Shown piece after piece: positions 1-64,000 of a DNA stretch of 64,000 nucleotides. A program made the translations under genes and the position numbers. This DNA is from Betaproteobacteria bacterium (GTDB lineage Bacteria; Pseudomonadota; Gammaproteobacteria; Burkholderiales; Burkholderiaceae_C). The notes under the pieces were generated by a model. That model did not search any database. It had not been told where the DNA came from and saw only the letters and a program-made list of their open reading frames with translations. The stretch covers positions 1 through 64,000 of the forward strand of contig JANYKR010000152.1 in NCBI GenBank assembly GCA_025358155.1. The letters run 5' to 3'. Within the stretch, counting starts at the first letter, position 1; each line of letters begins with the position of its first letter.

Positions 1-27
1 CGTGTGATCAAGGAAGCACAGCAATGA
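1..27 (+). CDS. 3' end of an upstream gene, possibly a TumE-type toxin (partial)
   Basis: The first 27 bases are open in frame 1 and end in TGA, giving a tail that reads RVIKEAQQ. This TGA overlaps the ATG of the next gene in an ATGA junction, the usual sign of a translationally coupled pair. The next gene looks like the antitoxin of TumE/TumA-type modules, where the toxin (DUF6516) lies directly upstream. The toxin identity is therefore inferred from position only; eight residues cannot identify a family. Confidence 0.35.
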   Translation, partial: RVIKEAQQ

Positions 28-377
28 AGACCATCGTCATCGGCGTCATGTCCCAGGAACAGATCCGGGCCCGCACGATCGCCATCGCCAAGGGCGAGTA
101 CAAGCCCAAGCCCGGAGAGCCCAAGATCTGGTTCACTTCCATGAAGTCGGTGGCCGAGGTGCTGAGCGATCAGAACCGTGCGCTGCTCAAGGTCATCAGA
201 GAGACCAACCCGGATTCCATGGCCGTGCTGGCCAAGACCACGGGGCGGCAGCCTGGCAATCTGTCGCGCACCTTGAAGACGATGTCGCGTTACGGGCTGG
301 TGGATCTTCAGCGCGGCAAGACACACGTGAGGCCGGTAGTGAAGGCGACTGGATTCCGAATCATGGCTGCGGCCTGA
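24..377 (+). CDS. HTH antitoxin/regulator of the HVO_A0114 (TumA-like) family
   Basis: A 117-residue basic protein. Its central part (about residues 36-100) reads as a winged helix: FTSMKSVAEVLSDQNRALL, then a helix pair ending in GNLSRTLKTMSRYGLV. This FTS..S...VLS..NR.LL pattern is typical of the HVO_A0114/COG4190 DNA-binding family, which acts as antitoxin and autorepressor in TumE/TumA-type modules. The start overlaps the stop of the upstream frame by ATGA, so the two are probably one operon. Starting at Met9 (MSQEQIRARTI) would also give a plausible protein. The DNA-binding fold is well supported; the antitoxin role is inferred. Confidence 0.68.
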   Translation: MKTIVIGVMSQEQIRARTIAIAKGEYKPKPGEPKIWFTSMKSVAEVLSDQNRALLKVIRETNPDSMAVLAKTTGRQPGNLSRTLKTMSRYGLVDLQRGKTHVRPVVKATGFRIMAAA

Positions 378-723
378 TGTTGTGCGCCCCTGCCTTGAGC
401 GTCGAACGACGAGACTCCGCCGTTCGGGGTAGGGCGGTGCTGGCATGGTCCCTGAAGCGTGGCAAGCGATGAGGCCGGCGATGGTCCTCGATAGTCCGCG
501 AAGCTTGGTTGCCACCTGCGTAGACTGGTGGTCCTGGGTCCAGATCAAACGAAATTCGAGCTTTCTTGGTCTGACGGTAAAGCTGACGGTAATGATGCAG
601 CTTCTAGTTGTTAAAGCCAATGACGACAACGTTTTACCAGCGCAGGAAATGATCGAGTGGGAATAGCGTATGGCCTGGCGACCCCGGATTGCAGTACCTA
701 AAAAGACCAACTTGGAGACACAC
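378..723. other. 346-bp intergenic stretch with a short direct repeat
   Basis: No convincing gene. A 73-codon ORF at 445-666 has no ribosome site, no recognisable motif and unusual codon use for this genome. The right half is more AT-rich than its surroundings. The 10-mer CTGACGGTAA occurs twice 12 bp apart (571-580 and 583-592), about 130 bp ahead of the serine hydrolase start, and could be a regulator site. Nothing else was recognised. Confidence 0.4.
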
Positions 724-1989
724 ATGTTCAAGAATTTCCTCACTACAGCGATCGCGCTCACCGCCATTCAAACCGCCGCCGCACAGCCGCTGCCAGCGGC
801 AACACCCGACAGCGTGGGCATGTCGGCGCAGCGACTGGCCAACATTGACACATTTTTCAAGAGCGAAATCGACAAGCAGCGAGTGCCGGGTGCGGTGGTG
901 GCCATCGCTCGCAACGGCAAGCTCGTCTACTTCAAGGCCTTTGGCATGGCCGATGCGGCCAAGGGCGTGGTGATGCAGACCGACACGATTTTCCAGCTGG
1001 CCTCAATGACCAAGATTCAGGCGGCAGTGGGCGCGCTGGCTTTGACAGAGCAGGGCAGGCTGCCGCTGCAAAGCAGGCTGACGGATTACTTCCCGGCCTT
1101 TGGCACGGGGCAAGTGGGTGTACCCAGCACTGATGGCAAGTTCACGCTGGAGCCACAGAAGCGCCCGATCCTGATCCACGATCTGTTCCGTCACACGTCG
1201 GGCATCCCCTATGGCGGTCGGCCCGATGGCAGCAGCGCCATCGCAGCGCTTTGGCCCAGCGGCGGTGCGGCGCAAAATATGGGCACGTCGGCTGAATTTG
1301 CCAGCGCCATCGCCCAATTGCCGCTGGTCTACCAGCCGGGTACGGTATTCGAGTACGGCCTGTCGTTCGACGTGCTGGGCGCGGTGGTCGAGAAGATCAC
1401 CGGCAAGTCGTTGGGCGGGCACCTCTCGGACACGGTCTGGACGCCGCTGAAGATGAACGACACCACCTTCCGCCCATCCGAGGCGCAGATGGCCCGCGTG
1501 GCGCGCCCGTTCCCGAACAACCCGCTGGACGGCAAACCGCAATCCATTCTTGCCCTGCAGCGCGCACCCAGCTTCGACTGCGCGGGGGCGTGCGCCTTCG
1601 GCAGCATGGGCGACTACATCCGTTTTGGCCAGATGTTGCTCAATGGCGGCAGTCTGGACGGTGCGCAGGTGCTGAGCCCGGCCTTTGTGCAGCTCATGAC
1701 CAGCAACCACCTGGGTGCCGGCATCAACAACCGGGTTGCCGCGGTTGAGCCGCACCGCGATGGCTACGGATTTGGCCTGGGCGTGGCCGTGCGGGTTCAG
1801 TCAGGTCTGGCCGCCGTGCCCGGCAACCCCGGCGAATTCAGCTGGAACGGTGCCAACGGCACGGGCTTTTTTTGCGACCCGAAGGAGCAACTCGTCGTCG
1901 CCTTCGGCACTGCCGCGCCGGGTGAGTTGCGCAAGTACTACCGCGAGCAGGTGCAAGACCTGGTCTATGGCGCGCTGACCGGCCGTTGA
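724..1989 (+). CDS. exported serine hydrolase of the beta-lactamase class C/esterase family
   Basis: A 421-residue protein related to class C beta-lactamases, penicillin-binding proteins and EstB-type esterases. The start at 724 is chosen because GGAG lies 7 bases upstream and the protein then opens with a signal peptide (MFKNFLTTAI..., cleavage near AAA-QP, residues 20-21). An upstream in-frame GTG-type extension lacks this. The catalytic SxxK motif is SMTK (Ser94-Lys97). The second motif is Tyr211 in EYGLS, and the usual HTSGIPYGG loop is at about 157-165. The C-terminal WNGANGTGFF segment matches the esterase branch rather than a KTG box, so an esterase or peptidase role is more likely than resistance. 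The substrate cannot be told. It ends 26 bp from the convergent katG. Confidence 0.82.
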   Translation: MFKNFLTTAIALTAIQTAAAQPLPAATPDSVGMSAQRLANIDTFFKSEIDKQRVPGAVVAIARNGKLVYFKAFGMADAAKGVVMQTDTIFQLASMTKIQAAVGALALTEQGRLPLQSRLTDYFPAFGTGQVGVPSTDGKFTLEPQKRPILIHDLFRHTSGIPYGGRPDGSSAIAALWPSGGAAQNMGTSAEFASAIAQLPLVYQPGTVFEYGLSFDVLGAVVEKITGKSLGGHLSDTVWTPLKMNDTTFRPSEAQMARVARPFPNNPLDGKPQSILALQRAPSFDCAGACAFGSMGDYIRFGQMLLNGGSLDGAQVLSPAFVQLMTSNHLGAGINNRVAAVEPHRDGYGFGLGVAVRVQSGLAAVPGNPGEFSWNGANGTGFFCDPKEQLVVAFGTAAPGELRKYYREQVQDLVYGALTGR

Positions 1990-2015
1990 TGCGCCGGCCG
2001 CCGGGGCTGCCGCTG

Positions 2016-4247
<2,232 letters not shown>

Positions 4248-4288
4248 TCAAGAGTAGTCGGCCGCGGCTGTCCGGGCCAGTCGGCTCT

Positions 4289-4326
4289 GGCTATGCCCAC
4301 CATAGCCCGGTGTGGGCGCCTGACAA
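4289..4326 (-). promoter_or_regulatory. candidate katG promoter with inverted repeat over the -10
   Basis: Read on the minus strand, TTGTCA (4326-4321) and TATGGT (4304-4299) are spaced by 16 bases, about 75 bp ahead of the katG start. A 7-bp inverted repeat, GGCTATG-N5-CATAGCC (4289-4307), covers the -10, so a repressor or activator contact there is plausible. The regulator is not identifiable. Confidence 0.4.
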
Positions 4327-4436
4327 TGTTGCCTGCATCACCTCATTCACTGCGGGTGCGGTAGTCAGCCGAGCTTTTGCACTGGCAGCGTGGTCGGATG
4401 GGCGTTTGATGGCCTGACGGTCAGACCGGTGGGTTG

Positions 4437-5057
4437 TCAGGATGCAGACTGTTGACGCAGGATTTCGTCCTCGACGTCCTGCAAGCGGTCCTTGCCAAAA
4501 AACAGCGCCTTACCCACCAGGAAAGACGGCGAGCCGAATGCGCCGTGATCAAACGCCGACTGCGTGTTGGCGACCAGCCGGGCCTTGATGTCCGGTGCCT
4601 GGGCCAAGGCCAGCAGCGATTCGCCGTCCAGGCCAGCCTCAGCCAGCACCGCTGCGATCTCGCCGTCATCGCTCATGTTGCGCCCCTGCTCCCACATCGC
4701 CGCGTACATCGCATCGATGTAGTGTGGCCCGCAGCCCAGGGCCTGTGCTGCGACCGCCAGCCGCATGATCTTCAAAGTGTTGACCGGAAAGTGCGGGTTC
4801 ATCTGGAATCGCCCAAGTTGGTGTTTGGCGACGAAGCGCTCCAGCTCCAGTTGGTCGTAGGCGCGCTTTTTGGGAATGTTGGCAAAAGCCTCCGCCGGCG
4901 AGCGGTTGTTGCTCAGCTTGAACAGGCCGCCGAGCAGGATCGGCACGTACTCGATTTGAACCTCGGTGCGCGACGCGATGCCTGGCAACACCTTGTGGCA
5001 GAGGTAGGCATTGGGGCTGCCGAAGTCGAAGAGGAATTGCACTTGAACCGGTTTCAT
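4437..5057 (-). CDS. DsbA-family protein, 2-hydroxychromene-2-carboxylate isomerase-like
   Basis: A 206-residue thioredoxin-fold protein of the HCCA isomerase/FrnE branch of the DsbA family. The N-terminus VQFLFDFGSPNAYL places Ser14 where classical DsbA has its CxxC. This is typical of the glutathione-dependent kappa-class isomerases rather than disulfide oxidases. There is no signal peptide, so it is cytoplasmic. It lies 51 bp downstream of an SDR on the same strand, and the two may be co-transcribed. No aromatic degradation genes are next to it, so the natural substrate is unknown and only the family is firm. Confidence 0.8.
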   Translation of the reverse strand: MKPVQVQFLFDFGSPNAYLCHKVLPGIASRTEVQIEYVPILLGGLFKLSNNRSPAEAFANIPKKRAYDQLELERFVAKHQLGRFQMNPHFPVNTLKIMRLAVAAQALGCGPHYIDAMYAAMWEQGRNMSDDGEIAAVLAEAGLDGESLLALAQAPDIKARLVANTQSAFDHGAFGSPSFLVGKALFFGKDRLQDVEDEILRQQSAS

Positions 5058-5108
5058 GGGGAGCCTGTCTGGGTGGTTCCGGGGGGGTGATCAGTTCGAA
5101 CCGGGCGT

Positions 5109-5837
5109 TCACCAGGCCTCAAGCCAGGGCCTCAGCTCGGTCTCGTGGGTCCAGGCATCGCGGGGCTGCTGGTGGATTTGCCAGTAGGCGTCGGCGATCG
5201 AGTCCGGGTTCAGGATGCCCTGCTGGCCCTTCATCGCGTAGCGGTCCGGAAAATTGCTGCGGATGAACTCGGTGTCGATGGCGCCATCGATCACCGGATG
5301 GGCCACATGGATGCCCTTGGGCCAGAGTTCACGCGCCATGCTTTGCGCCAAGGCGCGCAACGCATGTTTGGCGCCGGCAAATGCTGCGTAGCCTTCGCGG
5401 CCGCGCAGGCTGGCGGTGGCGCCCGTGAAGATGATCGTGCCTCGGCCGCGGGGCAGCATCACCTTGGCGGTTTCGCGGCCCATCAAGAAGCCGCCAAAGC
5501 AGGCCATTTCCCAGACCTTGTGGTAGACCCGTGCGGTGGTCTCAGTGATGCCGAAGCGCACGTTGGCGCCGATGTTGAACACCGCCACTTCTATGGGTGC
5601 GATGTCGCGCTCAATCTGCTCGACGAGCGCGACCATGTCTTCTTCTTTGCGTGCGTCGCTGCCAAAGCCGTGGGCCTGCCCGCCTTCGGCCCGGATTTGG
5701 GCGACCAGCGGCTCCAGCTTGTCGGCCGTGCGCCGGGTGACGCAGGCGATGTAGCCCTCGCGCGCAAAGCGTCGGGCGATGGCGCCACCGGTGGCATCAC
5801 CGGCTCCGATGACCAGAATGGCCTTTTTGTCTGACAT
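5109..5837 (-). CDS. short-chain dehydrogenase/reductase with atypical active site
   Basis: A 242-residue Rossmann-fold SDR. The nucleotide-binding turn is GAGDATGG (residues 11-18), and the structural NxGA motif is NIGAN at 88-92. The catalytic serine region is FTGATASLRG. The family YxxxK motif is changed: Lys157 is present, but the position four residues before it is Phe153 (FAGAK), with the nearest Tyr at 150. This resembles divergent SDRs whose dehydrogenase activity is uncertain. AGGAG lies 8 bases before the ATG. It is followed by the DsbA-like gene. Confidence 0.8.
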   Translation of the reverse strand: MSDKKAILVIGAGDATGGAIARRFAREGYIACVTRRTADKLEPLVAQIRAEGGQAHGFGSDARKEEDMVALVEQIERDIAPIEVAVFNIGANVRFGITETTARVYHKVWEMACFGGFLMGRETAKVMLPRGRGTIIFTGATASLRGREGYAAFAGAKHALRALAQSMARELWPKGIHVAHPVIDGAIDTEFIRSNFPDRYAMKGQQGILNPDSIADAYWQIHQQPRDAWTHETELRPWLEAW

Positions 5838-5895
5838 TGGGCAGGCTCCTGCGCTGGGCAGCTTGAGTGCCGACGCTTCACAAGCATGGGCACGT

Positions 5896-5923
5896 AAAAA
5901 GGGCCAGCATGCTGGCTGGCCCT
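5896..5923 (-). terminator. Rho-independent terminator of hppA
   Basis: On the minus strand a 9-bp perfect stem (AGGGCCAGC / GCTGGCCCT, 6-base loop) is followed directly by five T residues. It lies about 67 bp past the hppA stop and before the SDR start. Confidence 0.8.
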
Positions 5924-5989
5924 GTCAGATCTTACCGACAGCTGCCGGTGACGGCCAGCCGCTGGCGCGGGCTCATGCGCCCGGCGTCG

Positions 5990-8188
<2,199 letters not shown>

Positions 8189-8452
8189 GGTATCTCCTTC
8201 CTCGGTACAAGTCCACTGATGGATACGCCGCCGTTGGTGTTTCAGGTGCCCGTCTGCCGATTGGGCAGCCAAGCCAGGCGGTCGCGCAAGAAATGTAAGT
8301 GAAGGCTGACGGCCCCGGCACGGTGTTTTCCTGCGGTAGCGCAAATGAATGTCTATCGCCCGAACCCCGGCGGTTGGCCCGGCCCCGGCTGTCAGGGCCT
8401 GGCAAGCCCGCTTCGTAGAATGCGGGTTTCCCCCTTTGCCAGCGAGTCCTCC

Positions 8453-8995
8453 ATGAGCCTGCACAACGTGACGCCCGGCGCCAAGGCGCCCCAGGAATTC
8501 AACGTCATCATCGAAATCCCGATGAATGCGGACCCGATCAAGTACGAAGTCGACCACGAGACTGGCGCCATGTTTGTCGACCGCTTCATGAGCACGGCGA
8601 TGCACTACCCCTGCAACTACGGCTACATCCCCAACACCTTGTCCGACGACGGTGACCCGGTGGACGTGCTGGTGATCACGCCGGTGCCGCTGCTGACGGG
8701 CGTGGTGGTGACCTGCCGCGCCATCGGCATGATGAAGATGGAAGACGAGGCTGGCGGTGACAACAAGCTGCTGGCGGTGCCGATCGACAAGGTGCTGTCG
8801 ATCTACAGCCAGTGGAAAAAGCCCGAAGACCTGAACCCGCTGCGCATCAAGACCATCCAGCACTTCTTTGAGCACTACAAGGATCTGGAAGAAGGCAAGT
8901 GGGTCAAGGTCACCGGCTGGACCGGAGTCGAAGGCGCACACGAAGAAATAGTCAACGGCATGGCCAGCTTCGAGGCGGCCCAGCAGAAGCGCTGA
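8453..8995 (+). CDS. ppa: inorganic pyrophosphatase (family I, soluble)
   Basis: A 180-residue cytoplasmic family I pyrophosphatase that hydrolyses PPi made by biosynthesis. The family signature is clear: the metal-binding core [10 protein letters not shown] follows YGYIPNTLS, with EIP and KYEVD upstream. The length matches bacterial hexameric enzymes. The start at 8453 gives the usual short N-terminus (MSLHNVTPG). It is divergent from hppA, so the cell has both a dissipative and an energy-conserving PPi sink at one locus. The 264-bp spacer must hold both promoters; I could not pick them reliably. Confidence 0.95.
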
Positions 8996-9020
8996 GCCGG
9001 CCATCGGACCGGCTCAGCGC
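8989..9020. terminator. 12-bp perfect stem-loop between convergent ppa and acetyltransferase genes
   Basis: GCGCTGAGCCGG (8989-9000) pairs perfectly with CCGGCTCAGCGC (9009-9020) around an 8-base loop. The stem contains the ppa stop codon and lies in the 36-bp gap before the convergent gene end. There is no T-run on either side, so it may be a bidirectional pause or RNA 3'-end stabiliser rather than a classic intrinsic terminator. Confidence 0.6.
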
Positions 9021-9031
9021 AGGGTGGCTGG

Positions 9032-11749
9032 CTACAGCGCCTTGCGCACCAGCTTGAAGTCCGGGTCCTCGGCAAACGGCTGCACGCTGTAACCCAGGCT
9101 GGTCATCAGGCGCAGCATGTTGGGGTTGTTGACCAGCACCAGGCCGTCGATCTCGGTCAGGCCTTTGGCGCGGGCAAACTCCATGATCGACAGCATCAGC
9201 CGCGATCCCAGGCCCTGACCCTTGTGCTGGTCAGACACCGCCAGCGAGAACTCGCAACTGGTCTGGTCCGGGTTGGTGATGTAGCGTGACACGCCGATGA
9301 TCTGTTCGGTCTCGCTGAACTCGCCGTCGGCCGCAGCCGAGCGGCTGCGGTGCACGGCCACCAGCGCCATCTCACGGTCGTAGTCGATCAAGGTGTAGCG
9401 CGCCAGCATGCGGGCTGGCAGCTCGGGCATGGTGCTGGCAAAGCGGAAGTAGCGGCTCTCCTGAGACATGCCGCGCACAAAGGCCTGCAGCATGTCGGCA
9501 TCGTCGGGCCGGATCGGCCGGATGGTGTAGAGGTCACCACCCTTCATCGGCCATTCGCGCTCGTAGGCGCTGGGGTAGGGCAGGATCGCGAGGTGGCTGT
9601 AGTCGCCCGCGCCCCGGCTGTTGCCAGCGGTCGAGGGCGGCGCGTGTTCGATCACCACCCGGGCGTCCACCGCCACCGCGCCGGTCTCGTCCACGATGAT
9701 CGGGTTGATGTCCATCTCGCGCAGCTGCGGCAGTTCGCAGACCATCTCGGACACCCGCAGCAGGATTTGCTCGATCGCCACCAGGTCGGCAGCCGGTGTG
9801 CCGCGCCACTCGCCCAGCATCTCGGCGATGCGTGAGCGCTCGATCAGTTGGTGCGCCAGAAACTGATTGAGTGGTGGCAGCTCCATCGCCCGGTCGGCGA
9901 TCAGCTCGATCATGGTGCCGCCGGCACCGAAGGTGATGACCGGGCCGAAGGGATCATCGGTGGTCAGGCCGATGTAGATCTCGCGGCCGTGGCGCTGGCC
10001 CGACATCGGCTGGATCGTCACACCGTTGATGCGCGCCGTCGGCTGCGCTCTTTTGACCGCCGCCAGCATGTCGGTGTAGACGTCCCGCACCTGGCTGGCC
10101 GACAGCACATTGAGCGCCACGCCCTGCACATCGCTCTTGTGGCTGATGTCGGGCGAGTCGATCTTCAGCGCCACCGGGTAGCCGAGTTGGGCAGCGATCA
10201 GCATCGCCTCGTTGGCGCTGCGCGCCAGCATGGTGCGGGTAACGGGGATGTGGAAGGCCGCCAGCAGCGCCTTCGACTCCATTTCGGTCAATACCTTGCG
10301 GCGCTCGGCCAGCACCGCCTCGATCAGCAGCCGTGCGCCCTCGATGTCGGGCTTGGCCAGGCTCGAATTGGGCGGCGGCGTCTGCTGCAGCAACTGCTGA
10401 TTCTGGTAGAAGCTGGCGATGTTGCCAAACGCATCGACTGCCGCCTCGGGCGTCCGGAAGCTCGGGATCGCCACGTTGTTGAGCACCTCGCGCGCGGCCA
10501 CCACGCGGGCATCGCCCATCCAGCAGGCCAGCACCGGCTTGCCGGTGAGGCGGAAGACCTCGGTCACGCTCTTCGCCGCGGCCGCCGGGTCGCTGCCGGG
10601 CTTGGGTGAGTAGATCGCCAGCATGCCGTCGCAGCCGGTGTCGCGGCCGCAGGCCAGCAGGGCGGCGCTGTAGTGCTCGGGCAGGGCGTCTTCGCCCAGG
10701 TCGATCACCGAGCCGAGGTTGGCGCTGTCCGGCAATTTGGCAGCCAACTCGGCGCGCGTGGCCTCGCCGAGCGTGACCACCCTCAGTCCGATCTCGCAGG
10801 CCCAGTCGGCCGCCAAGACGCCCGGCCCGCCGCCATTGGTGACGATGGCCAGCCGCTTGCCCACCGGCCGGTAGCGCGATGCCAGACACTTTGCGGCTGA
10901 AAAGAGCTGGGTGAAAACCCGCACCCGCACGGCGCCAGCCCGGCGCAGTGCGGCCTCGAACACATCATCGCTGCCGACGATGGCGGCCGAGTGGGTGAGT
11001 GCGGCCTTGGACCCTGCGGGCCATCGCCCGGCTTTCATCACCACCACCGGCTTGGCGTGGGCCGCAGCGCGCAACGCGCTCATGAACCGGCGGGCGTTGC
11101 GGATGCCCTCCATGTAGACCAGGATCGACTGGGTGGCGCCGTCGTTGGCCAGAAAGTCCAGCGCTTGCGGCAAGTCCACCGCCGTGTTCGGGCCCAGCGA
11201 GATCACGGTCGAAAAGCCGACACCGTTGTGTTGGGCCCAGTCCAGGATCGACGAGGTCAGCGCGCCCGACTGCGACACCAGCGCCAGCGGACCGGGTGCC
11301 GCCAACATGCCCGCAGCGCTGGCGTTCAGGCCCAGGGACGGGCGCTGGAAGCCCAGGCTGTTGGGCCCGAGCAGGTGCACGCCGTGCCGTTTGGCAATCG
11401 CCATCAACTCGGCACACTGCGCCGCCGGCAGGCCGTTGGAGAGCACCAGCGCAGCGCGGCAGCGGATTCGCACGGCCACCTCCAGCGCGGCGGCAATCTC
11501 GGCGCTGGGCAGCGCAATGATGGCCAGGTCGGCTCGCGCCAGCGCCAGATCGGCCAGCGTGCCGGTCATGTGGATGTCGTAATAGCTGACGGGGCCGGAA
11601 AATGCTTTGCCGGGCGATGAGCCCTCGCCGCGCAAGCCGTCCAGCACCGCACGCGCCAGCGGTGTGTGGGACTCTGGCTGGGCCGGGTCGCCCGCAAAAA
11701 CGACGATGGATTCGGGTGAAAACAGCGGCGTCAGGTAATGCTTGTCCAT
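9032..11749 (-). CDS. Pat-like protein: acyl-CoA synthetase (NDP-forming) fused to GNAT acetyltransferase
   Basis: A 905-residue multidomain protein. Order: CoA-binding Rossmann domain (about 1-130), ligase-CoA domain with VSQSGALTSS (about 158-167) and the phosphohistidine-type segment THSAAIVG (His253), ATP-grasp domain (about 490-700, GGTMIEL), then a C-terminal GNAT domain with the acetyl-CoA loop GQGLGSRLM. This is the layout of the protein lysine acetyltransferase Pat/YfiQ, which acetylates acetyl-CoA synthetase and other metabolic enzymes. In Pat the synthetase half is often non-catalytic, but here the histidine is kept, so acyl-CoA ligase activity remains possible. ATG 11749 is preferred over a TTG at 11776. 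Confidence 0.88.
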   Translation of the reverse strand: MDKHYLTPLFSPESIVVFAGDPAQPESHTPLARAVLDGLRGEGSSPGKAFSGPVSYYDIHMTGTLADLALARADLAIIALPSAEIAAALEVAVRIRCRAALVLSNGLPAAQCAELMAIAKRHGVHLLGPNSLGFQRPSLGLNASAAGMLAAPGPLALVSQSGALTSSILDWAQHNGVGFSTVISLGPNTAVDLPQALDFLANDGATQSILVYMEGIRNARRFMSALRAAAHAKPVVVMKAGRWPAGSKAALTHSAAIVGSDDVFEAALRRAGAVRVRVFTQLFSAAKCLASRYRPVGKRLAIVTNGGGPGVLAADWACEIGLRVVTLGEATRAELAAKLPDSANLGSVIDLGEDALPEHYSAALLACGRDTGCDGMLAIYSPKPGSDPAAAAKSVTEVFRLTGKPVLACWMGDARVVAAREVLNNVAIPSFRTPEAAVDAFGNIASFYQNQQLLQQTPPPNSSLAKPDIEGARLLIEAVLAERRKVLTEMESKALLAAFHIPVTRTMLARSANEAMLIAAQLGYPVALKIDSPDISHKSDVQGVALNVLSASQVRDVYTDMLAAVKRAQPTARINGVTIQPMSGQRHGREIYIGLTTDDPFGPVITFGAGGTMIELIADRAMELPPLNQFLAHQLIERSRIAEMLGEWRGTPAADLVAIEQILLRVSEMVCELPQLREMDINPIIVDETGAVAVDARVVIEHAPPSTAGNSRGAGDYSHLAILPYPSAYEREWPMKGGDLYTIRPIRPDDADMLQAFVRGMSQESRYFRFASTMPELPARMLARYTLIDYDREMALVAVHRSRSAAADGEFSETEQIIGVSRYITNPDQTSCEFSLAVSDQHKGQGLGSRLMLSIMEFARAKGLTEIDGLVLVNNPNMLRLMTSLGYSVQPFAEDPDFKLVRKAL

Positions 11750-11869
11750 TCGGGTATCCAGAAGGGCAGGCCCCAAGCGGGCCGCTTGAGGCTCATCAGT
11801 GTGTTGCCCAATCCTAGGGCAAACCCTAGAGTCTTGGTTAAATTCAGCGCTGCAGTGGCTTGTCTGGTG

Positions 11870-13027
11870 TCAAGACGCCAGCTTGAACGGGCTGTGTTCG
11901 CGCAATTCGTCCACATAAGACGCGATGCCGTGGCCCTCGCGCTGCAGAAAGTCGGCCACCGCCGCCGAGAACTGGGGGTGCGCCAGCCAGTGCGCCGACC
12001 GGGTGCCCACCGGCAGCAGGCCGCGCGCCATCTTGTGCTCGCCCTGCGCGCCGCCCTCAAAGCGCCGGTAGCTGTGCTGGATGCACCACTGCAGCGGCTG
12101 GTAGTAGCAGGCCTCGAAGTGCAGGCAGGGCACAAACTCGGTGCAGCCCCAGTAGCGCCCGTAGGCCTCACGCCGCGCCGGGTCCAGCGCCACCAGCGAG
12201 ACGCCGATGGGCTCGCCCGCGCGCCGGGCCACAAACATCAGCCAGTTCTCCGGCATGCTGCTTGCCATGGCGGCAAAAAAGGCCGGCGTCAGATAGGGCG
12301 TGGAATGGTGGGCGCGGTAGGTCAAGGTGTAGCAATGGTAGAAAAATTGCCACAGTGCGGGCGTGATTTCCGAGCCTGGGTGGGCGCTGAAATCCACCCC
12401 CGCTTCAGCCACCTTGCGCCGCTCTTGCAAGATCTTTTTGCGCTTGTCGCGCTGCAGGCTGGCCAAAAAGGCGCTGAAGTCCGACCAGGGCGCTGCCACG
12501 TCCTGCGTCCAATGAAACTGCACACCCTGGCGCACCAGCAGTTGTCGGTCAAGGATGGCTGCCGCTTCATCCTCGGCGTGGAACAGCAGGTGCAGTGACG
12601 ACGCCTTCTCTTGCCGGGCCAGTTGTGCCAGCGCGGCCAGCAGCCGTTGCCGGGCCGGCTCGTCATGGGCCAGCAGCCGGCTGCCGGGCACCGGTGTGAA
12701 CGGCACCGCCACCAGCAATTTGGGGTAGTAGGCCAGGCCATGGCGCTGGTAGGCGTCGGCCCAGGCCCAGTCGAACACGTACTCGCCGTAGGAGTGGCTC
12801 TTGAGGTAGGCCGGCGCAGCCGCGACCAACTCGCTGCCGCGCCACACCGTGAGAAAGCGCGGTGCCCAGCCGGTCTCAGGCACCGCACTGCCCGACGCAT
12901 GCAGTGCTGCAAGGTACTCCCAGCGCATGAAGGGTGTGGGCTGGGACTGGCGCTCCAGCAGCGCATTCCAGGCCTTGCCGTCCAGGGCCGTGGGGTCGTC
13001 GTGGACCCGGATAAGATCATCGGCCAT
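11870..13027 (-). CDS. COG3146/FemAB-like GNAT-family acyltransferase
   Basis: A protein of about 385 residues of the COG3146 group, annotated elsewhere as a peptidoglycan-biosynthesis-like N-acyltransferase of the GNAT/FemAB superfamily. Recognisable parts are the N-terminal TPFMRWEYLAALHASG segment, the aromatic-rich YVFDWAWADAY, and the C-terminal CTEFVPCLHFEACYYQ and GGAQGEHKMARGL blocks. Nothing visible fixes the substrate. The start at 13027 (MADDLIRVH) has AAGG 7 bases upstream; a TTG at 13054 would nearly touch the divergent nadE. The two divergent starts are 30 bp apart, so one or both promoters must lie inside the neighbouring gene. Confidence 0.8.
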   Translation of the reverse strand: MADDLIRVHDDPTALDGKAWNALLERQSQPTPFMRWEYLAALHASGSAVPETGWAPRFLTVWRGSELVAAAPAYLKSHSYGEYVFDWAWADAYQRHGLAYYPKLLVAVPFTPVPGSRLLAHDEPARQRLLAALAQLARQEKASSLHLLFHAEDEAAAILDRQLLVRQGVQFHWTQDVAAPWSDFSAFLASLQRDKRKKILQERRKVAEAGVDFSAHPGSEITPALWQFFYHCYTLTYRAHHSTPYLTPAFFAAMASSMPENWLMFVARRAGEPIGVSLVALDPARREAYGRYWGCTEFVPCLHFEACYYQPLQWCIQHSYRRFEGGAQGEHKMARGLLPVGTRSAHWLAHPQFSAAVADFLQREGHGIASYVDELREHSPFKLAS

Positions 13028-13057
13028 GTGTTTGCCTTGCGGCTGATTGCTCAAAAT

Positions 13058-14764
13058 ATGTCAACTCCCAAGTCCGGCACGGTGCGCATTGCGCTGGCCC
13101 AGTTCAACGCCACGGTGGGTGATCTGGCGGGCAATGCCCGCCGCATTGTCGAGTGCGCGGAGCAAGCCCATGCCGATGGCGCGTGCTTGCTGGTAACGCC
13201 CGAACTGGCACTCACCGGCTATCCGCCCGAGGACCTGCTGCTGCGGCCGGCCTTCATGCAGGCCTGCGCGGTTGCGTTGACTGATCTGGCGCAGGCGCTG
13301 GCGCCGCTGGCGGGTCTGACGGTGGTGGTGGGTCATCCGCACCAGTCGGGTGTGTTGGGTGATGTGCGGTCGCGGTCGCATGCGGTGCAGCTGCGCTTCA
13401 ATGCCGCTTCGGTGTTGTCTGAGGGCGCCGTGCAGGCCACCTACTGCAAGCGTGAATTGCCCAACTACCAAGTGTTTGATGAGCGGCGCTACTTTGCCTC
13501 AGGCCGCGACGCCGGGCTGGGCGCAGTGGTATTTGGCGCCGGCGGACGGCGTTTTGGCCTGTTGATCTGTGAGGACGCCTGGTTCGACGAACCCGCTCAG
13601 GCTGCCCGCGCTGCGGGCGCTGAAATGCTGTGCGTGATCAATGCCTCGCCCTTCCATCTCGACAAGGGCGGCGAGCGCGAGGCGCGCATGGTGCAGCGGG
13701 TGGCGGCCTCAGGCCTGCCGCTGCTGTACTCGCACCTGGTCGGCGGCCAGGACGAAGTGGTGTTTGACGGCGCCTCATTTGCGCTCGACGCCCAGGGACG
13801 GGTGGCCGCGCGCGGTGCCTGCTTCGAGGAGGGCCTGGTGAGCCTGGACTGGCTGAGCGACGGCCAGATCACCGGCACGGTGCAGCCGGTGCCCGAGCTT
13901 GAAGCCCAGGCCTGGGCCGCGCTGGTGACCGGTGTGCGCGACTACGTCGACAAGAACGGCTTCCCGGGCATCATCCTGGGCCTGTCGGGCGGCGTGGATT
14001 CAGCCCTGGTGCTGGCGATTGCGGTCGATGCGCTGGGGGCCGACCGGGTGCGCACGGTGATGATGCCCTCGCCCTACACCGCCGACATCTCATGGATTGA
14101 CGCCCGCGAGATGGCGGAGCGGCTGGGCGTGCGCTACGACGAGATTTCGATCCTGCCGATGTTCGAAGCCTTTCGCAGCAGCCTGGCGATCGAGTTTGTC
14201 GGGCTGGCCGAGGATGCGACCGAAGAAAACATCCAGGCCCGCATCCGTGGCACCTTGCTGATGGCCTTGTCCAACAAGTTCGGATCGATCGTGCTGACCA
14301 CTGGCAACAAAAGCGAGATGGCCACCGGCTACTGCACGCTGTACGGTGACATGGCCGGCGGCTTTGCGGTGATCAAGGACGTGGCCAAGACCCTGGTCTA
14401 CCGACTCTGCGAATGGAAGAACCAGCAACCCAGCCGGCGCGCCGACGGCAGCACCGGCCCGGTGATCCCCGAACGCATCATCACCCGCCCGCCATCGGCG
14501 GAGCTTCGCCCCGACCAGACCGACCAGGACAGCCTGCCGCCCTACGCTGTGCTCGACGCGATCCTGGCGCGCTACATGGAGGAGGACCAGTCGATGGCCG
14601 AGATCGTGGCGGCCGGCTTTGCCAGCGCCGATGTCGAACGGGTCACCCGGCTGATCAAGATCAATGAATACAAGCGCCGCCAGTCGCCGGTGGGCATCCG
14701 CATCACGCACCGGGCCTTCGGACGTGACTGGCGCTACCCCATCACCTCGAAGTTCCGTGCTTAA
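13058..14764 (+). CDS. nadE: glutamine-dependent NAD+ synthase
   Basis: A 568-residue cytoplasmic enzyme making NAD+ from nicotinate adenine dinucleotide, with ammonia supplied from glutamine. The N-terminal nitrilase-type glutaminase domain has its Glu49-Lys131-Cys171 triad (TPELALTGYP, CKRELPNY, LLICEDAWF). The C-terminal synthetase domain carries the ATP-pyrophosphatase P-loop SGGVDS at 310-315. The length fits two-domain bacterial NadE. glnB follows 36 bp downstream on the same strand. This nadE-glnB order is common in Burkholderiales and puts glutamine use beside nitrogen sensing. Confidence 0.96.
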   Translation: MSTPKSGTVRIALAQFNATVGDLAGNARRIVECAEQAHADGACLLVTPELALTGYPPEDLLLRPAFMQACAVALTDLAQALAPLAGLTVVVGHPHQSGVLGDVRSRSHAVQLRFNAASVLSEGAVQATYCKRELPNYQVFDERRYFASGRDAGLGAVVFGAGGRRFGLLICEDAWFDEPAQAARAAGAEMLCVINASPFHLDKGGEREARMVQRVAASGLPLLYSHLVGGQDEVVFDGASFALDAQGRVAARGACFEEGLVSLDWLSDGQITGTVQPVPELEAQAWAALVTGVRDYVDKNGFPGIILGLSGGVDSALVLAIAVDALGADRVRTVMMPSPYTADISWIDAREMAERLGVRYDEISILPMFEAFRSSLAIEFVGLAEDATEENIQARIRGTLLMALSNKFGSIVLTTGNKSEMATGYCTLYGDMAGGFAVIKDVAKTLVYRLCEWKNQQPSRRADGSTGPVIPERIITRPPSAELRPDQTDQDSLPPYAVLDAILARYMEEDQSMAEIVAAGFASADVERVTRLIKINEYKRRQSPVGIRITHRAFGRDWRYPITSKFRA

Positions 14765-15139
<375 letters not shown>

Positions 15140-15151
15140 GCACGGCTTTGT

Positions 15152-15751
15152 TCAAATCTTGTTGAAGTCAGCGGCTGCAGTGCTGCTACGGGCAGCAAAA
15201 AGGGTGTTGAGCAGCGACTCAGCATCTGCAGCGGTGTGCAGCATGGCCATCTGGTCGTCGCCCATGAAGCCTTGCGCCACCGAGTGCCGCAAGAAGGCGA
15301 GCAACGGCGCCCAGTAGCCCGCTGCATCGAGCAGCCCCAGCGGCCGCTCGTGGTAGCCCAGGTGGCGCCAGGTCCAGACTTCAAACAGCTCCTCAAAAGT
15401 GCCGATGCCGCCGGGCATGGCAATGAAGGCGTCCGAGCGCTCGGCCATCATCTGCTTGCGCTGGTGCATGGTGCCCACCACATGCAACTCGCTGAGGCCG
15501 GCGTGGCCAACCTCCAGCGTCATCAGCGACTCGGGAATCACACCCACCACCCGCCCGCCGGCCGCCAGCGTTGCATCCGCCACCGCGCCCATCAATCCGG
15601 CCCGGCCACCGCCGTAAACCAGTTGCCAGCCGCGTCGGCCGATCGCGGTGCCCAGGGCCTCGGCCAGCGCCAGGTAGGCGGGCTGCTTGCCCAGGCGCGA
15701 GCCGCAGTAGACGCAGACTGAAAACGGGGCGCGAGCGGGTGACGTTGTCAT
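15152..15751 (-). CDS. LOG-family protein (cytokinin riboside 5'-monophosphate phosphoribohydrolase-like)
   Basis: A 199-residue Rossmann protein of the TIGR00730/LOG family. The substrate-binding motifs are GGGRAGLMG (about 48-56) and PGGIGTFEE (about 111-119), with MHQRK between them. These enzymes hydrolyse nucleoside monophosphates to base plus ribose 5-phosphate; in bacteria the physiological role is usually unknown. It is convergent with glnB with a 12-bp gap. ATG 15751 (MTTSPARAPFSVCVYCGS) gives the usual N-terminus. A longer GTG-type extension reaching 15868 looks unlike the family. Confidence 0.88.
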   Translation of the reverse strand: MTTSPARAPFSVCVYCGSRLGKQPAYLALAEALGTAIGRRGWQLVYGGGRAGLMGAVADATLAAGGRVVGVIPESLMTLEVGHAGLSELHVVGTMHQRKQMMAERSDAFIAMPGGIGTFEELFEVWTWRHLGYHERPLGLLDAAGYWAPLLAFLRHSVAQGFMGDDQMAMLHTAADAESLLNTLFAARSSTAAADFNKI

Positions 15752-15785
15752 GGATGCAAGACTGTCGGGGCAGGTTGGGACGACA

Positions 15786-16424
15786 TCACAGATGCCACCA
15801 TTTTGCGCTGGCCGACATTGCCGGGCGCCAATCGACCACCCGGGTGCCGCAGAGGGCGTCATGCACAAATTGCCGGTCTTGTCGCAGGCCGGTCAACGCG
15901 GCATAGCCCAACACGCCGACCAGCATCGCGAGCCCAAAACCCGCGCCGCCCTGCAGCCCGGCAAAGTGGGCCGTGGCCCAGGCCGGCACAAACCACAGCC
16001 AGGCCAGGCCAAATCTCAACAGGGCGCGCCACTGCGGCACCGGTGTGCCATCGGCGCTGACCAGGCGCAGGTGCCAGGCCTTCATGGCCACGGTCTGCCC
16101 GCCGCGTGACCAGAATGCGGTGAAGTAGATCGCCAGCACCACCCACAAGAATGCCTGCAGGCCGGTCTTGCCCTGCAGGGCATGGCGCTGCTGGGTCAGG
16201 CCGGAAAACAGCAGGCCAGCGGTCATCAGCACGCCAAACAGCAGCACGCCCTCGTAGACAAACGCTGCCATTCGACGGGCAAGGGCCGGCGCTCGGCTGG
16301 GGTTTTCGCAGCCAGCGGACGCAGCCGGCATGGCGGATGTTGGCGGCACGGTCGGCGCGGCTGTTTCGGCAACAGCTTGCCCGGCAAGCGCCTGCTTGCC
16401 GTCAGCGGTGCGGCCGACCGTCAT
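15786..16424 (-). CDS. RDD-family membrane protein
   Basis: A 212-residue protein with a Pro/Ala-rich cytoplasmic N-terminus of about 50 residues, then an RDD domain. The segment ALARRMAAFVYEGVLLFGVL supplies the Arg of the RDD name, and WSRGGQTVAMKAWHLRLV is the classic central motif. About four hydrophobic spans follow. The ATG overlaps the stop of the upstream DUF3106 gene as ATGA, so translation is coupled. It is the last gene of the sigma-factor operon. RDD proteins are of unknown function in most cases; transport of Na+ or solutes has been proposed for some. Confidence 0.85.
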   Translation of the reverse strand: MTVGRTADGKQALAGQAVAETAAPTVPPTSAMPAASAGCENPSRAPALARRMAAFVYEGVLLFGVLMTAGLLFSGLTQQRHALQGKTGLQAFLWVVLAIYFTAFWSRGGQTVAMKAWHLRLVSADGTPVPQWRALLRFGLAWLWFVPAWATAHFAGLQGGAGFGLAMLVGVLGYAALTGLRQDRQFVHDALCGTRVVDWRPAMSASAKWWHL

Positions 16425-17203
16425 GGCAAGCGGGGCGAGGATGAGGCGGCCTGTGGACCGCTTTGCGGCAGCAAGGTGCTGCTGTCGACCTGGCCAGGCT
16501 TGGCTGCGATCTTGGGTTGGCCCGGGCGGTGGTGCGCGGGGGGTTCGGCCGGCGTGGTCATCAAGATGGTGGTCGCGCCGGGCTTGGCTTGCACCATCGT
16601 CGGCGCTACCGGCCGGGCCGCGACACCTGAGGCTGCCGGGCGCGCGGCCGGCACGTTGCTCGAACCGGCGCCGGCTGGCTGGGCCTGCGTGGCAAGAGGC
16701 GGCGAGCCTGCCGGAGCTTTGCCTGGGTTTGCGCCGGACGGCGCCGTGCTGGTGCTGGTCTGGTTGCGGTTGGCCAATGCGCGGCGCTCGTCGTCCGGCA
16801 GGGCCTGATAGGCCTCCCAACGCGCTTGCTTTTGTTCAGGAGAGAACTGTTTTGACTCCTGGAACGACAGGCGTGCCCGGCCACGCTCAGCCGGTGTCAT
16901 GCGCGCCCATTCGGCCATGCGCTCCTGCACCCGTTGCTGGTCGGCCTGCGGCATGGCGGGGAACCGAACCGCGACCTCCAGCCACTTGGACTTGCGGGTC
17001 GCATCCAGGCTGGCCCAGTCGCGCTCCAGCGGACTCAAGGCTTTACGCTGCTGTGGGGTCAGGCTGGACCAGGTTGGCCCTGAATTGGCCGGTTTGTTGG
17101 CGGCCGCTGGCGCACTCGCGCTCTGGCCCCATGCTGGTGCAGCGGTGCCAGTCCAACCCATCAGGGCCAGCAAGAGCCAACTGCCCAGCGTGATACGCGA
17201 CAT
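16421..17203 (-). CDS. exported DUF3106 protein with LTxxQ-type motif
   Basis: A 260-residue protein with a signal peptide (about 1-26, ending AWG-QS), then a charged helical domain (about 42-145) and a Pro/Ala-rich, low-complexity C-terminal half. The helical domain begins SSLTPQQRKALSPLERDW. LTPQQ resembles the LTxxQ motif of the CpxP/Spy/ZraP periplasmic chaperone and sensor group, and MTPAERGRA and FSPEQKQAR look like weaker repeats of it. It lies 17 bp after DUF3619 and overlaps the RDD gene by ATGA. A periplasmic sensor or chaperone role is an inference from this motif and the operon. Confidence 0.8.
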   Translation of the reverse strand: MSRITLGSWLLLALMGWTGTAAPAWGQSASAPAAANKPANSGPTWSSLTPQQRKALSPLERDWASLDATRKSKWLEVAVRFPAMPQADQQRVQERMAEWARMTPAERGRARLSFQESKQFSPEQKQARWEAYQALPDDERRALANRNQTSTSTAPSGANPGKAPAGSPPLATQAQPAGAGSSNVPAARPAASGVAARPVAPTMVQAKPGATTILMTTPAEPPAHHRPGQPKIAAKPGQVDSSTLLPQSGPQAASSSPRLP

Positions 17204-17220
17204 CTCCAGTCCGCCCGCGT

Positions 17221-17679
17221 TCAGGGCGCTTCGACGCTGTGCAAAAACTCCGAGAAGCCCGGGTCGCCGTAGGCGGCAGGCGGCAGTTCGTCGGCCAGCA
17301 AGGCGCTGTCGATTTCAGCCGCAGCCGTGATCTGCTCAAAGTCATGGTGATGCTGAATCATCACCAGGCCAGCCACCAACACCACCAGAGGCAGTGCCGA
17401 GGCCAGGCGCAGCCAAAGTGAAGGCGGCCCACCCAGCACTGCAGCACGGCCTGAGACGTTGACGGTCTGGGCCGGGACGAGCGCAGCGGCGTGGCGCTGT
17501 TGCTTGGCCAAGGCCAGCGCGCGCTCGCGGCCAAACCGCAGCCGCTCACTGATGTCGTGCGGCAAGGACTCAGCCCCGGCGCTGAGCCGGGCGGCAATAC
17601 GAAGCGCCACCTGACCTTCGAGCGAGTCGGTGTGCAGCGGCGCTGGCGGTGCGCGCAAATGGGGGTTGAAGGTGTTCAC
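17221..17679 (-). CDS. DUF3619 single-span membrane protein, candidate anti-sigma factor
   Basis: A 152-residue protein. About 90 soluble residues (rich in Ala and Arg) precede one membrane span (about 91-108, LASALPLVVLVAGLVMI), and about 44 residues follow on the other side. This is the topology of membrane anti-sigma factors, although no ZAS zinc motif is present. It starts with GTG overlapping the sigma-factor stop as GTGA, so the two are made together. The name DUF3619 reflects that no function is established. The anti-sigma role is inferred only from topology and coupling. Confidence 0.8.
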   Translation of the reverse strand: MNTFNPHLRAPPAPLHTDSLEGQVALRIAARLSAGAESLPHDISERLRFGRERALALAKQQRHAAALVPAQTVNVSGRAAVLGGPPSLWLRLASALPLVVLVAGLVMIQHHHDFEQITAAAEIDSALLADELPPAAYGDPGFSEFLHSVEAP

Positions 17680-18242
17680 AGCGTTATTCCCTTGGTTCGG
17701 AGTGCCTTGGCCAGGGCGTGCACTGCCCTGGAGCAGTGTGTTTTCACACTGCCTTCCGAGCAGCCCATGACCGAAGCCGTTTCGGCAACATCATGCTCTT
17801 CCCAGTAACGCAGCAAGAAGGCTTCCCGTTGACGTGGAGGCAGTTCGGCCACCTGCGCTTCGATCGCAAGCAAGATCTGTGACCGCGAGACGGTGTCAGC
17901 GGCACTTTCAGCGCCGAGCATGCCTTCTGCCGACTCCAAGCTCTCCAACAGGTCAAAATCTCCATCGCCGGCGTCGACATCAAAGTCGGACATGTTTTTC
18001 AACACCGAGTTCCGCACCTTCTGGCGGCGGAACCAGTCCATCGTGGCGTTGGACAAAATGCGCTGGAAGAGCAACGGCAACTCCGCAGGTGGCCGATCAG
18101 CGTACTTCTCGGCCAGGCGGATCATCGAGTCCTGCACGACATCGAGCGCGGCATCCTCGTCTCGCACCGCGTACACGGTGCGCTTGAAGGCGCGTTTCTC
18201 GACGCTCTTGAGGAAATCGGAAAGTTCTTTGTCGCTGGCCAA
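17676..18242 (-). CDS. RNA polymerase sigma factor, ECF-like
   Basis: A sigma-70 family factor of about 188 residues. Region 2 is visible as DEDAALDVVQDSMIRLAEKY and the RNA-polymerase-binding FQRILSNATMDWFRRQKV segment. Region 4 is the helix-turn-helix PPRQREAFLLRYWEEHDVAETA...CSEGSVKTHCSRAV. The start is uncertain: a TTG at 18242 gives MASDKELSDFLKSVEK, the N-terminus expected from Burkholderiales homologues, while a GTG at 18299 adds 19 residues. Neither has a good ribosome site. The stop overlaps DUF3619 as GTGA. It heads a four-gene operon: sigma, DUF3619, DUF3106, RDD. Confidence 0.85.
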   Translation of the reverse strand: MASDKELSDFLKSVEKRAFKRTVYAVRDEDAALDVVQDSMIRLAEKYADRPPAELPLLFQRILSNATMDWFRRQKVRNSVLKNMSDFDVDAGDGDFDLLESLESAEGMLGAESAADTVSRSQILLAIEAQVAELPPRQREAFLLRYWEEHDVAETASVMGCSEGSVKTHCSRAVHALAKALRTKGITL

Positions 18243-18507
18243 AGTTGCGCCGCTGCACTCGCTGTGTCTGCGGTCCTGAATAGCCTTTGAGTATCGCACT
18301 TGGGGCGGTGCACGCCCGGCAACGGGGCGACGGCGCGACGAACTGGTGCGATAATCCGCCCTCGCTTAAAGCGTCACTGGTCTGAAGCAGGCTCGCCCAC
18401 CCAAGGCAGCCTCTTGTTTTTGATCTCCCAGGTTCTGATCCCGCCTTACGAGGGCGAGGGGAGGAGCACCGATGGATTTTCGTCAGAGAAATTCACAAAG
18501 GTTCTTC

Positions 18508-20298
18508 ATGGATATTTCTACCGCAGACAACAAGCGCGTCTCCTCGCTGCTTGCCCCAACCCCAAGCCTTTCCGCAGCCCCGGCGCCCGAGCTCAACGGC
18601 TCCGAGATCCTGGTGCGCTGCCTGCAAGCCGAGAACGTCAAGTTCATGTGGGGCTACCCCGGCGGGGCGGTGCTCTACATCTACGACGCACTCTACAAAC
18701 AGCAGACCATCGAGCATGTGCTGGTGCGCCATGAGCAGGCCGCCGTGCACGCCGCCGACGGTTATGCCCGCGCCACCGGCGAGGTCGGCGTCGCACTGGT
18801 CACCAGCGGCCCGGGAGTGACCAATGCGATCACCGGCATCGCCACCGCCTACATGGACTCGATCCCGATGGTGATCATCACCGGGCAGGTACCGACACCG
18901 GCCATCGGGCTGGACGCTTTCCAAGAGTGCGACACGGTCGGCATCACCCGGCCGATCGTCAAGCACAACTTCCTGGTCAAGGACGTGCGCGACCTGGCAC
19001 TGACGCTCAAGAAAGCCTTCCACATCGCCCGCACCGGCCGGCCCGGCCCGGTGGTGGTGGACATCCCCAAGGACGTGTCGCTCAAGACCTGCGCGTTTTC
19101 GTACCCCGACCGGGTGGAGATGCGTTCGTACAACCCGGTCAAGAAGGGCCATGGCGGCCAGATCCGCAAGGCCATGCAGTTGCTGCTGGCGGCCAAGCGG
19201 CCCTACCTCTACACCGGCGGCGGCGTGATCCTGGGCAACGCGTCGGCAGAGTTGCGGGAGTTGGCGCATTTGCTGGGAATCCCCTGCACCAACACGCTGA
19301 TGGGGCTGGGCGCAATGCCGGCGAGCGACCCCAAGTTCCTGGGCATGCTGGGCATGCACGGCACCTACGAAGCCAACATGACGATGCAGCACTGTGATGT
19401 GCTGCTGGCGGTGGGTGCGCGTTTTGATGACCGGGTGATCGGCAACCCCAAGCACTTTGCTTCGGTCGAGCGCAAGATCATCCATGTCGATATCGACCCA
19501 TCGTCGATCTCCAAGCGGGTCAAGGTCGATATCCCGATCGTCGGCGACACCCGGGACGTGCTGCTGGAGATGATCGCCTACGTCAAGGAGTCGCAAGTGC
19601 GGCCCGACGTGAGCGCGCTGTCGTCCTGGTGGGGCCAGATCAACGAGTGGCGCAAGCGTGAATGCCTGGCCTACAAGCCCAGCGACGACGTGATCAAGCC
19701 TCAGTTTGTGGTGCAGACCTTGTGTGAGCTGACCAAGGACATCGACACCTACATCACCAGCGATGTCGGGCAGCACCAGATGTGGGCGGCGCAGTACTAC
19801 CGCTTCGAGGAGCCCCGGCGCTGGATCAACTCAGGTGGCCTGGGCACGATGGGTGTGGGCTTGCCGTATGCCATGGGCATCAAGCTCGCCAAGCCTGAGT
19901 CGGAGGTGTTTTGCATCACCGGCGAAGGCTCGATCCAGATGTGCATCCAGGAGTTGTCCACCTGCCAGCAGTACAAGACCCCCGTCAAGATCGTGTCGCT
20001 GAACAACCGCTACCTGGGCATGGTGCGCCAGTGGCAGCAGATCGACTACGGCGGCCGCTACTCGCACAGCTACATGGACGCGCTGCCCGACTTCGTCAAG
20101 CTCGCCGAAGCCTACGGCCATGTCGGCCTGAAGATCGAGCGGCCGTCCGAGGTGGAGCCGGCGCTCAAGGAAATGCTCCGCCTGAAGGACCGCACGGTCT
20201 TTCTGGACGTGCGCACCGACCAGACCGAAAACGTCTGGCCGATGGTGCAGGCGGGCAAGGGCATCAGCGAGATGCTGCTGGGCTCAGAAGACTTGTGA
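18508..20298 (+). CDS. ilvI: acetolactate synthase, large (catalytic) subunit
   Basis: A thiamine diphosphate enzyme of 596 residues that makes acetolactate or acetohydroxybutyrate, the first step of valine, leucine and isoleucine synthesis. Visible are the N-terminal [16 protein letters not shown] with the catalytic Glu, the FAD/dimer region [16 protein letters not shown], and the ThDP motif GEGSIQM... with [12 protein letters not shown]. The start at 18508 has AAAGG 6 bases upstream and gives the family N-terminus MDIS. An in-frame ATG at 18472 has a better-looking GAGGAG and would add 12 residues. The small subunit ilvH follows after an unusually long 170-bp structured spacer. Confidence 0.95.
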
Positions 20299-20468
20299 TC
20301 GGCCCGAGGTGATCCGGGTGTCTGCCACGACCGTGGCAGGCATCGCGGATCACCGGAAGCCGCGCACTGCTTCAGAGCCATTATTTCGACAAGTTTGTTG
20401 ATCGGCGCGGCCAAGCGCCGGCGGTTACCGCCGCCGAGCGTGAAGAACCCCGCCAACCAAGGATAGAC
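20299..20468 (+). ncRNA. structured ilvI-ilvH intergenic RNA, candidate ilvH cis-regulatory motif
   Basis: This 170-bp gap inside the ilvIHC operon carries strong nested structure. A 9-bp perfect outer stem, GGTGATCCG (20308-20316) with CGGATCACC (20346-20354), encloses an inner stem TGCCAC (20323-20328) / GTGGCA (20333-20338). Further on, CGGCGC (20403-20408) pairs with GCGCCG (20415-20420), and an overlapping alternative hairpin pairs 20419-20424 with 20428-20433. An ilvH RNA motif has been described from betaproteobacteria upstream of this gene. Position and lineage fit, but a covariance-model match has not been tested. Confidence 0.55.
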
Positions 20469-22033
<1,565 letters not shown>

Positions 22034-22137
22034 TTGCAGTGGGCGTTTGGCGGGCTGCGCCGCTCGGCGCTGTCCCGGTGCCTGGGGCCGCCGAGTGCGG
22101 CCCTTTGCTTTTGGGGCCCTGCGTTATGCTCGCGCCC

Positions 22138-22971
22138 ATGAATGAACCCCAGGAATCCACCCACGAGATCGACACCGCTGAAGCCCCGCCCCGACCCCGC
22201 CGCAAGGGCATTTACGTGCTGCCCAACCTGTTCACGCTGGCGGCCTTGTTCGGCGGCTTCTACGCGGTGGTGATGGCGATGAACGGCCGGTTTGACAATG
22301 CCGCCATCGGTGTGTTTTGCGCAATGGTGCTTGACAGCCTGGACGGTCGCGTGGCCCGCATGACCAACACCCAGAGCGCATTCGGCGAGCAGATGGACAG
22401 CTTGTCGGACATGGTGAGCTTTGGTGCCGCGCCCGCGCTGATCGTCTACGAGTGGGCGCTCAAAGGGCTGGGCAAGGCAGGCTGGGCGGCAGCCTTTGTG
22501 TACTGCGCCTGCGCGGCGCTGCGGCTGGCGCGCTTCAACACCAACATCGGCGTGGTCGACAAGCGCTTCTTTCAAGGCCTGCCCAGCCCGGCGGGTGCTG
22601 CGCTGGTGGCCGGCTTCATCTGGATCATGGACGACGCGGGCTTTCGCGAGGGCGTCAAGGACATCCCCTGGCTGGTCTGGACCACCTGGGGCCTGACGCT
22701 GTTCGCCGGCCTGACCATGGTCACCAACGTGCCGTACTACAGCTTCAAGGACTTTGGTTTCAAGAAGTCGGTGCCCTTCGTCACGCTGGTGGCCATTGCG
22801 CTGGGCATGGCGTTAATCAGCCAGCATGTGCCGGGCATGTTGTTTGGCTTGTTCCTGCTGTACGGCCTGTCGGGCTACGGCATGTACATCTACCGGCGCA
22901 TGAAGGGCACGCCGGTGAGCGTGATTTCGACCTCGACCGACGAACCGGACGAGCGCGGCATGCACCGCTGA
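22138..22971 (+). CDS. pssA: CDP-diacylglycerol-serine O-phosphatidyltransferase
   Basis: A 277-residue membrane CDP-alcohol phosphotransferase making phosphatidylserine, the precursor of phosphatidylethanolamine. The family signature DGRVAR...FGEQMDSLSDMVSFG (about 62-87) has all the expected Asp residues. About seven hydrophobic spans follow the cytoplasmic N-terminus. Its place between ilvC and leuA is conserved in Burkholderiales, although the pathway is unrelated. An alternative in-frame ATG lies 12 bases upstream. Confidence 0.93.
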   Translation: MNEPQESTHEIDTAEAPPRPRRKGIYVLPNLFTLAALFGGFYAVVMAMNGRFDNAAIGVFCAMVLDSLDGRVARMTNTQSAFGEQMDSLSDMVSFGAAPALIVYEWALKGLGKAGWAAAFVYCACAALRLARFNTNIGVVDKRFFQGLPSPAGAALVAGFIWIMDDAGFREGVKDIPWLVWTTWGLTLFAGLTMVTNVPYYSFKDFGFKKSVPFVTLVAIALGMALISQHVPGMLFGLFLLYGLSGYGMYIYRRMKGTPVSVISTSTDEPDERGMHR

Positions 22972-23022
22972 TTTCGACCCGGCACGGTCATTGCGGTACT
23001 GTCCATGCTACATTTTGGCTCT

Positions 23023-23079
23023 ATGACGATCCGTTCAGCCCTTGCCGCGCTACTACCTGAGGTGTCTCAGGCGCGCTGA
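23023..23079 (+). CDS. candidate leucine-rich leader peptide of leuA
   Basis: A short ORF reads [18 protein letters not shown] then TGA. An in-frame ATG 18 bases earlier (23005) would add six residues, one of them another CTA-coded Leu. Two adjacent CTA codons stand out because CTA is rarely used for Leu in this genome, where CTG dominates. The codons are followed by a small hairpin (CCTGAG-GTGT-CTCAGG, 23056-23071) and a strong terminator, the plan of a leucine attenuator ahead of leuA. No strong ribosome site is visible. The function is inferred. Confidence 0.5.
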
Positions 23080-23106
23080 TCATCCTCGTCTCACTTTTTT
23101 GGATCG

Positions 23107-23140
23107 ACGGCCCGCCCAGCGCAACGCAGCGGGCCGTTTT
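23107..23140 (+). terminator. intrinsic terminator/attenuator ahead of leuA
   Basis: A perfect 9-bp stem, ACGGCCCGC (23107-23115) with GCGGGCCGT (23129-23137), is followed by a T-run. It lies after the leader ORF and 56 bp before the leuA start, so it would cut off leuA unless antitermination occurs. It may also end the ilv-pssA transcript. Confidence 0.65.
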
Positions 23141-23195
23141 CATTGTGGAATTCCCAACCGAGCTGCGGTGCAAACCTAGCCCCACGGAGTGTTCC

Positions 23196-24941
23196 ATGCC
23201 CATGCTCGACCAGCCCGCCGCCAAGTACCGCGCCAGCCCCCGGGTTGACCTGCCAGACCGCCGCTGGCCCGATGCGGTCCTGACCCGACCGCCCATCTGG
23301 TGCAGTGTCGATCTGCGTGACGGCAACCAGGCACTGATCGAACCCATGGACCCGGCGCGCAAGCTGCGGATGTTCGAGACCCTGGTGCGCATCGGCTTCA
23401 AGCAGATCGAGATCGGTTTCCCGTCGGCCTCGCAGGCGGATTTCGATTTTGTGCGCCTGTTGATCGAGCAGCGGTTGATCCCCGACGATGTGACGGTTCA
23501 GGTGCTGACGCCCGCCCGTGACGCATTGATTGCCCGCACTTTCGAGGCCTTGGTGGGCGCGCCACGCGCCATCGTGCACCTCTACAACGCCACCGCACCG
23601 GTGATGCGGCGGGTGGTGCTGGACTTGGATGAGGACGGCATCGTCGAGCTGGCCAGCAGCCACGCCCGCCTGGTGAAGGATCTTGCCGCCGCGCAGCCCG
23701 GCACCGCCTGGACCTTCGAGTACTCGCCCGAGATGTTCTCGAGCACCGAATTGGCGTTTGCCAAACGCGTGGTCGATGCGGTGACTGCCGTCTGGCAACC
23801 GACCCCAGCCCGGCCCTGCATCATCAACCTGCCGTCCACGGTAGAGCACAGCACGCCCAATGTGTTTGCCGACCAAGTCGAGTGGATGCACCGCCACCTG
23901 GCCCGGCGTGAGGCCATCGTGCTGTCGATCCATCCGCACAATGACCGTGGCACCGGCACGGCAGCGGCCGAATTGGCGCTGATGGCCGGAGGTGACCGCA
24001 TCGAGGGCTGCCTGTTTGGCAATGGCGAGCGCACCGGCAATGTTGACGTGGTGAACCTGGCACTCAACCTCAACACCCAGGGCATGCATCCCGGGCTGGA
24101 CTTCTCGGACATCGACACCATCCGGCGCACCGTCGAGCACTGCAACCAGCTGCCGGTTCATCCGCGCCATCCGTATGTGGGTGATCTGGTCTACACCTCG
24201 TTTTCGGGCTCGCACCAGGACGCGATCAAGAAGGCCTTTGCGGCCCGGCGCGACGGCGATGTCTGGGACATGCCCTATTTGCCGATCGACCCCAAGGACC
24301 TGGGCCGCAGCTACGACGCGGTGATCCGGGTCAACAGCCAGTCGGGCAAGGGCGGCATCAGCTACCTGCTGGAGGCCGACTACGGGCTGGAGCTGCCACG
24401 CCGGCTGCAGATCGAATTTTCGTCCGCCGTGCAGGCGGTGATGGACGTGCAGGGTCGGGAATTGCAGGCGGCTGACATCTGGGGCCTGTTCGAGGCCGAG
24501 TACCGTCTGGGCGCTGACTTGCTGCAGATCGACCAGCAGCACATCAGCGAGGACAGCGCCGGCCGCGTGACGCTGCTGGCCCAGGTCCGCATCGGTGTGC
24601 CCGGCTCGGCCCAGGTGCTGCAGGTGCAGGGTGAGGGCGCCGGGCCGGTCGAGGCTTTTGTCGATGGCTTGCAGCGGGCCACCGGCGTCGCACTGGAGGT
24701 GCTGGACTACCACGAGCACGCCATCGGCAGCGGTGCGCAAGCCCAGGCCGCCGCCTACCTGGAGCTGCGTATCGGCGACACTCGCACGCTGTTCGGTGTG
24801 GGCATCGACACCAACATCGTCACTGCCTCGATGAAGGCGGTGGTGTCGGGGTTGGTGCGCTGCCAACTGCCGCTGACGCGCACCGCCCAAGCCGTTGCCC
24901 AATCCGTACCCCAACCCGCGCCCGCCACCGCCGCCGTCTGA
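23196..24941 (+). CDS. leuA: 2-isopropylmalate synthase, long (LeuA2-type) form
   Basis: A 581-residue enzyme condensing 2-oxoisovalerate with acetyl-CoA, the first committed step to leucine. It belongs to the longer subfamily known from actinobacteria and fungi: the metal-site start is [18 protein letters not shown], the helix is [13 protein letters not shown], and the metal histidines are in [12 protein letters not shown]. The C-terminal third is the leucine-sensing regulatory domain. GGAG lies 6 bases before the ATG. An attenuator-like leader precedes it. Only 23 bp downstream begins a second isopropylmalate synthase of the other subfamily. Confidence 0.93.
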
Positions 24942-24964
24942 ACCCACTCCCGAGGAGCACCCCC

Positions 24965-26506
<1,542 letters not shown>

Positions 26507-26527
26507 CGTACATCACTTGAACAAGCT

Positions 26528-26558
26528 CGCGCAAGTTTCTGATCTTGCGCGTGTTTTT
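26528..26558 (+). terminator. Rho-independent terminator after leuA
   Basis: CGCGCAAG (26528-26535) pairs with CTTGCGCG (26544-26551) around an 8-base loop, followed by TGTTTTT. It lies 22 bp past the leuA stop and ends the branched-chain operon. Confidence 0.8.
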
Positions 26559-26610
26559 GCTGACGACTACACTGCGCCAGGCAGGTTTTCTCACTATTCT
26601 TCGGATTCCC

Positions 26611-27627
26611 ATGAAACTGACATTGCCACCGCTTTTGCTGGGCCTGTGCGTTGCACTGTCTGTGGCGGGTCCGGCTCGGGCCAATGTCGAGCCGCGCAAG
26701 GCTGCGCTGCACAAGGTGGCGCTGCACAAGGCGCCCGCTGTCAGCAAGGCCAAATCAGCCGGTTCGCGCGGTGTCCAGGTTCGGCGTATCGCCGCGGTAG
26801 CCGAGACGCCCGCCCGTGCCAGTTTTGGCCAGATCCAGGGCTTGCACTCGGGGGGTGATGCCCTGGCGCTCAAGTCCAGCGTCGCGCTGGTGATCGACCA
26901 GGACACCAACGAGGTGTTGTTCTCCAAGAACCCGACTGCGGTGCTGCCCATCGCCTCGATCACCAAGCTGATGACCGGCCTGGTGATCAGCGAGAGCCTC
27001 CAGCCGCTGACCGATCTGCTGACCATCAGCCAAGACGACATCGACACTGAAAAGGGCAGCCGTTCGCGCCTGGCCGTCGGCACCCAGCTGACCCGGGGCG
27101 AGATGATGCACCTGGCCTTGATGTCGTCCGAGAACCGGGCCGCCAACGCGTTGGGTCGTTACTTTCCGGGCGGGGCGGAGGCTTTTGTGGCAGCAATGAA
27201 CCTGAAGGCCGCTGCACTGGGCATGCGCGATACCCGCTACGTCGAGCCGACAGGTCTGTCGAGCAAAAACCAGTCGAGCGCACAAGATCTGGCCTTGCTG
27301 GTCAAGGCAGCGCACCGCGTGCCCTTGCTGCGTGAGTTGACCACCTCGCAAGAGGCGCAGGTGGCGGTGGGCAATCGCATGATGCAGTTCCACACCACCA
27401 ATGGCCTGGTGCGCAGCCCGCAGTGGGACATCGGCCTGCAAAAGACGGGTTACATCGCCGAAGCCGGTCGTTGCATGGTGGTGCAAGCCCAACTGGCCGG
27501 CCGCAAGCTGATCATGGTGCTGCTGGATTCAACCGGCAAATACTCGCGCATCGGCGACGCCGAGCGCATTCGCAAATGGCTGGGCACGTCGGCTGCTGCG
27601 GCGCCGCCGCTGCATCACGTCTCCTGA
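26611..27627 (+). CDS. D-alanyl-D-alanine endopeptidase (PBP7/8-like, S11 family)
   Basis: A 338-residue periplasmic penicillin-binding protein that cleaves D-Ala-meso-diaminopimelate cross-links in peptidoglycan. A signal peptide (about 1-25, ending ARA-NV) is followed by a Lys/Ala-rich linker. The three active-site motifs are present: SITK (Ser in LPIASITKLMTG), SEN (SSENRAANALGRY) and KTG (QKTGYIAEAG). It lacks the long C-terminal domain and amphipathic anchor of DacA/DacC, which supports the PbpG assignment. The start at 26611 gives the signal sequence. Confidence 0.9.
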   Translation: MKLTLPPLLLGLCVALSVAGPARANVEPRKAALHKVALHKAPAVSKAKSAGSRGVQVRRIAAVAETPARASFGQIQGLHSGGDALALKSSVALVIDQDTNEVLFSKNPTAVLPIASITKLMTGLVISESLQPLTDLLTISQDDIDTEKGSRSRLAVGTQLTRGEMMHLALMSSENRAANALGRYFPGGAEAFVAAMNLKAAALGMRDTRYVEPTGLSSKNQSSAQDLALLVKAAHRVPLLRELTTSQEAQVAVGNRMMQFHTTNGLVRSPQWDIGLQKTGYIAEAGRCMVVQAQLAGRKLIMVLLDSTGKYSRIGDAERIRKWLGTSAAAAPPLHHVS

Positions 27628-27663
27628 GACGCTGAGCCCCGCCGAGCCGCTGAGCCGGCAGCT

Positions 27664-28437
27664 TCAGTTGCCTCGGTGCCCCAGCAACGCTGAAATCAGT
27701 GTTGCCGTGGCCTTGACCCGGTCTCCCCAGCTTTCTTCAAGCCGGTCCGCCGGGGCCGAGACCGACAAGCCGGCGATCAGTTTGCCCTGGTCGTCAAAGA
27801 TGCCGGCAGCCATGCAACGCACGCCCAACTCCAGCTCTTCGTTGTCACGCGCCAGCGCGTTCTGGCGCACCGAGGCCAGCTCGCGCTCCAGTGCCGGCAA
27901 GTCGGTGATGCTGTTGCGGGTGTGGCCGGACAGGCCGGTCCGGGTCGCGTAGGCCCGAACCCGCTGCGGGTCATCAAACGCCAGAAACAGTTTGCCGACC
28001 GAGGTCAGGTGCAAGGGCGCCCGCCCGCCCACAGCACGCACCACCTGCATGCCCGAGCGCTCGCTGTAGGTGCGTTCGATGTAGACAATTTCATCACCCT
28101 GGCGTACCGACAGGTTGACCGGTTGGTGCGTCAGCTTGTGCAGTTCTCGCATGGGTCCCAGGGCCGCATCACGCACGTCGAGCCTGGCCTTGACCAGGTT
28201 GCCCAGTTCCAGCAGGCGCATGCCCAGCCGGTAGCTGCCGGCCTCGGGCCGGTCGACCAGCCGGCCGATGGCCAGGTCATTGAGGATGCGGTGTGCCGTG
28301 GAGGGGTGCAGGCCGGTGACCTCGCTCAAGGCCTTCAGGGAAACCGGGTCCTGGTGCGATGCCAAGGCGTCGAGCAGCGAGAACATGCGCGCTATCACCT
28401 GGATGGCGGGGCCTTGCCCTTCCTTCTTGATGGTCAT
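27664..28437 (-). CDS. IclR-family transcriptional regulator
   Basis: A 257-residue regulator. The N-terminal winged helix is at about 12-70 (LKALSEVTGLHPSTAHRILNDLAIGRLV). The C-terminal effector domain has the family block HLTSVGKLFLAF and the GVRCMAAGIFDDQGKLIAGLSVSAP signature. The ligand and targets cannot be inferred; no catabolic operon is directly adjacent. It is convergent with pbpG. The region upstream of its start contains an array of 10-bp repeats. Confidence 0.9.
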   Translation of the reverse strand: MTIKKEGQGPAIQVIARMFSLLDALASHQDPVSLKALSEVTGLHPSTAHRILNDLAIGRLVDRPEAGSYRLGMRLLELGNLVKARLDVRDAALGPMRELHKLTHQPVNLSVRQGDEIVYIERTYSERSGMQVVRAVGGRAPLHLTSVGKLFLAFDDPQRVRAYATRTGLSGHTRNSITDLPALERELASVRQNALARDNEELELGVRCMAAGIFDDQGKLIAGLSVSAPADRLEESWGDRVKATATLISALLGHRGN

Positions 28438-28530
28438 CGTGGTGTCCTGAACATCGGCCTATTTTGCATGGCGAAAAGACGATTGGCATCGTGGATTTTG
28501 ATTTGTTGTCTGTTGCCTGCGGCTGGTGGG

Positions 28531-28600
28531 TGACTTCTGGTGAGTTCTGGTGACTTCCGGCGATTTCGGGCGATTTCGGGCGATTTCGGGCGACAGTGGG
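28531..28600. repeat. seven degenerate 10-bp tandem repeats between iclR and hpnE
   Basis: Seven consecutive 10-mers: TGACTTCTGG, TGAGTTCTGG, TGACTTCCGG, three exact copies of CGATTTCGGG, then CGACAGTGGG. The period equals one DNA helical turn. The array starts about 94 bp upstream of the IclR-family gene and ends 31 bp past the hpnE stop. It could be a slippage-generated minisatellite or a set of protein sites on one helix face. Confidence 0.75.
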
Positions 28601-28630
28601 CTTGGCCGCGGTTGTTGAACCCGGCATTGT

Positions 28631-29995
28631 TCAGCCGCGTTGCTGCGCCGGTCTGGTCAGCACTGCCTGTGCCGCCGCTTCACCAGAGCGCACTGCGCCC
28701 TCCAGCGTGGCGGGATAGGGGCCGGCGATGTAGTCGCCTGCAGCGACCAGACTCGGCCCGACCTGCAGGGCTGGCCGAGCCAGCCCCGGCGTGCAGGCAA
28801 AAGTGGCTCGGCGCTCGGCGCTGAGGTGGCGCAGAACCTCTCTGTCCTGCCCTTGAAAGGCGCCTGCAAACGTGCTGCGGGCTTGCTGCAGAACTGCCTG
28901 GCCACAGGCCTCCACACTGTCCGCCAGCCAGGTCTGGGCGCCACTGACCACCCAGGCAAAGTGGGCTGCCTTGCCGGTCAGGGCGCCCAGGTCAAACACA
29001 AACTGGGCCGGCGCGTCCGGGCCTTCGCGCAGCGCCAGCATCGGCTGGGGCAGGCGCAGCGAGTGGTCTTGCAGGTAGACCGTGACGATGGCCTGGTAGC
29101 GCAGTTGCTGCGCCGTGGTCGCCCAGCCCGGATTGATCGGTCCGGCCAGCCGAGCCGCCTCCTGGGCCGAGCAGGCCAGCACCACCGCATCAAAGCTTTG
29201 GCCGTCCACCCGCCAGCCCTCGCCGTCGCGGACCAGGCTCTGCACCCGGTGTCCGGTCAGGCAGCGGCTGCCTTGCGCCGCCAGCCAGCGGCTCGCCGGC
29301 TCGGGCAACAGGGCTGAGAGCGGCACCCGGGGCAGCAGCAGGTCGGCACTGCCGGGACCGGCGAACAAGGCGTCTTGCAGCACCCGCAAAAACACTTGCG
29401 CGCTGGCCGCATGGCTGGGGGTGTTGAGGGCGGCCACGCACAGCGGGGCGATCAAGTCTCGCGCCACGGCCGGCGGCAGGTCGGCGCAAAGTGCTTGCAC
29501 CGTCAGTTCAGAAGCGCATTGAAAGCCCTGCATCCGCCAACGCGCTGCAGCCCGCAGCAGCGCCAGCCGCTCACGCCAGGACCAGCCACGGGCCGCCAGC
29601 ACGGCGCGCACAAAGGCCGGCACGGGCGCGCCGGGCGGCAGTTGCAAGCCTCGGCCGTCCAGCGTTTTCAGCGCCAGCGGCCGACGCATCAGCAGTGACT
29701 CGGGATCGGCGCCCACGCTGCGCATCAGGTCGAGCGTACGGGTGTAGGCGCCGATCAGGAGGTGCTGGCCGTTGTCGAAATCACCCGAACGGGTGTGGAC
29801 CTGCCTCGCCCGCCCGCCCGATTGGCCCGCCATCTCGAAGACGCTGACCTGGGCCCCGGCCTGCACCGCCCTGACGGCCGCCGCCAGCCCGGCCCAGCCC
29901 GCGCCGATCACTGCGATGCGCTGGGCGGGCGAAGACCCGGCCGCTCGCAACCCGCCGGTCAACGCCCGCGCCAGTGGGTCAGCAGCGCGATCCAC
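28631..29995 (-). CDS. hpnE: hydroxysqualene dehydroxylase
   Basis: A 454-residue FAD-dependent amine-oxidase/phytoene-desaturase-like enzyme. The dinucleotide fold is IAVIGAGWAGLAAAVRAV (about 27-44), followed by FEMAGQSGGRARQV and the family C-terminal block AAGDYIAGPYPATLEGAVRSG. HpnE reduces hydroxysqualene to squalene, the third step from farnesyl diphosphate. The GTG start at 29995 overlaps the hpnD end by 37 bp; a later TTG is possible. It is the last gene of the hpnC-hpnD-hpnE set. No squalene-hopene cyclase gene lies in the window. Confidence 0.9.
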   Translation of the reverse strand: MDRAADPLARALTGGLRAAGSSPAQRIAVIGAGWAGLAAAVRAVQAGAQVSVFEMAGQSGGRARQVHTRSGDFDNGQHLLIGAYTRTLDLMRSVGADPESLLMRRPLALKTLDGRGLQLPPGAPVPAFVRAVLAARGWSWRERLALLRAAARWRMQGFQCASELTVQALCADLPPAVARDLIAPLCVAALNTPSHAASAQVFLRVLQDALFAGPGSADLLLPRVPLSALLPEPASRWLAAQGSRCLTGHRVQSLVRDGEGWRVDGQSFDAVVLACSAQEAARLAGPINPGWATTAQQLRYQAIVTVYLQDHSLRLPQPMLALREGPDAPAQFVFDLGALTGKAAHFAWVVSGAQTWLADSVEACGQAVLQQARSTFAGAFQGQDREVLRHLSAERRATFACTPGLARPALQVGPSLVAAGDYIAGPYPATLEGAVRSGEAAAQAVLTRPAQQRG

Positions 29996-30816
29996 AGCTT
30001 GCGCAGCGGCGTCAGCGAGGTGCGCTGGTGCAGCACCAGAAAGCCGTCGGCCTCGATCTCGCGCAGCAGCGCTCGGTAGATGTTGGCCATCATCAGGCCG
30101 GACTTTTGCGCCGCGCGGTCGGCCTCGGGCAGCAAGGCCAGCGCGCTGTCGTAGGTCCGATGCGCCCGTTCGGCCTGGAACTGCATCAGCGCGGTGAAGC
30201 GTTCGCTGTAGCCCCAGGGTTTCTCGCGCTTGAGGATCTCATGCGCCTTGACCTCAAAGCGCTGCAACTCGCTCTGCGGCAGGTAGATACGGCCCATGCG
30301 GGCATCGTCGCCCACGTCGCGGATGATGTTGGTCAGCTGCAATGCCAGCCCCAGCCGGTGCGCATAGTCCAGCGTGGCGGGCTGGGTGTGACCGAAGATG
30401 CGCGCCGCTACCTCGCCCACCACGCCAGCCACCAGGTCGCAGTAGCGCTGCAGGCCGGCAAAGTCGAGGTAGCGGGTCTGGTCCAGGTCCATCTGGCAGC
30501 CCTGGATCACTGCCTGCAGGTGCTCGGCGCTGATGCCGTACACGTGTGCATGCGGCATCAAGGCCTGCATCACCGGATGCGAGGGCTGGCCGGTGTAGGA
30601 CTTGGCCACTTCTTGCCGCCACCAAGCCAGCTTGGTGGCGGCCACGCCGGCGTCGCGGACCTCATCGACCACGTCGTCGACCTCGCGGCAAAAAGCATAA
30701 AACGCGGTGATGGCCGCGCGCTGCGGCGGCGGCAAGAACAAGAAAGCGTAGTAGAACGACGAGCCGCTCCCCGCCGCCTTGTCCTGTGCGTACTGCTGTG
30801 GGCTGGTGCTTGCCAT
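29959..30816 (-). CDS. hpnD: presqualene diphosphate synthase
   Basis: A 285-residue all-helical prenyl synthase that joins two farnesyl diphosphates to presqualene diphosphate. The first Asp-rich motif is FCREVDDVVDE (about 43-53) and the second is LQLTNIIRDVGDDA (about 159-172). The basic GRIYLPQSEL segment follows, as expected for HpnD. The ATG at 30816 lies 24 bp after the hpnC stop, and the 3' end overlaps hpnE. Confidence 0.93.
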   Translation of the reverse strand: MASTSPQQYAQDKAAGSGSSFYYAFLFLPPPQRAAITAFYAFCREVDDVVDEVRDAGVAATKLAWWRQEVAKSYTGQPSHPVMQALMPHAHVYGISAEHLQAVIQGCQMDLDQTRYLDFAGLQRYCDLVAGVVGEVAARIFGHTQPATLDYAHRLGLALQLTNIIRDVGDDARMGRIYLPQSELQRFEVKAHEILKREKPWGYSERFTALMQFQAERAHRTYDSALALLPEADRAAQKSGLMMANIYRALLREIEADGFLVLHQRTSLTPLRKLWIALLTHWRGR

Positions 30817-30840
30817 GGGCGGGTTGTGGACGGCTGCCGG

Positions 30841-31695
30841 TCAGCGCAGTGCAAAGCCGGGTGTGGCGTGTTCTGGGCGCATGCGCAGTGCCCGCCAGGC
30901 CATCACCGGCAAGTCGCGCCGGCCCAGGCTGGGGCGCTGGCTGAGGGTGCGGTAGTGCATCCGGCCGATTCTCTCAAGGATGCGCAGACCGCCCTGCACC
31001 ACGCCGCGCAATTCCCAGCCCAGGCGGCCGGGTACCCGGCAGGCCAGCGGTGCGCCTTGTTGCATCAGCCCGGCGGCCCAGAGGCACAGCTCGCGCAACA
31101 ATTCCTGGGTGGCGGGGCTGTCGGCGCCGGCGCTCAGGGCGCTGCGCTGCAGGCCGTGGCGCTGCAAGTCGTCATCGGGGATGTAGTGGCGGCCGCGTGG
31201 CAAATCCACGCTGGGGTCTTGCCAGAAATTGATCAGTTGAAGTGCGCTGCAAACTGCATCGGACTGGGCCAGCGACACCGCGTCGTCGATGCCGGCCAGG
31301 TGCAGCATCAGCCGGCCGATCGGATTGGCCGAGCGGCGGCAGTAGTCCAGCAAGGCAGCGCGGTCGCCGTACACCGGGTTGGCGGTGTCTTGCACAAAAG
31401 CCGCCAGCAGGTCATCGAGCAGCGGCAGCGGCAGCCGGTCATCGCGCAAAGCCTGGGCCAGCGGGATGAACACCGCCTGCCAGGGGCCAGCAACAACCTG
31501 GCCGGCAGCCGCCTGGTGGAGCGCAGCGCGGTAAGCGGCCAGGCTGGTCAGGCGCTGGGTCGGCGTGGCCGGCCCTTCATCGGCCAGATCGTCGGCTGTG
31601 CGGGCAAAGTGGTAGATCGCCTGCACCGGCCGGCGCAGCGCGGGCGGGCACAGCAGCGATGCAACGGGGAAGTTTTCATAGTGGTCTACGGGCAC
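30841..31695 (-). CDS. hpnC: hydroxysqualene synthase
   Basis: A protein of about 284 residues in the squalene/phytoene synthase superfamily that converts presqualene diphosphate to hydroxysqualene. The Asp-rich motifs are FARTADDLADEG and LINFWQDPSVDL, the latter with the Q-D arrangement typical of HpnC. The GTG at 31695 gives MPVDHYENFP, the usual family start. A GTG at 31749 would add 18 residues without family support. It leads hpnCDE. The upstream 179 bp also holds the promoter of the divergent efflux operon. Confidence 0.9.
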   Translation of the reverse strand: MPVDHYENFPVASLLCPPALRRPVQAIYHFARTADDLADEGPATPTQRLTSLAAYRAALHQAAAGQVVAGPWQAVFIPLAQALRDDRLPLPLLDDLLAAFVQDTANPVYGDRAALLDYCRRSANPIGRLMLHLAGIDDAVSLAQSDAVCSALQLINFWQDPSVDLPRGRHYIPDDDLQRHGLQRSALSAGADSPATQELLRELCLWAAGLMQQGAPLACRVPGRLGWELRGVVQGGLRILERIGRMHYRTLSQRPSLGRRDLPVMAWRALRMRPEHATPGFALR

Positions 31696-31776
31696 AAGCG
31701 GGATTGTCCGCTGGAGACGGCTCGCCCCGCACCGTCGCAAGGCGCCCACTCTTTTGCCGCTGATTTCTGCGTTGGA

Positions 31777-31819
31777 TTGACACCTGTCAATTCGGCTTTT
31801 ACATTACTGACCAGTCAGT
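31777..31819 (+). promoter_or_regulatory. strong sigma-70 promoter with two operator-like palindromes for the RND operon
   Basis: TTGACA (31777-31782) and TACATT (31800-31805) are spaced by exactly 17 bases. A palindrome TGACA-CC-TGTCA (31778-31789) overlaps the -35, and a second, ACTGAC-CA-GTCAGT (31806-31819), covers the expected transcription start. Both share TGAC/GTCA half sites, as expected of a TetR/AcrR-type repressor of efflux genes. No tetR gene lies nearby. Confidence 0.7.
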
Positions 31820-31874
31820 CATTAAAATAATCGTCCGCAAAACTGACGCTCGACACTTCAAGGTTTACCGCTCC

Positions 31875-33116
31875 ATGCGCCACCACTTTTTACCCCTGTT
31901 TGCGCTGCCTTTACTGCTGGCCTGCAGCAAGCCCGCGCCCGTTGAGGAGCCCGTGCGTGCGGTGCGCAGCCTGATGCTGCAAGCGGGCAGCAGCAGCCTG
32001 CAGCATGAGTACGCCGCCGAGGTAAGGGCGCGGGTGGAGTCGCGGCTGGGCTTTCGGGTGGCGGGCAAGCTGGTGCGGCGCATGGTCAACGTGGGCGACT
32101 TGGTCAAAGCCGGCCAGCCGCTGGCCCAGATCGATGCCAGCGACTACAAGCTGGGCCAGGAGGTTGCGCGTGCAGGCGCCGCCAGCGCCGACGCCCAACT
32201 CGCCTTGAGCGAGGCCGAGTTCAAGCGCTACAAGGATCTGCGTGAGCAGGGCTTCATCAGCGGTTTGGAGCTCGAGCGCCGCGAGGCCGCGCTCAAGGCG
32301 GCTCGGGCCCAGGCCGAGCAAGCGCGGGCCCAGGCCAGCGTGCAGAACAACCAGGCGGCCTACACCCTGCTGGTGGCCGATGTCTCGGGTGTGGTCACGG
32401 CGGTGGAGGCTGAGCCTGGCGCCGTGCTCGGCGCCGGCGCCGTGGTGCTGCGGTTGGCCCAGGACGGCCCGCGCGACGCCGTGTTCAGCGTGCCCGAGGA
32501 CCGTGCCGCCGGCGTTCGCGCGCTGCTGGGCCAGCCGGGTGCGCTCAAGCTCCGTGCCTGGGGCGCGGCAGATACGTTGTTGCCCGCCACGGTGCGTGAG
32601 GTGGCAGCGGCGGCGGACTCGGCCACCCGCACCTTCTTGGTCAAGGCCGACATCGGCGCCACGGCACTGCGCCTGGGCCAGACCGCCAGCGTGCTGATCA
32701 ACGCGCCAGTGGTGGCGGGGGTGATCAAGTTGCCGATGTCGGCGGTGTTCCAGCAGGGCGGGCAGTCCAAGGTCTGGCGGCTGGACGGCAAACCGCTGGC
32801 GGTGCGTGCACAGCCGGTCGAGGTTGCCGGCGCCGATGGCAACTTGGTGGTGATTGCCGGCGGGCTGTCGCCCGGACAGGAGGTGGTGACGGCGGGTGTG
32901 CACGCATTGACCGAAGGCCAGACCGTGCGGCGTTATGCCGAGCCCGGCGTGGCGCTGCCCACGCCCAGTACGCCAGTTCGGGATGCAGCCGCCGTTGGGC
33001 CTGCCGCCGTAGCCGCTGGCGTGCCCACAAGCGGACCCGCCAACGGACCCGCCACCGGTCCCGCCAACGGACCCGCCACTCCAGCGTCCCCGGCCGCCGC
33101 AGGCGCTTCGCGCTGA
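31875..33116 (+). CDS. RND efflux periplasmic adaptor lipoprotein
   Basis: A 413-residue membrane fusion protein linking an inner membrane RND pump to an outer membrane channel. The lipobox LLAC puts the lipidated Cys at residue 17. The lipoyl halves are RVAGKLVRRMVNVGDLVKAGQPLAQID and the later LLVADVSGVVTAVEAEPGAVL, with a coiled-coil hairpin between (about 97-160). The C-terminus ends in a low-complexity tail with GPANGPAT repeats. The RND permease follows 21 bp downstream. No outer membrane channel gene is in the operon, so it probably borrows one from elsewhere. Confidence 0.92.
   Translation: MRHHFLPLFALPLLLACSKPAPVEEPVRAVRSLMLQAGSSSLQHEYAAEVRARVESRLGFRVAGKLVRRMVNVGDLVKAGQPLAQIDASDYKLGQEVARAGAASADAQLALSEAEFKRYKDLREQGFISGLELERREAALKAARAQAEQARAQASVQNNQAAYTLLVADVSGVVTAVEAEPGAVLGAGAVVLRLAQDGPRDAVFSVPEDRAAGVRALLGQPGALKLRAWGAADTLLPATVREVAAAADSATRTFLVKADIGATALRLGQTASVLINAPVVAGVIKLPMSAVFQQGGQSKVWRLDGKPLAVRAQPVEVAGADGNLVVIAGGLSPGQEVVTAGVHALTEGQTVRRYAEPGVALPTPSTPVRDAAAVGPAAVAAGVPTSGPANGPATGPANGPATPASPAAAGASR
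33033..33080 (+). repeat. four 12-bp in-frame repeats in the adaptor gene
   Basis: Four near-identical 12-mers (GGACCCGCCAAC, GGACCCGCCACC, GGTCCCGCCAAC, GGACCCGCCACT) encode the GPANGPATGPANGPAT tail. Multiples of three keep the frame, so copy number can vary without harm. Confidence 0.85.
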
Positions 33117-33137
33117 TAACCCCGCAGAGCAGCAGCC

Positions 33138-36100
33138 GTGACGCCCCCCCAGCCCATCCTCCCCCTCCACCCCAACCCCCCGGCTGCCGGCCCCGAGGGC
33201 TCGCGCTTCAACATCTCCCGCTGGGCGCTGCAGCACCCCGCCTTGACCCGCTACCTGATGGTGGTGTTGATGCTGCTGGGCGTAGCCGCCTACTTTCAGC
33301 TTGGGCAGGACGAAGACCCGCCTTTTACCTTCCGGGTGATGGTGGTGCAGGCTTTCTGGCCGGGTGCCACCGCGCAGGAGATTGCCGAGCAAGTCACCGA
33401 CAAGATCGAGCGCAGCCTGCAAGAGGTGCCGCAGGCCGACACCATCCGCAGCTACACCAAGCCCGGTGAGTCTCTGACCCTGCTGGAGCTCAAGGACAGC
33501 GCAGCGCCCAAGGACGTGGGCAACAGCTGGTACCAGGCGCGCAAACGCATCGGCGACATGCGCAGCACGCTGCCGGCCGGGGTGATCGGGCCGGTGTTCA
33601 ACGATGACTTTGGCGATGTCTACGGCTCGATCTTTGCGCTCTCGGCCGATGGCTTCAGCGACGAGGAGTTGCGGGTGTTTGCCGAGAACCTGCGCGGCCA
33701 GTTGCTGCGGGTGCCCGACGTGGCCAAGGTCGAACTGTTTGGTGCCCAGGCCGAGAAGATATTTGTCGAGATCTCGCAAAAACGCCTGGCCCAGCTCGGC
33801 CTGGACCTGAACCAGGTGCTGGGCCAGCTCTCAGCCCAAAACGCGGTCGAGGGTGCCGGCCTGCTCGATGCCGGCAGCCAGAACCTGCAGTTGCGGGTGG
33901 GCGGTGCGTTCCATTCGGTCGAGGACATCCGGCGCTTTCCGATCCGGGCGAGCAATGTCGCCACCGGCACGGCCAGCACGCTGCAGCTCTCGGACATCGC
34001 CGAGGTGCGGCGCGGCACCATCGACCCGCCGGCCGTCAAGGTGCGCCACCAGGGCAAGGCGGTGATCGCGCTGGGGGTGTCCATGGCCAAGGGCGGTGAC
34101 ATCGTGGCGCTGGGCCATGCGCTGCGCGACCGGGTGGACCAGATCAAGGCCGAGCTGCCGGCCGGCATCACGCTGGAGCGGGTGCAAGACCAGCCGGCGG
34201 CGGTGTCGCGGTCGGTGGGCGAGTTTGTGCGGGTGTTGATCGAGGCGGTGGTGGTGGTGCTGGCGGTCAGCTTCATCGCGCTGGGCCTGCACACCAAGCC
34301 GTTCCGGATCGACATCTGGCCCGGCATGGTGGTGGGCATCACCATCCCGCTGGTGCTGGCCATCACCTTTGTTGCGATGTACTACTGGGGCGTGGGGCTG
34401 CACAAGATCTCGCTCGGCTCGCTGATCATTGCGCTGGGCCTGCTGGTGGACGACGCGATCATTGCAGTCGAGATGATGGTGCGCAAGATGGAGGAGGGTT
34501 ACGACAAGATGCGTGCCGCCACCGTCGCCTACGAGGTGACCTCGATGCCGATGCTGACCGGCACCCTGATCACTGCCGCCGGCTTCTTGCCGATCGGCAT
34601 GGCCAAGTCGGTGACGGGCGAATACACCTTTGCGATCTTTGCGGTCACCTCGGCCGCGCTGGTGATCTCCTGGGTGGTGTCGGTGTACTTTGTGCCCTAC
34701 CTGGGCGCCTGGCTGCTGCACAACCGGCCCAAGGTCGAGGGCGAGGCGCATGAGCTGTTCGACACCCCGTTCTACAACCGCTTTCGCCGACTGGTCAACG
34801 GCTGTGTGCGGCACCGCTGGATCACGCTGGCGCTGACGCTGGCGCTGTTTGGCGCGGGGGTGTTTGCGCTCGGCAAGGTGCAGCAGCAGTTTTTCCCGGA
34901 TTCGAGCCGGCCGGAGATCCTGGTCGATCTGTGGCTGCCCGAGGGCTCGACCCAGCGCGAGAGCGAGGCGCTGGCGCAGCGCTTCGAGGCCCGCATGCTC
35001 AAAGAGGCCGACCTGGAGAGTGTCACCAGCTGGATCGGCAGCGGTGTGCCGAGGTTCTACCTGCCACTCAACCAGGTGTTTCCGCAGCCCAATGTCAGCC
35101 AGACGATCCTGCTGCCCAAGGACCTGGCAGCGCGAGAGCGGCTGCGCGCGCGCTTGCCTGCGCTGTTGGCGGCCGAGTTTGCCGACGCCCGCAGCCGGGT
35201 CAAGGTGCTGCCCAATGGTCCGCCGGTGGACTACCCGGTGCAGTTCCGCATCGTCGGGCCGGACGCCCAGCGGGTGCGCCAGGTCGCCGACCAGGTCAAG
35301 GAGGTGCTGCGTCTGCATCCCAGCATGCGCGGCGTCAATGACAACTGGAACGAGCAGATCAAGGTGCTGCGCCTCGATATCGACCAAGGCAAGGCGCGTG
35401 CCCTGGGCATCACCAGCCAGGCCATCGCGCAAAACTCTCGCAGCGGCCTGAGCGGTATCACGGTGGGCCAGTACCGCGAGGGCGACAAGTTGGTTGACAT
35501 CGTGCTGCGTCAGCCGCTGGACGAGCGCAACGCGCTGACCGACATCGCCAATGCCTACCTGCCCACGACCAGCGGCAAGCCGATCCCGCTGACCCAGATC
35601 GCCCGCATCGGTTTCAGCTGGGAGCCGGGCGTGTTGTGGCGCGAGGGCCGCAAATACGCGGTCACGGTGCAGGGCGATGTGGTTGACGGTGTGCAGGGCC
35701 AGACCGTGACCCAGGCGGTGTCAGCGCAGATCGCCGCGATCAAGCAGGGCCTGCCGCCCGACTACGACATCCGCATCGCCGGTGCGCAGGAGCAGAGCAG
35801 CAAGGGCCAGGGCGCGATCGTGGCCGGTGTGCCGGTGATGCTGTTTTTGATCTTCACGTTGCTGATGCTGCAGCTGCACAGCTTCTCCAGGGCCATGCTG
35901 GTGTTTCTGACCGGGCCGCTGGGCATTGCCGGGGTGGCCGGGGCCTTGCTGCTGCTGGACCGGCCGTTCGGCTTTGTCGCGCTGCTGGGCGTGATCGCGC
36001 TGATGGGCATGATCATGCGCAACTCGGTGATCCTGATCGACCAGATCGAGCAGGACCGCTCGCGTGGCCTGCCGGCCTGGGACGCCATTGTCGAGGCGGC

Positions 36101-36320
36101 AGTGCGGCGCTTCCGGCCGATCGTGCTGACGGCTGCGGCAGCGGTGCTGGCGATGATCCCGCTGACCCGCAGTGTGTTCTGGGGGCCGATGGCGGTGGCC
36201 ATCATGGGCGGGCTGATCGTGGCCACCGCGCTCACCCTGCTGTCTCTGCCGGCGATGTACGCGGCCTGGTTCCGGGTACGGCGGCAAACCCCGGGTCACG
36301 GCGGCGTGGCGCCGGGCTAG
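33138..36320 (+). CDS. RND efflux permease (AcrB/HAE1-like)
   Basis: A 1060-residue inner membrane proton-driven pump. The first span (LTRYLMVVLMLLGVAAYFQL) is followed by the large periplasmic loop opening QDEDPPFTFRVMVVQAFWPGA. The proton-relay pair is in TM4, LLVDDAIIAVEMMVRKMEEG. A second periplasmic loop and the C-terminal half repeat the plan. Length and the DD motif place it in the hydrophobe/amphiphile (HAE1) or NFE group rather than the heavy-metal HME group. It starts with GTG and ends with TAG. Substrates are unknown. Confidence 0.93.
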   Translation: MTPPQPILPLHPNPPAAGPEGSRFNISRWALQHPALTRYLMVVLMLLGVAAYFQLGQDEDPPFTFRVMVVQAFWPGATAQEIAEQVTDKIERSLQEVPQADTIRSYTKPGESLTLLELKDSAAPKDVGNSWYQARKRIGDMRSTLPAGVIGPVFNDDFGDVYGSIFALSADGFSDEELRVFAENLRGQLLRVPDVAKVELFGAQAEKIFVEISQKRLAQLGLDLNQVLGQLSAQNAVEGAGLLDAGSQNLQLRVGGAFHSVEDIRRFPIRASNVATGTASTLQLSDIAEVRRGTIDPPAVKVRHQGKAVIALGVSMAKGGDIVALGHALRDRVDQIKAELPAGITLERVQDQPAAVSRSVGEFVRVLIEAVVVVLAVSFIALGLHTKPFRIDIWPGMVVGITIPLVLAITFVAMYYWGVGLHKISLGSLIIALGLLVDDAIIAVEMMVRKMEEGYDKMRAATVAYEVTSMPMLTGTLITAAGFLPIGMAKSVTGEYTFAIFAVTSAALVISWVVSVYFVPYLGAWLLHNRPKVEGEAHELFDTPFYNRFRRLVNGCVRHRWITLALTLALFGAGVFALGKVQQQFFPDSSRPEILVDLWLPEGSTQRESEALAQRFEARMLKEADLESVTSWIGSGVPRFYLPLNQVFPQPNVSQTILLPKDLAARERLRARLPALLAAEFADARSRVKVLPNGPPVDYPVQFRIVGPDAQRVRQVADQVKEVLRLHPSMRGVNDNWNEQIKVLRLDIDQGKARALGITSQAIAQNSRSGLSGITVGQYREGDKLVDIVLRQPLDERNALTDIANAYLPTTSGKPIPLTQIARIGFSWEPGVLWREGRKYAVTVQGDVVDGVQGQTVTQAVSAQIAAIKQGLPPDYDIRIAGAQEQSSKGQGAIVAGVPVMLFLIFTLLMLQLHSFSRAMLVFLTGPLGIAGVAGALLLLDRPFGFVALLGVIALMGMIMRNSVILIDQIEQDRSRGLPAWDAIVEAAVRRFRPIVLTAAAAVLAMIPLTRSVFWGPMAVAIMGGLIVATALTLLSLPAMYAAWFRVRRQTPGHGGVAPG

Positions 36321-36391
36321 AATCGGCGGTTTGCCGGGATGCCCTGGGCACAGCCTCACCAGGCCTCGCACCGGGCGTCTCGGGATGACCA

Positions 36392-36429
36392 CTGAAGGGC
36401 TGGCCTGCCAAGACCGGGCCAGCCTTCAG
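36392..36429 (+). terminator. long stem-loop between the RND gene and tRNA-Leu
   Basis: A 13-bp stem with one bulged G pairs the segment ending GGCTGGCC (36398-36405) with the one starting GGCCAGCC (36417-36424), extended on the outside by CTGAAG/CTTCAG. No T-run follows. It may end efflux transcripts or serve as a processing site ahead of the tRNA. Confidence 0.45.
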
Positions 36430-36441
36430 GCCAGACAACCC

Positions 36442-36528
36442 GCGCGGGTGGCGAAATTGGTAGACGCACCAGGTTTAGGTCCTGACGCCTTCACGGGTGT
36501 GCCGGTTCGAGTCCGGCCCCGCGCACCA
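36442..36528 (+). tRNA. tRNA-Leu (anticodon TAG)
   Basis: An 87-base class II tRNA with encoded CCA (36526-36528). Acceptor arms GCGCGGG and CCCGCGC pair perfectly, the D-loop AAATTGGTAGAC and TΨC arm GGTTCGAGTCC are standard, and the long variable arm is of the leucine type. Anticodon TAG is at 36476-36478. Confidence 0.97.
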
Positions 36529-36557
36529 GATCTCCTTTTTTTTCTGTGAGTCCCATC

Positions 36558-37865
36558 ATGGCTGTCACTGTTGAAACGCTCGAAAAGCTCGAACGCCGCA
36601 TCACCTTGCTGATCCCGGCGACCGACCTGAACTCGGAAATCGAAACCCGGCTCAAGAAGCTCTCACGTACGGTCAAGGCCGACGGCTTCCGCCCCGGCAA
36701 GGTGCCGATGTCGGTGGTGGCCCAGCGTTACGGTTACTCGGTGCAAAACGAGGTCATGAACGACAAGCTCGGCCAGGCCTTTGCCAGCGCCGCCAACGAG
36801 GCCCAGCTGCGCGTGGCCGGCACGCCGCGGGTCACGCCCAAAGAAGCTTCGCCCGAGGGCCAGCTGGCGTTTGAGGCCACGTTCGAGGTCTACCCCGAGG
36901 TCAAGCTCGGTGATCTCGCGGCGATCGAGGTCGACCGGGTCAGCAGCGAAGTGACCGACGCGGCCATCGACCGCACCGTCGACATCCTGCGCAAGCAGCG
37001 CCGGACCTTTGCCCAGCGGCCGGCGAGCGAGGGCGCGATCGAAGGCGACCGCGTGACGATCGACTTCGAGGGCAAGATCGACGGCGAGACTTTCTCCGGC
37101 GGCAAGGCCGACGCGTTCCAGTTCATGATCGGCGAAGGCCAGATGCTCGAGCAGTTCGACAAGGCGGTGCGCGGCATGAAGGTCGGCGACAACAAGACCT
37201 TCTCGCTGCAGTTCCCCGAGGATTACCACGGCAAGGATGTGGCCGGCAAAGAGGCCGACTTCCTGGTCACGATGAAAAAGATCGAAGCCCAGCACCTGCC
37301 TGAGCTCGACGAGCCTTTCGTCAAGTCGCTCGGCATTGCCGATGGCAGCAACGACGGCCTGCGCGCCGACGTGCGCAAGAACCTTGAGCGCGAGGTCAAG
37401 TTCCGCGTGCTCGCCCGCAACAAGGCCGCCGCGATGGATGCGCTGGTCAAGGTTGCCGAGCTCGACCTGCCCAAGGCCCTGGTGGACAACGAGCTCGAGC
37501 GCCTGGTGGCCAGCGCCCGTGACGACCTGAAGCAGCGCGGCATCAAGGATGCCGACAAGGCACCTATCCCGGCCGAGCTGTTCCAGCCGCAGGCCGAGCG
37601 CCGGGTACGCCTGGGTCTGGTGGTGGCCGAACTGGTCAAGACCAACAATTTGCAGGCCCAGCCCGACCAACTGCGCGCCCACATCGAAGAACTGTCGCAA
37701 AGCTACGAAAAGCCCGCCGACGTGATGCGCTGGTACCTGTCGGACCGCCAGCGCATGGCCGAGGTCGAGGCGGTGGTGATCGAGACCAACGTCACGGCCC
37801 ATGTGCTGGGTCTGGTCAAGATCAACGACAAAGCCTTGCCGTTCGACGACCTGATGACGGCCTGA
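36558..37865 (+). CDS. tig: trigger factor (ribosome-bound chaperone/prolyl isomerase)
   Basis: A 435-residue chaperone that docks at the ribosome exit tunnel. The ribosome-binding signature GFRPGKVP is at about residues 44-51. The FKBP-type PPIase domain spans about 160-245 ([17 protein letters not shown]...[19 protein letters not shown]). The helical C-terminal arms follow. The ATG at 36558 is preferred to one four codons upstream. tig-clpP-clpX-lon is the classic order. Confidence 0.96.
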
Positions 37866-37963
37866 TTCCAGTCTGACATGGGTCAAGCCCTTGGGCGCCG
37901 AGCCGGCGCCGGGCGCCCGTGATGCTGCACTCTGGCTGCGCGTCGCCCGCAACATCCCCGATC

Positions 37964-37999
37964 CGGGGCGCATGACTGACAGGTCGGCGCCCCGTTTTT
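37964..37999 (+). terminator. Rho-independent terminator after tig
   Basis: CGGGGCGC (37964-37971) pairs with GCGCCCCG (37987-37994) around a 15-base loop, followed by five T residues. It separates tig from clpP transcription. Confidence 0.75.
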
Positions 38000-38064
38000 C
38001 ATCGCCTGCAAGCCCCCGTTCAGGGGGCCATAATCCCTGCAGACTCAACACTTCAAGGACATCC

Positions 38065-38673
38065 GTGAGCGTCATGGACACACAAGCCCTGGGCATGGTC
38101 CCCATCGTCATCGAGCAATCCGGTCGAGGTGAACGCGCCTACGACATCTACAGCCGGCTGCTGCGCGAGCGCATCGTCTTCTTGGTCGGCCCGGTCAATG
38201 ACCAGACCGCCAACCTGGTGGTGGCGCAGATGTTGTTTCTCGAAAGCGAGAACCCGGACAAGGACATATTCTTGTATATCAACTCGCCCGGCGGCAGCGT
38301 CAGCGCTGGCTTGTCGATCTACGACACCATGAACTTCATCAAGCCCGACGTCTCCACCCTGTGCATGGGCATGGCTGCCAGCATGGGCTCGTTTTTGCTG
38401 ATGGCCGGCGCAAAGGGCAAACGCATCGCGCTGCCCAACGCCAAGGTCATGATCCACCAGCCCTCGGGCGGTGCCCAAGGTCAGGCCACCGACATCGAGA
38501 TCACGGCCCGCGAGATCATCAAGACCCGCGAGCAACTCAACCGCATCTACGCCGACCGCACCGGCCAGAGCTACGAGAAGATCGCCAACGACATGGAGCG
38601 CGACTTCTACATGTCGCCCGAAGAGGCCAAGACCTATGGCCTGATCGACCAGGTGATCGACAAGCGCGGCTGA
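38065..38673 (+). CDS. clpP: ATP-dependent Clp protease proteolytic subunit
   Basis: A 202-residue serine protease forming the tetradecameric ClpP barrel that works with ClpX. The catalytic Ser is in [13 protein letters not shown] and the His in [17 protein letters not shown]; the Asp lies further on in the FYMSPEEAK region. The GTG at 38065 is chosen because AAGGA is 5 bases upstream. The ATG at 38074 is 14 bases from that site, but would remove only three residues. Confidence 0.95.
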
Positions 38674-38806
38674 TGCCCCGCTGAGGGTCATTGCGCTGGT
38701 GGCAACCTGCGGCACGCGAGCGCCCCCGGACACAAAATCGGGCACCGGCGCTTGGACTATCATCATTTTCTGAACTCATCCTGCCCTCTACAGCACAAGT
38801 AAACAC

Positions 38807-40078
<1,272 letters not shown>

Positions 40079-40157
40079 GCGCAGGCCTGCCGCGCCTCAG
40101 ATCGCCCGCCGGGCGGCACCACACCCGGCACATGCCTTGCCGCGGCCCGTCCACACA

Positions 40158-40185
40158 CTTGCATTTGTCCGCTCAGACCTCATGT
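40158..40185 (+). promoter_or_regulatory. possible sigma-32 promoter of lon
   Basis: CTTGCA (40158-40163) and CCTCATGT (40178-40185) are separated by 14 bases, about 25 bp ahead of lon. This resembles the heat-shock consensus CTTGAA-N13-CCCCATNT with two or three mismatches. lon is a heat-shock gene in many proteobacteria. Confidence 0.4.
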
Positions 40186-40210
40186 CGGTCTGAGAAAGAG
40201 AGGTTCTCCC

Positions 40211-42640
<2,430 letters not shown>

Positions 42641-42657
42641 AATGCACTCCAGGGCTC

Positions 42658-42687
42658 TTGCGGGTCTTTGAGAATCCGGTATAGAAT
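42658..42687 (+). promoter_or_regulatory. promoter of tRNA-Gly
   Basis: TTGCGG (42658-42663) with TAGAAT (42682-42687) at 18 bases, or TATAGA (42680-42685) at 16. It lies just past the lon stop, leaving a leader of about 90 bases before the tRNA. Confidence 0.6.
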
Positions 42688-42781
42688 CTGAGCTCGGCGG
42701 AACACACGGTGCACCGCAGAGCAGCATTAAAATTGATGCAAAAAGCTGGTGTGTCAAAGGCAGTGTTGAGAGTCAAGCAAT

Positions 42782-42857
42782 GCGGGAGTAGCTCAGTTGG
42801 TAGAGCGCAACCTTGCCAAGGTTGAGGTCGAGAGTTCGAGACTCTTCTCCCGCTCCA
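42782..42857 (+). tRNA. tRNA-Gly (anticodon GCC)
   Basis: A 76-base tRNA with encoded CCA. Acceptor GCGGGAG pairs with CTCCCGC, the D-arm is GCTCAGTTGGTAGAGC, the anticodon loop TTGCCAA places GCC at 42815-42817, and the TΨC arm contains GTTCGAG. Confidence 0.98.
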
Positions 42858-42862
42858 AATTC

Positions 42863-42891
42863 AAAACGGGAAGCTTAGGCTTCCCGTTTTT
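42863..42891 (+). terminator. Rho-independent terminator after tRNA-Gly
   Basis: A 12-bp perfect stem (AAAACGGGAAGC / GCTTCCCGTTTT, loop TTAG) with a T-run. It lies between tRNA-Gly and tRNA-Cys, so tRNA-Cys may have its own promoter. Confidence 0.88.
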
Positions 42892-42957
42892 GTCAGTGGC
42901 TGCGGATTTGACCGCTTGTGCGATCAGGTCCTGCTCTTTTGGCAAACTTGAAATGCT

Positions 42958-43031
42958 GGCGCGATAGCAAATCGGTTATGCAACGGATTGCAAATCCGTC
43001 TAGCCCGGTTCGACTCCGGGTCGCGCCTCCA
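42958..43031 (+). tRNA. tRNA-Cys (anticodon GCA)
   Basis: A 74-base tRNA with encoded CCA. Acceptor GGCGCGA pairs with TCGCGCC, the anticodon stem ACGGA/TCCGT frames the loop TTGCAAA with GCA at 42990-42992, and the TΨC arm has GGTTCGACTCC. Confidence 0.98.
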
Positions 43032-43060
43032 AATTTTCTTCTACAGATCAACAGCTTAGA

Positions 43061-43090
43061 CGCCCTGCACATGCAGGGTGTTTTCGTTTT
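43061..43090 (+). terminator. Rho-independent terminator after tRNA-Cys
   Basis: CGCCCTGC (43061-43068) pairs with GCAGGGTG (43073-43080, one G-T pair) around ACAT, followed by TTTTCGTTTT. It marks the border between core tRNA genes and the accessory stretch. Confidence 0.82.
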
Positions 43091-43127
43091 CAGACCTCAA
43101 AGGCGCTCATGCAGGTTCATGGCTACC

Positions 43128-43394
43128 TTAACTGGGTAGCTTTGCTACGGCGAGACGGATCGATTGTCCGTCTGGTGTTGTCGCATGGCCACACCAGTTG
43201 CTGGTACGCATGTGGCCGGTGCCGCGGCTGTCGTCGTCCAGCACCACGGTGCAGGTGACCTGCTGACAGTGGGTGTGGCTGCCATGCTTGGCGGCAACCA
43301 GCATCTCGGCCAGCGGCACATTGAAGCGGCGCGTCTGGATTGCGGCGATCAGGCGCAGGGTCATCTGCATTCTCGGCATCGTGGGCGCTGGCAT
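43128..43394 (-). CDS. small hypothetical protein
   Basis: An 88-codon ORF with high-GC third positions over most of its length (CTG, GCC, GTG, ACC codons), suggesting it is or was coding. It contains MTLRLIAAIQTRRFNVPLAE and a Cys/His-containing GSHTHCQQVTCTVVLDDD. The last dozen codons are more AT-rich. Starts are possible at 43394, 43370 or 43364; the first has GGGGTG about 8 bases upstream. I do not recognise a family. It faces the tRNA-Cys terminator and lies downstream of the broken hepT on the same strand. Confidence 0.4.
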   Translation of the reverse strand: MPAPTMPRMQMTLRLIAAIQTRRFNVPLAEMLVAAKHGSHTHCQQVTCTVVLDDDSRGTGHMRTSNWCGHATTPDGQSIRLAVAKLPS

Positions 43395-43621
43395 TGTGAC
43401 GGCACCCCCGCAGGCTGGAGTCTCGGTGAGATGGCCTCGCCAGAGTGCTCAAACTGTGCGGCGACAGCCTGCCGTTGGGTGAGTGGCCGTCGGTGTCGCC
43501 GACTGCAAGCCTGCAAGTATCCCCCTGACTTGCAGGGCCGCTGTCTGGCGAAACGAGTCTGCTTCTGGCAAGTCCCGGCCAGGAGCAGCCGGTCGTCCAG
43601 ACGGCCAAGCATCTGTTCGGT

Positions 43622-43972
43622 TCAACCTGGAGGACCCAGGCGCGTGGTCATGCGGCGCTCGGTCAGCGCGGGCAAGTCCTGTTCGACCACTAGCCAGACC
43701 GCCCCGAGGTCCACGCCCAGGTACCCATGCACGATCACGTTGCGAAACCCGGCAAATTCGCGCCAGGGAGTCTGGGGCTCGGTCCCCTTGATTTCGACCG
43801 ACAACCGCTAACTTGATTCGGCCAGGGTCTGCAGGTTGCGGATCACGGCGTCCTGCACAAGGCGCGAAGCGTCGAAGCGGGTGCGTTCGGCGTTGGCGTA
43901 CTCGGCGATCCGTTGCAGGCAGTCGCGCATGTGCGCCAGCAGCACCCGGTCGGCCTCGGGGCCCGGCTTCAC
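43622..43972 (-). pseudogene. hepT: HEPN-domain toxin HepT interrupted by an amber codon
   Basis: From a GTG at 43972, overlapping the mntA stop as GTGA, the frame reads a normal HepT N-terminus (MKPGPEADRVLLAHMRDCLQ) for 54 codons. It meets TAG at 43810-43808 and then continues in the same frame to TGA at 43622. The resumed part holds the HEPN RNase motif RNVIVHGY (R-x4-H-x-Y) and GVDLGAVW, the expected C-terminus. In homologues the sequence runs ESSQRLS, so CAG to TAG at that Gln explains the stop. Read through, the product would be about 116 residues. The truncated form lacks the catalytic motif. Confidence 0.85.
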
Positions 43973-44253
43973 AGCGGGACTGCGCCTGCCACCATGCTGT
44001 CCCGCAGCGCCGGGTGCAAGCTCGCTTCGGTGACCACGTCCACGCGGCGGCCCAGCAGTTCCTGCGCATCGAGCAACAGGCCCCCCAGTGCAAGACCGCT
44101 GGTGCCTGGAGCCAGGGCAACAAGCAAATCGACATCGCTGTTGTCGCTGCCGTCGCCGCGGCTCATCGAGCCAAACACCCGGACGCCTGTGATGCCGCGA
44201 CTGCGTGCCAATGCCAGCAGCTCAGTGCGGTGCGTTTCGATCAGCGGATGCAT
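43969..44253 (-). CDS. mntA: minimal nucleotidyltransferase antitoxin MntA
   Basis: A 94-residue MNT protein. The nucleotidyltransferase motif GS-x10-DVD is complete: GSMSRGDGSDNSDVD, Gly28-Ser29 to Asp40 and Asp42. In HEPN/MNT modules MntA neutralises HepT by adding AMP to the Tyr of the RX4HXY motif. Here that Tyr lies beyond a premature stop in the coupled hepT. ATG 44253 (MHPLIETHRTELL) is the family-like start; upstream in-frame codons give an implausible Ala/Gly-rich extension. The gene itself shows no damage. Confidence 0.88.
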   Translation of the reverse strand: MHPLIETHRTELLALARSRGITGVRVFGSMSRGDGSDNSDVDLLVALAPGTSGLALGGLLLDAQELLGRRVDVVTEASLHPALRDSMVAGAVPL

Positions 44254-44375
44254 GGGCACCAGTGTAGCCACCGTGCTCCCGCCGGCTGCAGCCGACTGCC
44301 AAGCCAAGGCAAGCGCACGGATCGCGTAGCTGGGCGAAAGGGCGAAAGTGTCAAACGGTCCGAAGCATCAACGGC

Positions 44376-44900
44376 TCAACTTGGCCGCCTTCTGCGCGCC
44401 ACCACCGTCGCGCCCAACGCCAGCAGTGCCAGTGCCAGCGCTGATGGCTCCGGCACAAAGGTGGCCACATCTCCGGGGCGTACAGCCACGGCGTAGTACC
44501 TGAAGTCCGTGGTGGCGCTCACCTGGCCGCCATCGTTGGGACGGAAGGACCACCTGTAGCCCGGGCCCGGCGGGGACTCCGTGCCGGACCAGTAGAAAGA
44601 GGACTGCATCTTCGTGAACTCCGCCACCTGGGTCAGATTGCCGTACGCACCGACCAGGGCAGCGTATTCGCCGATGCTCGGCAAAGCCCAATCGCTGTTT
44701 CCTGCAAAAGTCAGGTTGTCCGCCCAGTTCTTCTGCTCGTTCCAGATGTTCAGTCCAATGACGTTCCAGTCCTGCAGCCAGATCAAGTTGGTGTTGGTGT
44801 CCTTCACCGTGCCGTCTCCCAGACTGACCAGCGCTGCTTGTGCCGTGCCCGTCAATGCCACCATCGCGGCCGCGGCCGCCCAAGACTTCGTGAATTTCAT
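44376..44900 (-). CDS. PEP-CTERM sorting domain protein with DUF1566-like domain
   Basis: A 174-residue exported protein. A signal peptide (about 1-22, ending AQA-AL) is followed by a DUF1566/Lcl-type domain (TNLIWLQDWNVIGL, NWADNLTFAGNSDWALPS, SSFYWSGTESPP, AVAVRPGD). The C-terminus is a textbook PEP-CTERM tripartite signal: VPEPSALA, a short hydrophobic span and RRRRPS. An exosortase elsewhere in the genome should process it, usually for surface or exopolysaccharide-linked display. A sigma-54-type promoter and a PEP-CTERM-box-like element lie upstream, so it appears active despite sitting among pseudogenes. Confidence 0.92.
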   Translation of the reverse strand: MKFTKSWAAAAAMVALTGTAQAALVSLGDGTVKDTNTNLIWLQDWNVIGLNIWNEQKNWADNLTFAGNSDWALPSIGEYAALVGAYGNLTQVAEFTKMQSSFYWSGTESPPGPGYRWSFRPNDGGQVSATTDFRYYAVAVRPGDVATFVPEPSALALALLALGATVVARRRRPS

Positions 44901-44939
44901 GAATGGTCTTTCAACAGATTGATCAACACAGTGAAGAAT

Positions 44940-44953
44940 GCAGGATTTGGACC
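44940..44953 (-). promoter_or_regulatory. sigma-54-type promoter of the PEP-CTERM gene
   Basis: On the minus strand AGGTCC-N5-CTGCAT holds GG (44953-44952) and GC (44941-44940) exactly 10 bases apart, the invariant spacing of -24/-12 promoters. The expected transcript start is about 28 bases before the ATG. Confidence 0.5.
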
Positions 44954-45027
44954 TCCCCCCCAGGCGTCTGAATAACCATGAAGTTCAATGGTTTAGCTTT
45001 GAATCTGAGTTGCATGACAGCGACGAC

Positions 45028-45044
45028 TGTAAGAATTTTCGACA
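45028..45044. promoter_or_regulatory. PEP-CTERM-box-like enhancer element
   Basis: TGTAAGAATTTTCGACA is a degenerate palindrome (TGT...ACA) about 110 bp upstream of the predicted sigma-54 transcript start. PrsR-type response regulators (the PEP-CTERM-box family, NtrC-like) are known to act with sigma-54 on such genes. The rest of 44901-45377 shows no gene I can support. Confidence 0.5.
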
Positions 45045-45377
45045 CTTTCGACTCAGCAGTTGCCCGCAGTTTGCACCTGTGTGCGCGTGCGCCAGACCGT
45101 GTGGACGGCTGCTTCAGGGCGGCAGCGCCGGTGACGCCTTTGGGTCGGAAGGGCAAGTTCGCGGCTTTCGGATGCGGTCACTCGGGTGACGGCGTCAGCG
45201 TCACCATGATGGCGATCCCCTGCGAGCTTTTGACTCGCCGGCCAAGAGCATGGCGATGCCTGCCAGCGTCAAGTTTCCGAGGAGACCCGTCGCTCGCCCC
45301 TGCGACCGCCAGCCGGCGGCTTTGGGCAGCCGCCGAGATTCATCCGCCCAAACCGAACGGCTGCTGACAGTCCTCTC

Positions 45378-45660
45378 GTTGGCTTCTGCCAGCCGGGCGA
45401 CGATCTTGCTGAGCGTGTCGCGGATGGCCTTCTCACCTTTGGCGGTGACCCTGTCGGTAAAGCGACCGCCGGGCTTGTCGCCTTCTGGCAAGGGCACGTC
45501 GATCAGCGCATTGGGGTCGTCGGCGTACTGGTCGGTAACGTACTTGACGAAACAGCAGCACCCGCACGTCATCCTTGGATTGGCTGGCATCCATGCCGCC
45601 GCGCAGTTCATCGCAGGACTTCCAGAGGGAGGCGTAGAGCGCAGACTTCTTGAGGGGCAT
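45378..45660 (-). pseudogene. hsdM: hsdM fragment (type I restriction-modification methyltransferase), frameshifted and truncated
   Basis: The N-terminus of a type I methylase is plain: MPLKKSALYASLWKSCDEL, then GGMDASQSKDDVRVLLF. The frame then shifts within an A-triplet at 45550-45552 (one extra base) and resumes in the next frame as VKYVTDQYADDPNALIDVP, ending near IVARLAEAN. Homology stops at about 45378, after roughly 95 of the usual 500 or so residues. The following 58 codons (45377-45201) look unrelated. No hsdS or hsdR is present. This is a remnant. Confidence 0.85.
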
Positions 45661-46018
45661 GGGGCTGGTGTTCGGGCGTGTTGGGCAACAGTCGCATCCG
45701 AGAGGGTGCCTCGCACCGCAGGCTCAGGCGCAGCAGGGGGCGCCCTTGACTGCACAGGTTTCAGACTGCCTCACGATGGGCGGGCGCCGCTGGGGTATCC
45801 AGACTTGGTTGGGTGACCACAGGTGCTTGCCCGGCAATGATGGCTTCGGGATCGTCACCGTTGCCCGACCACGAACAAGGGCTGAGGCCGGGTCGATCAC
45901 TTCAGGGTGTTCCAGCGGCGGCTGCACCTGTTCAAGCTGGAGGTCAGCTTGGCCCCCGACTTTGATCGCGCCAGGCTGGCCGGCCGCAGGCGCGAGGTGC
46001 TGTGCCGGTACAAACCCG
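45661..46018. other. gene-free stretch between hsdM and hicB remnants
   Basis: About 358 bp with no ORF I can support. A plus-strand frame ending near 46034 gives a short basic tail (RRLHLFKLEVSLAPDFDRAR) that could be the end of a lost gene, but no family is recognised. A 141-codon plus-strand ORF spanning 45650-46075 has no motif and overlaps hicB. Confidence 0.35.
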
Positions 46019-46432
46019 TCAGGCGGCGGACGTAGGTTCGCGCCCCTCGATGGCCATCCGTGCGATGAAGCCTGAGCGGGTTTCGCCAGCCTGGCGGGCG
46101 CGTCCGTCCAGGCGGTGCAGCACTCGGTGCGGCAAACTGATGTTCACCCGCTCCAAGGTGTCATCCAGCATGGCGGGGTCCACCTTGACGAGCGCCCATA
46201 GCCAGCCTTCAGACTCAGGGCGTGCGGCGCGCAGGGCCTCGATGTGGCTGGGCTCGGGAATGCCTTGCCCGGCGTCCAGCGCGGTCGCAATCCAGGCGAT
46301 CACGCCTTCTTCGGCTTGAATCAGCGCATCTTCCCGGGAGTCGCCGGCCGAGAAACAGCCAGGCAGGTCGAGTACCACCACGCCCCATGCGGTGGTGTCG
46401 CTGCCGGGTTCAATAGCGATGGGGTAGCGCAT
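46019..46432 (-). CDS. hicB: HicB-family antitoxin
   Basis: A 137-residue antitoxin. The N-terminal RNase-H-like HicB fold is recognisable: MRYPIAIEPGSDTTAWGVVV, DLPGCFSAGDSREDAL and EEGVIAWIATAL. The C-terminal ribbon-helix-helix is RVNISLPHRVLHRLDGRA...SGFIARMAIEG, which would bind the operon's own operator. AGGTGA lies 5 bases before the ATG. The partner hicA lies upstream but has an amber codon. HicB appears intact. Confidence 0.9.
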   Translation of the reverse strand: MRYPIAIEPGSDTTAWGVVVLDLPGCFSAGDSREDALIQAEEGVIAWIATALDAGQGIPEPSHIEALRAARPESEGWLWALVKVDPAMLDDTLERVNISLPHRVLHRLDGRARQAGETRSGFIARMAIEGREPTSAA

Positions 46433-46437
46433 GGGTT

Positions 46438-46623
46438 CACCTCCCAGATGCCGGCTTGTCGCCGTATGGCCCTGACCAGCCCCAGCCCCAATTGCTTCTA
46501 CGGGTGCGGCACCACCACGATGCCTGGACGCTCAGGGTTCTTGAACACATGAGGCGAGCCGTTCACCCGGCCCGGCAGCCAGCCGGCTTGCCGCATTTCG
46601 CGTGTCAGATCGGCACTGGTCAT
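46438..46623 (-). pseudogene. hicA: hicA mRNA-interferase toxin interrupted by an amber codon
   Basis: From ATG 46623 the frame reads a HicA start (MTSADLTREMRQAGWLPGRV), then the dsRBD-like core GSPHVFKNPERPGIVVVPHP. It reaches TAG at 46500-46498, codon 42, and continues in frame as KQLGLGLVRAIRRQAGI, the expected family C-terminus. Homologues have PHP followed by a Lys, so AAG to TAG fits. The catalytic GSHHH of HicA is GSPHV here, which may already weaken activity. A normal stop at the usual place before hicB is also missing in this frame. Confidence 0.82.
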
Positions 46624-46625
46624 TG

Positions 46626-46640
46626 GTGTGTATTGCACAC
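46626..46640. promoter_or_regulatory. inverted repeat just upstream of hicA, candidate HicB operator
   Basis: GTGTG-N5-CACAC sits 2 bases before the hicA start codon. HicB ribbon-helix-helix domains usually bind palindromes in this position. Confidence 0.4.
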
Positions 46641-46830
46641 TTCGACGGCTTGCCCGGCAAGTGCACGGTGGCGAGCTGTCCCGCGCTGAGCCAGGGTTGT
46701 CGAGCGGAGAACAGCGTGCCCGATTCAGCGGCTGGGGTATGGCGCTGCGTTCTGCAACTGGCCCGGCGCGGGGCGCAGGTCGAGGGCACCTGTTTGAAGG
46801 TGTTGCGGAGCGATTGCATCGCGGGACGCG

Positions 46831-47634
<804 letters not shown>

Positions 47635-47674
47635 GGGGCAGCCTGATGGGTGGAGAACCGACCAACAAAAGGAG

Positions 47675-48601
47675 TCAAAGCCGCGAGGCGATGGACGTGT
47701 AGCCAGCGGCCTGTGAAGCCACTGCCTTGGGTACGGCCCGGCCGTCCTGCGGTGTGACCGGGAACACCGCGTTGATCTGCCCGGTGCCCGACGCGCCAAA
47801 GTACGGCGTCAGCACCTCCGCCCGGCCGGTGTAGTCAGACCAGCCGAGCAAGCCCAGCAGCATCGCGGTGTCGTGCATGAAGCCCTCGCCGTGGCCCTTG
47901 CTGGCGTACTCGGGCAGCATGGCGCAAAAGCTGGTCCAGTCACCGCGCTGCCACATCTCGATCACGCTGCGGTCCAGGGTTTCCAGAAACGGGCTCCAGA
48001 CCCGGGACGCGAACTGCTCCGCCAGGCCGTTCTGGGCAAAGCGGTGGCTCAGTGAGCCGCTGGCAAAAAATGCCACCGTGCCGTCGTAGTGCTGCTCCAC
48101 CGCCTGGCGCATGGCCCAGCCCAGGCGCGCACTGTCGTCCAGGTAATGCGCCATGCACAGCGCCGAGACTGACACCACCTTGAAGTGCTGGTCGGCGTTC
48201 ATGTAGCGCATGGGTACCAGGGTGCCGTACTCCGGGCCCAGTGTGGTGGCGGGGTGGGCCAGCGTGTCCACACCCTGCGCGTTGCAGACCTTGGCCAGCA
48301 ACTGGCCCAGCGCCGGGTTGCCCGGGAAGCCGAAGCCCAGGTTGCTGATGAAGTGCGGCAGCTCGTTGCTGGTGTAGGTGCCGGAAAACTGGGGCGCGCA
48401 GTTGATGTGGTAGCTGGCGTTGACCAGCCAATGGGTGTCGAACACCACGACGGTGTCCACGCCCAGCGCGCGGCAGCGGCGGCCAATCTCGACGTGGCCG
48501 TCAATCGCGGCCTGGCGGCTGCCCTTGCGCGGCCCGTCCAGCTCGCTCAGGTACATCGACGGCACATGCGTGATCTTGGCAGCGAGTGCTACGGTTCCCA
48601 T
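47675..48601 (-). CDS. hpaD: 3,4-dihydroxyphenylacetate 2,3-dioxygenase (class III extradiol)
   Basis: A 308-residue LigB-fold, Fe(II)-dependent ring-cleavage enzyme that opens homoprotocatechuate to 5-carboxymethyl-2-hydroxymuconate semialdehyde. Metal and acid-base residues lie in [14 protein letters not shown] (His12), [16 protein letters not shown], and [20 protein letters not shown] is 6 bases before the ATG, one of the best ribosome sites in the window. A 25-codon ORF lies between it and hpaE. Confidence 0.94.
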
Positions 48602-48615
48602 GTCGGGCCTCCTGT

Positions 48616-48693
48616 TCAGTGGTCGGCGGGGGTGCCGGCCTTGCGGACGGCAGCGGCGTGGTTGTCGATCTCACGGCTGATAAAGCCTGCCAT
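48616..48693 (-). CDS. 25-residue ORF coupled between hpaE and hpaD
   Basis: The ATG shares one base with the hpaE TGA stop (TGATG), and the ORF ends 14 bp before hpaD, just upstream of its ribosome site. The product begins MAGFISREIDNHAAAVRKAG and ends in TPADH. Third positions are mostly G or C, like the real genes. No family is recognised. It could be a small protein of the pathway or a translation-coupling spacer. Confidence 0.4.
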   Translation of the reverse strand: MAGFISREIDNHAAAVRKAGTPADH

Positions 48694-50150
48694 CAAACGC
48701 CCCAGCGCGGAATGGGGTGGCTGCCCAGCGACACCGCCACGTTCTTGGCCTCCAGAAACACCTCGTAGCTCCAGGTGCCGCCTTCACGGCCGGTGCCGCT
48801 GGCCTTGGTGCCGCCAAAGGGCTGGCGCAAGTCACGCACGTTCTGGCTGTTGACAAAGCACATGCCCGCCTCGATGGCGGCGGCCACGCGGTGGGCCCGG
48901 CCCAGGCTCTCGGTCCACACATAGCTGCTCAGCCCGTACTGGATGTTGTTGGACTGGGCGATCGCGTCGGCTTCATCGCTGAACGGGATCAGGCAGGCCA
49001 TCGGGCCGAAGATCTCTTCTTGCGCAATCCGCATGCTGTTGGCCACGTCGGCAAACACCGTGGGCCGCACAAAGTTGCCCTTTTGCAGGGCCGCAGGCAG
49101 GTCGGGCGCGGCCAGCCCGCCGGCCAGCAGGGTGGCGCCTTCGGTGCTGCCCAGTTCGATGTAGCCGCGCACCTTGGCCAGGTGGGCGGGGCTGATCATC
49201 GGGCCGATGACGGTGGACGCCAGCATCGGGTCGCCCACGCTGATGCGCTCGGCGCGCTCGGCAAACCGCCGGCAGAACTCGGCATAAATGGACTGCTGCA
49301 CCAGGATGCGTGATCCGGCGGTACAGCGCTCGCCGTTGTTGGAAAAGATCATGAAGATCGCGGCATCCAGCGCGCGTTCGAGGTCGGCGTCTTCGAACAC
49401 CACAAACGGGCTCTTGCCGCCGAGTTCCATGCTGAACTTCTTCAGGCCGGCGGTCTGCATGATGCGCTGGCCGGTGGCGGTGGAGCCGGTGAACGACACC
49501 GCCCGCACGTCGGGGTGGGCGCACAGCGGCTCGCCGGTGGCCTTGCCGTAGCCGTGCACGATGTTGAGCACGCCGGGTGGCAAGCCCGCCTCGGTGGCCA
49601 GCTCACCAAAGCGCGAGATGCTCATCGGAGACAGCTCGCTCATCTTCAGCACGGCGGTGTTGCCAAAGGCCAGGCAGGGCGCGATCTTCCAGGTGCCGGT
49701 CATGAAGGGCACGTTCCAGGGGCTGATCAGCGCACACACGCCCACCGGGTGGTAGAGGGTGTAGTTCAGGTGCGTGGGCGTGGGGTAGGTGTGGCCGTCC
49801 ACCCGGGTGCACATCTCGGCAAAGTAGTAGAAGTTGTCGGCCGCGCGCGGCACCAGGTTGTTGCGCGTCTGGCCGATCACCTGGCCGGTGTCGCGGGTCT
49901 CGCGCTCAGACAGGTCGGGCACATGCGCCGCGATCAAATCGCCCAGCCTGACCATCATCCTCGCGCGCTCGGTGGCGGGCAGGGCCGCCCATTTCGGGAA
50001 AGCCGCCTTGGCGGCGGCGACGGCGGCGTTGACTTCGTCGGCACCCCCCGAGGCCACCTCGGCAAGTACTTCCTGGGTGGCCGGGTTGGTGGTCTCGAAT
50101 GTGCTGCGGCTGTCGACCGATTTGCCGTTGATCAGGTGCTGGATGCGCAT
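48693..50150 (-). CDS. hpaE: 5-carboxymethyl-2-hydroxymuconate semialdehyde dehydrogenase
   Basis: A 485-residue NAD-dependent aldehyde dehydrogenase. The catalytic segment is SMELGGKSPFVVFEDADL with the general-base Glu, and the nucleophile Cys is in SNNGERCTAGSR. The oxyanion Asn lies in SPWNVPFMTG. It oxidises the ring-cleavage product made by HpaD. It follows hpaG2 with a 14-bp gap. Confidence 0.94.
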   Translation of the reverse strand: MRIQHLINGKSVDSRSTFETTNPATQEVLAEVASGGADEVNAAVAAAKAAFPKWAALPATERARMMVRLGDLIAAHVPDLSERETRDTGQVIGQTRNNLVPRAADNFYYFAEMCTRVDGHTYPTPTHLNYTLYHPVGVCALISPWNVPFMTGTWKIAPCLAFGNTAVLKMSELSPMSISRFGELATEAGLPPGVLNIVHGYGKATGEPLCAHPDVRAVSFTGSTATGQRIMQTAGLKKFSMELGGKSPFVVFEDADLERALDAAIFMIFSNNGERCTAGSRILVQQSIYAEFCRRFAERAERISVGDPMLASTVIGPMISPAHLAKVRGYIELGSTEGATLLAGGLAAPDLPAALQKGNFVRPTVFADVANSMRIAQEEIFGPMACLIPFSDEADAIAQSNNIQYGLSSYVWTESLGRAHRVAAAIEAGMCFVNSQNVRDLRQPFGGTKASGTGREGGTWSYEVFLEAKNVAVSLGSHPIPRWGV

Positions 50151-50164
50151 GGTGGGTGGGCTCT

Positions 50165-50986
50165 CTATCGTCCAAACAGGTCGTCGCTGACGATGGTGTT
50201 GACCAGACGGCCAATGCCGTCGATCTCGGTGACCACCTCATCGCCCGGCTTGACGTTGACCACGCCCTCGGGAGTGCCGGTCAGGATCACATCGCCGGCC
50301 TGCAGGGTCATGAAGCTGCTGAGGTACTCGATCAGCGCGGGCACGTCGTTGATCAGGTCACGGGTGTTGCCGCTTTGCGTGACCTGACCGTTGACCCGGG
50401 TGCGCAGCGCCAGCGCGTGCGGGTCGGGCACCAGGCCGGCGGGCACCAACCAGGGGCCCAGCGCGGTGCAGCCGTCGCGGTTTTTCACCCGCAGGTTGGG
50501 GCGGTACCAGTTTTCAAGGTAGTCGCGGATGGCGTAGTCGTTGGCCACCGTGTAGCCGGCCACATGCGCCATGGCGTTGGCCCGCGACACGTTCTTGGCG
50601 GTCTGGCCGATGACCACGGCCAGTTCGCACTCATAGTGCATGAAGCTTGCATCGGCGGGCCGGCGGGTGCAGCCGCGGTGTCCGATCAAGCTGTTGGGGG
50701 CTTTCAGAAACGCCAGCGGCTCGTCCTGGGCGCTGACCGTCAGCTCCTTGGCAAGCTCCTTGGCGTGGTCGGCGTAGTTGATGCCCAGCGCGATGATGGT
50801 GCCCACCTCGAATGGCGGCAACCACACCACGTCGGCCTCGGCCAGCACCCGGCCGTCGGTGAGTTGCAGGGCATCATGGAGTTGCAGGCCCTCCGTGAGA
50901 TCCAGGCCGCTGCGGTGCTCCACCGCCTGGTGGATGGCGCCCGCGTAGGCCACGCGGGCAGTGCGCACCAAGGGGTGGGCGCTCAT
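50165..50986 (-). CDS. hpaG2: HpaG C-terminal-type subunit (isomerase/decarboxylase, FAH fold)
   Basis: A 273-residue fumarylacetoacetate-hydrolase-fold protein of homoprotocatechuate catabolism (5-oxopent-3-ene-1,2,5-tricarboxylate decarboxylase/2-hydroxyhepta-2,4-diene-1,7-dioate isomerase). The family metal residues lie in HYECELAVVIGQTAKNV, and the fold signature is GYTVANDYAIRDYL and DVILTGTPEGV. Its ATG overlaps the hpaG1 stop as ATGA. In E. coli the two halves are fused in a single HpaG; here they are separate coupled genes. Confidence 0.9.
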   Translation of the reverse strand: MSAHPLVRTARVAYAGAIHQAVEHRSGLDLTEGLQLHDALQLTDGRVLAEADVVWLPPFEVGTIIALGINYADHAKELAKELTVSAQDEPLAFLKAPNSLIGHRGCTRRPADASFMHYECELAVVIGQTAKNVSRANAMAHVAGYTVANDYAIRDYLENWYRPNLRVKNRDGCTALGPWLVPAGLVPDPHALALRTRVNGQVTQSGNTRDLINDVPALIEYLSSFMTLQAGDVILTGTPEGVVNVKPGDEVVTEIDGIGRLVNTIVSDDLFGR

Positions 50987-51642
50987 GCCAACCCGCCTTC
51001 GGTGACCAGGGGGTTGTTGAGCTGGCCCAGGCCGTCGATGGTGATGCACACCTGCTGGCCGGCCTGCGCATGCGGCGCACCGGCGGCCACGCCCACCGAC
51101 AACACATCACCCGGAGCCAGCGTGATGAAGTCGCTCACCTCAGCCAGCAGGCGCGCCGCCGAGCGGATGAGGCCGGCAGTGCTGGCGCGCTGTGCCACCC
51201 TGCCGTCAATGGCCACGGTGATGCCCAGTGCGTCGGGTGAACCCACCGCATCACGCGCCACAAACCGGCCGATCGGGCAGAAGCTGTCACGCGCCTTGAA
51301 GCGCAGCGATGGCCGGTAGTACGAGGCATGCGGCATGCTGACATCGTTGACGATCACATAGCCGGCCACAAAGTCCAGCGCCGCGGCTTCGCTCACGCGG
51401 CAGGCCGGGCGGCCGATCACCAGCCCGAGGGTGGCGCCCATTTCCAGTGCCGGCACACCAGCGGGCACCACGATGGCCTGGCCGTCCGCGATCCAGGTGT
51501 TGCGCGGCTTGATGTAGAGGATGGGCGCCTTGGGCGCGCCTTTGTAAGGCGGCAGGTCAACGGCCGAGCCCAGCGCCGCCAGTGCGTCATGGTGGTTGAG
51601 GAGCGTGCCGTAGACCGTGCCCCGCAGGGGTGCTTGCCGCAT
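50983..51642 (-). CDS. hpaG1: HpaG N-terminal-type subunit (FAH fold)
   Basis: A FAH-fold protein of about 219 residues, first gene of the operon. Family blocks are YIKPRNTWIADG, GATLGLVIGRPA, GYVIVNDVSMPHASYYRPS and LAPGDVLSVGVAAG. The start at 51642 (MRQAPLRGTVYGTLLN) is preferred because AGGA is about 9 bases upstream; ATG 51651 is three codons earlier. A longer upstream frame runs through an 8-bp tandem repeat and is not credible as protein. Confidence 0.88.
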   Translation of the reverse strand: MRQAPLRGTVYGTLLNHHDALAALGSAVDLPPYKGAPKAPILYIKPRNTWIADGQAIVVPAGVPALEMGATLGLVIGRPACRVSEAAALDFVAGYVIVNDVSMPHASYYRPSLRFKARDSFCPIGRFVARDAVGSPDALGITVAIDGRVAQRASTAGLIRSAARLLAEVSDFITLAPGDVLSVGVAAGAPHAQAGQQVCITIDGLGQLNNPLVTEGGLA

Positions 51643-51678
51643 GGTGTCCATTCCTGGTGTCCGACGGGACGCCGGCGC

Positions 51679-51718
51679 GCTGGGGTGCTGGGGTGCTGGG
51701 GTGCTGGGGTGCTGGGGC
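51679..51718. repeat. 8-bp tandem repeat in the hpaG1 leader
   Basis: Five copies of GCTGGGGT (four exact; the last ends GGGGC) at 51679-51718. They lie between the predicted promoter/operator and the hpaG1 start, so they would be transcribed as a C-rich leader. An 8-bp unit is prone to slippage. Confidence 0.9.
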
Positions 51719-51745
51719 GAATTGTTGACCGACCACGCAATCTCA

Positions 51746-51788
51746 CTCACATCTGCGTGATTATTTTACTCAGATGTGAGCACGTCAA
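51746..51788 (-). promoter_or_regulatory. hpa operon promoter and HpaR operator
   Basis: Perfect 10-bp arms CTCACATCTG (51746-51755) and CAGATGTGAG (51771-51780) flank a 15-bp centre. On the minus strand TTGACG (51788-51783) and AATAAT (51765-51760) are spaced by 17 bases, so one arm lies between -35 and -10 and the other over the start site. A further copy of GATGTGAGCA at 51891-51900 sits by a TATGAT box 40-50 bp upstream of hpaR, suggesting autoregulation. Confidence 0.7.
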
Positions 51789-51939
51789 GCCCGTAGGCCT
51801 GCCGAGTGTCTGGTGTTTACCCGGATCCGGATGGGCAGAATCGGGAGCGCTAGCCGCCGTGCCGGCGCTTGATCCCCTGGGCTTGACTATGATGTGAGCA
51901 ATCCAGACCGCCACCGCCCGCAGCCTTTCAGGACATCGT

Positions 51940-52461
51940 ATGTCGACCGCATTGCGCCACCGCAACTTGCCCCAGTTGATGCTGCAGGCGCGTGAGGCGT
52001 TGATGGCCCGGTTCAGGCCCATCTTGAATGAAAACGGTGTGACCGAACAGCAATGGCGCATCGTGCGGGCGCTGTTGTTGCATGGCCCGCTGGAGCCGCG
52101 CCAGTTGTGCGGGCTGTGCCAGATATCGAGCCCGAGCATCGTGGGTGTGCTGCAGCGCATGGACGAGGCCGGCCTGGTGGGCCGTGCCCGCGTGGCGAGT
52201 GACCAGCGGCGCATCATGGTGTCGGCCACCGCGCGCAGCCGGGAGTTGGGCGAGCGCATGGTCCCCGCCATCGAGCAACGTTATGCCGATATCGAGCAGT
52301 TGGTGGGGGTGGAGACCTTGCAGCGTGCCTACGACATGCTCGATGCGCTGCTGGCGCCGCTGGGCCACAAACCGGACGATGCGCCCGAGGTCGAACCCAC
52401 CGCGCTTGCAGCCGCCACCGCTGGGCGCAAGCTGGCGCGCAGGGCTGCCGTCAAGGGCTGA
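51940..52461 (+). CDS. hpaR: MarR-family regulator of homoprotocatechuate degradation
   Basis: A 173-residue MarR-type dimeric repressor. The winged helix runs from VTEQQWRIVRALLLHGPLE through LCQISSPSIVGVLQRMDEAGLV to RARVASDQRRIMVSAT. Sequence and position, divergent from hpaG1 across 297 bp with a strong palindrome, match HpaR, which is released by hydroxyphenylacetates. The C-terminus is an Ala-rich extension of about 30 residues. Confidence 0.92.
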   Translation: MSTALRHRNLPQLMLQAREALMARFRPILNENGVTEQQWRIVRALLLHGPLEPRQLCGLCQISSPSIVGVLQRMDEAGLVGRARVASDQRRIMVSATARSRELGERMVPAIEQRYADIEQLVGVETLQRAYDMLDALLAPLGHKPDDAPEVEPTALAAATAGRKLARRAAVKG

Positions 52462-52624
52462 CGCGCTGCCCGCTGCAGACCTCACCCGCTGCCGGATTCA
52501 AGCTCAAGCCCGGCCAGCCTGGGCTGCTTGAAACCTGTCGGAACGCTGGCGGTTGAATTTGAAATCGGACTGGAAATCCGACTTGAAATCGAACCAGGAC
52601 TCAGACTGGACGAAACCGCAGTAG

Positions 52625-52640
52625 CTGTATACATTCACAG
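52625..52640 (+). promoter_or_regulatory. LexA (SOS) box
   Basis: CTGT-N8-ACAG (CTGTATACATTCACAG) matches the gammaproteobacterial/betaproteobacterial LexA consensus core, including the TATA-like left half. It ends one base before the start codon of the radical SAM gene, so LexA would block initiation there. Confidence 0.65.
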
Positions 52641-52641
52641 C

Positions 52642-53802
52642 ATGCGAACCCTCCCGATCCAGACCTACCGAGCGGCTACCGCCGACCCGGACGCCTTGCC
52701 CTTGCACGGTCTGCCGGCTGACCCGGTCAAGGGCCGGGGTACCGCCTGGTCGTTGGCGCATCGGTTCACGTCGGATGATCGCCAGGCCTTTGACGATGGC
52801 TGGGGCACGCTCGACCAGGCGGTCAGCGAGCAGCACCTGCCCCCGGCCACCCAGGTGCTTGAGGAGCGGGTCAAGACCATCCTCACCGGCAATGACTCGC
52901 CCGACATCAGTTTTGACCTGTCGATCAACCCCTACCGGGGTTGTGAACACGGCTGCATCTATTGCTACGCCCGGCCCAGCCACAGCTACCTCAATCTGTC
53001 GCCAGGGCTTGACTTCGAGACCCGCATCGTGGCCAAGGTCAACGCCGCGCAACGGCTGCGCGAGGCGTTTGCGGCCAAGAGCTACTCGCCGCTGCTGCTC
53101 AACATCGGCTCAGTCACCGATGCCTACCAGCCGGCCGAGCGCAAGCTGGGCATCACGCGGTCGGTGATCGAGGTGTTGGCCGAGCATCATCACCCGTTTT
53201 CTCTGATCACCAAGTCGGCGGGGGTCGAGCGTGACCTTGACCTGATCGCGCCCATGGCGCAGCGCCAACTGGCGGCGCTGTATGTGTCGATCACCACGCT
53301 CGACCCGGCGCTGGCCCGGGTGATGGAGCCGCGTGCGGCCTCGCCCGCGCGGCGCCTGGCCACCATCCGGCGCCTGGCCGAGGCGGGCGTGCCGGTGGGT
53401 GTCAGCGTGTCGCCGGTGATTCCGTTCCTCAATGAGCCCGAATTGGAGCGAATCCTGGAAGCCGCGCAAGCGGCGGGCGCCAGCTCGGCCTTCAGCATCG
53501 TGATCCGCCTGCCTTGGGAGGTGAACCCCTTGTTCCAGCAGTGGCTGGACCAGCACTTTCCCGAGCGCGCTTCGCGGGTGATGGCGCGCATCCGCGAGAT
53601 GCGGGGCGGTGCCGACAACTCAAGCCGCTACGGCGAGCGCATGACCGGTAGCGGAGTCTGGGCCGACCTGCTGCGCCAGCGCTTCCACAAGGCCTGTGCT
53701 CGGCTGGGCTTGCAGCGTGCGCGGGTTGAGCTGGACCTGACCCAGTTCCGGCCGGCGGGCCGCGCCAGCGCTGCGCCGCCGGTGCAGCAGTCGCTGTTCT
53801 GA
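52642..53802 (+). CDS. PA0069-family radical SAM protein (SplB-like)
   Basis: A 386-residue radical SAM protein. The 4Fe-4S cluster motif is CEHGCIYC (Cys101, Cys105, Cys108) after ISFDLSINPYRG. The barrel continues through LLNIGSVTDAYQP and SLITKSAGVERDLDL, and the C-terminus carries the conserved MTGSGVWADLLRQRF. The family is distantly related to spore photoproduct lyase. Its substrate is unknown. The LexA box directly upstream points to a DNA-damage role. ATG 52642 is set by that box; earlier in-frame codons lie upstream of it. Confidence 0.88.
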   Translation: MRTLPIQTYRAATADPDALPLHGLPADPVKGRGTAWSLAHRFTSDDRQAFDDGWGTLDQAVSEQHLPPATQVLEERVKTILTGNDSPDISFDLSINPYRGCEHGCIYCYARPSHSYLNLSPGLDFETRIVAKVNAAQRLREAFAAKSYSPLLLNIGSVTDAYQPAERKLGITRSVIEVLAEHHHPFSLITKSAGVERDLDLIAPMAQRQLAALYVSITTLDPALARVMEPRAASPARRLATIRRLAEAGVPVGVSVSPVIPFLNEPELERILEAAQAAGASSAFSIVIRLPWEVNPLFQQWLDQHFPERASRVMARIREMRGGADNSSRYGERMTGSGVWADLLRQRFHKACARLGLQRARVELDLTQFRPAGRASAAPPVQQSLF

Positions 53803-53864
53803 CGGGCCCGCGCCTGGCCGATGTGGTGCTGATCCGCCCGCTTTGACCCTGGCGCCGCAGCAAC

Positions 53865-55004
53865 TTACTTGAACAAGTCCTTGACCCGGTCAGTCCAGCT
53901 CTTGGCATTGGGTGAGTGCTTTTCGCCGCCTTTTTTCAGCGACTCGTCCAGCTCCTTGAGCAGCTTGCGCTGGTGCTCGCTGAGCTTGACCGGGGTCTCG
54001 ACCGAGACATGGGCGTACAGGTCGCCAGGGTAGCTGGAGCGCAAACCCTTGATACCCTTGCCGCGCAGGCGGAAGGTCTTGCCATGCTGGGTGCCCTCAG
54101 GCAGCTCGATCTCGGCCTGGCCCGCCAGCGTCGGCACCTCGATCGACCCGCCCAGCGCCACAGTGGTGAAGGACACCGGCACGGTGCAGTGCAGGTCGTC
54201 GCCGTCGCGCTCGAAGATGTCGTGGTCCTTGATGCGGATCTCGATGTAGAGATCACCCGCCGGGCCACCGTTGGTGCCGGGCTCGCCGTTGCCGGCCGAG
54301 CGGATGCGCATGCCCTCGTTGATGCCGCCGGGGATCTTGACCTCCAGCGTCTTCTGGCGCTTGAGCTTGCCCGCGCCGTTGCAGGTGGTGCAGGGCTCGG
54401 GGATGATCTTGCCCGTGCCGTGGCAGTTGGGGCAGCCTTGCTGGATGCTGAAAAAGCCCTGGCGCATGTGCACCGTGCCCGCACCGTTGCAGGTGCTGCA
54501 GGTCTTGGCGCTGGTGCCGGGCTTGGCGCCGCTGCCTTTGCAGGTCTCGCAGGCGTCCCAGCTGGGGATGCGGATCTGCGCGTCCTTGCCGCGTGCGGCT
54601 TCTTCGAGCGTGATCTCCATCGCGTAGCTCAGGTCGGCACCGCGAAACACCTGCTGGCCTCCGCCACCGCCGCGCCGGCCACCGTTGAAGATGTCGCCAA
54701 AGATGTCGCCAAAGGCCTCGGCAAACCCGCCCATGTTCTCGCCGCCGGGCCCGCCGCGGCCGGCAGGATCGACGCCGGCGTGGCCGTACTGGTCGTAGGC
54801 GGCGCGCTTCTGGCCGTCCGAGAGCATCTCGTAAGCCTCCTTGGCCTCCTTGAACTTTTCTTCGGACTTCTTGGCATCGTCACCCTCGCCCTGGTTGCGG
54901 TCGGGGTGGTGCTTCATGGCCAGCTTGCGGTAGGCCTTCTTGATGTCTTCTTCGGTGGCGTTCTTGGGCACACCGAGAGTGTCGTAATAGTCGCGCTTGG
55001 CCAT
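53865..55004 (-). CDS. dnaJ: chaperone DnaJ
   Basis: A 379-residue type I Hsp40. The J domain has the HPD motif in [12 protein letters not shown] (about 31-42), followed by a Gly-rich linker. The four zinc-finger repeats [24 protein letters not shown] and CTTCNGAG lie at about 150-220. The C-terminal client domain is complete. It is the last gene of grpE-dnaK-dnaJ and is convergent with the radical SAM gene. Confidence 0.97.
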
Positions 55005-55120
55005 GGCTGAATCTCGAACGTTGAAAACGAAACCGCCGCGTTGCGCAGCAGACCCGGTCTGTGCGTCAAACGCGGCGAGATATCACGGCGGGCTGCAAAC
55101 CCGGCCGGGATACCGGCAGA

Positions 55121-57079
<1,959 letters not shown>

Positions 57080-57187
57080 TGCTGTGCTCCTGAGTATGTG
57101 GGGGGAAACGCTTGTCTCTGACTTGCGGCCGCAGCGCCTGCTTTCAAGTCGAAACTTGAAGCCTGAACGGCGGGGCCTTGCTCTAAA

Positions 57188-57745
57188 TCACCTGGCTGCG
57201 GCCACCGTCACCAAGGCCGGGCGCAACACCCGGTCGGCGATCAGGTAGCCTTTTTGCAGCACGGCCACCACGGTGTTGGCGTCTTGATCTGCTGGCACCA
57301 CGCTGATGGCCTGGTGTTGATGCGGGTCGAACTTGGTGCCGGCGGGCGGCGCAATCGGCAGCACCTTGTTGCGGTCCAGCGCGGCGCTGAGTTGCCGCAG
57401 CGTGGCGTGCACGCCTTCGAGCACTTGCTCGACCTTGGCGTCGGGCATCGCGATGGCGGCCTCCAGGCTGTCCTTGACCGGCAGCAGGCTCTCGGCAAAT
57501 GACTCGATGGCGTACTTGCGGGCCTTGCTGATGTCTTCATCGGCGCGGCGGCGGGTGTTCTCGGCCTCGGCTTTGGCACGCAAGTAGGTGTCGGCCAACT
57601 CGGTGTGCTTGGCCTCCAACTCGGCATAGCGCTGTTCCGCGATGGCAGCCAAGGGCTCGGCGGCGGGGGCCGCTGTGGATTGCAACGGGTCGCCACTGGG
57701 CTGGGCGTAAGCGTGCGTGTCGGGGTCAATCTCCGGCGTCGTCAT
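57188..57745 (-). CDS. grpE: nucleotide exchange factor GrpE
   Basis: A 185-residue GrpE that releases ADP from DnaK. The long helix [20 protein letters not shown] is followed by the signature [15 protein letters not shown] and the beta domain [16 protein letters not shown] 57745 is chosen because AGAGG lies 7 bases upstream. The upstream in-frame ATG at 57790 would coincide with the transcription start of the sigma-32 promoter and cannot be used from it. Confidence 0.95.
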
Positions 57746-57795
57746 GTCGGGGCCTCTGCGGTTTTTTTTGAAGGGGTTGAACACGGTCATCGCAG

Positions 57796-57823
57796 ATATG
57801 GGGGTCCTATCCCGTGGTTCAAG
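57796..57823 (-). promoter_or_regulatory. sigma-32 heat-shock promoter of grpE-dnaK-dnaJ
   Basis: On the minus strand CTTGAAC (57823-57817) and CCCCATAT (57803-57796) are spaced by 13 bases, a near-perfect match to the RpoH consensus. The expected transcript start is near 57789, giving a leader of about 45 bases. No CIRCE element is present. Confidence 0.82.
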
Positions 57824-57906
57824 AGGGGATATTGCAGCGCAGCGTGGGGCTGGCGCTGCGCTTGTGCTCGCGCAGGGCAGGCGCGTCGGGAGGGCTGCAA
57901 TACGCC

Positions 57907-58344
57907 TCAGCTGTCGTCGATCGAGGCGCTCCAGCGCTGCCACTCGACCTGGGTGCGCTCGATCTCGCGCCGGTCGCGCTTGGTGGGTCGGCCTTGTTCG
58001 ATCGACAAGGCCGGCTCGGCGGCCAGGCGGCGGGCTTCGGCGGCCTGGGTGCGGGCCGCCAGGCTGTCCGGCGTTTCTTCAAACAGCGCCTGCGCCACGG
58101 GCGCCGGGCCGCGAAGCTGGCTCAGCCCCATGACCACCACCGTGCGCGCAACCGGGCCTTGCCGGACCAGCACGGTATCGCCCACGCGCAATTCGCGCGA
58201 GGCCTTGGCCACCTGGCCGTTGACGCTGATCCGGCCCTTGCCGATCTCGTCGGTGGCCAGCGAGCGGGTTTTGTAGAAGCGGGCGGCCCAGAGCCATTTG
58301 TCGAGCCGCATGCCGGCCGCGGCGCTGCCGCTGAGGCTCTTCAT
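57907..58344 (-). CDS. hslR: S4-domain RNA-binding heat-shock protein Hsp15
   Basis: A 145-residue protein. The S4 domain is clear: [38 protein letters not shown]. Hsp15 rescues stalled 50S subunits carrying nascent chains after heat shock. The basic C-terminal tail [13 protein letters not shown] is typical. It lies between hemH and the heat-shock operon on the same strand. Confidence 0.92.
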
Positions 58345-58388
58345 GGCAGCACAGCGTCAGCAAGGGGGTGCATCAGTCGGTCCAAGTC

Positions 58389-59483
58389 TCAGTCAGTTGC
58401 GCCCAGCGCCAGTGCCCGCTGGCGCTGGGCCGCCAGGGCTGGCGCGTCGGGCATCACCCGGGTGGGCCAGCCTTGCAGGTGGCGCTCGCTCAGGTCGCCG
58501 AGTGCGGCTATCCAGTCGGGTGCGTCATTGAGGCAGGGCACGACGTTGAACTGCGCACCGCCGGCCGCGAGAAAGGCGTCCCGCGCCTCGATCCCGATTT
58601 CTTCCAGTGTCTCCAGGTTGTCGGCGGCAAAACCGGGGCAGATGGCGTCCAGGTGTTTGATGCCCTCTGCCGCCAGGCGGATGACGCTGGGCTCGGTGTA
58701 GGGCTCCAGCCACTGGGCACGGCCCAGGCGGCTCTGGAAGGTGACCAGGTAGTCACCGTGCCCCAGCGCCAGTGCCTCGGCCAGCAGACGGGCGGTTTTG
58801 TGGCATTCGCAGTGGTAGGGGTCGCCCAGCGCCAGGCTGCGCGCCGGCACCCCGTGAAAGCTCATCACCAGCTTTTGGCCCCGGCCGTGCCGCGCCCAAT
58901 GGGTTTGTACGCTTTGGGCCAACGCAGCGATGTAGGCGGGCTCGTCGTGGTAGCGGTTGATGAACCGCAACTCGGGCACGCGGCGGTGCTGGCGCGCCCA
59001 GTCTGTGACCGCATCGATGCTGCTGGCGGTGGTGGCGGCCGCGTACTGCGGGTACAGCGGCAGCACCAGCAGCCGGGTCACACCCTCGGTGGCCAGTGCA
59101 TCCAGCGTGCTGGCCATGCTTGGTGAGCCGTAGCGCATGGCAGCGCGCACGATCAGCTGCTGGTGGCCGCGGGCCCGCAGGCCCGATTCCAGCAACTCGG
59201 CCTGGCGCAGGGTCCAGGTCAGCAGCGGCGAGCCGGACTTGGTCCAGATCGACTGGTATTTGGCGGCTGACTTGGCGGGCCGGGTGCGCAGGATCACGCC
59301 GTTGAGGATCAGCCACCACAGTGGCCTGGGGATCTCCACCACCCGGGGGTCCCACAAAAACTGGGCCAGGTAGCGGCGCAGGGCGGTGGCGGTGGGCGCG
59401 TCGGGTGTGCCGAGGTTGACCAGCAACACGGCGCTGCGCTCAGTGCTGCCGTGGCTGTAAGGGGGTGCAGGGGCGAAGCTCAT
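58389..59483 (-). CDS. hemH: ferrochelatase
   Basis: A 364-residue enzyme inserting Fe(II) into protoporphyrin IX, the last step of haem synthesis. Family blocks are VLLVNLGTPDAPT, VMSFHGVPARSLALGDPYHCECH (with the catalytic His) and VTFQSRLGRAQWLEPYTEP. The length suits proteobacterial HemH. hslR follows 44 bp downstream. Confidence 0.96.
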   Translation of the reverse strand: MSFAPAPPYSHGSTERSAVLLVNLGTPDAPTATALRRYLAQFLWDPRVVEIPRPLWWLILNGVILRTRPAKSAAKYQSIWTKSGSPLLTWTLRQAELLESGLRARGHQQLIVRAAMRYGSPSMASTLDALATEGVTRLLVLPLYPQYAAATTASSIDAVTDWARQHRRVPELRFINRYHDEPAYIAALAQSVQTHWARHGRGQKLVMSFHGVPARSLALGDPYHCECHKTARLLAEALALGHGDYLVTFQSRLGRAQWLEPYTEPSVIRLAAEGIKHLDAICPGFAADNLETLEEIGIEARDAFLAAGGAQFNVVPCLNDAPDWIAALGDLSERHLQGWPTRVMPDAPALAAQRQRALALGATD

Positions 59484-59579
59484 CGGCAGCGATTGTCGGC
59501 GATGCAGAGCGTAATTTTGGGTGAGGGGCAGGTCGGCCGCCGCCCCGCAAGCCGCCAGCGGCTGGCCGGCTTGCGCTCA

Positions 59580-60524
59580 TCAGGTGCCGTGCGGCACCGT
59601 ATCGGAGAACGACAGCAACTCAAAGCGCACGCTGGGCGCGGTGGGGTCGCTGGGCGAGCCGCCCAGGCCGATCCAGCCTGAGCCGTGCAGGGTGCAGTGA
59701 CCGCGCCGCAGGCTGACCACCTCGGCCGCATTGCCAAAGCGCACGTAGGTGCCGTTGTAGCTGAGGTCGGTGAGCTGGAACGAGCCACCGTGCCAGTCCA
59801 GCCGCGCATGTGAGCGCGAGACCCGGCCGTCATCCACCCGGAAATTGGCCTGCGGGCTGCGCCCCAGCACCACCGGCATGTGGCCGCCGTCAAAAACTTC
59901 ATTGACATCCAGCCAGACCAGCCGCACCGCCTCGGGCTCTAGTGTGGTGGGTACCGCGCCAAACTGGGTCGGCTGCATGTCGACGCCGCGCCGGCCGCCC
60001 ATCACATGCACCTGCACCGGCTCGGCCCGGCCGCGCAAGTGCATCCAGTCGAGCGAGCGAAAGCGCGGCTTGACCTCCTCGGCCAGGCCGGCCAGCACCT
60101 CGCCGGTGATCAGGGTCTCGTTGTCGCTGGCGTGGTCGATCAGGCGGGCGGCCACGTTGACCGCGTCGCCAAAACAATCGCCGCCCATTTCCACCACCTC
60201 GCCACGGGCCAGCGCAACTTGCAATCGAAGGCCGCGCAGACCGGCCGACGCACCGCGCTCGCGGCCCCGCACCACCAGACCCTCCAGCGCGTCGTGCATT
60301 TTCTGGGCCGACTGCAGGCCGGCGGACGGGGTGTCGAACACCGCCATCAGGCCGTCACCCAGGGTCTTGACGAGATCGCCGCCGCATTCCGGCACCGCCC
60401 GCGACAAGGCGGCCACGGTGTGGGTCACGACCGAGGTGGCCTCGGCATTGCCCAAGGTCTCATAGAGGGCAGTGCTGCCCCTGAGGTCGGCAAACAAAAC
60501 GGTGCGCTCGGCGATGCGCGTCAT
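59580..60524 (-). CDS. class III adenylate/guanylate cyclase fused to an FHA domain
   Basis: A 314-residue cytoplasmic protein. The N-terminal cyclase domain has both metal Asp residues (Asp13 in VLFADLRGST, Asp57 in VKTLGDGLM), Lys53 in the base-recognition region, and the transition-state pair Asn123/Arg127 in AVNVAARL. It therefore looks active. The C-terminal FHA domain (about 205-300) has GRSPQANF, RVSRSHARL and LSYNGTY, the phosphothreonine-reading residues. A Ser/Thr-kinase signal may thus control cyclic nucleotide output. ATG 60524 starts directly at the cyclase domain. It is divergent from the DTW gene. Confidence 0.9.
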   Translation of the reverse strand: MTRIAERTVLFADLRGSTALYETLGNAEATSVVTHTVAALSRAVPECGGDLVKTLGDGLMAVFDTPSAGLQSAQKMHDALEGLVVRGRERGASAGLRGLRLQVALARGEVVEMGGDCFGDAVNVAARLIDHASDNETLITGEVLAGLAEEVKPRFRSLDWMHLRGRAEPVQVHVMGGRRGVDMQPTQFGAVPTTLEPEAVRLVWLDVNEVFDGGHMPVVLGRSPQANFRVDDGRVSRSHARLDWHGGSFQLTDLSYNGTYVRFGNAAEVVSLRRGHCTLHGSGWIGLGGSPSDPTAPSVRFELLSFSDTVPHGT

Positions 60525-60603
60525 GGATTGCAGTTTAAGCGTGAATTTGTGACGATTTTGGGCGGTGCGTGACCTTGCCTGGCAGTCTTCTAGACTCGCT
60601 GGC

Positions 60604-61353
60604 ATGCCCCATGCCGTTTCGCGCCTGCGCGCCGCCTGCCTGGCTCAAAGCAGTGCATTGCCCTACCTGGACCGAGGCGGCCCCCGCAAGCCCCGTTGCG
60701 CCGGCTGCCGCTTGATCCCCAGCCATTGCTGCTGTGCCTTGCGGCCCGTGGTGCAGGCGCGCGCTGCCGTCTGTTTGATCATGGCCGAGTTCGAGCCACT
60801 CAAGCCCAGCAACGCCGGCTGGCTGGTGGCCGACGTGCTGCCAGCCACCACCGCCTTTGGCTGGTCGCGCACCTCGGTGGACCCGGCGCTGCTGGACCTG
60901 CTGGCCGATCCGCAATGGCAAGCTTATGTGGTGTTTCCGGGCGAGTTTGCTGCGCCTGACCGGGTGGTGACGGCCTTGTTGACCGCAAATGCTGACGCGG
61001 ACGGGGCCGCTGCTGCCGCCAGCCCGCCCAAACGCCCGCTGTTCGTGCTGCTGGACGGCACCTGGTCCGAGGCGCGCAAGATCTTCCGCAAGAGCCCGTA
61101 CCTGAACCGATTTCCGGTGCTCAGCCTGCAGCCGGCGCTGCCGTCCACCTACCGTTTGCGCCGGTCCAGCCATGCGCACCACTTTTGCACCGCTGAAGTC
61201 GCGGCGCTGTGCCTGGCGCTGGCCGGTGACCTGCCGGCAGCGCAAGCCCTGAGCGCCTACTTCGAGATTTTCAGCAGCCGCTACCTGCGGGCCCGGCAAA
61301 GCCTGCCGCCCGAACCCGAAAGTGCGGCAGTGCACAGGTTCAGTGTCGGCTGA
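60604..61353 (+). CDS. DTW-domain protein, tRNA-uridine aminocarboxypropyltransferase-like
   Basis: A 249-residue protein of the TapT/DTWD group, which adds the 3-amino-3-carboxypropyl group of acp3U to tRNA from S-adenosylmethionine. A Cys cluster (Cys32, Cys35, Cys42-44) binds metal, and the DTW motif is DGTWSEARKIF (Asp151 to Trp154), preceded by FVLL. An Ala-rich loop of about 15 residues just before it looks like an insertion. ATG 60604 is used; a GTG at 60565 would add 13 residues. Its 3' end overlaps the convergent dnaG by 14 bp. Confidence 0.88.
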   Translation: MPHAVSRLRAACLAQSSALPYLDRGGPRKPRCAGCRLIPSHCCCALRPVVQARAAVCLIMAEFEPLKPSNAGWLVADVLPATTAFGWSRTSVDPALLDLLADPQWQAYVVFPGEFAAPDRVVTALLTANADADGAAAAASPPKRPLFVLLDGTWSEARKIFRKSPYLNRFPVLSLQPALPSTYRLRRSSHAHHFCTAEVAALCLALAGDLPAAQALSAYFEIFSSRYLRARQSLPPEPESAAVHRFSVG

Positions 61354-63403
61354 TCGCAGGCGCCGCCGCCGAATTCTTGAGCTCGGCTGTCAGGGCAAAC
61401 AACTCGTTGCGGCGGGTCACGGCCGCCTCTGACAACTCGCCCGACTCGATCAGCCAGTCGAGTTCGTCCTTGACCGCAAACTGCCGCAGCCGGCGCAGCA
61501 CTGCTTCAACCAACGCGGCGGGTGCCTCGTCGTCCTCCACCTCATGGAAGCCGGCCAGCCGGTCGAGCAGCGGGCCCAGGATGCCGGCTTGTTCGGCGGC
61601 GTCCTCGTCCACCTGACCGTGCAGTTGCCGCATCTCGTGGATCAGTGCGGTCATGGTGATCGTGCCTTGATCGTGCAGCACCCGCTCCAGTGCCGAGAAA
61701 AACTCGCTGTAAGGCGCCGGCTGGGCGATCAGGAACTCATGCGATTCGCCCGACAGCTCCAGCCACACCGCCGCATGGCGGGCCAGCAGCCAGGCGGTGC
61801 GGTCCAGCAGCGAGGCGGTGCGCGGCGGCGTGGCGCGGTGGCTTGCCATCGGGTTGAAGCGGCTGCGCTCGGGTTTGCGCCAGCCGCTGCCGCCGGGTCC
61901 GCCGCCATCGGTCTTGCGCCAGGCGCCGCTCTCGGTCTTGCGCCAGCCACCCGGGCCGGGCCGCTGGTCGGGTGGGGTGCCGTCGTCGGGATAAGCTGCC
62001 CTGCTCTCGTCGCGCGAGCCGGCCCGACCGCCTGGCACCTCGCCGGCCACGCTGCGGCCGGCAGGGTCGGTGTCACGCGCGCTGCGCGGACGGCTGGCGG
62101 CGCGGCGGGCCCAATGGGCTTGCAAGGTCTCGGCGCCGATGCCGCCGAGTTTGGCCAGCTCCTGCACCACTTGTTCACGCAGCAGGCCCTCGGGCAGTTG
62201 CTCTACCAGCGGGCCGGCCTGTGACAGCAGGCGGGCGCGGCCCTCGGCCTGGCCCAGGTCGCAATCGGCGCCGGCCTGGCTGATGAGCTGGGTGGACAAA
62301 GGCACGGCCTGGGCCAGCGCCCGCTCGAAGGCCTCCGGGCCGAGTTCGCGGATGTAGGAGTCGGGGTCGTGCTCGGGCGGCAGAAACAGGAATCGGATGC
62401 TGCGCAAGTCAGTGGCATGCGGCAGTGCGGCCTCCAGCGCCCGGCCAGCGGCGCGGCGGCCGGCCGCATCGCCGTCAAAGCTGAAAACCACCGCCTCGGT
62501 GAAGCGGAACAGCTTGGCCATGTGCTCAGCCGTGCAGGCCGTGCCCAGCGTGGCCACGGCGTTGGGGTAGCCCCACTGCGCCAGCGCCACCACGTCCATG
62601 TAGCCCTCGACCACCAGCGCATAGCCCTTGGCACGCAGGCCCTGCCGTGCCTCGAACAGGCCGTACAGCTCCTGGCCCTTGTGGAATACCGGCGTTTCGG
62701 GCGAGTTGAGGTACTTGGGCTCGCCCACATCGAGTACCCGGCCGCCAAAGCCGATGACCTCACCCCGCACCGAGCGGATCGGGAACATGATGCGGTCGCG
62801 AAAACGGTCGTAGCGCTTTTGCTCAGGCCCTTCATCACCCGTGACGATCACCAGGCCCGACTCGATCAGCAGCGGGTCGTCGTAGTGCGGAAACACCCCC
62901 GCCAGCGTGCGCCAGCCCTCGGCCGAATAGCCCATGCCAAAGCGTGCTGCCACTGCGCCAGTCAGGCCGCGCTGCTTGAGGTAGGCCACCGCCCTGGGGC
63001 TGGTCTTGAGCGCAGCGCGGTAGTGCTCGCCGGCCTTGGCGAGCACGTCGCTGAGGGTGGCGCGCTGGGCCTTTTCGGCGTCGGCGCGGGCCCGGTCCTC
63101 GGGGCTGTCCTCGCGCTCGGGTACCTTCAGGCCGACCTGCTGGGCCAGGTCGCGCACCGCGTCCATGAAGCCCAGGCCGCTGTACTCGGTCAGGAACCGG
63201 ATCGCATCGCCGTGTACGCCGCAGCCAAAGCAGTGGTAGGTCTGGCGCGACGGGCTGACGATGAAGCTGGGCGACTTTTCGCCGTGAAACGGGCACAGGC
63301 CCTTGTGGTTGATGCCGGCTTTTTTCAGCTCGACATGGCGCCCCACCACCTCGACCACATCGACGCGGGACAGCAAATCTGGGATGAAACCTTGGGGCAG
63401 CAC
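61340..63403 (-). CDS. dnaG: DNA primase
   Basis: A 687-residue primase making RNA primers at the replication fork. The N-terminal zinc site is CPFHGEKSPSF...CFGCG (about 37-61). The TOPRIM centre has EGYMDVVALAQWG and FSFDGDAAGRRA. A Pro/Gly/Arg-rich linker with near-repeats (GGWRKTESGAWRKTDGG, about 480-510) joins the C-terminal helicase-binding domain, which is longer than in E. coli. The start is GTG. The rpsU-dnaG-rpoD order is not kept: an EAL gene lies upstream. Confidence 0.96.
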   Translation of the reverse strand: MLPQGFIPDLLSRVDVVEVVGRHVELKKAGINHKGLCPFHGEKSPSFIVSPSRQTYHCFGCGVHGDAIRFLTEYSGLGFMDAVRDLAQQVGLKVPEREDSPEDRARADAEKAQRATLSDVLAKAGEHYRAALKTSPRAVAYLKQRGLTGAVAARFGMGYSAEGWRTLAGVFPHYDDPLLIESGLVIVTGDEGPEQKRYDRFRDRIMFPIRSVRGEVIGFGGRVLDVGEPKYLNSPETPVFHKGQELYGLFEARQGLRAKGYALVVEGYMDVVALAQWGYPNAVATLGTACTAEHMAKLFRFTEAVVFSFDGDAAGRRAAGRALEAALPHATDLRSIRFLFLPPEHDPDSYIRELGPEAFERALAQAVPLSTQLISQAGADCDLGQAEGRARLLSQAGPLVEQLPEGLLREQVVQELAKLGGIGAETLQAHWARRAASRPRSARDTDPAGRSVAGEVPGGRAGSRDESRAAYPDDGTPPDQRPGPGGWRKTESGAWRKTDGGGPGGSGWRKPERSRFNPMASHRATPPRTASLLDRTAWLLARHAAVWLELSGESHEFLIAQPAPYSEFFSALERVLHDQGTITMTALIHEMRQLHGQVDEDAAEQAGILGPLLDRLAGFHEVEDDEAPAALVEAVLRRLRQFAVKDELDWLIESGELSEAAVTRRNELFALTAELKNSAAAPAISRH

Positions 63404-63441
63404 CCCTGCAGTCTAGCGAAGCGGGCGCGCCCGACAGCCTG

Positions 63442-64000
63442 CTACCCGCCGCCCCGGCTGCGCGGCGGCGGGGGCACGGCGGGCAGGTCGGTGCTGGTTG
63501 CAACAGCCGGATGGGCGGCGGCGGTTGGCGCTGCGCTGAGGACAAACAAGCCCTTCCACTCGCGCACCCAGGGCCCGACCTCGGCGGCGGGCATCGGCGC
63601 GGCGATGCCGTTGCCCTGGGCAACATCACAGCCCATGTCGAGCAACATGCGGCCCTGGGCGGCGGTCTCGACGCCCTCGGCCACCACCACGCACCCAAAG
63701 GTGCTCGACAGGCTGATGACGCCTTCGACGATGGCCCGGTCTTGTGGGTCGGTGAGCATGTTCTGCACAAACGAGCGGTCGATCTTGAGCACCTGCACCG
63801 GCAAGCGCTTGAGGTAGGTCAGGGTGGAGTAGCCGGTGCCAAAGTCATCAAGTGCCCAGCGCACGCCCAGCCGGGCGCAGCGCTCCAGCACCGCCGAGGT
63901 GAAGCCGATGTCGGTCAGCGCGGCGGTCTCCAGCACCTCCAGCTCCAGGCGCGGGCCCAGCGCTTGCTGGTGGCGCGCCAGCAGCTCGGTCAGGCGCTGG
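63442..64000 (-). CDS. EAL-domain c-di-GMP phosphodiesterase, 3' part
   Basis: The frame is open from the window edge to TGA at 63442, covering the C-terminal part of an EAL domain. Visible catalytic segments are EVLETAAL, WALDDFGTGYSTLTYLKRLP with the metal-binding DD, KIDRSFVQ, and VVVAEGVETAAQ with its Glu. The loop after it reads AQGNGIAAPMP instead of the usual QGYFFARP-like segment. About 50 residues of Ala/Pro-rich tail follow. The N-terminal domains lie outside the window. Confidence 0.88.
   Translation of the reverse strand, partial: QRLTELLARHQQALGPRLELEVLETAALTDIGFTSAVLERCARLGVRWALDDFGTGYSTLTYLKRLPVQVLKIDRSFVQNMLTDPQDRAIVEGVISLSSTFGCVVVAEGVETAAQGRMLLDMGCDVAQGNGIAAPMPAAEVGPWVREWKGLFVLSAAPTAAAHPAVATSTDLPAVPPPPRSRGGG

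Follow-up and report, generated by a model that had tools for sequence, protein, structure and literature searches.

The CnrYXH system of Cupriavidus metallidurans, whose name gives its gene order with the sigma factor not first, holds an ECF sigma factor with a one-span, class II anti-sigma factor, CnrY. In the RseA/RseB sigma-E system, a membrane anti-sigma factor and a periplasmic modulator govern an envelope response. CnrY helix 1 is reported to bind sigma4 and helix 2 to bind sigma2 (PMC7406223, PMC4598750), CnrX is described as a transmembrane sensor (PMC7689651), and, in class I anti-sigma factors, a single helix 1 residue is reported as coupled to sigma region 4 (PMC7406223).

Here we compare these systems with a four-gene operon in the window, the whole 64,000-nt stretch of DNA analyzed. 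All four genes lie on the minus strand: an ECF sigma factor of the PRK09047 family (17676..18242; 188 aa from a TTG), DUF3619, a proposed membrane-tethered anti-sigma factor (17221..17679, GTG start; PF12279, E 4.1e-38), DUF3106, an exported all-helical protein and proposed periplasmic partner (16421..17203; PF11304, E 2.7e-30), and an RDD membrane protein (15786..16424; PF06271, E 3.7e-15), the ATG of which sits within a longer open frame. The sigma and DUF3619 genes overlap by 4 nt (GTGA, 17676-17679), 17 bp separate DUF3619 from DUF3106 (17204-17220), and DUF3106 overlaps the RDD gene at an ATGA (16421-16424). A preliminary description had read these genes as one tight operon reaching 18299, and our re-reading of strand and junctions agrees, except for the sigma start. 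The sigma frame does extend to a GTG at 18299, but as the starts of relatives align mostly with the TTG at 18242, the TTG is the probable start and the GTG is less likely.

The sigma factor scores 256.1 bits against NCBIfam NF006550/PRK09047, above the curated cut-off of 173, and matches Pfam Sigma70_r4_2 (E 2e-17); the predicted structure of one relative's sigma resembles ECF sigma chains. Among 350 sampled genomes from the class of the window, 75 carry sigma factors of this type (E <= 1e-55), and a plasmid collection contained no match to the window's sigma. The literature searched contained nothing on DUF3619, DUF3106 or PRK09047 and no study of the operon, in line with the earlier view of the module as possibly undescribed, and a search on ECF classification gave no paper either; a listing in subscription papers or in supplements such as ECF classification tables is possible. 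A three-part module of sigma, proposed anti-sigma and periplasmic protein with a CnrYXH-like layout is supported, and that literature does not describe it.

To establish how widely the arrangement is conserved, 246 loci were compared, a count that takes in the window and leaves out its copy. Sigma, DUF3619, DUF3106 and RDD follow one another on one strand in 200 loci, and a further 40 are identical minus RDD, so that 240/246 show the succession sigma, DUF3619, DUF3106. Among the remaining six, two lack DUF3106 (one of them, L028, ending at its contig end), two lack DUF3619 (L024 and L029), one lacks sigma, and one has RDD ahead of DUF3106. The commonest sigma/DUF3619 junction is a 4-nt overlap. 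Among 300 genomes from the order of the window, 217 contain DUF3619. When named loci were fetched by sigma alone, all of the best 80 among the matches listed had a DUF3619-like neighbor and 78 had a DUF3106-like one; their titles include Nitrospira defluvii, Geobacter sp. OR-1, Trichlorobacter thiogenes, Dyella and Microbulbifer. Of 40 further loci from the class, 39 carry a DUF3619-like gene and 37 a DUF3106-like gene. Judging from this linkage, the three-gene core is an ancient unit, common to many proteobacteria. RDD falls outside the core, since an RDD-like frame accompanies 144/160 loci of the window's order versus none of the 80 named and 40 class loci; it is an accessory gene that this order's version of the operon carries.

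Divergent from the operon lies a frame at 18472-20298 that we read as acetolactate-synthase-like (ilv). Such a frame is present at 122/160 loci of the window's order, as expected if the module served branched-chain amino acid control. However, none occurs at the 80 named loci or at the 40 from the class. There the core is equally conserved, and the targets read are often exported proteins. Because the core occurs without an ilv neighbor, we dropped this explanation, which we regard as very improbable. A literature search on ECF sigma factors together with acetolactate synthase gave off-topic papers.

DUF3619 has the makings of an anti-sigma factor. Hydropathy reveals one hydrophobic segment, a 19-mer from residue 90 (residues 90-108; 17356..17412, minus strand), preceded by 11 K/R and 6 D/E and followed by 0 K/R and 9 D/E, a charge distribution that places the N terminus inside and the C terminus outside. 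Hydropathy and charge thus agree with the single span and the cytoplasmic and periplasmic parts first assigned to it. Ahead of the span, modeling predicts two helices: helix 1 (residues 21-38; 17566..17619, minus strand), with boundaries taken from a model of a relative and containing Leu32, and helix 2 (residues 41-60; 17500..17559, minus strand), with the motif RLxx(A/G)RxxAL, which may contact sigma region 2. Helix 2 carries the invariant R and A of a 42-sequence DUF3619 alignment. The periplasmic tail (residues 109-152; 17224..17355, minus strand) ends in a conserved F-x-x-[WFY]-[LIVMA], present in 205/218 DUF3619 proteins from within the window's order and in 141/161 from elsewhere. The short cytoplasmic part appears two-helical, as in CnrY. 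The Hx3Cx2C zinc motif is absent from all 379 DUF3619 proteins, the zf-HC2 profile gives no match (1.9%), and searches of PDB sequences, including a profile search, returned no anti-sigma factor, with matches either lacking or at chance level.

A sister module links DUF3619 to zinc-motif proteins. In 11 of 12 loci, a sigma gene stands together with a DUF3619 relative with Hx3Cx2C and an LDFYxWL tail and with a DUF3106-like gene; the twelfth ends at its contig end. All 11 complete modules have the motif. The profile of these relatives matches that of DUF3619 at 97.7% (hhalign, E 2e-12) over 80 shared columns comprising helix 2, the span and the tail, with the zinc part outside, and helix 2 aligns with their 'LDRLRxxAL' helix. 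Their N terminus matches the zf-HC2 zinc finger at 91.4% over 19 columns in profile comparison, and for single sister proteins the zf-HC2 and NCBIfam anti-sigma matches fall below cut-offs. The zinc-motif relative points to a possible descent of DUF3619 from class I anti-sigma factors (ASDI, with or without zinc, such as RseA, RsiW and RskA), with which DUF3619 would share helix 1-sigma4 coupling and possibly a helix 4-like sigma2 helix. The zinc motif, however, is absent from DUF3619, and the H2-H3 part seems to be missing as well. Kinship with zinc-motif anti-sigma-like proteins also sets DUF3619 apart from the CnrYXH system. The sister module further has an upstream gene for an exported protein with 8-20% His in 11/11 cases.

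We then examined coevolution by DCA on 378 sigma-DUF3619 pairs with both ends trimmed. The top inter-protein pair joins sigma region 4 Trp147 (TTG numbering; Trp166 counted from the GTG) to Leu32 of DUF3619 helix 1, with a z of 11.6 against 5.8 for the next. Outside the window's order, the same pair reaches 12.2, followed by 6.6. Within the order it hardly varies and ranks 3403/17640. The pair shows only 3 independent supported changes, too few for significance, and it has exceptions (L/L 3, W/F 2, I/L 2, V/L 1 and others). Its rank falls to 2 when sequences are collapsed at 50% identity or the pseudocount is 0.3, and to 4 in 2/6 half-samples; one shuffled pairing reached z 7.1. Pairs between sigma region 2 and helix 2 are weak. 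A first, untrimmed run had given very strong pairs between the sigma C terminus and the DUF3619 N terminus, which were discarded because they were produced by translating overlapping reading frames. As the same coupling of a single helix 1 residue is reported for class I anti-sigma factors (PMC7406223), the Trp-Leu pair counts for an anti-sigma role.

Could DUF3619 instead be a co-transcribed membrane protein, with sigma controlled only at transcription? The silence of coevolution within the window's order would fit, as would a read-through chain model of sigma and DUF3619 with a pTM of 0.37, which does not allow docking to be judged. Against this stand the extreme linkage of the two genes, the outstanding sigma-helix 1 coupling elsewhere, and the zinc-motif relative in the same gene position, and we consider it unlikely. 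Overlapping genes, one span, the Hx3Cx2C relative and one outstanding coevolving pair with region 4 together make an anti-sigma role for DUF3619 well supported.

For DUF3106, an N-terminal hydrophobic stretch (signal) with no further span and an LTPQQ near the start of the domain are both seen, in keeping with the earlier reading of an exported protein with this motif. Its model contains six helices over residues 45-150 (mean pLDDT 94.8). DUF3106 is, like CpxP and Spy (LTXXQ), exported and helical with short L-[ST]-P-x-[QR] helix starts. The kinship implied by the preliminary description is not supported by profile comparison: the LTXXQ (CpxP/Spy) profile reaches hhalign 18.6% over 15 columns. 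PF07813 gave no match up to E 1 in the window's protein or up to E 10 in two relatives (loci L339 and L004), and was not among the best 25 of 39 families for a third (L273). LTPQQ is a short helix-start motif. Foldseek returned no match at E <= 0.001, and the best VIA match had Z 3.0, which does not imply a novel fold; solved structures (PDB) gave no significant sequence match.

These properties bear on a CnrYXH-type metal sensor, in which DUF3106 would bind metal and free sigma via DUF3619. The shared parts, an ECF sigma held by what we take to be a one-span anti-sigma factor plus a periplasmic helical protein, speak for it, as do the His-rich exported protein upstream in the sister module and operon-first genes elsewhere for exported proteins that are His-rich (9/59) or have EF-hands (3/59). 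However, residues 27-150 of DUF3106 contain 0 His, 0 Cys and 3 Met, with acidic ligands still possible, and the family consensus likewise has no His or Cys. DUF3106 also has a signal and no membrane anchor, whereas CnrX is described as a transmembrane sensor (PMC7689651); the LTXXQ comparison is negative, although it stands for LTXXQ and not CnrX itself; and sigma comes first here. Metal sensing of this type is therefore unlikely. The suggested resemblance to CnrYXH stands for the three-part layout, with an ECF sigma beside a proposed one-span anti-sigma factor, but membership is not supported, given the lack of His, Cys and an LTXXQ match.

Predicted targets came from loci outside the window's order, where a candidate autoregulatory sigma promoter, TGTCAACC-N14-GCGTTA, is found in 88/161 upstream regions (shuffles average 0.45). 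These targets are often exported proteins, including (charged-)repeat proteins, and DUF4382-like lipoproteins, which suggests an envelope response over metal sensing. Of the two alternatives raised at the outset, envelope stress is thus favored by exported targets outside the window's order and metal sensing disfavored by the lack of His and Cys in mature DUF3106. The motif occurs in 0/76 loci of the window's family and 1/11 sister modules, so the evidence on targets and autoregulation does not transfer to the window. A wider regulon sought with the strict pattern in 30 genomes chosen among sigma carriers was rejected: 56 sites were found versus 26 in the reversed control, and as 23 of these fall within the sigma locus itself, the remaining sites are near the chance number. 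A literature search on DUF4382 gave a glycoproteomics paper.

We propose that the operon is probably a switch in which a membrane anti-sigma factor restrains sigma until the envelope changes. Two cytoplasmic helices of DUF3619 would clamp the sigma factor, helix 1 on region 4 and helix 2 probably on region 2, while the ~40-residue periplasmic tail and exported DUF3106, in a proposed and unproven contact, would monitor conditions in the periplasm. On a disturbance of the envelope, DUF3106 may be drawn off or its binding altered, and DUF3619 would release sigma by conformational change or proteolysis. Freed sigma would then direct transcription of a small gene set encoding exported proteins and including, outside the window's order, its own operon; the same targets may apply in the window's organism. 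All this resembles RseA/RseB in its proposed membrane anti-sigma factor, periplasmic modulator and envelope response, but differs in that DUF3106 is predicted to be all-helical and that no solved structure matches its sequence significantly.

A version of this switch with the release step specified follows RseA/RseB more closely: the DUF3619 tail would be cut on envelope stress, DUF3106 would shield it, and intramembrane proteolysis would free sigma. The short conserved tail, the single span and the exported partner gene are compatible with it; coevolution between tail and DUF3106, however, does not rise above background (one such run was untrimmed, and its top sigma x cytoplasmic values were set aside). 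We judge this route possible, but less likely than not. At just under even chances stands a broader reading of the switch as a widespread, undescribed envelope system: an anti-sigma factor without zinc core, a metal-free helical DUF3106 sensor, and a small exported regulon of charged-repeat proteins, DUF4382-like lipoproteins and a Spy-like protein. The system would have been rewired in the window's order, with no exported first gene seen, RDD added and the operon beside ilv, and with a sigma70-like promoter in the window's family.

With the proposed envelope switch, DUF3619 and DUF3106, both families of unknown function, and their ECF sigma factor acquire a role that can be tested. A precise promoter and target list offer a starting point for finding the signal, and the series from zinc-motif to zinc-free anti-sigma proteins, with the same tail and partner, may help in tracing the origin of minimal anti-sigma domains.

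On the minus strand, from 18242 down to 15786, four genes follow one another without real gaps and encode an ECF sigma factor (PRK09047 family), DUF3619, DUF3106, and an RDD protein. The tight operon proposed in the preliminary description is borne out by the sequence at all three junctions: the sigma stop and DUF3619 start overlap as GTGA, a 17-bp spacer separates DUF3619 from DUF3106, and at the third junction the DUF3106 stop codon overlaps the RDD start codon as ATGA. The divergent gene upstream reads, from its ORF, as an acetolactate synthase. In the family alignment, the TTG at 18242 is the position at which most relatives' sigma begins, and the window sigma is thus probably 188 rather than 207 amino acids long. 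Another point in favour of the TTG is a TGCGATACT element at 18284 to 18306, a degenerate version of the sigma70-like -10 of the family, whose position overlaps the GTG at 18299.

With its Pfam model, DUF3619 turns up in 256 of 299 genomes from the window's family and 217 of 300 from its order; at class level the count is 31 of 369, mostly weak matches. Judged by gene content, these ranks are probably a Comamonadaceae-like family, Burkholderiales, and Gammaproteobacteria as GTDB defines them. Gene order was called in 246 loci with iterated profiles built in this analysis. Sigma, DUF3619, DUF3106, and RDD lie in this order on one strand in 200 loci, and the same order without RDD is seen in 40, with RDD liable to be cut off in L001 to L086, where the flank is only ~1.5 kb. 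Among the remaining six, two lack DUF3106, one has RDD ahead of DUF3106, one lacks sigma, and two (L024 and L029) lack DUF3619. The weak class matches (L003 to L030) share the core, except L024, L029, and L028, which is cut short and lacks DUF3106. Named genomes were scanned with the sigma alignment (A1), and the best 80 of at least 577 confirmed stretches were retained; in these best 80, a DUF3619-like ORF adjoins sigma in every case, its open frame merely beginning ahead of sigma's in four, and a DUF3106-like ORF is found in 78. Titles among the named loci listed include Nitrospira defluvii, Geobacter sp. OR-1, Trichlorobacter thiogenes, Dyella, Microbulbifer, Pleionea, and Cocleimonas, names from MAG titles being less reliable. 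Sigma is detected at E <= 1e-55 in 75 of 350 genomes of the window's class, and 40 loci from this list comprise 37 with all three genes, two with sigma and DUF3619, and one with sigma alone. By direct search, RDD-like and acetolactate-synthase-like ORFs occur in 144 and 122, respectively, of the 160 loci from the window's order. Neither occurs in any of the 80 named or 40 class loci, some of the absences being cut-offs, as the loci span 3.9 to 10.6 kb. As these two ORFs turn up only in the window's order among the loci searched, the conserved core is sigma-DUF3619-DUF3106. The 4-nt sigma/DUF3619 overlap is the commonest junction (202 of the 244 loci with DUF3619), also under a second start rule (157/322, with a matching frame in 283/322 junctions). 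At L212 (2871 to 3971) and L092 (3497 to 4480), sigma and DUF3619 share one frame and lack the usual overlap, the sigma stop codon and a brief spacer lying between them.

DUF3619 is probably an anti-sigma factor, as judged from its topology, a sister module, and its coupling to sigma. The single membrane span described earlier is seen by hydropathy as one hydrophobic segment, with positive charges before it and negative charges after. The sister module came from a sigma search in one other order; in 11 of 12 loci, sigma is followed by a membrane protein with an Hx3Cx2C motif and LDFYxWL tail and then by a DUF3106-like protein, while in the twelfth, L348, a contig end cuts the module. An exported protein with 8 to 20% His precedes sigma in all 11 complete sister loci (L337 to L347, from the order of genome G080). 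The DUF3619 profile matches the 11 sister membrane proteins with E values between 3.9e-9 and 7.5e-13 at a database size of 1000, and profile-profile comparison with A7, which contains six of the 11, reaches 97.7% across 80 columns that take in helix 2, the span, and the tail. For the zinc part of the sister proteins, the match to zf-HC2 (PF13490), the zinc finger domain of anti-sigma factors, is 91.4% across 19 columns. Single sister proteins fall under the Pfam cut-off, NCBIfam anti-sigma models match far under their cut-offs, and the best PDB match, RsiW, is weak (E 0.13). Hx3Cx2C is present in 0 of 379 DUF3619 proteins, and profile comparison of DUF3619 with zf-HC2 gives no match. From these sequence comparisons, DUF3619 is likeliest to be a class I anti-sigma factor that would have lost its zinc core and kept two sigma-gripping helices.

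Direct coupling analysis of 378 sigma-DUF3619 pairs places one inter-protein pair at the top, DUF3619 Leu32 (helix 1) with sigma region 4 Trp147 (LLRYWEEHD), with z 11.6, the runner-up reaching 5.8. Gaps apart, the Trp147/Leu32 combinations are W/L (325), F/F (15), L/Y (5), L/F, L/L, and W/M (3 each), V/F, W/F, and I/L (2 each), and single others. Within the window's order the top pair shows almost no variation (212 of 217 pairs are W/L) and comes only 3403rd among 17640; in sequences from outside that order, its z is 12.2, the next being 6.6. The pair ranks first after identity collapse at 70% and 60% and second at 50%, second and first at pseudocounts of 0.3 and 0.7, and first in four of six half-samples and fourth in two; six trials with shuffled pairing gave maximum z values of 4.4 to 7.1. 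Among the 30 highest-ranking pairs, 18 involve the cytoplasmic part of DUF3619 (44 of 105 columns). When key-pair changes are placed on a FastTree tree, just three independent ones fall on supported branches, too few for a test; the partner shifts the same way in 1.6 on average and the opposite way in 0. For class I anti-sigma factors, PMC7406223 reports coupling of one residue in helix 1 with two in sigma4, and it describes CnrY as binding in a similar way. With sigma and DUF3619 predicted as a single read-through chain, the sigma domains are good and match ECF chains (sigma4 part versus CnrH 4cxf: Z 9.2, 67 residues, rmsd 2.1); docking is uninformative because pTM is only 0.37.

Outside the window's order, GTCAA-N16..18-CGTT lies upstream of sigma in 88 of 161 regions (shuffles, mean 0.45), with the consensus TGTCAACC-N14-GCGTTA; the window's family has it in none of 76 loci, and the remainder of the order in five of 139. 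In the family, a sigma70-like TG(n)[CG]ATAAT precedes sigma in 67 of 76 loci (shuffled, 1), compared with 6 of 141 elsewhere in the order, and the window has only the degenerate TGCGATACT in place of the full motif. A conserved block, GACCCGTTTGCC, sits in the stretch that separates sigma from the divergent ilv gene (L031 to L060 and L207 to L246), perhaps in the ilv leader; its 8-mers occur in 50 to 57 of the 76 family loci, and it is not recognisable in the window.

A looser form of the GTCAA/CGTT candidate promoter motif, used without a shuffled control, places a site within 1.2 kb in 146 of the 162 loci from outside the order, and 59 of these have an ORF between the site and the sigma gene. 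Sorted by crude rules, 55 such ORFs have a signal-like start and four have none; the 55 comprise 32 with RLDRxGDRI-type repeats, nine His-rich, three EF-hand, and 11 others, part of which may not be genes. Exported charged-repeat proteins with 11-residue RLDRRGDRIE-type units lie between candidate promoter and sigma at, for example, L268, L328, L250, L017, and L319. Strict sites number 56 in 30 genomes, versus 26 for the reversed control, and 23 of them lie in the sigma locus. Of the 33 outside it, 17 were inspected, and by eye nine precede an ORF for an exported protein or lipoprotein; three of these ORFs look like DUF4382-type lipoproteins and one, with an LTEEQ motif, looks Spy-like. Second sites downstream of the operon lead to DUF4382-like lipoproteins at L408, L409, L417, L421, L281, L286, L265, L464, and L465; the L408 protein matches PF14321 (E 7.7e-8), the others being assigned by eye. 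At L408 (+2739 from the sigma domain start), L409 (+2756), L417 (+2444), and L421 (+2545), these genes lie directly behind motif copies. The same position is taken by long DUF4382-like lipoprotein genes at L452, L459, L464, L465, and L469, and such proteins reach at least 465 aa where reading ended at the stretch end. Among the putative targets inspected, envelope proteins are thus frequent. In Trichlorobacter (L284), a promoter copy is followed by a small exported protein that is matched twice in tandem (E 4e-10 and 9e-7; L478 and L479) on contig C187 of genome G000 (30 to 533); both matches lie at the contig start, which puts their promoter out of view.

DUF3106 carries an export signal by hydropathy, as the preliminary description had it, and its domain is modeled with high confidence as six helices (mean pLDDT 94.8), with no significant PDB match by sequence or fold. 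The suggested kinship with CpxP/Spy-type LTxxQ proteins did not emerge when its profile was compared with 19 LTXXQ proteins from related genomes. Coevolution analysis of DUF3106 with the DUF3619 tail yields no pair standing out. The proposed sensor role of DUF3106 draws on linkage, location, and analogy.

Of the CnrYXH-type reading, the layout holds by comparison with PMC4598750 and PMC7689651, whereas the metal ligands do not, the mature DUF3106 domain of the window having 0 His and 0 Cys, and the third component shows no kinship in the LTXXQ comparison. In the open-access literature, no paper names DUF3619, DUF3106, or PRK09047, and in passages of the C. metallidurans papers PMC2864759, PMC9045368, and PMC13192273, none of its ECF sigma factors is identifiable as the module's sigma. 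The module has features in common with class I anti-sigma systems but lacks their zinc motif, and we take it to be a form of sigma/anti-sigma envelope signalling.
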